A stretch of 35,363 nt of DNA from positions 1 through 35,363 of the forward strand of contig CANESK010000010.1 of the NCBI GenBank assembly GCA_947441075.1. The letters are read 5' to 3'. The notes beneath the pieces were generated by a model that saw only the letters and a list, made by a program, of their open reading frames with translations, made no database searches and was not told the DNA's origin. This DNA comes from Verrucomicrobia subdivision 6 bacterium. Its GTDB lineage: Bacteria; Verrucomicrobiota; Verrucomicrobiia; Methylacidiphilales; Verrucolacustridaceae. A program made the position numbers and the translations under genes. Shown piece by piece: positions 1-35,363 of this stretch (the first letter of the stretch is position 1; each line of letters begins with the position of its first letter).

Positions 1-1
1 C

Positions 2-712
2 ACTCAAAGCTTTGCCACAGAGTGGGATCCAAAAATGGAGCCCCCCCTCGGCCTCTCTTTCCCCCTCGAAATCAAAAACGATCGCGTCGTCTTATCCCAA
101 GATATTCTCCTGACCACCACCAAAATTCTCCCCGCCGGCACAATTCTGCGCACCATCTTCCGCCCCGTCACCCTGACCGAAGGCGAACTCAAATCAAAAC
201 GCGGAGTCAATGAAGACTCCTACTCCCGCGTCGCCCCAAAAGTAACTACCAAGGGACTCATGACCGAAACCGAACGCAAAATTATGGAGCGCGCCTACCA
301 AACCGTCTGGACCGATCCTATCGAATTTCGTCGAGCCCTCGAAATGTCCATCCCAGGTAACCTCCGTATCGTTCTTGAACCCTCCACTGGCCAGACCACT
401 GCCCCAATCGAGATTCCAGATTTTCCCGAAGGACTCTGCCTTGTCGGTCACCCAACTCCCCAAGTTTTGTGCGTACTCAAGGAGAGTCGAGCCGCCATCG
501 CCGGTTTTCGCGGTGGGGATACTCTTCTCGAAATCGCAGGCCAACCCGCAGGGGAAGACCTCAAGGAGTTTGCCACCCGCTACCTCACCGCGCACGAAAA
601 TGCCTCGAAGAAACGCGAACTTCTCCGCTTCAAAGTCCGCCGCTCTACTGGCGAAACTGAATCGCTCGCCCTTCGCATCCCCCCCACTTGGAACAGCGCC
701 TTCGAAGAGTAA
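2..712 (+). CDS. PDZ-like domain protein, C-terminal part (5' end outside window)
   Basis: The reading frame is open from the left edge (first complete codon at base 2), so the gene almost certainly starts upstream. The methionine at base 35 is only the first one visible. The last ~100 residues look like a PDZ domain: a GLCLVGHP strand, a segment with SRAAIAGFRGGDTLLEIAGQPA, as in the carboxylate-binding and peptide-groove part of PDZ domains, then a helix and a final strand ending LALRIPP. The preceding region, with ILPAGTILR, has no fold I recognise. PDZ domains bind peptide C-termini or extended segments and often sit in periplasmic proteins; no catalytic domain is visible, but the N-terminus is missing. 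The gene ends 3 bases before the stop of the opposing DUF151 gene. I am fairly confident of the gene and less so of the PDZ assignment. Confidence 0.6.
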   Translation, partial: TQSFATEWDPKMEPPLGLSFPLEIKNDRVVLSQDILLTTTKILPAGTILRTIFRPVTLTEGELKSKRGVNEDSYSRVAPKVTTKGLMTETERKIMERAYQTVWTDPIEFRRALEMSIPGNLRIVLEPSTGQTTAPIEIPDFPEGLCLVGHPTPQVLCVLKESRAAIAGFRGGDTLLEIAGQPAGEDLKEFATRYLTAHENASKKRELLRFKVRRSTGETESLALRIPPTWNSAFEE

Positions 713-715
713 ACT

Positions 716-1255
716 TTAGCTTTTTTTTCTAGGCCCCTTCCCTCCATCCCGCGGTTGTTCTCCTTCTCCCTTCGCCTCGCTGCCAGCCTGCCCCTCCTCC
801 CCCTCCTCACCAGTCTCGAACTTCTTTTTCAACTCCTGCAAAAAGGGGGTCATATCCGAAACCTTATCCCAAACCGCCTTGGCCACATGAATCGGCTTCT
901 GTGTTTCCAACGCCACCGCCACACAATCACTCGGTCTTGCATCGATCTCGGTGATCGAGGTTCCTCCTGGGCCAACCTGTCGCAAGGTCAACCGCGCAAA
1001 ATAGGTGTCATTTCGCAAATCATTAATCAAAACCCGATCCACCGTGATCCCAAACCCCTGCAAAATAAGATGAATCAAATCGTGGGTCAAAGGCCTCTCT
1101 CTCTTCTCCCCTTTCAACAAAAGAGCAATCGAAGTCCCCACTCCATGATCCACATGAATACTAAAAGTCTTTTTCTCATTCCCTAAAAAGACTGCCATTC
1201 CGTTGGCCGCAGGCATCAATCCGAGAATTTGAACTAAGGTGGAACCGTCACTCAT
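716..1255 (-). CDS. Bifunctional nuclease domain (DUF151/BFN) protein
   Basis: A 179-residue protein. Residues ~1-140 match the DUF151/bifunctional nuclease family, with the hallmark stretch IDARPSDCVAVAL (family pattern: DARPSDAIALAL), followed by PIHVAKAVWDK, and an early strand reading FLGNEKKTFSIHVD. Plant and bacterial members have reported DNase/RNase activity, but most bacterial members have unknown roles and nuclease function is not proven here. The last ~35 residues are a low-complexity tail rich in Glu, Gly and Lys and probably disordered. A GAGGAG Shine-Dalgarno-like sequence lies just before the ATG, with very short spacing. The gene converges on the PDZ-like gene and diverges from speA, so it is probably monocistronic. 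Confidence 0.8.
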   Translation of the reverse strand: MSDGSTLVQILGLMPAANGMAVFLGNEKKTFSIHVDHGVGTSIALLLKGEKRERPLTHDLIHLILQGFGITVDRVLINDLRNDTYFARLTLRQVGPGGTSITEIDARPSDCVAVALETQKPIHVAKAVWDKVSDMTPFLQELKKKFETGEEGEEGQAGSEAKGEGEQPRDGGKGPRKKS

Positions 1256-1323
1256 CTCCTCAGCTTATCTTTCTCCCCTCTATCCGCAAGATTGCTCAAT
1301 TCTTGACGAATCGTTGCATTGGG

Positions 1324-3270
1324 ATGACTAAGCAGTATATTCGGGATCCCGTGGCTGAGCCTTCAACGAAATGGACCATCGACGAAGCAATTCGTACCTA
1401 CGGGATTGCCCGTTGGGGAAGCGGTTATTTCGGCGTCAATCCCGCAGGACACATGACAGTTCATCCCCAAACCACAGACGGGGCTGGTATTGATCTAGTT
1501 AAAGTTGCCACTCGTGCCCGCGAAAAAGGCCTTCACTACCCTCTGCTCATTCGTTTCCACGATCTACTTCGCCACCGCGTGCGTGCCATCAACGAAGCCT
1601 TTGCCGATGCCATCAAGTCCGCCCGCTATAAAGGTGCCTACCGCGGTGTGTTCCCAATCAAGGTCAATCAGATGCGCGAAGTCGTAGAAGAAATACTCGA
1701 TGCGGGCGAACCCTACCACTTCGGCCTAGAAGTTGGAAGTAAACCAGAACTCTTCGCTGGCCTCGCTCATCATCGCGACCCTGAAAGTCTCCTCGTCTGC
1801 AACGGCTACAAAGACGCCGAGTTCATCCGTACGGCCCTTCTTGGCCGCAAACTCGGCAAAAAAGTTATTCTCGTCATCGAAAAGCCTGAGGAACTTCGTC
1901 TGGCCGTCGAAACCGCCCGCTCCATGCAAGTCGACCTTCTGGTTGGCGTCCGGGTTCGTCTTTCGGCGCGCGGCGTAGGAAAATGGGCCCTCTCAGGTGG
2001 CGATAGCGCGAAATTCGGACTCTCCACCAGTGAACTCCTCGAGGCGGTCGAATACCTACGCAAAGAAGGATGTCCTGAGGCCTTGCAGATGCTTCATTTC
2101 CACGTCGGCTCCCAAGTCCCCGACATTCTCGCCCTCCGCCGAGCCGTTCGCGAGGCCACCCGCTTCTACGCGCAACTCCATCATCTCGGACTAAAACCCA
2201 CCTATCTCGATGTCGGCGGCGGACTCGCCATCGACTATGACGGATCCCGATCCGATTCGGAAAGTTCGATGAACTATACCCTCGCCGAGTACGCTCGCGA
2301 TGTCGTTCGATCCGTAGCCGAGGTTTGTCGACAGGAAAAAGTCCCCCACCCCACTTTGGTCAGTGAAAGCGGGCGGGCCACCGTTGCCCATCACTCCGTC
2401 CTCCTTGTGGAAGTTTTCGGCACAATTGACAAAACCCCGCGCGCCTTTGTCCCCGCCAAGGAACAAGATCCAGAGTTTGTTCGGCAACTTTCCGATCTCG
2501 TCGTCAACCTGACCCGCAAGAATCGGCGGGAATCCCTCCACGACGGAATGGCGGTCAAAGAAGAAGCGGCCGCCCGTTTCGACCTTGGGTTGCTCGATCT
2601 TCCAACCAAAGCCCGCGTGGAAGACTCGTTCTGGCACCTGGCTGAGCGCATCACCTCCCTTTACACCAACGGTCGCCCGCCCCCTGAGGAAATCCGTAGT
2701 TTGGTGGAACAGCTCGGCAAACAGTACCTCTGCAATTTCAGCGTTTTCCAATCTCTCATCGATCACTGGGCTCTCAAGCAACTCTTTCCTATCGTCCCGA
2801 TCCAACGTCTCAACGAAGCCCCCATCCACCAAGGCCGCTTGGTCGATATTACCTGCGATTCAGACGGCAAAATCGACCACTTCGTCGATGGTACTGGAAC
2901 CCGATCGAGCCTCCCCTTACACGAATTAGGAAAAGACCCCTACCTCCTCGGTTTCTTCCTGCTCGGCGCCTACCAGGATGTCATGGGCGATCTCCACAAT
3001 CTCTTTGGTTCAGTCAATGAGGCCCATATTTACCTCGATGCAGATGAGCCCGACGGCTTCTACATTGAAGAAACCATTCCTGGGTTCTCTATTGGTCGGG
3101 TTCTCGGCAATGTTCAGTACGAACCCTCTCAGCTCTCTCGCTTAATCAAAGCCCAAGTCGACGAAGCCATTAAACTCGATAAAATGAAGGCTACCGAGGG
3201 GATGACTTTACTCGAATCCTACGAACAAGGCCTTTCCCACCCAACCTACCTCAATCTCGAAACTCCCTAA
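1324..3270 (+). CDS. speA: Biosynthetic arginine decarboxylase (PLP-dependent)
   Basis: A 648-residue fold-III PLP decarboxylase converting arginine to agmatine and CO2, the first step of the agmatine route to putrescine. Visible family marks: the PLP-lysine segment FPIKVNQ near residue 113; NGYKD; HFHVGSQ near 257; the phosphate-binding glycines DVGGGLAIDYDGS; and the second active-site half DITCDSDGKIDHF near residue 509, with its cysteine. The N-terminus (KWTIDEAIRTYGIARWGSGYF) matches the SpeA start. Length agrees with the ~630-660 usual for the family. An in-frame TTG lies 21 bases upstream at 1303, but the ATG at 1324 seems the better start; neither has a strong ribosome site. A PatD-type dehydrogenase at 13785 could act later in the same pathway. 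Confidence 0.95.
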   Translation: MTKQYIRDPVAEPSTKWTIDEAIRTYGIARWGSGYFGVNPAGHMTVHPQTTDGAGIDLVKVATRAREKGLHYPLLIRFHDLLRHRVRAINEAFADAIKSARYKGAYRGVFPIKVNQMREVVEEILDAGEPYHFGLEVGSKPELFAGLAHHRDPESLLVCNGYKDAEFIRTALLGRKLGKKVILVIEKPEELRLAVETARSMQVDLLVGVRVRLSARGVGKWALSGGDSAKFGLSTSELLEAVEYLRKEGCPEALQMLHFHVGSQVPDILALRRAVREATRFYAQLHHLGLKPTYLDVGGGLAIDYDGSRSDSESSMNYTLAEYARDVVRSVAEVCRQEKVPHPTLVSESGRATVAHHSVLLVEVFGTIDKTPRAFVPAKEQDPEFVRQLSDLVVNLTRKNRRESLHDGMAVKEEAAARFDLGLLDLPTKARVEDSFWHLAERITSLYTNGRPPPEEIRSLVEQLGKQYLCNFSVFQSLIDHWALKQLFPIVPIQRLNEAPIHQGRLVDITCDSDGKIDHFVDGTGTRSSLPLHELGKDPYLLGFFLLGAYQDVMGDLHNLFGSVNEAHIYLDADEPDGFYIEETIPGFSIGRVLGNVQYEPSQLSRLIKAQVDEAIKLDKMKATEGMTLLESYEQGLSHPTYLNLETP

Positions 3271-3288
3271 ATCCGTCCCTTTTACGAT

Positions 3289-3304
3289 TGGCAAACTCTT
3301 GCCA
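3289..3304. promoter_or_regulatory. Small perfect inverted repeat TGGCAA-N4-TTGCCA
   Basis: A 6-bp perfect inverted repeat with a 4-base spacer in the 55-bp gap between speA and the DksA-like gene, 22 bases before the latter's start codon. It could be a small operator or an RNA hairpin in the leader. No T-run follows, so it is not a convincing terminator. It resembles a -24/-12 sigma-54 element superficially, but the GG-to-GC spacing is 9, not 10. Confidence 0.3.
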
Positions 3305-3325
3305 TTACGCTAGGTTTGAAATTTC

Positions 3326-4033
3326 ATGGCATCAAAGTCTAAATCAAAAAAAGCCTCTAAATCCTCTTCGAAGAAGTCCTCCAAGGCTTCTCGCAAGAAG
3401 GCTCCTAAGCGTCCCTCTGCAAAAGGTAAGAGCAAGAAACCCGCCACCCCTCCCCTTGTGGCAAAAAGACCCTCTGGTCCCCCTTTCCCGATTAAAGTTC
3501 CTGCTAAGTTTCTCCGCCCTTTAGAGGAGAATCTCAAGCCTATCCGTCCGCCCAAGTTCTCCTCCTCCTTTTTAGAGCGGCAGACGATCAAACTGGCCGA
3601 ACTTCGTGACCATATTCTCGATCAAGTCCAAGGTGTAACCAAAGACAGCCTCCGCGAACGTGGCGAAGGCGGTGGATCCGCTTTCGGTATGCACCAAGCC
3701 GATGCGGGCAGCGATGCCTACGAAAAAGATTTTGCCCTCAGCCTTCTCAGCCAAGAACAAGATGCCCTCTACGAGATCGAACAAGCAATGAAGCGCATCC
3801 AAGCCCACGTCTACGGGGTCTGCGAAATGTCGGGCCAAGCCATTCCAGTTTCACGGCTCGAAGCCATTCCCTTTGCCCGCTTCACCGTTGATTGTCAGTC
3901 CCGCTTTGAACAGGAAAATAAAGGCAAGAACCGCTGGGAACCTGCCGTGCCTTTCATGGACAGCGTCGAATCATCCGAAGAGGAAAGCGGTGAAGAATCC
4001 GACGAAGAAGAGAAAACGAAAGCGAAGGAATAA
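3326..4033 (+). CDS. DksA/TraR-like protein with lysine-rich N-terminal tail and degenerate zinc finger
   Basis: A 235-residue protein in three parts. Residues 1-~55 are extremely rich in Lys, Ser, Ala and Pro, like a histone H1 tail. Residues ~85-200 resemble DksA/TraR: a long helical segment (LSQEQDALYEIEQAMKRI), then YGVCEMSG, then RLEAIPFARFTVDCQ. The last ~30 residues are acidic (Glu/Asp/Ser). DksA binds in the RNA polymerase secondary channel and modulates transcription with ppGpp. Classical DksA has CxxC...CxxC; here the pattern is CxxS...TxxC, so only two zinc cysteines remain, comparable to known cysteine-poor DksA variants. The gene is 6 bases upstream of rpsR and likely co-transcribed with rpsR and rpmB. 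Fold assignment is good; whether it acts on polymerase is inference. Confidence 0.75.
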   Translation: MASKSKSKKASKSSSKKSSKASRKKAPKRPSAKGKSKKPATPPLVAKRPSGPPFPIKVPAKFLRPLEENLKPIRPPKFSSSFLERQTIKLAELRDHILDQVQGVTKDSLRERGEGGGSAFGMHQADAGSDAYEKDFALSLLSQEQDALYEIEQAMKRIQAHVYGVCEMSGQAIPVSRLEAIPFARFTVDCQSRFEQENKGKNRWEPAVPFMDSVESSEEESGEESDEEEKTKAKE

Positions 4034-4039
4034 TTCAAT

Positions 4040-4270
4040 ATGATCATTAAAAAAGGCCGCAAACCCCGTCGGATGAATCGATCCACTTCTCGGAAGCGGA
4101 TTGATATCAATGGCGAGGCAATCGATTTCCGTAATGTGGAGCTTCTCCGCAAATTTATCACCGAGACAGGCAAGATTCTTCCCCGTAAGATCACTGGCAT
4201 GCCCGCCAGCCTGCATCGCCAACTCAATACCGCCATCAAGAGGGCCCGCAATGCCCTCCTCCTCAAATGA
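4040..4270 (+). CDS. rpsR: Small ribosomal subunit protein bS18
   Basis: A 76-residue basic protein with the S18 signature [23 protein letters not shown], then [12 protein letters not shown] and [11 protein letters not shown], all in family order and at the normal length. It binds 16S rRNA in the platform of the 30S subunit next to bS6. The ATG sits 6 bases after the DksA-like gene, and the stop overlaps the rpmB start in an ATGA arrangement, so translational coupling is likely. No bS6 or bL9 gene adjoins it, although these often accompany rpsR. Confidence 0.97.
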
Positions 4271-4530
4271 GCCGCCGCTGCGAAATCACCGGTGCCGTGC
4301 CCTCTCTCGGGCGTAAAATCATTCGGAGTGGTAAGTCCAAAAAATCAGGCGGTATCGGAACCCACGTCACCGCTAATACTCCTCGGCGCTTCCGTCCTAA
4401 TCTGCGTCGCAAGAGCATTTTCGTACCTGAACTCGGGCGTCATATCCAAGTGCGTCTCACCGCCCGTGCCCTCAAGACGATCGACAAGAATGGTGCCTAC
4501 GCCACTCTCAAACGCGCGGGCTTGGTTTAA
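4267..4530 (+). CDS. rpmB: Large ribosomal subunit protein bL28
   Basis: An 87-residue basic protein. The N-terminus [15 protein letters not shown] matches the L28 start (C-x-x-T/C-G). The segments [17 protein letters not shown] and [20 protein letters not shown] correspond to the conserved RRF.PNL and RVS...KTIDK.G parts of the family. It lacks the paired cysteines of zinc-binding L28. It overlaps rpsR by four bases (ATGA). A 105-bp gap with no clear terminator separates it from the next gene. Confidence 0.96.
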
Positions 4531-4635
4531 AACAACCCGGCTTTGGACGGTTTCTGCCAAGGGGCGATCTTTCGCCATGGTGGAATCTAGAGTTACCGCC
4601 CTGCCCGCTTCTGTCCTGTCATCGTTCGATTACCG

Positions 4636-4944
4636 ATGAACCATCTTCATCTTCTCGCCTCGCCACCGGACCACCCTGCCACCGCTCTTTTCTTGAAGCA
4701 GACAGCGACCTTGCTCGAGTCCCATGAAAAAGTTTCCGCCTACTTTTTGCACGAAGGCGCCACCTCCCTAGTACACCCCCAACTCCCTGACCTCGTGGCG
4801 CGCGGTCTCCGCCTCTTTGCTTGCCCACGTGCTGTCGAACAATTTGCCTCAGGCAATCAACTCGACGTCGTCTTAGGTGGACCTGGCCTCCTCGCTGAGC
4901 TCATCGAACGCTGCTCCCCCACCCAATCTTTCGATCCCGTATGA
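4636..4944 (+). CDS. DsrE/DsrF-like protein (TusD-like)
   Basis: A 102-residue protein that looks like the DsrE/DsrF small sulfur-relay fold: an N-terminal strand, a helix, the strand VSAYFLHEGA (family: hydrophobic strand then F...GV/GA), then GLRLFACPRAVEQF with the cysteine at the position of the sulfur-accepting Cys of TusD/DsrE, and a closing helix LLAELIERC. Family members pass persulfide sulfur, for example to tRNA thiouridine synthesis, or serve in sulfur oxidation. The gene overlaps the next by four bases (ATGA), and that product looks related, so they may form a heteromer like TusCD. No TusE or MnmA is visible. The assignment rests on motif resemblance only. Confidence 0.5.
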   Translation: MNHLHLLASPPDHPATALFLKQTATLLESHEKVSAYFLHEGATSLVHPQLPDLVARGLRLFACPRAVEQFASGNQLDVVLGGPGLLAELIERCSPTQSFDPV

Positions 4945-5261
4945 AGAAGGTTGCCATCATCTGCCAAACCGCACCCGGCGGAAAACGTCGCTTGGCTGAA
5001 GAAGCCCTCCGCCTCGCCACTGGTCTCACCGCCACCGGTCGACTGCAAATCGATCTTATTCTGACCCAAGGCGGCACCGCTCTCCTCCACCCAGAAATGG
5101 GCGGACCCCTTGGTACTTGGGAATCCCTCCTTGCACCCCACACCCGAATCCTTGTCCCTTCCGATACGCAAGTCCCTCCCTCCGCTCCCCCGGTTACTCG
5201 GTTGGCCAATATTAATCCGGAAAAAGCCTCCGCTGGAGCGGATATCATCCTTCGCTTCTAG
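4941..5261 (+). CDS. Possible DsrF/TusC-like partner protein
   Basis: A 106-residue protein starting KKVAIICQTAPGG and ending ADIILRF, with the strand IDLILTQGGTALL aligned with the YFLHEGA strand of the preceding protein. The size, the strand-helix alternation and the overlapping arrangement (ATG inside the previous stop, 4 bases) fit a DsrF/TusC-type partner, but no catalytic cysteine lies at the expected position; the only Cys is near residue 8. Members without the Cys are common among structural subunits of these complexes. I do not recognise it with certainty; it could also be a lineage-specific protein. It ends 51 bases before mpl. Confidence 0.4.
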   Translation: MKKVAIICQTAPGGKRRLAEEALRLATGLTATGRLQIDLILTQGGTALLHPEMGGPLGTWESLLAPHTRILVPSDTQVPPSAPPVTRLANINPEKASAGADIILRF

Positions 5262-5312
5262 GGTTTTTCCTCGACTCCACCCCTTCTCTCCGCCATCCGA
5301 TGTGTCTGCCCT

Positions 5313-6716
5313 ATGCTAGACCGAGCCCAGCTTAAACACCTCCACTTCCTTGGCATTGCAGGAAGTGGCATGGGTACCGTCGCCGCAATGTTCCGCGAAC
5401 TGGGTCTTCAAGTCACCGGATCCGATCAAGCGGTCTATCCGCCCATGTCCGATTTCCTCCGCGATCGTGGCATCGTCTTTCACGAAGGCTACGCCGAAAA
5501 GAATCTTTCCCCTAAGCCCGACCTCGCCATCGTCGGCAACGCCCTCTCCCGCGGAAACCCCGAACTTGAAGCTGTCCTCTCCCACCGTATTCCTTTTGTC
5601 TCCCTCCCAGAACTCCTCCGCGGTTGGTTCCTCTATAAAACCCGCAATCTCGTCGTCTCAGGAACCCACGGCAAAACCACCACCTCCACCATGCTCGCTT
5701 TCCTCCTTGAAAAAGCAGGTCTCCATCCCAGCTGGTTCATCGGCGGAGTTCCCCTAGACCTCCCCGGCGGATGCCACCACGGCACTGGCTCCTTCTGGGT
5801 TCTCGAAGGAGACGAATACGACACCTCCTTCGCCGATAAACGAAGCAAGTTCCTCCACTACCTTCCCGAACTCGTCATTCTCAATAATGTTGAATTCGAC
5901 CACGCTGATATCTACCCCGACCTCGCCGCCATTCAGAAATCATTTCGCCAACTTCTTCAACAAGTACCAGGCAACGGGCTCGCCTTAATCAATGCGGACG
6001 ATCCCAACGCCCTCGCCGTCGCCCAAGACGCCCCCTGCGAAATTCTTGAGGTAGGCTCAGGTCCACAGGCCGCCGCCCGCTATAAGATCCTCAAAGCGGA
6101 TGCCAGTGGAAGTAGCTTTACCCTGCACGGCCAAGAATTTCATCTTCAGCTAGCGGGCAAACATAATGTCCACAACGCATCCATGGCTCTCTGTGCCGCT
6201 CACACCCTCGGACTCCCTCTCGATAAGCTAGCTGCCATTCTTCCCACATTTCGCGGTGTCCGCCGCCGATTAGAAGTCCGCGCAGAGGCTAACGGAATCA
6301 CCCTTGTGGATGATTTTGGCCATCACCCCTCCGCCTTGCGAGAATCGATCGCCGCCCTCAGGGGTAAATATCCAGGTCGTCGCCTTTGGGCCCTCTTCGA
6401 ACCACGATCCAACACCACCCGTCGCGGTATTTTCCAAAACGAGCTCGCTCAATCTCTCTCCGCTGCCGATGGCGTCTACATCACCGAAATCGCCCGCAAA
6501 GAACAGATCGATCCCCAGATGCGCCTCGATCCAAAGAAAATAGCCGACGACATTCGAAAAGCAGGTCGCGAATCCTTTTACCTTCCTGGCCCAGAAGAAA
6601 TTCTCAAAGACATCCTTCCCCGCTTAAAATCGGGCGACGTCGTCGCCATCTTTACCAATGGGAGTTTTGGTGGGTTGGTTGGAAAGCTTGCCGACGCCAT
6701 ACAGAAAAAGAATTAA
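5313..6716 (+). CDS. mpl: UDP-N-acetylmuramate:L-alanyl-gamma-D-glutamyl-meso-DAP ligase
   Basis: A 467-residue Mur-ligase family enzyme that attaches recycled murein tripeptide to UDP-MurNAc. It has an N-terminal UDP-binding Rossmann part (HFLGIAGSGMG, residues 11-21), TGSDQAVYPPMSD, the ATP P-loop GTHGKTTT near 117-124, EGDEYDTSFADKRSKF near 164, NNVEFDHADIY, and the C-terminal domain with DDFGHHPSALRESI and FEPRSNTTRR. The YPPMSD and EGDEYDT...DKRSKF forms point to Mpl and not MurC, in which the corresponding stretches differ. Length is normal. It overlaps the end of convergent ispH by four bases. It implies a peptidoglycan-recycling cell with meso-DAP. Confidence 0.92.
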   Translation: MLDRAQLKHLHFLGIAGSGMGTVAAMFRELGLQVTGSDQAVYPPMSDFLRDRGIVFHEGYAEKNLSPKPDLAIVGNALSRGNPELEAVLSHRIPFVSLPELLRGWFLYKTRNLVVSGTHGKTTTSTMLAFLLEKAGLHPSWFIGGVPLDLPGGCHHGTGSFWVLEGDEYDTSFADKRSKFLHYLPELVILNNVEFDHADIYPDLAAIQKSFRQLLQQVPGNGLALINADDPNALAVAQDAPCEILEVGSGPQAAARYKILKADASGSSFTLHGQEFHLQLAGKHNVHNASMALCAAHTLGLPLDKLAAILPTFRGVRRRLEVRAEANGITLVDDFGHHPSALRESIAALRGKYPGRRLWALFEPRSNTTRRGIFQNELAQSLSAADGVYITEIARKEQIDPQMRLDPKKIADDIRKAGRESFYLPGPEEILKDILPRLKSGDVVAIFTNGSFGGLVGKLADAIQKKN

Positions 6717-7951
6717 GCGGTCGTTTGTGGAATGAGTGACTTTACGTCCACCCCACGAAACTGAAACAACTTCGCAATTGTCTCCTCGATGACGTTGTTT
6801 GGGCAGGAAGCCCCCGCCGTCACCCCGATCTTCACCTTCCCCTTGGGCAACCAATTCATCGTTCTCTTCTCTTTTTGAGCGTGCTGGTCGTAATGCTCAA
6901 TCTCATCGGTCGATATCATTCGTGAACTATTGCGAATGAAGTAGGTAGGCAACTTTGCCTCGCCCATCTCCGCTAAGTGAGTGGTGTTACTACTATTGTA
7001 CCCACCCACCACCAGCAAGAGATCGGGTGGCACCACGAGCAGATCTCGCAAGGCATCTTGCCTCTCCTGAGTCGCGCCACAAATCGTATCGAAAAATCTA
7101 AAGTGTTCGCCCGTCTTTTTCTCCCCATACCGATCCTCAATCGCCTTCTTCAACCTTCTTTGCACCTCCTCAGTTTCTCCACGCATCATCGTCGTCTGAT
7201 TAGCCACTCCCACCGCCTGCAAATGCTTTTCTGGATCAAATCCTGGAGAGTGGGCTCCCTCAAACTTCTTCAAGAACTCCGCCCGGTCGCCACCTTTCCG
7301 AATATATTCACAGACATAATCAGTCTCTTCTAAATTATAGACAACTAAGTAGTGACCCATCCCGTCCGTACTAAGGGCCCTCGAACTCGTCGCCATCGTC
7401 TCCTCGTGGGATGATTTTCCGTGAATAATCGAAGTGACCCGCTCCTTATTGTACTGGCGAACCCGCTTCCAGACGCTCATCACGTCCCCGCAAGTCGTAT
7501 CCACCGTCTGACATCCAATCGTTTTCAACCGATCCATCACCGCCACCTCCGCACCAAAGGCAGGAACGATCACCACATCCTCCGACGTCAATCCTGTCAG
7601 GTCATACCCCGCAGGATGACGCTTCAAAGATTGAATCTTCATCTCTCGTAACTGCTCGTTCACCTCGGGGTTATGAATAATCTCACCCAACAAAAAGATC
7701 CGTTTGTCTTTAAAGACTTTTGCCGCCGCGTAGGCCAGATCAATTGCCCTCTCCACCCCATAGCAAAAACCAAACGCCTTTGCCAAAACCACCGTCATAT
7801 CCCCCGCCACCAAATCCCGACCCGTCGCTCGAACATATTCCACCGCCAAACTGCGATAATGCTTTTCCACTTCCGCCTGCACCGCCTGCATCACCTCAGG
7901 AGTCCGCAAATTTACCTTTTTAGGAACGGGGGCGGTGGAAGTTGTGCTCAT
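6713..7951 (-). CDS. ispH: 4-hydroxy-3-methylbut-2-enyl diphosphate reductase
   Basis: A 412-residue iron-sulfur enzyme catalysing the last step of the MEP isoprenoid pathway, reducing HMBPP to IPP and DMAPP. The three cluster cysteines are visible: C63 in AFGFCYGVERAI, C154 in VDTTCGDV and C383 in TAGASCPNN. Other conserved parts are EIIHNPEVNEQL, VIVPAFGAEV, GKSSHEET and GGYNSSNTTHL. It is about 100 residues longer than the E. coli enzyme, resembling the long cyanobacterial/plant type, with an extra N-terminal ~50 residues and internal insertions. It lies 72 bp downstream of argF on the same strand and overlaps the mpl stop from the other side. Confidence 0.95.
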   Translation of the reverse strand: MSTTSTAPVPKKVNLRTPEVMQAVQAEVEKHYRSLAVEYVRATGRDLVAGDMTVVLAKAFGFCYGVERAIDLAYAAAKVFKDKRIFLLGEIIHNPEVNEQLREMKIQSLKRHPAGYDLTGLTSEDVVIVPAFGAEVAVMDRLKTIGCQTVDTTCGDVMSVWKRVRQYNKERVTSIIHGKSSHEETMATSSRALSTDGMGHYLVVYNLEETDYVCEYIRKGGDRAEFLKKFEGAHSPGFDPEKHLQAVGVANQTTMMRGETEEVQRRLKKAIEDRYGEKKTGEHFRFFDTICGATQERQDALRDLLVVPPDLLLVVGGYNSSNTTHLAEMGEAKLPTYFIRNSSRMISTDEIEHYDQHAQKEKRTMNWLPKGKVKIGVTAGASCPNNVIEETIAKLFQFRGVDVKSLIPQTTA

Positions 7952-7964
7952 AGTCAGAATCCTA

Positions 7965-7998
7965 CCTCGATTATTTCGAGGGTCGAGCCTCGATGAGG
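7965..7998 (-). promoter_or_regulatory. Overlapping inverted repeats in the argF-ispH spacer
   Basis: The 72-bp gap between argF and ispH contains CCTCGA, then TCGAGG, then CCTCGA again, then ATGAGG, on the plus strand. The middle element can pair with either neighbouring one, so two alternative 6-bp stems with loops of 5 and 6 bases are possible just upstream of the ispH start codon. This could be a leader with alternative structures or just a weak argF terminator; no T-run follows on either strand. Confidence 0.25.
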
Positions 7999-8023
7999 TT
8001 GCAGTTAAAGTGCTAACAGGGAA

Positions 8024-8914
8024 TTATTTAGAGACAATCCACTCCAAGATACCCTTCTGGGTGTGTAGCCGGTTTTCTGCCTGATCGAAAATATCCTGCG
8101 ACCGCTCTTCTAAAAGTTGCACGCTAATTTCTTTGCCCCGATACGCGGGCAGACAGTGCAAGACCAAAGCATCTTTCTTGGCCTTGGCCACCAACTTCTG
8201 ATTGATCTGATACGGAGCGAAAAGTTTTTCCCGCATTTCCGCCTCCGCCTCTTTGCCCATAGAAACCCACACATCCGTGTAGAGGACATCTGCTCCCGAA
8301 GCCGCTTCTTCAGGATCCTCTGTCCACGATACCCCATCGCCCGTTTTCGCAGGCCGGAACTCCTTCGGAGCTCCACAAGCTAAGGAAAATCCAAAGATCT
8401 TCGCCGCCTCGACCAGAGACCGCGGCACATTGCAGGCCGCATCACCGATGAAAGCAATTTTCTTGCCCCGAATCGCACCCCGCTTCTCTTCAATTGTAAA
8501 GATATCACTTAGAATCTGGCACGGATGCTCATCATCCGTTAGGGCATTGATCGTTGGAATCTTGGCAAACTCCGCAAACTCCACCACGTCTGCCTGAGCA
8601 AAGGTCCGAATCACCGCGCCATGCACCATCCGACCCATTACTCGCGCGGTATCCCGCACCAACTCCCCCCGCCCCAACTGAATCTCCGCAGCACTTAGAA
8701 AAGTCGGCACTCCGCCCATCTCACGAATGGCCACTTCAAAAGATACCCGCGTACGAGTCGACGCCTTAGTAAAAATCAACGCCCAGATTTGCCCGGCTAA
8801 GGCCTCACTCGCAGAGCACTTCTTTCCCCTGTTTTTCTTCGCAGCTTGGGCAAGGCCCAAAATAATTCGCGCCTCCGCCTCTTTCATTCCTTCCAACTTC
8901 AAAAGATGTTTCAT
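8024..8914 (-). CDS. argF: Ornithine carbamoyltransferase
   Basis: A 296-residue enzyme converting ornithine and carbamoyl phosphate to citrulline. It carries the carbamoyl-phosphate motif STRTR (residues 52-56), HPCQ (130-133) and the ornithine-side motif HCLP (253-256), plus DVWVSMGKE. I chose the ATG at 8914, giving MKHLLKLEGM, because it matches the family N-terminus and overlaps the argD stop by four bases (ATGA). A longer open frame reaching 9115 lies inside argD and has no family resemblance. The protein is slightly shorter than the ~305-335 of many homologues. It probably forms an operon with argD, and perhaps ispH downstream. Confidence 0.95.
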   Translation of the reverse strand: MKHLLKLEGMKEAEARIILGLAQAAKKNRGKKCSASEALAGQIWALIFTKASTRTRVSFEVAIREMGGVPTFLSAAEIQLGRGELVRDTARVMGRMVHGAVIRTFAQADVVEFAEFAKIPTINALTDDEHPCQILSDIFTIEEKRGAIRGKKIAFIGDAACNVPRSLVEAAKIFGFSLACGAPKEFRPAKTGDGVSWTEDPEEAASGADVLYTDVWVSMGKEAEAEMREKLFAPYQINQKLVAKAKKDALVLHCLPAYRGKEISVQLLEERSQDIFDQAENRLHTQKGILEWIVSK

Positions 8915-10131
8915 AGGGTCTCCTCCACTTTTTTTAGCGCCTCTTGCACCTCTTCTTTTGTCACAGAATAAGGCGCAAGGAACCGCAAAACATCCGAACC
9001 CGCGGGCACCACCAATAACCCTTTCCCAGACAACGCCTCCGCAACCTCGCCATGCGTCCTTCCCTTTACCGTCACCCCCACCATTCCACCAAATCCCCGA
9101 ACCTCTCCCACCCAACCTTTTCCAGAAAGTCTTCCTAAACCCTTTTTCAGCTCCTCCCCCCTCTCTTCAATGTTTTTATCCAACTTTTCCTCTTCAATAA
9201 TATTCAGAATCTCCAGCGCTACCGCACAAGCCAAGGCGCCTCCCCCATAAGTTGTCGCGTGCGTTCCTGGAGTGAGCACCTCCGCCAGTCGACTACCAAA
9301 CCAAACCGCCCCAATCGGAAAACCACCCCCAAGGCTTTTCGCCATGGAAACAGCATCGGGCAGGAAAGCCTCTTTAACCCCAGCATCCTCCAAAATTCGC
9401 TGATAACTCTGGAACCGACCCGTCCGATAGTGACCGCACTGCACCGAATCCATCAAAAGATAGATACCCTTCTCCTTTGCCAGCTTCTGCAAACCCAACA
9501 AATAGTCCGCCTGCGCAGGAAGAATCCCTCCCTCCCCCTGAATGCCTTCGATCATTACCGCCACCGTTTTTACTCCAATTGCTCTCTCCACCGCCGCCAA
9601 GTCATTGTACGGCACATAGACAAACCCAGGTAGAACAGGCCCAAAACCTTCCCTTAACCGCTCCTGACCGGAAGCCGCAATCATCCCCAAGGTCCGTCCG
9701 TGAAAAGAATTTATCGTGGTGATCACCTCATACCTACCCTCCTGCGCCCCAGCCTTCCGTACCGCCTTGATCATCGCCTCATTCGCCTCCGCCCCACTAT
9801 TACAGAAAAAGATTTTTCCAGGACCTGTCCTCTGGACTAATGCCTCGGCCAACTCTGCCTGCTTGGGGTGGAAGAAAAGATTCGAAACATGCACCAGCTC
9901 CTCCCCTTGCTTTTTCATCACCGCCGCTAACCGTGGATGAGCGTGGCCCAAGCAGTTCACCGCAATCCCACTGCCGAAATCCAAATATTCCTTCCCATCC
10001 GCATCCCACACCCTCGCACCCTTACCCCTTACTAGAACGGGCGCCATGGCCGACCGCTTATACGAAGGCACCACGTGCTGGGCGTAACCTGCCCGCACCG
10101 AATCTGACAGCTTCTGAGGATTTGTCTTCAA
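8911..10131 (-). CDS. argD: Acetylornithine aminotransferase
   Basis: A 406-residue class-III PLP aminotransferase. It carries FCNSGAEANEAMIKAVRK near 109-126 (phosphate and cofactor binding), SFHGRTLG near 142, the PLP lysine K265 in SMAKSLGGGFPIGA, and HATTYGG in the small domain. The genomic neighbour argF supports the acetylornithine role over other class-III activities. The usual D-E-V-Q before CG.GRTG reads DSVQCGHYRTG here (residues 228-238), so the Glu after the cofactor Asp is Ser. The Asp that binds the pyridine nitrogen is kept. The start codon is TTG, 50 bases after the DAHP synthase stop; no ATG occurs upstream of the conserved domain. Confidence 0.9.
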   Translation of the reverse strand: MKTNPQKLSDSVRAGYAQHVVPSYKRSAMAPVLVRGKGARVWDADGKEYLDFGSGIAVNCLGHAHPRLAAVMKKQGEELVHVSNLFFHPKQAELAEALVQRTGPGKIFFCNSGAEANEAMIKAVRKAGAQEGRYEVITTINSFHGRTLGMIAASGQERLREGFGPVLPGFVYVPYNDLAAVERAIGVKTVAVMIEGIQGEGGILPAQADYLLGLQKLAKEKGIYLLMDSVQCGHYRTGRFQSYQRILEDAGVKEAFLPDAVSMAKSLGGGFPIGAVWFGSRLAEVLTPGTHATTYGGGALACAVALEILNIIEEEKLDKNIEERGEELKKGLGRLSGKGWVGEVRGFGGMVGVTVKGRTHGEVAEALSGKGLLVVPAGSDVLRFLAPYSVTKEEVQEALKKVEETL

Positions 10132-10181
10132 GGTTAGATTTTAAACGTAAATTGCCTCTCGGCCAATCCCAACCCGCACCG

Positions 10182-11252
10182 TTACTTTGCCGCCCAACGC
10201 AATAACGACTCAGTCTGCTTCCAACCCATGCACGCGTCAGTGACCGAGACTCCGTACTGCAAGCCTGCCAAACCATTGGCAGGAATGTTCTGCCGTCCTT
10301 CCTGAAGATGGCTCTCCAGCATCAACCCCAAAATCCCTGGCGTGCCTGACTTCTTTTGTTCGATCACACTTTTCCAAGCCGTTTCCTGCTGGGTCGGCTC
10401 CTTCCCAGAATTGGCATGACTACAATCCACCATCACCCGCTCAGGCAACCCATGCTTCCTCAAGGAGTCTCGTGCCGAAGTCAAACTCGCAGGATCAAAA
10501 TTGGTCCGATCCCTCCCCCCGCGCAAAACAAGATGGGTCGAATGATTTCCTGTTGTCCGAATCACGCTGGTCGCTCCCTGTGCATCGATCCCCACAAAAG
10601 CATGGGCTGCTTTCGCCGAGAGCATCGCATCCACCGCTACTTGTAAACTCCCGTCCGTCCCGTTTTTAAATCCCACAGGCATGGAGAGTCCACTGGCCAT
10701 TTCCCGATGAGTCTGACTCTCTGTTGTCCTCGCCCCAATGGCGGCCCAACTCACCAGATCCGCCAGATACTGCGGCACTATCGGATCCAGAAACTCAGTT
10801 CCCGCAGGCACTCCCATCTCGTTAATCTCCGCCAACAGCTTGCGACCCGCCTTCAGCCCCCCCTCCAAGTCTAAACTGCCATCCAGGTACGGGTCATTGA
10901 TCAGGCCCTTCCAACCTACCGTCGTTCTCGGCTTCTCAAAATAAACCCGCATGACCAGCAAAAGCTTATCCCCAAGTTCCTCCCGCATCCGCGCAATCTG
11001 CCCCGCATATTCTAAAGCAGCGTCCCTCTCATGGATGGAGCACGGGCCCAAAACAATCAAAACCCGAGAATCTTTTCCCTCAAGCACCGCCTCCACCTCT
11101 TCCCGCGATTGCCGGACGGTTTTCTCCGCCTGTACTCCTATGGGAATCTCTTGCCGAAGCCTTGCAGGGGAAATGAGAGGTCTCACCTCCCGAACCCGAA
11201 GGTTGGTTAAAGGAGTTGCAGCTTGCGCCGTGGGTACAATGGCCATCCTCAA
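10182..11252 (-). CDS. 3-deoxy-7-phosphoheptulonate (DAHP) synthase, class I alpha type
   Basis: A 356-residue enzyme condensing phosphoenolpyruvate and erythrose 4-phosphate, the entry to the shikimate pathway. The motifs are those of the AroF/G/H type: LGPCSIHE (68-75), MRVYFEKPRTTVGWKG (101 onward), NDPYLDGS, EFLDPIVPQYL, IGARTTESQTHREMASGLS, GFKNGTDG, and DCSHANSGK near the C-terminus. Which amino acid inhibits it cannot be told from the sequence by eye, so I leave the symbol open. An alternative start ATG lies two codons later. It is the first gene of the leftward group DAHP synthase-argD-argF-ispH and diverges from pfkA. Confidence 0.95.
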   Translation of the reverse strand: MRMAIVPTAQAATPLTNLRVREVRPLISPARLRQEIPIGVQAEKTVRQSREEVEAVLEGKDSRVLIVLGPCSIHERDAALEYAGQIARMREELGDKLLLVMRVYFEKPRTTVGWKGLINDPYLDGSLDLEGGLKAGRKLLAEINEMGVPAGTEFLDPIVPQYLADLVSWAAIGARTTESQTHREMASGLSMPVGFKNGTDGSLQVAVDAMLSAKAAHAFVGIDAQGATSVIRTTGNHSTHLVLRGGRDRTNFDPASLTSARDSLRKHGLPERVMVDCSHANSGKEPTQQETAWKSVIEQKKSGTPGILGLMLESHLQEGRQNIPANGLAGLQYGVSVTDACMGWKQTESLLRWAAK

Positions 11253-11355
11253 ACCCTACCTGTTTCTCTTGGGTTTTGAAAACTCCGTTCCTTCAACCCT
11301 CCCGACAGCAATCTAACCTCGCTTTTTCTTACCATTTCGTCACGATCCACCCGTT

Positions 11356-12354
11356 ATGCTAAAGCGCATTGGCATCATCACCTCTGGAGGCGATTCCCCT
11401 GGAATGAATCCAGCGATTCGCTCCGTCACACGTACCGCCATCAATCTTGGCATCGAAGTTGTCGGAATTCAAAACGGTTACCAAGGTATATTCGACCGTG
11501 AATTTATGCCTCTTGGCGTAATCGAAGTCAGTGGTCGGATCAGGGATGCTGGCACCATTCTTTCCACCAGCCGTTGCCTCAAATTCCTTGAGGAGCACTC
11601 TCAGCTCGAAGCTATCGAGATTCTTAAGAAAGAAAATATTCAAGCCCTCCTCATTCTAGGCGGGGACGGCTCCTTGGCAGGAGCCGCCGCTCTTTCTAAA
11701 CATGGCTTTCGGGTTCTCGGGATTCCCTGCTCGATCGACAACGACCTCTCGGGAACCGAAATGTCCATCGGCGTCGATTCATGCCTCAACACCATCGTCC
11801 ATCTCATCGACATGATTAAAGCCACCGCCGCTTCTCATAACCGCTGCTTTGTCGTCGAGGTCATGGGTCGCAAACAGGGCTACCTTGCCCTGATGAGCGC
11901 CATCGCCTCAGGCTCCCAAATCGCCGTCATCCCTGAATTCCGCTGCGATATGGACTTAATCATCGAGAACCTCACCCGCCGTCGCCTCCGCCGCCATAAC
12001 AACAGTGTTGTCGTGGTTGCCGAAGGCGCCTGCACGGGGCAAAATTTCATGGAACGCCTCCTCGTCGCAGGAAAAGATAAATTACATCAAGAAGTCCGTC
12101 TAACCGTTCTCGGCCATTTACAGAGGGGATCTCCTCCAACTTTTTCCGATCGCTTTCTCGCTACCCGCATGGGCGAATTTGCCGTGCTTGCCTTGAATCA
12201 AGGAGAGCACGGCTCGATGGTCGGTCTCCTACGCAATCGAATGAACCTAACCGATCTGCAGGAGATTAAGGGCCATCGTCCCCACCTACCCGCCGACGCT
12301 ATCCGCCTTGCTCGCAATCTTGGCATGGAGGTCGGCATCCCCACCGAAGCCTAA
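11356..12354 (+). CDS. 6-phosphofructokinase (PfkA family)
   Basis: A 332-residue phosphofructokinase catalysing fructose 6-phosphate to fructose 1,6-bisphosphate. Visible: the glycine-rich GIITSGGDSPGMN at residues 6-18; GGDGS at 102-106, the form typical of ATP-users (PPi-users usually have GGDDT); the catalytic IDND around 127-130; MGRKQGYLAL; and the substrate segment LGHLQRG. The residue preceding SIDND is cysteine (PCSIDND), where E. coli PfkA has Gly (PGTIDND) and PPi-dependent enzymes usually Lys. ATP is thus the likely phosphoryl donor, but the substitution makes the assignment less than certain. It faces the cysteine desulfurase gene, 17 bases between stops. Confidence 0.9.
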   Translation: MLKRIGIITSGGDSPGMNPAIRSVTRTAINLGIEVVGIQNGYQGIFDREFMPLGVIEVSGRIRDAGTILSTSRCLKFLEEHSQLEAIEILKKENIQALLILGGDGSLAGAAALSKHGFRVLGIPCSIDNDLSGTEMSIGVDSCLNTIVHLIDMIKATAASHNRCFVVEVMGRKQGYLALMSAIASGSQIAVIPEFRCDMDLIIENLTRRRLRRHNNSVVVVAEGACTGQNFMERLLVAGKDKLHQEVRLTVLGHLQRGSPPTFSDRFLATRMGEFAVLALNQGEHGSMVGLLRNRMNLTDLQEIKGHRPHLPADAIRLARNLGMEVGIPTEA

Positions 12355-12375
12355 AAAGGGATCCGCTTTTTTTAG
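12351..12375. terminator. Possible bidirectional terminator between pfkA and cysteine desulfurase
   Basis: CTAAAAAG and CTTTTTTTAG flank a GGATCCG loop, so an A/T-rich stem can form with A- and T-runs on both sides. Both stop codons lie within the stem. The stem has few GC pairs, so this is only a candidate for a shared convergent terminator. Confidence 0.35.
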
Positions 12376-13505
12376 CGAAGTTTCGCCACCACCGCCGCCC
12401 AATCAGGGTCCGGGGTAAGATGACACCACGAAAAACGCATCGCTCCGATAATTTCATCCTTGGCTAATCTCATCGCTTTCAGCACATGACTTGGTTGGTA
12501 GCTGGAGGAAGTGCAGGCCGAACCATTGGAAACTGCCACCAGATCCCGGATCTTCACCATCCCTTCCTCCGCACTTATTCCTGGAAAGGAAAGATTCACC
12601 GTATGCGCGAGAACCTGCTCCTCCTCTCCGTGAATCTTTGGATGGAGAGGCTCGATCGCGCTGAGAAATCTCTCCCGAAAGGCACGGCACTTCGCCTCCC
12701 GCGCCTCGTGATCTATCGCCCCTATCTCCGCCGCGAGACCAAGCCCTGCAATTAAGGGTACCGGCAACGTCCCTGGCCGCAGACCATGCTCTTGTCCACC
12801 CCCATGCACCAGCGGTGCCAACGGAACTTTCTGCTTTCCGCGATGTCGCACCAGCAGCACCCCGACCCCTTTCGGTCCGTAAATCTTGTGCCCACTGGCG
12901 CTCAGTAGATCAATACGATGATTTTGCAAAGGCTCGATCAGCTTCCCGAAAGTCTGAGCCGCATCGACATGAAAATAAGCAGGATGATGCGCCAAGGCTT
13001 TAGCCACCTCGTCAATCGGCTGGATCACCCCCGTCTCATTATTGGCATGCATCAATGAAACCAAAAGCGTGGTGGGTCGGAGTAACGCAACAATCTTAGC
13101 CGCATCGACCCGACCATTTTTCTCAGGGGCGACCAAATCCACCTCAAACCCATCCTTGGCTAAAACATCGATCGGCTCCAGAACCGCCTTGTGCTCGAGG
13201 TGAGTACTGACGATATGGGTTTTTCCATGACGCCTGCCCCAATTTGCCAATCCGAGAATCGCCAAGTTATTACTTTCCGTTGCCCCACTAGTGAAAATCA
13301 CCTCGTCCGGCTTAGCCGCCAACAGGTCCGCGATCTGCTCTCGTGCCTTTTCCACTGCTTCTTTCGCACGCGCTCCGTAGCCATGGGTCCGACTCCCTTC
13401 ATTGCCGTACTCCTCTTCAAAGTAGCGACGAATCAACGCCCCCACCGCCGGTTCCAGTGGAGTGGTCGCATTACAATCGAGATAGACAGGGGACCCGATG
13501 GGCAT
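12372..13505 (-). CDS. Cysteine desulfurase, DndA-like
   Basis: A 377-residue class-V PLP enzyme taking sulfur from cysteine as an enzyme persulfide. It has VYLDCNATTPLEP at the N-terminus, FTSGATESNNLAI, HVDAAQ, the PLP lysine K207 in SASGHKIYGPKG, and the catalytic C331 in GSACTSSS. Several stretches resemble DndA, the desulfurase of DNA phosphorothioation, more than IscS: NEGSRTHGYGARAKEAVEKAR, HKAVLEP, GGGQEHGLRPGTLPVPLIAGLGLA. No dndB-E genes are nearby, so it more likely supplies sulfur for Fe-S clusters or tRNA thiolation, or for a dnd system elsewhere. The ATG at 13505 gives the family N-terminus. Assignment as a desulfurase is firm; the subfamily is from memory. Confidence 0.9.
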   Translation of the reverse strand: MPIGSPVYLDCNATTPLEPAVGALIRRYFEEEYGNEGSRTHGYGARAKEAVEKAREQIADLLAAKPDEVIFTSGATESNNLAILGLANWGRRHGKTHIVSTHLEHKAVLEPIDVLAKDGFEVDLVAPEKNGRVDAAKIVALLRPTTLLVSLMHANNETGVIQPIDEVAKALAHHPAYFHVDAAQTFGKLIEPLQNHRIDLLSASGHKIYGPKGVGVLLVRHRGKQKVPLAPLVHGGGQEHGLRPGTLPVPLIAGLGLAAEIGAIDHEAREAKCRAFRERFLSAIEPLHPKIHGEEEQVLAHTVNLSFPGISAEEGMVKIRDLVAVSNGSACTSSSYQPSHVLKAMRLAKDEIIGAMRFSWCHLTPDPDWAAVVAKLR

Positions 13506-13665
13506 AAGGGATGGAGTATGCCCGAAAATCTACCCTTTTCCAACTCTCTCCGTCCGTTACTTTGCCGAACACCACCCTTTGGGCGCCCGTCGTGTTTTCC
13601 TCCGTATCCAACCAACTTCCCTGAGTTTGTCACCTAACCCATTTTCAGCCTAAGCTATCGCCTTC

Positions 13666-13737
13666 GCCGGAGTAGCTCAGTGGTAGAGCATCTGTTTCGT
13701 AAACAGAGGGTCACGGGTTCAACCCCCGTCTCCGGCT
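13666..13737 (+). tRNA. tRNA-Thr (anticodon CGT)
   Basis: A full cloverleaf can be drawn over 72 nt: acceptor GCCGGAG/CTCCGGC, D-arm GCTC/GAGC, anticodon stem TCTGT/ACAGA around loop TTCGTAA (anticodon CGT, reading ACG, Thr), and T-arm ACGGG-TTCAACC-CCCGT. The discriminator base is T and no CCA is encoded. The next gene starts 47 bases later. Confidence 0.95.
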
Positions 13738-13784
13738 CGCTGCCCTAGTTGGCAACTTCGCCCCTTCTGCCTTACGATTGTCCC

Positions 13785-15230
13785 GTGCCCAAAACCACCC
13801 ACTCCTTGGAAATCCGCATCCTCATTGGCGGAAAACTCGTTTCGGGCGAGGGCGAACCTCATCCCGTCCTCAATCCACGCACGGGTGAACTCCTAGCCGA
13901 AATTCCAGAAGCTACGCCCAAACAGATCGATCAGGCTGTGCACGCTGCCGAAAAAGCATTCCTCACGTGGGGCCGTACCACCCCAGGGGAGCGCGCCAAC
14001 TTACTTCTCAAGATTGCCGACAAAATCGACGCCGACGCAGAGCACTACTCCGATCTGGAATGCCGCAACTGCGGCAAACCTCGCCACCTTTTCCTCGCCG
14101 ATGAAATTCCCGCCGCCAGCGACTGCTTTCGATTCTTTGCTGGAGCCGCCCGCTGCACCACCGGCCCCTCCGCCGGAGAATACATGGCAGGGTACACTTC
14201 CATGCTCCGTCGTGATCCAGTGGGAGTCGTCGGCTCGATTGTTCCATGGAACTACCCACTGATGATGGCCGCCTGGAAACTCGCTCCTGCCCTCGCGGCG
14301 GGAAATACCATTGTCCTCAAAGCCTCGGAAATCACTCCTCTCACCGCCCTCTATCTCGGTCGCCTCTTAGCCGATATCCTCCCTCCCGGCGTAGCGAATA
14401 TCGTCACGGGGCGCGGTCCCACCACGGGCCAAGCCCTCATCACTCATCCCCTCGTCCGAATGGTTTCTCTCACGGGTAGCATCTCGACCGGAACTCATGT
14501 CCTCGCGGCTGCTGCCGCCAATATTAAACGAACTCACCTCGAACTTGGTGGTAAAGCTCCCGTAATTGTTTTCGACGATGCCGATCTTACCGAACTCGTC
14601 GCCGCCGTCCGCAAGTTCGGCTTTTACAATGCAGGCCAAGACTGCACCGCCGCCTGTCGCATCTACGCAGGTCCTAAAATTCACGATGACCTTGTGAGCG
14701 AACTCGGTAAAGCGGTGGCTTCACTTCGATACAACAACCCTAAGGATGAGAACAATGACCTCGGTCCCTTAATCTCCGCCGCCCATCGCGATCGTGTTCT
14801 CGGCTATGTCTCCCGCGCCACAGGCACCCAACACATCAAGAAAGTGACCGGAGGATCCTCGGTCACTGGAAAAGGATTCTATTTTGAGCCCACACTTCTT
14901 TCTGGAGCTCATCAAGAAGACGAGATTGTTCAACAGGAAGTCTTCGGTCCCGTCGTATCTGTGACCAAGTTTAAAACACCCGATGAAGTAATCCGCTGGG
15001 CCAACGATTCAGAATACGGTCTCTCCTCCTCGGTCTGGACCTCTGATCTAGCCAAGGGCATGAGAGTCGCATCTGCCCTCCGCTACGGATGCACCTGGAT
15101 CAACACTCACTTCATGCTCGTCAACGAAATGCCCCACGGAGGACTCAAACGCTCTGGCTACGGCAAAGATCTCTCCGTCCTTGCCCTCGAGGACTACACC
15201 ATTCCTCGTCACGTCATGATCAAGCTTTAG
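13785..15230 (+). CDS. patD: Gamma-aminobutyraldehyde dehydrogenase (PatD-like)
   Basis: A 481-residue NAD-dependent aldehyde dehydrogenase, most like E. coli PatD (YdcW), which oxidises 4-aminobutanal to GABA in putrescine breakdown. It shares characteristic stretches: LESRNCGKP-like [67 protein letters not shown] (general-base Glu near 252), [14 protein letters not shown] (catalytic Cys near 287) and [16 protein letters not shown] chose the GTG at 13785, since an in-frame TTG at 13749 lies only 12 bases after the tRNA and adds residues unlike the family. Betaine aldehyde dehydrogenase activity is an alternative. The 3' end overlaps the convergent flavoprotein gene by 11 bases. Confidence 0.85.
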
Positions 15231-16161
15231 ATCCGAGTATCTTTTCTGCTGTATCCTTGCCGCTGCGCCAGACCGACTCCAGTCGGGAGTCCACTTGCGA
15301 ATCCCCACAAAGATAAACTCCTTTGGGTAACTCCCCAGGATAACCCGTAGCTTTTTCGCGTCTTGCGTATCGCCAGCGGTGGCTCATCACCCGACCCCGC
15401 TTCGTGGCATCCACCCCATAAGCTTTTTCGAAACGCGACTGCAGATCTGCTACCCACTCTTCAGGTTTTTTCTCAAGATTCTCTCGGCTGTACTTCGCTG
15501 AAGTCTGAATCACATAAACCGTACTCCCATCCGTCACTCGCCCCACCTTGGCATTTTCACACGCCACCCAGCTCAACGGATCCTCGCCGCTCGGATCAAT
15601 CTGAGCGTAGACCGCACCACTCCACCCGCCCCCATACTCCAGTAGCGCCGTTAAATTAGGTTCATACCCAACACCATCCTGAGACCCACCCAGTATCTTT
15701 GCGCTTTGCGGCCAAGGAGCGGAACTTACCACCACATCATACCTATCCCCCGCCACCTCCCACTCCTTGCCAACAAAGGTCACCGCCCCAACCTCTACCT
15801 CCTTTCGTATCTCCAATCCATCGGCCAGCATCGCGCCTAAGCGATTATTGCCGCTACCGATATAAAATCTTTCTTCACCCTCCCGATAGACCTCTCCCAT
15901 TTTCCCATTGATCAAAATAGGAAAGGAAATTGTTTTTAACTGAGCACCCGCCACTTTCCCTATCTCTTTTCGAAGAACAGGGTCTCGCAAGGTAAAATAC
16001 TGTGCGCCCGTATCCACGATATGCTCTCCGAATTTCCGAGTAGCACAGCGGCCCCCAAGACTACGCGACTTTTCCAATACGATGACCTCTTGCCCACCTG
16101 CGACAAGGTGCTTAGCACATACCAGTCCACTAATCCCTGCTCCGATTACCGCTATCTTCAT
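15220..16161 (-). CDS. FAD/NAD(P)-dependent oxidoreductase, renalase/amine-oxidase-like
   Basis: A 313-residue flavoprotein with an N-terminal dinucleotide-binding fold: [17 protein letters not shown] (GxGxxG) ending in the acidic [16 protein letters not shown], and then [12 protein letters not shown], as in renalase-like and bacterial amine-oxidase-like proteins. The C-terminal part has [27 protein letters not shown], the second FAD-contact segment. Substrate is unknown; bacterial relatives such as RenU-type enzymes oxidise isomeric dihydro-NAD(P) forms, which I mention only as a possibility. Transcribed towards patD. The 142-bp space to the next divergent gene contains an inverted repeat. 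Confidence 0.8.
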
Positions 16162-16228
16162 TCACTCTTTTGCCAGATCACACACATTTTCTCCAGCCAT
16201 GAAATAATCACTTTGCCTGGAAAGCATT

Positions 16229-16250
16229 CCTACATTCTTGGGAATGTGGG
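16229..16250. promoter_or_regulatory. Inverted repeat in divergent intergenic region
   Basis: CCTACATTC and GAATGTGGG flank a TTGG spacer, pairing over nine positions with one G-T mismatch. It lies between the divergent renalase-like and YkgJ-like genes, 67 bases from the former's start and 53 from the latter's. It could be an operator or an RNA hairpin in the leader of the rightward genes. Confidence 0.3.
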
Positions 16251-16303
16251 AACGCCAAAGCCCACCTTTTCCAATTGAGCTTTTTTGGCTAGATTGAGGC
16301 AAC

Positions 16304-16726
16304 TTGAAAGCCACCCTCGATGCCGTCCGCGCCATCTACGCCGACCTCGCCCAACGTCCCGTCCAGCGCGACTGCCTTCGTCGCACCGAATGCTGCCAAT
16401 TTAAACTCACTGGGCGCACCCCCCATCTTACCCGCGGCGAGGCCCTTCTCGCCGCTCATGGTTTTCGGGCCTCAGGTCGAAAAACTCTGCCCACCCCCAC
16501 CGACGGTTCCTGTCCCTTTCTCCAACCCAAGACCCAAAAGTGCCTCATCTATGAGACGCGCCCCTTTGGTTGCCGTACCCACTTCTGCCAAGCCGCTGGC
16601 GGTCCCATGGATCGCAAAGATGTTCTCGATCTCATTCGCCGACTCGAGACCATTGATACCAATCTCGGTGGCGATGGATCCCACTCCCTGCCTCAGGCCG
16701 TGGATTGGGCTCTCGAAAACCCATGA
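16304..16726 (+). CDS. YkgJ-type cysteine cluster protein
   Basis: A 140-residue protein with cysteines spaced as in the YkgJ/CxxCxxCC (UPF0153) metal-binding family: DCLRRTECCQFK near residues 24-33, CPFL near 69, CLIYETRPFGCRTHFC around 79-94. These proteins are predicted to bind zinc or an Fe-S cluster; no reaction is known for most. The start is a TTG at 16304, giving MKATLDAVRAIY; no ATG is available upstream of the cysteine cluster. The stop overlaps the ATG of the next gene by four bases, so the two are probably translated together. Confidence 0.8.
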   Translation: MKATLDAVRAIYADLAQRPVQRDCLRRTECCQFKLTGRTPHLTRGEALLAAHGFRASGRKTLPTPTDGSCPFLQPKTQKCLIYETRPFGCRTHFCQAAGGPMDRKDVLDLIRRLETIDTNLGGDGSHSLPQAVDWALENP

Positions 16727-17964
16727 ACGCGCCGCGCATTCTCATCGCGGGTGGTGGTGCCTCAGGCTTCTTTGCCGCCATCACCGCCGCCGAGGCCAAT
16801 CCCAATGCCCAAGTCGTCCTTCTTGAAAAAGGAACCCATCTTCTTGCCAAAGTCGGGATCTCAGGCGGCGGACGTTGCAACGTAACCCACGCCTGCTTCG
16901 AACCACGGGAACTCGCCACCCGCTACCCGCGTGGCGGACGCACTCTCATCGGACCCCTCACCCGCTTCGGTCCCACCGAAACCATCGACTGGTTCCAATC
17001 ACGCAATGTCTTCCTTAAAACCGAACACGACGGACGAATATTCCCTATCACCGACTCCTCCCAAACCATCATCGACTGTCTGACCACCGCCGCTCGTCTA
17101 GCTGGAGTCAAAATTCTTACCGGAACAGGGGTTGCCTCGATAACAAATTCCTCCGCTGGTGGCTTCATCTTACATCTCACTAACGGCTCACTCATGGAGT
17201 GCGATCGCTTTCTTTGGGCCGCCGGTGGATGCCGGCCCGAGTCTCATCCACCCTCAGGCCTCGGCCACACCCTTACTCCTCCCGTCCCCTCCCTCTTCAC
17301 CTTCCACGTCGACGCTCCCTGGCTTCGAGAATTAGCAGGCGTTTCCGTTGAATCGGTCGAAGTCTCAGTTCCTCACACCGATCTCAAAGAATGTGGCCCC
17401 CTCCTCTTTACTCACTCAGGACTGAGTGGCCCGGCCATCCTTCGCCTCTCCTCTTGGGGAGCCCGCCCCCTCCACGAACTGAATTATAATTTTCCTCTCC
17501 ATCTCAACTGGCTCCCCGCATCCTCTTCTGCCGATATCCTGCGCGAAATCCAAATTCGTCGCGAAACCATCGGAGCCCAAATGGTCCTACGCTCACGCTG
17601 GAATTCTCTTCCCCTGCGACTATGGGAGCAACTCCTCCTCCGCGCTGGCATTACCGAAGAACACCGCTGGTCCAAATTAAACCGCGAAACCGCCCTTCAG
17701 ATCGCGCAGATCCTCACCCATACCCAACTCCTCGTCACCGGTAAAAGTATGAATAAGGAGGAGTTCGTTACCAGCGGAGGAATCCCCCTCAACGAAGTTG
17801 ATTTCAAAACAATGGAAAGCCGCCTTGTTCCTGGCCTTTATTTCGCAGGGGAAGCCCTCGACATCGATGGCCTCACTGGTGGCTTTAACTTTCAATCCGC
17901 TTGGACAACCGGATGGATCGCAGGCCATGCCATGGCTAGCTCCTCCCCTCCCCCAACAAAATAG
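16723..17964 (+). CDS. HI0933-family flavoprotein (aminoacetone oxidase/BaiN-like)
   Basis: A 413-residue FAD-binding protein. Features of the HI0933/YhiN family: [19 protein letters not shown] at the N-terminus, [27 protein letters not shown], the repeated [34 protein letters not shown], and [49 protein letters not shown] in pieces at the C-terminus. The family includes BaiN and putative NAD(P)-dependent oxidoreductases, but the substrate is unknown here. I prefer the ATG at 16723 over an in-frame TTG at 16705, since it begins just before the dinucleotide fold and overlaps the preceding stop (ATGA). The paired cysteine-cluster protein might be an electron or metal partner, which is speculation. 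Confidence 0.85.
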
Positions 17965-18022
17965 GGTACGACCATCCCAAACTGCTTCTATTTCAGCCCA
18001 ATTCTTTTTAGGCTATCCGATC

Positions 18023-18442
18023 TTGAAAGGTAAGAAACCACTCGTCGCCATCCTTATGGGCAGTCGCTCCGACTGGCCCACTCTCCGGCCCGCCCAAACC
18101 CTTCTCCGCCGAGCCGGCATCCCCACCGAAGTCCGCGTGGTCAGCGCCCATCGAACTCCCCAGCGTCTTTTCACCTACGCACGCTCCGCTGAAAAACGTG
18201 GCCTACGAATGATCCTCGCAGGCGCTGGCGGCGCTGCCCATCTCCCTGGTATGGTCGCAGCCCTTACTCCTCTCCCCGTCCTCGGAATTCCCGTCGCTGG
18301 CAAAGCCCTCCGCGGACTCGACTCCCTCCTTTCTATCGCCCAAATGCCAGCTGGCATCCCTGTCGCTACTTTCCCCATCGGAAAAAAAGGGGCCATCGCC
18401 GCCGCTCGCTTCGCCATCGCACTTCTTCAACACTTCCCGTGA
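18023..18442 (+). CDS. purE: N5-carboxyaminoimidazole ribonucleotide mutase
   Basis: A 139-residue class-I PurE converting N5-CAIR to CAIR in purine synthesis. It shows the conserved [12 protein letters not shown] at the N-terminus, [10 protein letters not shown] with the catalytic His, [27 protein letters not shown], and MPAGIPVAT. The best start is a TTG at 18023 just before the first strand; the open frame continues far upstream without family resemblance and overlaps the previous gene. It is shorter than the 160-170 residues of typical PurE, mainly at the C-terminus. It overlaps purK by four bases (GTGA), and PurE needs PurK's product, so coupling makes sense. Confidence 0.92.
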
Positions 18443-19593
18443 TTCCTCCAGGCAAAACCATCGGCATCGTCGGAGGGGGCCAACTCGGGCGCATGCTCGC
18501 CCTCACCGCTCGCCGCTTAGGTTACCGCATCGCCGTTCTCGACCCCGAACTCGCTTGCCCCGCTGCCCCCGTCGCCGATGTCGCCCTGACCGCCCCATTC
18601 GACGATTCCAAAGCTCTCCGACGCCTGGCCGAAGCCAGCGACGTCGTTACCTACGAGTTCGAAAATATTCCTGTCGAATCTCTTCGCCAAATCGCTTCGA
18701 TCCGACCGGTTTTTCCCCACCCCGAAGTCCTTCACCTCTGCCAACACCGCGAACGGGAACGCGAATTTCTTAAGAAATATAATTTCCCCAGTCCTCGCTT
18801 CGAAATTGTCGCCTCCGCCAGCGAACTCGCTTCGGCCCTCACCCGATTCCCTGGCAAAACCCGTCTTAAATCCTCCGCATTTGGCTACGATGGCAAAGGG
18901 CAACTTCCCCTCGACCCCTCCGCCAACCCTCAACAAGCCTGGTCCCAAATCAATGTTCCCCGGGCTGTTCTTGAAGAGCACGTTCCTTTTGTCCGCGAAC
19001 TATCGGTCCTCCTTGCCCGCCAATCCACTGGTCTTTCCGTGCCATTCCCTCCTTTCGAGAACCGCCACCAAGGAGGTGTTTTGGAACGTACCGTCTTCCC
19101 CGCTCGCACTTCCGCCACAACCGCTGCTGCCGCCCTCTCTCTCGCCTCCTCTATCGCCGACCAGCTCCAACTGGTCGGCTTGCTTGGCGTTGAACTATTC
19201 GAACTCGACGACGGCAAACTTCTCGTCAACGAACTGGCCCCCCGCGTGCACAACTCAGGCCATCTTACCGCTGAAGCCTGCCATACCAGCCAGTTCGAAC
19301 AGCAGATCCGAGCCGTCTGTGGCTTGCCCCTCGGACTCGTCACCCCCCTCTGTCCCGCGGTCATGTTCAATCTCCTAGGGGATCTTTGGGTCCAAGGGGA
19401 GCCAGACTGGTCTCCCCTCTTCGCTCTTCCTGGGACTGTCCTTCATCTCTACGGAAAGTCAGTCGCCCGACCTGGCCGTAAAATGGGTCACTTAACCATT
19501 CGCGCCGCCACCACCGAGGAAGCCATCCGCCTCGGTAACCTCGCCCTCAATCCGATCCGCGCTCAAGCCGGTTTACCCCCCTTAACTGCCTAA
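18439..19593 (+). CDS. purK: N5-carboxyaminoimidazole ribonucleotide synthase
   Basis: A 384-residue ATP-grasp enzyme making N5-CAIR from AIR, bicarbonate and ATP, for PurE. It starts at GTG 18439 with [22 protein letters not shown], followed by [26 protein letters not shown], and the ATP-grasp parts [26 protein letters not shown] and [27 protein letters not shown]. Length and order are normal. The start overlaps the purE stop (GTGA). The gene ends 127 bases before tRNA-Gln. Confidence 0.95.
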
Positions 19594-19720
19594 TCTCGCG
19601 TTCTCTCGTATTTTCAGATCCATCTGCCCTCGCTTGATCAAGGCGCAAAACACGCCAGATCTATCTCTATCCAAATGTCTGCTCGAATTATTTTAAAAGA
19701 TCGACTACTCTTTCTCTGTT

Positions 19721-19792
19721 TGCCGGCTGGTGCAATGGTAGCACACCAGACTTTGGATCTGGCTGTTCCTGGTTCGAATCCAGGGCCGGCAG
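19721..19792 (+). tRNA. tRNA-Gln (anticodon TTG)
   Basis: A 72-nt cloverleaf: acceptor TGCCGGC/GCCGGCA, D-arm GTGC/GCAC, anticodon stem CCAGA/TCTGG around CTTTGGA (anticodon TTG, reading CAA/CAG, Gln), T-arm CCTGG-TTCGAAT-CCAGG, discriminator G. No CCA is encoded. It lies 3 bases from the stop of convergent purN. Confidence 0.95.
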
Positions 19793-19795
19793 CGT

Positions 19796-20404
19796 CTATT
19801 TCCTCGGGTCCTCTGCCCAGGGAATCTTTCCCTCCGCCAACCCTCGCACCACTTGAGGAAGACACCGATGCTCCGCCTCTTGAATTCGCCCATGCAACGA
19901 CTCCGCACTATCCCCCGCCAAGACTGGTACCGTTTCCTGTCGCAAAATCTCTCCTCCATCCACCTGCGAATTGACCCAGTGCACCGTGCACCCCGCCTCT
20001 TTTACACCCGCCAACCGCGCCTGCTCCCAAGCCCGTAGTCCAGGAAAGGCAGGAAGAAGCGAGGGATGGATATTAATGATCCTCCCTCCGAATTTGCGTA
20101 AAAGCGGATCTTTCACCACCCGCATGTACCCCGCCAAAACCAACAGATCCACCCTCGCCTTCTCCAACGCCAAGGCCAACTCCTCCTCAATCTCTGGCTC
20201 TAACTTCGTACGGAAGTTACTCTTTCGACAGACCACCCTAGGAAGATTTAGCTTTTTCGCATGCTCGACAATTTTCGCCTCCGCCCGATCACTCCCCACC
20301 ATAACAATTTCAGCCGGAATCTTGTCCCGCTCAATCGCCCTAGCCAACGCGACAAAATTACTCCCTTGCCCTGACCCCAAAACCCCCAAGCGGAGCCCTC
20401 TCAC
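19796..20404 (-). CDS. purN: Phosphoribosylglycinamide formyltransferase
   Basis: A 202-residue enzyme transferring formyl from 10-formyl-tetrahydrofolate to GAR in purine synthesis. It shows LGVLGSGQGSNF at the N-terminus, VVCRKSNF, LAGYMRVV, the catalytic IINIHPSLLPAFPG (Asn and His), and VHWVNSQVDGGEIL with the catalytic Asp. The length is normal for PurN. Its start overlaps the stop of the heptose adenylyltransferase gene by four bases (ATGA), so they are probably co-transcribed although their pathways are unrelated. Confidence 0.95.
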   Translation of the reverse strand: MRGLRLGVLGSGQGSNFVALARAIERDKIPAEIVMVGSDRAEAKIVEHAKKLNLPRVVCRKSNFRTKLEPEIEEELALALEKARVDLLVLAGYMRVVKDPLLRKFGGRIINIHPSLLPAFPGLRAWEQARLAGVKEAGCTVHWVNSQVDGGEILRQETVPVLAGDSAESLHGRIQEAEHRCLPQVVRGLAEGKIPWAEDPRK

Positions 20405-20874
20405 TTCTTCAACTTCTGCAGCACGGCGGTGGTCGAACGTCCAGGAGTCAACGGTAGCACCTTCACTATGCCCCCCCCTTTTTTTACCGCCGCCAGTTCA
20501 TCTTGATCCAACTGCTCCGCTTGGTAATCCCCACCTTTCACATAAATATCGGGCCTCACAGCATCCAAGAAACGAGTCGCTCGCTTCTCGGAAAAGATTA
20601 ACACTGCATCCACCCCCGCTAGTCCTGCCACCACTTCTGCTCGGTCCCCTTCAGGATTGACTGGCCTCCCCTCTCCTTTCAACTCTCGCACACTGCTGTC
20701 CCCATTGACCCCCACCACTAGGACATCCCCCTGCGCTCGCGCTTCCTGCAGAAAACGGACATGCCCCACGTGCAAAAGGTCAAAGCATCCATTCGTGGCC
20801 ACGACCTTGACCCCGCGCTTCTTTGCCTCCTCCCGCCAAGCCGGAAGTTTCTCCCAAGAAAGTTGTATCCCCAT
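20401..20874 (-). CDS. D-glycero-beta-D-manno-heptose 1-phosphate adenylyltransferase (RfaE domain II)
   Basis: A 157-residue nucleotidyltransferase activating heptose 1-phosphate with ATP for LPS core synthesis. It has ATNGCFDLLHVGHVRFLQEA (the HxGH cytidylyltransferase motif), VGVNGDSSVRELKG, RPVNPEGDRAEVVAGL, RPDIYVKGGDY, and PGRSTTAVLQKL. It lacks the kinase domain found in fused HldE, so the kinase must be a separate gene. The ATG at 20874 begins near the family start; a longer reading from 20916 adds 14 basic residues without resemblance. It is divergent from the toxin-like gene and overlaps purN downstream. Confidence 0.92.
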   Translation of the reverse strand: MGIQLSWEKLPAWREEAKKRGVKVVATNGCFDLLHVGHVRFLQEARAQGDVLVVGVNGDSSVRELKGEGRPVNPEGDRAEVVAGLAGVDAVLIFSEKRATRFLDAVRPDIYVKGGDYQAEQLDQDELAAVKKGGGIVKVLPLTPGRSTTAVLQKLKK

Positions 20875-20941
20875 CACTGAGAATCTTGACCCGCCCCTCC
20901 GCACTCGCAACATCAAATCAGAAAGGTAATCGAGCCATTTT

Positions 20942-21214
20942 ATGGATTTTGACTGGTCCCTCTATTCCACTCCTGAAGTTCCCCAAACGGAAGTTCATGA
21001 AAGCTTTGAAGATCCCTTCTGCCTGCGGATCCTTCCAGGCGGCGGGCCATTAGCTGAACACTCCCGCTTTCTCTGCCTCGGCAAAAGCCTAGCCGGAAAA
21101 TCTCTCTTCTCCCTTTACAGCGCGGATGGTCGGCGCATGCGACCCATCGCCACTAGACCCATGACAGACGCCGAAGACCATTTTTACGAACGAAAAGCTA
21201 AGGAATCCCTTTGA
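20942..21214 (+). CDS. BrnT-like ribonuclease toxin
   Basis: A 90-residue protein resembling BrnT toxins (RelE-like fold): ESFEDPFCLRI, SRFLCLGKSLAGKSLFSLYS and RMRPIATRPMTDAEDHFYER correspond to the usual F.DP, R...LG.S..GR.L and R.ISAR.....E...YE blocks. The canonical N-terminal stretch EWD..K...N..KH is replaced by a short MDFDWSLYSTPEV segment, so the first conserved block is missing. Known BrnT toxins cleave RNA and are neutralised by BrnA. The downstream gene starts inside this stop codon and encodes a ribbon-helix-helix-like protein, which fits a toxin-antitoxin pair. Toxicity is inferred only. Confidence 0.7.
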   Translation: MDFDWSLYSTPEVPQTEVHESFEDPFCLRILPGGGPLAEHSRFLCLGKSLAGKSLFSLYSADGRRMRPIATRPMTDAEDHFYERKAKESL

Positions 21215-21495
21215 CCCCAGCCCTCACCACGATTCGAAAATGGGAAGAAATTCCTTTTTTTCCCAACCCCAATGAAGAGGCAACCTACTGGGCTGCTCAC
21301 CAGTTGGATCCCGCTCTTATGGCCGGCTCTCTTTCTTTGACCGAGGGCCAAGATTCCACCTCGATTACCTTGCGAATGGATCCCCGTATGCTCAGCCGCC
21401 TCAAACGCCTCGCCGCACGGCGCTACCTCAACTATCAGTCCATGATGAAACAGTGGATAGCCGAGCGTTTAGAAAAAGAGCTCCCAGGAGCTTAA
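21211..21495 (+). CDS. CopG/BrnA-like antitoxin
   Basis: A 94-residue protein whose C-terminal half, SITLRMDPRMLSRLKRLAARRYLNYQSMMKQWIAERLEKEL, given here in pieces, reads as a ribbon-helix-helix DNA-binding domain (strand TSITLRMD, helix, then YLNYQSMMKQWI). This is the CopG/BrnA pattern. The N-terminal ~50 residues, rich in charged and aromatic residues, would bind and block the toxin. The TTG start at 21211 overlaps the toxin stop (TTGA), so the two are translationally coupled. Antitoxins of this type usually bind their own promoter; the short space before 20942 is the place to look. Confidence 0.7.
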   Translation: MTPALTTIRKWEEIPFFPNPNEEATYWAAHQLDPALMAGSLSLTEGQDSTSITLRMDPRMLSRLKRLAARRYLNYQSMMKQWIAERLEKELPGA

Positions 21496-21509
21496 CTCGA
21501 GCTTTGCCT

Positions 21510-21944
21510 CTACGAAGCTAGTAACCCTGAAAACTCATCCGCATTAAGCTCGAAAAGCAGTTCGTAGACCTCCGCCACCCCATCTGAGAAACCGACCGCC
21601 GCCGAACTCGCCATCTGCCGAACCGCCGCAAACCCTTCAACCGCTCCCGTCGGATCTCGCAAAGGAATGAAGTCGATTCGTAAACGAAACTCTTTGCCCC
21701 GCAATTTTCCTTGGGTCTGCCGATACTCCGCACTGCATCCGTTACCACACGCAAGATTTTGTACCACCTTGCTCATCTCCTTTCGCGCCGCCACCGCGCC
21801 CTTCCATAATACTTGGACGGGCGCTCCCACCATCGACCTTTGCATCCCCGTCGCCCACCGAATTCGTAATTCTCGATCCACTAAAGCCACCGTATGGCCC
21901 GAACTCTTCAACGCATCTACGATCATGTTTTGAAAAGTTTGCAT
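21510..21944 (-). CDS. PAS-like domain protein
   Basis: A 144-residue protein. Residues ~1-110 look like a PAS domain: VDALKSSGHTVALVDRELRIRWATG at the start, a long loop, then LRGKEFRLRIDFIPLRDPTGAVEGFAAVRQM as the last strands. A single CGNGC pair sits in the middle, possibly for a metal or disulfide. The last ~35 residues form a helix. There is no output domain, so it may act as a stand-alone sensor or a partner of a kinase elsewhere. I chose the ATG at 21944; a TTG at 21977 would add 11 residues. It diverges from pyk across an AT-rich region. Confidence 0.6.
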   Translation of the reverse strand: MQTFQNMIVDALKSSGHTVALVDRELRIRWATGMQRSMVGAPVQVLWKGAVAARKEMSKVVQNLACGNGCSAEYRQTQGKLRGKEFRLRIDFIPLRDPTGAVEGFAAVRQMASSAAVGFSDGVAEVYELLFELNADEFSGLLAS

Positions 21945-22007
21945 AAGCACTCGCAAGTAGAATAATTCGCTTGCCAACGCTTAATAGCAACATTTAATTT
22001 AAATTTA

Positions 22008-22036
22008 TTAACATCTGTATGTATCTACTGTTTAAT
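22008..22036 (+). promoter_or_regulatory. Candidate sigma-70 promoter for pyk
   Basis: TTAACA (22008-22013) and TTTAAT (22031-22036) are separated by 17 bases, each one mismatch from consensus, in the conspicuously AT-rich 175-bp stretch between the PAS-like gene and pyk. The start of transcription would be near 22043, giving a leader of about 77 nt. This is a pattern match only. Confidence 0.5.
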
Positions 22037-22119
22037 GTTTTAAATTCAATATATCAAAGTGTTCCAGACATTCTGCGTCCTCTTCTTCTTTTTATTCCAT
22101 AAACAGGCTAATAAGGGAG

Positions 22120-23574
22120 GTGCCTACTACCTCCGCAACTTCTACCTCCACATGGAAACTGCCCTTCGCGCGCAGGACAAAGCTCATCGCCACCCTCGGA
22201 CCGCAACACACCGATCCCTCCGCCCTCTCTCAACTTCTCGACGGTGGGGCCGATGTCTTCCGCCTAAATATGTCCCATGCCAGCCACGACTTTGTCCGCC
22301 AGGTCGCACCCTCCCTTCGCACTCTCGCCGCCAGTCGCGGCAAGGAAATCTCCCTACTCCTCGATACCCAAGGACCCGCCATCCGTACTGGAACCATCGG
22401 CACCCCACGCCACCTCAAAGTCGGCGACACTCTTATCCTCAGCGTCGATCCTCACGCCTCAGCGCCCGCCGTTCCCGTAAACTACCCCGATCTCCTGCAT
22501 GATCTCGAACCTGGACAAAAACTCCTCGTCGATAACGGCGTCCTCCATCTTCAAGTCCTCAGCAAAGATGCCACCTCCCTCCACTGCCGTGTCTTAACCG
22601 CAGGCGTCCTAGGGGATCGTCGACACATCAACCTTCCAGGAGTTCGTGTCAATCTTCCCGCTATTACCGAAAAAGATGCCGCCGATTTAAAAGTAGGTCT
22701 CGAAATCGGCATCGATTGGGTCGCCTTATCTTTCGTTCGTGATCCCGCCGATGTTCTCGCTTTACGAGATTTCCTTTCCCAGCACAACGCCAAGGAGGTC
22801 GGCATCATTGCTAAAATCGAAGATCAGTCGGCTGTTAAAAATATCCTCGGCATTGTCTCCGCGGCCGACGCCATCATGGTCGCGCGCGGCGATCTCGGAG
22901 TGGAGTGCCCCTACGAGGAACTCCCCATCATTCAACGTAAAATTCTCAAACAGTGCATTGCCTCCATGAAGCCGGTCATCGTCGCCACCCACATGCTCGA
23001 AAGTATGATCTCCAATCCCCTGCCCACCCGCGCAGAAATCACCGACGTCGCCAACGCCGTCTTTGAAGGTGCCGATGCCATTATGCTTTCAGGCGAAACC
23101 GCCACCGGAAAGTATCCACGAGCCTGTCTCGAAGTCCTCGACCGAGTTGCCCGTCGTATCGAACGCTCTGGCTCCATTGGCTACGAAAAAGGCATTCACA
23201 CCGAGGGAGAGGCAGATGGAGTCGTGTCCGCAGGTGTCCATCTCGCCAATCAACTCGAAGCCCAAGGCATTCTTCTTTTCACCCGCACGGGACGAATGGC
23301 CCGCGTCGCCGCCGCCCTGCGCCCAAAAGTTACCCCCATCTATGCCTTCACCCCCACCGTTGCCCTCGCTCGCCAACTGGCACTGCATTATGGCGTACGC
23401 GCCCGCTGCCTTCCCTTTGAACGCCAAGAAAGGGAAGTTCTTATTCGCGATGTCATCGGTGATCTCCTCGCCAAAGGACTGATCCTTCCTCATGCCCCCC
23501 TCGTCATCATCAATACCTCCATCGTCGGCGATAAAACCTACCGCACAGTCCAAGCTCGCACCGCGCAGGTTTAA
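22120..23574 (+). CDS. pyk: Pyruvate kinase
   Basis: A 484-residue enzyme transferring phosphate from phosphoenolpyruvate to ADP. It shows RRTKLIATLGP at the N-terminus, VFRLNMSHASHD, LLLDTQGPAIRTG, IIAKIEDQSAV, IMVARGDLGVECPYEE with the metal-binding residues, VATHMLES and the signature PTRAEITDVANAVFEGADAIMLSGETATGKYP in pieces. A normal-length C-terminal domain follows. The GTG at 22120 is the only usable in-frame start near the N-terminus, but the AGGGAGG sequence that would serve as ribosome site directly abuts it; a nearby ATG at 22152 is in another frame. The enzyme call is firm, and the start is uncertain. Confidence 0.95.
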   Translation: MPTTSATSTSTWKLPFARRTKLIATLGPQHTDPSALSQLLDGGADVFRLNMSHASHDFVRQVAPSLRTLAASRGKEISLLLDTQGPAIRTGTIGTPRHLKVGDTLILSVDPHASAPAVPVNYPDLLHDLEPGQKLLVDNGVLHLQVLSKDATSLHCRVLTAGVLGDRRHINLPGVRVNLPAITEKDAADLKVGLEIGIDWVALSFVRDPADVLALRDFLSQHNAKEVGIIAKIEDQSAVKNILGIVSAADAIMVARGDLGVECPYEELPIIQRKILKQCIASMKPVIVATHMLESMISNPLPTRAEITDVANAVFEGADAIMLSGETATGKYPRACLEVLDRVARRIERSGSIGYEKGIHTEGEADGVVSAGVHLANQLEAQGILLFTRTGRMARVAAALRPKVTPIYAFTPTVALARQLALHYGVRARCLPFERQEREVLIRDVIGDLLAKGLILPHAPLVIINTSIVGDKTYRTVQARTAQV

Positions 23575-23641
23575 TTCCTTTCTCCTAACCTCGTTTAATA
23601 ATTCCCTTTTGACTCAACTCCTCTGGAGGCAAATTAGAAGT

Positions 23642-23956
23642 ATGTCCAAACCCTCCCGTCTCGATCATGTGGCCTTGGCCGTCACCGATGTGCCCGCCGC
23701 GGTTCGTTGGTGGACCGAACACTTTGCTTGTCGCGTTAAATATGCGGATGCCACCTGGGCGCAACTCGATTTCGAGAATACCTCCCTCGCCCTCGTTACC
23801 GAAGGCCAACACCCTCTACACCTCGGGTTTCTCGTGCCCGACGCCTCCGCCTACGGCAAAGCTCAAACCCACCGCGACGGAACCAAATCAGTCTATGCTC
23901 AAGCCCCAGGCGGCGCCATCGAGTACGTCGAACGCCCTACCCCACCATCCCCATGA
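23642..23956 (+). CDS. VOC (glyoxalase/dioxygenase superfamily) protein
   Basis: A 104-residue protein with the VOC pattern: RLDHVALAVTDVPAAVRWWTEHF at the N-terminus (metal-site His in LDHVALAV), TWAQLDFENTSLALV, HLGFLVPD, and GGAIEYVERP with a Glu at the end of the module. This is a single two-module VOC unit of the glyoxalase/bleomycin-resistance type; the reaction cannot be inferred. I chose the ATG at 23642, at the start of the first strand. The stop overlaps the BtpA-family start by four bases (ATGA), suggesting co-expression. Confidence 0.8.
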   Translation: MSKPSRLDHVALAVTDVPAAVRWWTEHFACRVKYADATWAQLDFENTSLALVTEGQHPLHLGFLVPDASAYGKAQTHRDGTKSVYAQAPGGAIEYVERPTPPSP

Positions 23957-24750
23957 CCCCTTTTGCCCTCTTTCAAAAAAAGCCGGTTCTACTTGGCGTC
24001 GTACACCTCCCGGCCCTACCCGGCGCCCCTCACTACTCCGGAAATCTCTCCCAGGCCCGTACCGCCCTCCGCCGCGATCTTCAGGCTCTTCATCGTGGCG
24101 GCGCCCACGCCATTATCATCGAAAATTTCGGCGATACTCCCTTTCCTCAAGGCTCCGCCAGTCCCGCCACCGTCGCCGCCCTCACCTCCCTAGCCACGGA
24201 AGCCCGTGACCTTTTCCCTGGACCCCTCGGAATCAACCTTCTACGTAATGACGGCATCGGGGCGATGGCCATCGCCCATGCAGTCGGAGCTCAGTTTATC
24301 CGCGTCAATGTCCTCGTCGGTGCCCGCGTTGCCGATCAAGGACTCATCTCAGGAATCGCCGAGAGCCTTCTTCGGTTCCGTCGTGAAATTGGCGCAGAGA
24401 AAATTCGCATCTTCGCCGATGTCGACGTGAAACACTCCGCCCCCCTCGCAGCAGGCTACACCTTGGAAGATGAGTCTCGCGACGCCTGGGAACGCGGCGG
24501 TGCCGATGCCCTCATTGTCACTGGCGGCGGGACCGGTTGGTCTGCCGATCCTGAACATCTTCGCCGCGTCCACTCCATCGTCCCGCGTGCCCCTCTCCTC
24601 ATCGGTAGCGGCACCACCCTAGAAACCCTTCCTACCTTTCTCCCAGAAGCTTCAGGTTTCATTGTCGGCACGGCCCTCAAGAAGAATAGTAAAATCAATC
24701 CCGCCCGCGTCCGCGCTTTCGTCGCCGCCCTAGCCAAAGCTCGCAACTAG
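23953..24750 (+). CDS. BtpA/SgcQ family protein
   Basis: A 265-residue TIM-barrel-like protein of the BtpA family: LLGVVHLPALPGAPHYSG at the N-terminus, GGAHAIIIENFGDTPF, GINLLRNDGIGAMAIA, FIRVNVLVGARVADQG, FADVDVKHSAPL and GTALKKNSKI at the end. BtpA is known in cyanobacteria as a photosystem I stability factor, and SgcQ is a homologue in a sugar cluster of E. coli; in a non-photosynthetic bacterium the role is unknown. Conserved Asp, His and Asn residues at strand ends suggest an enzyme. It overlaps the VOC gene upstream, and the next gene begins 7 bases downstream. Confidence 0.85.
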   Translation: MTPFALFQKKPVLLGVVHLPALPGAPHYSGNLSQARTALRRDLQALHRGGAHAIIIENFGDTPFPQGSASPATVAALTSLATEARDLFPGPLGINLLRNDGIGAMAIAHAVGAQFIRVNVLVGARVADQGLISGIAESLLRFRREIGAEKIRIFADVDVKHSAPLAAGYTLEDESRDAWERGGADALIVTGGGTGWSADPEHLRRVHSIVPRAPLLIGSGTTLETLPTFLPEASGFIVGTALKKNSKINPARVRAFVAALAKARN

Positions 24751-24757
24751 CTACCCC

Positions 24758-25243
24758 ATGTTTTCACCCGTCCATATCCCCGTGGGAATGGCACTCGCCC
24801 ACTGGATTCCTGGTGGTCCCATCCCCGCCTTCTGCGCAGGAGTTCTCAGTCACCTCCTTTTCGATGCCATCCCCCATGGCGATGCAGGCATCGGGCACTG
24901 GGTCCACTCTTCTCCAAATCACCTCACCAAACTTAAACGCCTCCTGCCGATGGTTTTTGTCGACCAGATCCTCGGTGCAGGAGTTTTTTTTCTACTTCTC
25001 TCATCTCCCCTTCTTGCATCCACCGGATTCTGGACTCTTCTTGCAGGAGCCTTCGGCTCCATTCTCCCCGATTACCTAACAGGAATCCGCGATCTGCTTC
25101 AGAAACCGCCAAGCTGTCTTGAATCGATCCATCGCCTCCACGAAAAGTGCCACTACCGAGGCAAAGAACCTTTCAACATCGTCACGGGACTCATTTTTCA
25201 AGCTGGGCTCGTTGGTCTCGGCGTCTTTTTCGCATTCCGATAA
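24758..25243 (+). CDS. Hypothetical membrane protein
   Basis: A 161-residue protein with about four hydrophobic segments: residues ~1-35, ~65-85, ~88-108 and ~143-160. Between them lie conserved-looking polar motifs (HLLFDAIPHGD, LPDYLTGIRDL, IHRLHEKCHYRG). The His/Asp pairs near the membrane recall integral-membrane metal-dependent hydrolases of the YdjM/DUF457 type, but the resemblance is weak and I do not assign a function. It starts 7 bases after the BtpA-family gene and faces the ABC transporter operon. Confidence 0.55.
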   Translation: MFSPVHIPVGMALAHWIPGGPIPAFCAGVLSHLLFDAIPHGDAGIGHWVHSSPNHLTKLKRLLPMVFVDQILGAGVFFLLLSSPLLASTGFWTLLAGAFGSILPDYLTGIRDLLQKPPSCLESIHRLHEKCHYRGKEPFNIVTGLIFQAGLVGLGVFFAFR

Positions 25244-25262
25244 GCGGAACACCTTAACCCTT

Positions 25263-25937
25263 TTATCTTCCTAAACCAGGCAGCCGAGTCCACTTCTCCA
25301 CCTGCCGAGCCATCAAGACGAGAATCGAGACCAAACCCAGATACACCCCCGCCGCTAATAGATACGCTTTGAAGAACTGAAAGTTAGTTGCCGCCAACTC
25401 TTGAATCCGAGCAAAGAACTCGGTGTACTGAATCAGGAACGCCACCGAACTATCCTTTAGATTCCCGATACACTGATTCGTAAGGGCCGGTACGGATAAA
25501 CGCAGGACTTGGGGAAGCGTGATCCATCGGAAGATCTGCCCACGCCCGAATCCTTGTGCCCGAGCCGACTCAATCTCGCTCGGATCCAACCCATTCCTAG
25601 CAGTCGTCAGATACGCCGCATTGTAAGCCGCCACATTCATCGTGAAACCAATCACCGCTACAAGAAAGGGAGAGCACCTCAGGCCCCACTGAGGTAATCC
25701 GTAGTACATTAGGAAAAGAAGAACAATCAGCGGAGTACCGATAAAAAAGGAGATATAACCCTGAATCAAAGAACGCACCCATCGATAAGGGCTATTAGAA
25801 AAGTAGAAAACCACTAAGCCAAAAAGAAAACCAGTGACGCTAATGATCACCGTAAGTTGTAAAGTCTGACGCAGACCCGCCAAGATCAGGGGCAACTGCT
25901 CAAGTAAGTCACGCTGAAATCCAATCCATCCGCTCAC
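25263..25937 (-). CDS. Polar amino acid ABC transporter permease (HisM/GlnP type), second permease
   Basis: A 224-residue inner-membrane protein with five or so hydrophobic helices. It resembles HisM/HisQ permeases: LRQTLQLTVIISVTGFLFGLVVFYF at the N-terminus, FIGTPLIVLLFLMYYGLPQWG, AYNAAYLTTARNGLDPSEIESARAQGFGRGQIFRWITLPQVLRLSVPALTNQ (the EAA-like loop that touches the ATPase, in pieces). The GTG start overlaps the ATPase stop by four bases. With the first permease, it would form a heterodimeric channel. Substrate is not determinable beyond polar amino acid class. Confidence 0.88.
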   Translation of the reverse strand: MSGWIGFQRDLLEQLPLILAGLRQTLQLTVIISVTGFLFGLVVFYFSNSPYRWVRSLIQGYISFFIGTPLIVLLFLMYYGLPQWGLRCSPFLVAVIGFTMNVAAYNAAYLTTARNGLDPSEIESARAQGFGRGQIFRWITLPQVLRLSVPALTNQCIGNLKDSSVAFLIQYTEFFARIQELAATNFQFFKAYLLAAGVYLGLVSILVLMARQVEKWTRLPGLGR

Positions 25938-26671
25938 GATTGACCCTCCTTTTCCCCAAAGAAAGCCCTCACCTGATCACTGGGATGATGCTTCGCTAGG
26001 TTCTCTAAGGTGTCATCGGCTCGAATTACCCCTTGATCTAAGAAAATGACCCGATTGGCAATTTGACTCGCCAAAGCCAGATCGTGCGTCACGCAGAGTA
26101 AAGTGACCCTTTCCCGGTTTAAGCGGTTAAAGAGGTCTGCTACTTCTCGCACCATCACAGGATCTAGTGCCGAAGTCGGTTCATCAAATACCACCACAGC
26201 AGGATCCATCGCCAAAGCCCGTGCGATCGCTACCCGCTGCTTCTGACCTCCTGAGATCTGCGATGGATATTTGTCACGATGGTCAGCCATCTCGAGATGG
26301 TTAAGTTGAAAGAGTGCTTGGGCTTCCGCCTCCGCCCGGCTCATTCCCCGCAGTTTTCTTAGGCCCAGCATAACATTACCCAAGACGGTTAAATGGCGGT
26401 ACAGCGCAAACTGCTGAAAAACAAATCCGATGCTTTGTCGGAGAGCACGAACATCCACCTCAGGTCCCATAATATCTTGATCGCGAACAAGAATCGTCCC
26501 AGAGGTCGGTTCAACCAGACGGTTAATGCAACGCAGCAAAGTCGATTTACCACAGCCTGAAGGCCCCATCACCACCTTCATCTCCCCCTTTTGCAGATCA
26601 AGATTCACTCCGTCCAAAACGGTATGAGTACCGAATCTCTTGACCAGATTTCGAATTTGGATGAGGGCCAT
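25934..26671 (-). CDS. Polar amino acid ABC transporter ATP-binding protein (GlnQ type)
   Basis: A 245-residue ABC ATPase: Walker A GPSGCGKST at 36-44, Q-loop FVFQQFALYRHLTVLGN, signature ISGGQKQRVAIARALAMDP, Walker B VVVFDEPTSALDP and the H-loop LLCVTHDL. It closely matches GlnQ/HisP-type ATPases. I chose the ATG at 26671 (MALIQIRNLVKRFG), leaving a 1-base gap after the first permease; the longer open frame would overlap that permease. It is the third gene of the four-gene transport operon. Confidence 0.93.
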   Translation of the reverse strand: MALIQIRNLVKRFGTHTVLDGVNLDLQKGEMKVVMGPSGCGKSTLLRCINRLVEPTSGTILVRDQDIMGPEVDVRALRQSIGFVFQQFALYRHLTVLGNVMLGLRKLRGMSRAEAEAQALFQLNHLEMADHRDKYPSQISGGQKQRVAIARALAMDPAVVVFDEPTSALDPVMVREVADLFNRLNRERVTLLCVTHDLALASQIANRVIFLDQGVIRADDTLENLAKHHPSDQVRAFFGEKEGQS

Positions 26672-26672
26672 C

Positions 26673-27326
26673 TTAGGTCGTTCCCAATCCTGGCACTTGA
26701 TAACGCTTCTCCAAAAAATGAACTCCTGCCAAAAGAATCCGATAAATAAGGAAGTACAACACACCCACCGCAAGATAGATCTCGATCCCACGAAGTGTCG
26801 TCGCCGTCAGGGTCATCGCCTGCTTTGTGATTTCAGCGATTCCCACCGTATAGGCAAATGGGGAGTACTTCAGGATAGAGGTAAACTCATTGATCATTCC
26901 TGGCACTGCCAGACGCAGCATCTGGGGAAACTCAATGCTAGTTAGAATCTGGAATCGACTCATCCCCATTGCCTCGGCCGCAAGAATTTCGGAAGCTTCG
27001 ACCGAGTCCAAGGCCCCACGAAAAACCTCCGCCAGATACGCCCCCGCAATTAACCCTAAGCTCAGAGCCATCGCCAACAGCGGACCTACTTTGATACCCA
27101 CGCTGGGCAAACCGAAATACACAAGGAAAAGCAGTACTAAAACCGGAACTCCTCGGAAGATGTAGGTAAAACCATCTAGGAGATGCACCAGATGCGCATA
27201 ACCCATCCGCCGTAACCCCGCCACCGTTAACCCTACTCCCATGCCAGTTCCACTACAGACGAGGGTTACCACCACGGTCGAAACCAGACCCTGCGCTAAC
27301 TGCGCAACGATCTCAAAGAAGTTCAA
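26673..27326 (-). CDS. Polar amino acid ABC transporter permease (HisQ/GlnP type), first permease
   Basis: A 217-residue inner-membrane permease with the same fold as the other permease: LVSTVVVTLVCSGTGMGVGL, FRGVPVLVLLFLVYFGLPSVG, AGAYLAEVFRGALDSVEASEILAAEAMGMSRFQILTSIEFPQMLRLAVPG (the ATPase-contact loop, in pieces). It starts at a TTG, 19 bases after the binding-protein stop, and ends one base before the ATPase ATG. Two different permeases in the operon suggest a heterodimer like HisQM. Confidence 0.88.
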   Translation of the reverse strand: MNFFEIVAQLAQGLVSTVVVTLVCSGTGMGVGLTVAGLRRMGYAHLVHLLDGFTYIFRGVPVLVLLFLVYFGLPSVGIKVGPLLAMALSLGLIAGAYLAEVFRGALDSVEASEILAAEAMGMSRFQILTSIEFPQMLRLAVPGMINEFTSILKYSPFAYTVGIAEITKQAMTLTATTLRGIEIYLAVGVLYFLIYRILLAGVHFLEKRYQVPGLGTT

Positions 27327-27345
27327 TGAAGCACGATCTCCAAAA

Positions 27346-28167
<822 letters not shown>

Positions 28168-28186
28168 TTAAAAGACCGAATTACCC

Positions 28187-28645
28187 TTAGCCAAGCTTAA
28201 GGGTGCCATCGGTCAGGATTCTTGCTCGTAACCCGCCACGCCCCATGAGCCACGAATGAGCCCCAGGAGCGAAGGCCTGATCCATCCATGCACAAGGACG
28301 GCACTCTTCGACCCCAAAGAAACGAACTCCCTGAAGCTCAAACTCTTTTCCAATCCACTGATTTAGATCCACTCCTGAAATCAGTACATTACGGCGACTA
28401 CTCCCTGCATCGGCTGAATCCAAACCGAGCTCTCTTTTCATAAGCTGAAACACTTCCGAGGAAAAAAAGGTGATCTGGCCTTTGTAATCGGGTTGATGAT
28501 CAAAGTAACGATCCTCTCGAATTCCACTCCCTGCCACACAAGCGATCTCAGACACTTCAAAATGAGGTTGGGTCCCCGCAGGTTGACCCTTATGCCCAAC
28601 GTAATTGTGTTCAGGAGAAATATAGAGGCGTTCAATCGTGATCAT
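28187..28645 (-). CDS. MOSC domain protein
   Basis: A 152-residue protein resembling MOSC domains (as in YiiM/MOSC of molybdenum-cofactor sulfurase): GIREDRYFDHQPDYKGQITFFSSE (with the GDR-like motif), SRRNVLISGVDLN, GVRFFGVEECRPCAWM with the conserved Cys, and GRGGLRARILTDGTL. MOSC domains are thought to bind molybdopterin or carry sulfur on the Cys; in bacteria, some act on N-hydroxylated substrates. I chose the ATG at 28645, preceded by AGGAG 8 bases before it. The gene lies 46 bases after the groEL terminator hairpin and 88 bases before the transporter operon. Confidence 0.82.
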   Translation of the reverse strand: MITIERLYISPEHNYVGHKGQPAGTQPHFEVSEIACVAGSGIREDRYFDHQPDYKGQITFFSSEVFQLMKRELGLDSADAGSSRRNVLISGVDLNQWIGKEFELQGVRFFGVEECRPCAWMDQAFAPGAHSWLMGRGGLRARILTDGTLKLG

Positions 28646-28690
28646 ACCCACGCTCCTATTCTCAATCCCCACTTGAGCCTTAGAAAGCCG

Positions 28691-28720
28691 AAAAGGCGCG
28701 GCTCCTTTCGGAACCGCGCC
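28691..28720 (-). terminator. Rho-independent terminator of groEL
   Basis: On the minus strand, after the groEL stop, GGCGCGGTTCC and GGAGCCGCGCC pair almost perfectly around a GAAA loop, followed by TTTT. This is a strong GC-rich hairpin 52 bases after the groEL stop and should end the dnaK-groES-groEL transcript before the MOSC gene. Confidence 0.85.
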
Positions 28721-28772
28721 CTCTTCAGCTCCCCTCGGGGGACGTACCCCGGGGGAAATACTTACGAATGGA

Positions 28773-30407
<1,635 letters not shown>

Positions 30408-30419
30408 TCATTTCCTCCT

Positions 30420-30716
30420 TCAGCTCACCACGCCGAGGATATCATCCTCACGCATGATCAGCATTTTCTCGCCTTCGAGGGTAATTTCTGTCCCGCCGTA
30501 TTTACTAAACAGGACCTTGTCCCCTTTTTTAACTTCCATCGGGATGAGTTTGCCCGCGTCGTCCCGTTTTCCGGGTCCAACTTGGACTACTTTCCCCTCC
30601 TGGGGTTTTTCTTTAGCGGTATCGGGGATAATGATCCCGCCTTTTTTCACTTCCTGCTCTTCGAGAGGATGCACCAGCACCCGATCGCCGAGAGGACGGA
30701 TATTCACATTAGCCAT
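30420..30716 (-). CDS. groES: Co-chaperonin GroES (Hsp10)
   Basis: A 98-residue cap of the GroEL cage. It has [45 protein letters not shown], in pieces (mobile loop [16 protein letters not shown]), then [17 protein letters not shown] and the end [10 protein letters not shown]. The length is normal. A GGAG lies 13 bases before the ATG, a long spacing. The gap to dnaK is 78 bp and contains a GGTCCC/GGGACC hairpin without a T-run. Confidence 0.98.
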
Positions 30717-30775
30717 AGCTTGGGTGAACTCCTTTCTTTGGTTTTGAGGTTTCGGTTTGTCTGAAGGATGGGCAA

Positions 30776-30792
30776 GGTCCCGAGGGACCCAG
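30776..30792 (-). terminator. Weak hairpin between dnaK and groES
   Basis: GGGTCCC and GGGACC pair around a CG-rich tip in the 78-bp spacer just after the dnaK stop on the minus strand. No T-run follows, so it is more likely a processing or attenuation structure than a full terminator. Confidence 0.3.
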
Positions 30793-30794
30793 GG

Positions 30795-32762
30795 TTAACT
30801 CGGCTTTGGGCCGCCCTTCTTGTTTTTGTCAACCATCTCGAACTCGGCATCAATCACTTCCCCCTCACCCTTTTCAGGTTGGGTTCCGCGATCCGCCGTG
30901 CCCGAGTTTCCCGGTTCCGAAGTTGCTTCTTTTCCTGCGGCCGCTTTTTCCGACGCTTGCCGATAGAGATCTGAACTCACCGCCTGAACCAGCGTGTTCA
31001 GCTTTTCCGCCGTGTCTTTGATGGCGGCTTCATCATCTTTCTTCACCGCTTCTTTCACCGCGGCCGCCGCCTCCTCAATCTCTTTTTTCTTCGCCCCATC
31101 CAGCTTGTCCCCCATCTCCTTCATCATCTTCTCAGCAGCAAAAGCAGTGTTCTCCGCTGTGTTCCGCGATTCAATCTTCTCCTTCGCCTTAAGATCTTCC
31201 GCCTCGTGCTCCTTCGCTTCGCGCGTCAGCTTCTCTACCTCTTCCTTGGATAGACCGCTCGAGCCAGTAATCGAAATCTTCTGCTCTTTCCCCGATCCCA
31301 GATCCTTCGCTGAAACTTGCAGAATCCCGTTAGTATCGATGTCAAACGTCACCTCCACCTGAGGCACGCCACGCGGCGCAGGCGGAATCCCGTCCAAATG
31401 AAAGGTGCCCAGCCTCTTGTTATCCCGAGAAAGAGGACGTTCCCCCTGCAAAATCACAATCTCCACCCCCGGTTGGTTGTCCGAGTAGGTGCTAAACACA
31501 TTCGTCTTTTTCGTTGGCACTGTCGTATTGCGCGGAATCATCGGCGTCGCCACCCCACCCGCCGTTTCAATCGCCAAGGTCAAAGGAGTTACGTCGAGGA
31601 GAAGCACGTCATGGACATCACCCTTCAACACCCCCCCCTGAATCGCCGCCCCGATCGCCACCACCTCATCGGGATTCACACCCTTGTGAGGCTCTTTCCC
31701 AATTAACTTACGCGCAGTCTCAATAATCGATGGCATCCGCGTCATTCCTCCGACCAAAACCAGCTCGTCGATCTGTTTGGATGCCAAGCCTGCATCCTTC
31801 AGACAGGCGTTGACCGGCCCAATCGTCCGTTCCCTTAGTTTGTCGGTCAACTGCTCGAGCTTCGCCCGAGTCAGTTTCTTCGCGATATGCTTCGGTCCAG
31901 AAGCATCCGCCGTCACAAATGGCAAATTAATCTCGTACTCCTGAGCCGAGGATAGAGCGATTTTCGCCTTCTCTGCCTCTTCTCGGATTCTCTGCAAAGC
32001 ATCAGGCTGCCCATGCAAGTCGATCCCAGCATCCGCCTTAAACTCCGCAATAATCCAGTCCATCACCGCCATGTCCCAATCGTCTCCACCCAAATGGGTA
32101 TCCCCATTCGTCGCCTTTACTTCAAAAAGCCCGTCCCCAATATCCAAAACCGAGATATCAAAAGTCCCACCGCCCAAATCATAAACCGCAATTTTCTCAT
32201 CCTTCTTCTTATCCAGTCCGTAGGCCAAAGAGGCCGCGGTCGGCTCGTTAATAATCCGCAGAACTTCTAGCCCAGCAATTTTCCCCGCATCTTTCGTCGC
32301 CTGACGCTGACTATCGTTGAAATAAGCAGGCACCGTGATCACCGCTTGGGTGATTTTTTCTCCCAGCTTCGATTCCGCATCCGCCTTGAGTTTGGCCAAA
32401 ATAAAGGAGGAAACTTCCTCGGGCGAAAAAGATTTCTTCTCCCCCTTCACTTCCACTTCGACATGCGCATCCCCATTCTTCGCTGCCACCACTTTATAGG
32501 GCAACCGCTTCGTCTCTTCCTGCACTTCGACAAATTTGCGACCGATCAACCGCTTAACCGAAAAAATCGTGTTCTTGGGATTGGTCACCGCTTGCCGCTT
32601 CGCCGCCTGCCCAACCACCCGCTCCCCACCCTTCGTAAAAGCTACAATCGACGGAGTGGTGCGCGCTCCCTCCGAATTTTCTAGAACCACTGGTTGCCCA
32701 GCTTCCATTACCGACATACATGAGTTGGTCGTTCCTAAATCAATTCCTAGTATTTTTGCCAT
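30795..32762 (-). CDS. dnaK: Chaperone DnaK (Hsp70)
   Basis: A 655-residue Hsp70 with [14 protein letters not shown] at the N-terminus (ATP site), [57 protein letters not shown], and the substrate-binding domain from ~390, with [15 protein letters not shown]. The C-terminus carries a low-complexity tail. DnaK works with DnaJ and GrpE, which are not in this window. The gene lies upstream of groES and groEL on the same strand, so one transcript is likely. Its upstream region is AT-rich and holds a sigma-70-like promoter, a sigma-54-like motif and two palindromes. Confidence 0.98.
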
Positions 32763-32778
32763 AATATTATTCTTTAAC

Positions 32779-32793
32779 GCAAGATACGTGCCA
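32779..32793 (-). promoter_or_regulatory. Sigma-54 type (-24/-12) promoter motif upstream of dnaK
   Basis: On the minus strand the sequence reads TGGCACG-TATC-TTGC, an exact match to the sigma-54 consensus with GG and GC at N10 spacing. The implied start of transcription would lie ~5 bases before the dnaK ATG, giving an almost leaderless message, which speaks against it or would be unusual. The match is exact, and chance is low in this short region, but it has not been tested. Confidence 0.5.
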
Positions 32794-32797
32794 ATTT

Positions 32798-32825
32798 AAT
32801 ATATGCACAAAGTGTTAACTGACAA
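32798..32825 (-). promoter_or_regulatory. Sigma-70 type promoter candidate upstream of dnaK
   Basis: On the minus strand, TTGTCA (32825-32820) and TATATT (32803-32798) are separated by 16 bases, each one mismatch from consensus. Transcription would begin near 32791, giving a ~29-nt leader with normal room for ribosome binding. The sigma-54-like motif begins immediately downstream. Confidence 0.5.
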
Positions 32826-32853
32826 CAGTTATATTTATCAAATAATTTAAGTG

Positions 32854-32870
32854 TGGGACATTCTGTCACA
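32854..32870. repeat. Palindrome copy 1, TGGGACA-N3-TGTCACA
   Basis: A 17-bp inverted repeat with six of seven half-site positions matched, about 100 bases upstream of the dnaK start codon. It has nearly the same sequence as the second copy, with centres 33 bp apart, close to three turns of the helix. It may bind a dimeric regulator. Confidence 0.6.
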
Positions 32871-32886
32871 ATAAGCTCTGTACGTG

Positions 32887-32903
32887 TGTGACATTTTGTC
32901 ACA
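32887..32903. repeat. Palindrome copy 2, TGTGACA-N3-TGTCACA
   Basis: A perfect 17-bp inverted repeat (seven-base half-sites, three-base spacer) about 133 bases upstream of the dnaK ATG. Together with copy 1 it forms a tandem operator or upstream activation site. The half-site does not match CIRCE (TTAGCACTC-N9-GAGTGCTAA). Confidence 0.6.
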
Positions 32904-33036
32904 GCTTCTGCTGCCGCTTGGTTAAGGAATAAAGGGATCAAGAGAGAAAAATAGTATGGGGCGATTATTGAGGTTGGCAACCCGCGCGGTAACGAATTAT
33001 CTCAACCTTTGACCCTAAAATCTCCACCTTACCTTT

Positions 33037-34209
33037 ATGGCAATTAAGGCTCTCGAATCTCTCGAACAGTTTGCCACCGATGTCATTCTGGATCGTGCGG
33101 CTGGACGCCGCGCATCCCTCCTTAAACCTCTCCTTCTCTTCCTCGCTACGATTTACGCAGGCATCATGCGCTTGCGTGCCCGCTTCTACCAAGATGCTGT
33201 CTTCCGCCGATACTCGGTCGGCGTCATGGTCATCAGCGTCGGTAATCTCACCGTAGGTGGCACTGGTAAAACTCCCGTCGTCGAAAAACTTGCCCGCTCT
33301 CTGCACGAAGCAGGTCGCCGTGTCGCCATCCTCAGTCGTGGATACAAAAGCGCTCCCAAACCTCTCCTCACCCGCCTGGCGGATAAGTTTCTTCCAGGCC
33401 GGATTCCATCCCCCCCTCGCGTTGTTTCGGACGGAAAATCGGTCCTCCTGGATTCAGCCCAAGCAGGAGACGAGCCCTTCATGCTCGCCCGTAATCTCCC
33501 CGGTGTCGCCGTGCTCGTCGATTCCGACCGAGTCAAAAGCGCCCGTTACGCCATCCGCAACTATCGGTCCGACACCCTCCTTCTCGATGACGGCTTCCAG
33601 TACCTCCGCCTCGGCGATCGCTTCAACCTTCTCCTCGTCGATCGGCAGAATCCTTTCGGCAATAAGCATGTTTTGCCTAGGGGAGTTCTTCGCGAACCTC
33701 CCGATGCTCTACGCCGCGCCGATCTAATCCTCCTGACCAAATGCCTTGGAACCGACCATGCAGAGCTAGAAAAAACCATTCGCCGCCATAACCTTCACGC
33801 TCCCATTCATCCCTGCAGCCACCACCCTCTTCACTTAGAGGATGTTCTCACAGGTGAAAAACAACCGCTCTCCTTTCTCCGGGGGCTGCGTGTCGGGGCC
33901 CTCGCAGGCATAGCCGTGCCTGAAAGCTTCTTTGCCGGCCTTATCAAACTAGGAGCTGAAATCGTCTACCAGCGATCCTTTGCCGATCATCATCGCTTCT
34001 ACGCTTCGGAAATCGAAAATGCCCTTACCCGGACCCGAGCTCGTCGCGGCCTCGCCCTCATTACCACCGAAAAGGATTCCGTCCGCTTTCCTCCATTCCC
34101 CCCACGCGACATCCCCGTCCTTTTCCTTCGAGTCGAGATTTCCATGCTCGACCCAACCACAACCTTCGAGCAGACCGTCCGTGCCGCCCTCGGCATTCGT
34201 CCAACCTAA
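33037..34209 (+). CDS. lpxK: Tetraacyldisaccharide 4'-kinase
   Basis: A 390-residue membrane-associated kinase phosphorylating lipid A at the 4' position, giving lipid IVA. It has an N-terminal hydrophobic helix (PLLLFLATIYAGIM, ~31-44), the P-loop VGGTGKTP at 73-80, RVAILSRGYKS, GDEPFMLAR and LLLDDGFQYLRLGD near 184. The usual DDGFQH has Tyr in place of His. The end is close to normal. It shows that the cell makes lipid A. It is divergent from dnaK and its stop overlaps that of the convergent PL6 gene by four bases. Confidence 0.93.
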   Translation: MAIKALESLEQFATDVILDRAAGRRASLLKPLLLFLATIYAGIMRLRARFYQDAVFRRYSVGVMVISVGNLTVGGTGKTPVVEKLARSLHEAGRRVAILSRGYKSAPKPLLTRLADKFLPGRIPSPPRVVSDGKSVLLDSAQAGDEPFMLARNLPGVAVLVDSDRVKSARYAIRNYRSDTLLLDDGFQYLRLGDRFNLLLVDRQNPFGNKHVLPRGVLREPPDALRRADLILLTKCLGTDHAELEKTIRRHNLHAPIHPCSHHPLHLEDVLTGEKQPLSFLRGLRVGALAGIAVPESFFAGLIKLGAEIVYQRSFADHHRFYASEIENALTRTRARRGLALITTEKDSVRFPPFPPRDIPVLFLRVEISMLDPTTTFEQTVRAALGIRPT

Positions 34210-35363
34210 TCTTTTTTCTTCTTTTTCTTCTTTTTCTCTGCCTTGTCAGTAGGCGCCCGAGCACACGACAGATCGTCCTCCACCGCGAATTGGCCCGCCT
34301 TACGTAAGGCAATCACCCATCCAGGCCCTACCTCATCTGGAGTCAACGGCTTCCAGTTTGCCAGCTCCTTCTCCTCCGACCATCCACTTGGAATCGCCTG
34401 AATTTTACATCCAGAGGAAGCAAGGGCATCGGCACAAGTCCCACCCAACAGCACATTGTTCTCAAAATGATTCGGCTTCAGTTTGATCTTATCCAAAGGG
34501 GGTTCCGTGTCGGCCACCGCCCCAATGACCGATTCTCCACCATTCGAACGAATAAATTGGTTATCTTTGATCTGACAATTCTCGGGCAAAAGGACCAGCT
34601 GATTCTCAGGCCAATGCCGCTTGTAGGCAAAGCCAACCTCTAAATCTGCTCCCGTATTATTGACCGAAACATTGCGCGCCAGCAGCAAATCCTGAACCGG
34701 GGGATACTTGGCCACATTCACCTCGGTTGCCTCTCCCTTTTTGCTCTTTTTCTCCTTCATGTTCGCCTGATAGCTCGGGGTCAAAGCCGATTCCGTATAC
34801 TCCCCCGTCTGAATCCGAATTCCCCATTCGCAACCTGAGACATAGTTATCTTCCACCTTGTTATCAAAACCCGACATCCGTAGCCCCTGCGCCCCTACCA
34901 CCCCCTTACCCAGCAAAATATTTCCCTTCACTAGGTTGTGAGAGCCCTGCCGGATATTGAGACAACCACGACTCGCCACAATCGTATTACTCAAAACCTG
35001 ATTGTAGTTGGACTTCAACGAAATGATTTCCGTCCCTTCCCCGTCCGCGCCCTCAAACAGATTTCCCTCCACCACACAAAAAGCCCCATCCTTATCTTTC
35101 GGATCAAATTTACCGGGGCCCCACATCCGCAAGATCTCGCGCCCATTTCCATCCTCGTAGGGAATATTCTTAAAATAACAGCTCCGCACGGTGTTGGTTC
35201 GACTCCCATCAATCGCATTACCCAAAAGAGGATGCATGTTGTTCTTTCCCTTGAAGTAACATTTTTCCAGAACATTGTTATCCCCGCTGAAGTAGGCCCA
35301 ATAGCTCTCATCCTCAAATTCAGGAGGGTTGTAATCGATCACAGCAGTATTACGGACGGTCCC
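34206..35363 (-). CDS. PL6-family polysaccharide lyase-like protein, C-terminal part (5' end outside window)
   Basis: The frame is open to the right edge, so the N-terminus is missing; about 385 residues are visible. They show a right-handed beta-helix repeat pattern and motifs of the PL6 family (alginate lyase/chondroitinase B): IDYNPPEFEDESYW, KCYFKGKNNMHPLLG, REILRMWGPGK, VEGNLFEGADGEGTEIISLKSNYNQVLSNTIVASRGCLNIRQGSHNLVKGN, in pieces. In the family, a Lys and an Arg of these blocks act in beta-elimination of uronic-acid polymers; the ISLKS and NIRQG segments fit them. Signal peptide and N-terminal domain cannot be seen. The C-terminus is an odd run of eight Lys before Asp. It suggests polysaccharide degradation; the substrate is not certain. 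Confidence 0.8.
   Translation of the reverse strand, partial: GTVRNTAVIDYNPPEFEDESYWAYFSGDNNVLEKCYFKGKNNMHPLLGNAIDGSRTNTVRSCYFKNIPYEDGNGREILRMWGPGKFDPKDKDGAFCVVEGNLFEGADGEGTEIISLKSNYNQVLSNTIVASRGCLNIRQGSHNLVKGNILLGKGVVGAQGLRMSGFDNKVEDNYVSGCEWGIRIQTGEYTESALTPSYQANMKEKKSKKGEATEVNVAKYPPVQDLLLARNVSVNNTGADLEVGFAYKRHWPENQLVLLPENCQIKDNQFIRSNGGESVIGAVADTEPPLDKIKLKPNHFENNVLLGGTCADALASSGCKIQAIPSGWSEEKELANWKPLTPDEVGPGWVIALRKAGQFAVEDDLSCARAPTDKAEKKKKKKKKD

Follow-up and report, generated by a model that had tools for sequence, protein, structure and literature searches.

A tailed DksA-family protein with altered zinc-site and ppGpp-contact residues, encoded beside rpsR and rpmB in Verrucomicrobiota

The window, by which we mean the whole 35,363-nucleotide stretch analysed from a Verrucomicrobia subdivision 6 bacterium, encodes a DksA-family protein immediately before the genes for ribosomal proteins S18 and L28. 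In the most likely reading, which we consider probable, this protein is a secondary-channel factor that works independently of zinc and ppGpp and is co-expressed with the two ribosomal proteins. DksA is usually studied as a ppGpp partner, and a phylum that is nearly without the ppGpp synthetase domain but has DksA offers a natural test of a ppGpp-free DksA role.

Family, fold and residue changes of the window DksA

The gene and the parts of its product are listed here.
3326 to 4033, + strand: gene for a DksA/TraR-family protein (open reading frame with ATG start, 235 aa)
3326 to 3469, + strand: basic N-terminal tail, Lys/Ser/Ala-rich, aa 1-48 (from sequence; predicted disordered)
3470 to 3574, + strand: Pro-rich linker, aa 49-83, with an invariant P-S-G-P-P-F-P-I-K block
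3563 to 3802, + strand: coiled coil, helices at about aa 80-113 and 127-159 (AlphaFold2)
3821 to 3895, + strand: degenerate zinc site, C166-x2-S169 ... T187-x2-C190 (alignment)
3941 to 4030, + strand: acidic C-terminal tail, aa 206-235 (from sequence)

The protein matched the zf-dskA_traR family (Pfam PF01258, 1.5e-10) with 41.4 bits against a cut-off of 24.9, and this match, together with the open reading frame, bears out the identification of a DksA-like protein at 3326-4033 made in an earlier note on this DNA. It fell below the cut-off of the canonical-DksA equivalog TIGR02420 (46.4 against 115.5 bits). A single DksA/TraR-type match was found in the source genome (1.73 Mb, 91% complete), and homologues were present in 278 of the 289 phylum genomes sampled; the tailed DksA is not a local oddity but spans the sampled phylum. 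Within the genus, each of the protein's four regions gave a dN/dS well below 1 where the ratio was computable, and dN of the core was very low. One order member also carries a second, diverged DksA-like stretch that is unlinked to rpsR (L097, G024:C36:13155-13595).

AlphaFold2 predicted the two helices of the coiled coil with good confidence and the globular part after them with low confidence, and modelling the core alone gave the same picture as the full-length model. The alignment supplied to AlphaFold2 was shallow because it held only the window and related-locus sequences, and the low confidence in the globular part follows from this. The best eight PDB fold matches of the core model (Foldseek) were all DksA, from E. 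coli, Pseudomonas, Chlamydia and Agrobacterium, and the top match of the full-length model was Pseudomonas aeruginosa DksA2 (PDB 4IJJ). Thus, the DksA fold proposed earlier agrees with both the predicted coiled coil and the fold matches, with the globular part modelled at low confidence. The tip motif of the coiled coil is D126-A-G-S-D130, and its aspartates were kept in 96 (D126) and 95 (D130) of 98 aligned sequences. We propose that the coiled coil, with this acidic tip, inserts into the RNA polymerase secondary channel.

C166, S169, T187 and C190 aligned with C114, C117, C135 and C138 of E. coli DksA, which confirms the CxxS...TxxC pattern, with two zinc cysteines, that had been read from the letters. 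This C-S-T-C pattern was the commonest zinc site (60 of 98 aligned sequences); four cysteines were found in 6 of the 98 and the others retained one to three. Four zinc cysteines persist in L045 and several distant members, and some order members have four or three at the same cluster position. On a poorly resolved tree of 123 columns, which has E. coli on a very long branch and speaks only to repeated change of cysteine state, the cysteine count changed at least 11 times, a minimum that suggests several alterations of the zinc-site cysteines within the family. Having two zinc cysteines is not unusual alone, because Pseudomonas DksA2 has two and binds no zinc (PMC9213440). The globular part of the window DksA would fold without a full zinc site.

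The ppGpp contacts of E. coli DksA, K98, R129 and K139 (PMC7676912), which belong to ppGpp site 2, corresponded in the alignment to E150, I181 and Q191 of the window DksA. The replacements were general among 98 homologues, with E at the K98 position in 95, Q at the K139 position in 95, and a basic residue at the R129 position in just 2; the globular part would no longer make site 2. A RelA/SpoT synthetase domain was undetected in the source genome and was not found in 36 of 37 order genomes or in 274 of 289 phylum genomes, with a domain match present in the other 15 phylum genomes. The sole match among the 37 order genomes was L173 (G031:C209:7947-8276). These counts agree with the published description of the PVC group as lacking the RelA/SpoT synthetase (PMC3153485). 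Neither the missing synthetase domain nor the lost contact residues figured in the earlier note. The source genome has one copy of the N-terminal GreA domain; this GreA/GreB N-terminal domain (L218, G000:C27 around 3609-3812) sits in an open frame of ~660 aa, and C. trachomatis GreA has likewise been described as unusually large (PMC10995303).

Linkage of dksA to rpsR and rpmB

Downstream of the dksA core the following features were identified.
4025 to 4029, + strand: AAGGA, likely the rpsR ribosome-binding site, within the last dksA codons (proposed from sequence)
4040 to 4270, + strand: rpsR, ribosomal protein S18, no cysteines (Pfam 1.9e-21)
4267 to 4530, + strand: rpmB, ribosomal protein L28 (Pfam 7.5e-18)

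The dksA stop codon lies 6 bp before the rpsR start at 4040, as the earlier note had stated, and rpsR and rpmB overlap by 4 bp. At every assessable locus, 15 in the genus and 33 in the rest of the order (48 together), dksA was followed by rpsR, with gaps of 5-7 bp within the genus and 4-130 bp in the order outside it, and rpmB followed rpsR at all linked genus and order loci. Across the class, rpsR lay about 220-310 bp after dksA at 24 of 33 loci, with rpmG between them where examined. Between 3150 and 4750 no terminator-like site was found on the + strand, and no Rfam leader element was found near the cluster (window 1-9000, E up to 1). A promoter scan gave two + strand matches, against an expectation of 0.9, too few to place a promoter. 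After rpmB, two small open reading frames occupy 4636-5261 of the window (+ strand), the first weakly DsrE-like (0.18) and the second without a match.

One explanation for this arrangement is that an ordinary DksA-type factor sits in a neighbourhood that merely persists from past genome order, passively and without functional meaning. Where the gene after dksA was readable outside the linked loci, it was mostly lspA, and dksA has therefore changed partners, as passive order would allow. However, rpsR was linked in all assessable order genomes and at 24 of 33 class loci, the dksA-rpsR gap stayed at or below 130 bp throughout the order, and the upstream gene, speA, was not a conserved neighbour in much of the order. 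We regard passive order as unlikely. The earlier suggestion of a link to ribosomal protein expression holds as conserved synteny, although conserved neighbours are no proof of regulation. In the reading that we prefer, co-expression with S18 and L28, dksA and rpsR-rpmB probably share a transcript and may be translationally coupled, such that the amount of DksA would track ribosomal-protein synthesis. The conserved dksA-(rpmG)-rpsR cluster is a concrete site at which a link to ribosome supply can be tested.

The DksA, S18, L28 and L33 families each have zinc-binding and zinc-free forms, and we considered the possibility that the cluster provides zinc-free DksA, S18 and L28 (and L33) for zinc shortage, in the manner of Zur-controlled paralogue operons or DksA2. 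The S18 encoded here is cysteine-free, the DksA contains two cysteines, and rpmG, another such gene, sits between dksA and rpsR in the class, as expected if the cluster were zinc-sparing. In contrast, DksA, S18 and L33 each gave one match in the source genome (S18 and L33 were nearly always single-match across the order), which leaves no zinc-binding counterpart for them to replace, and the DksA at the same cluster position has four or three cysteines in some order members. A zinc-sparing role is therefore highly improbable, and the specific form of a zinc-sparing paralogue cluster acting as a conditional response was largely ruled out by the single-copy DksA, S18 and L33.

The basic and acidic tails

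Both tails were predicted by AlphaFold2 to be disordered, with a pLDDT of about 40-50 for the N-terminal one. The presence of a Lys/Ser/Ala-rich stretch, noted earlier at ~55 residues, was confirmed, with the strongly basic part confined to residues 1-48; the acidic tail recognised at the same time corresponds to the last ~30 residues. A Lys-rich N-terminal tail occurred in nearly all sampled phylum homologues examined, and its sequence was little conserved. In L051 and L053, which have small genomes, it was short or Lys-poor, and in L054-L059 and L107 its charges were balanced; tail lengths in relatives are rough because their start was set at the most upstream ATG. Thus, the earlier view that a tail absent from all relatives would count against the proposal was answered by a search of homologues that found the tail across relatives. 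The acidic C-terminus was kept mostly in the class and was missing from several more distant phylum members.

Among 791 gene-like open reading frames in 0.81 Mb of the source genome, sampled in stretches, the window DksA ranked first for a Lys-rich low-complexity terminus, followed by ribosomal protein S11 and IF-2, and we conclude from this rank that the tail is more than chance. Within the genus the tail evolved faster than the core, yet its dN/dS was about 0.1-0.2 where computable; the linker was better conserved than the tail, with lower dN. A separate open reading frame at 34206-35342 of the window (- strand) has a C-terminus that finishes in a lysine run.

The tail also raises the possibility that the protein is now mainly a ribosome- or rRNA-binding factor whose RNA polymerase role is gone. 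That S11 and IF-2 have the most similar tails among the proteins of the 0.81 Mb examined and that dksA clusters with ribosomal genes are consistent with this idea, but the tip aspartates were kept in 95-96 of 98 sequences and core dN was very low, both of which are expected if polymerase contact was retained. We judge loss of the polymerase role improbable. For a secondary-channel factor of the kind we favour, the basic tail would most likely make additional contacts, of a non-specific kind, to DNA, RNA or ribosomes, and the acidic C-terminal tail may counterbalance it. A bolder version, which we consider doubtful, is that, where ppGpp synthetases are lacking, alarmone control has been taken over by a DksA with a disordered basic tail balanced by an acidic one; the basic tail would read nucleic acid or ribosome load, and co-expression with ribosomal proteins would close a feedback between polymerase control and the supply of ribosomes.

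Comparison with known DksA proteins

Two-cysteine DksA is already known from Pseudomonas DksA2, and DksA in a ppGpp-less lineage from Chlamydia. What is added here is the combination of E, I and Q at the ppGpp contacts with a synthetase domain missing from nearly all order and phylum genomes sampled. The literature searched contained no account of a tailed DksA in a ribosomal cluster across the class, and searches for DksA in Verrucomicrobia, Akkermansia or Planctomycetes, or with a lysine-rich extension, returned nothing on the family.

By sequence, the closest solved relative in a profile search was C. trachomatis DksA (6PTG, 2.2e-19), from a lineage described as lacking ppGpp synthetases (PMC10995303). 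It shares with the window DksA the C-x2-S at the first zinc pair and the D-x-G-[ST]-D tip motif, but its second zinc pair is T and S rather than T and C, and its 132-residue PDB chain has neither a long Lys-rich tail nor an acidic C-terminal one. P. aeruginosa DksA2 has a similar two-cysteine globular domain; it serves in zinc starvation as a paralogue of the zinc-binding DksA1, whereas the window DksA is the single copy in its genome. The best NCBIfam match was the YteA family TIGR02890 (1.1e-20), yet the window DksA scored below that family's cut-off (74 against 134). Bacterial histone H1-like proteins bind DNA through a Lys-rich domain; what is seen in the window DksA is a tail of Lys-rich composition. 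E. coli DksA (1TJL, 7KHI) has the same coiled coil and globular fold, but it has four zinc cysteines in place of C-S-T-C, retains K, R and K where the window DksA has E, I and Q, and lacks the basic tail.
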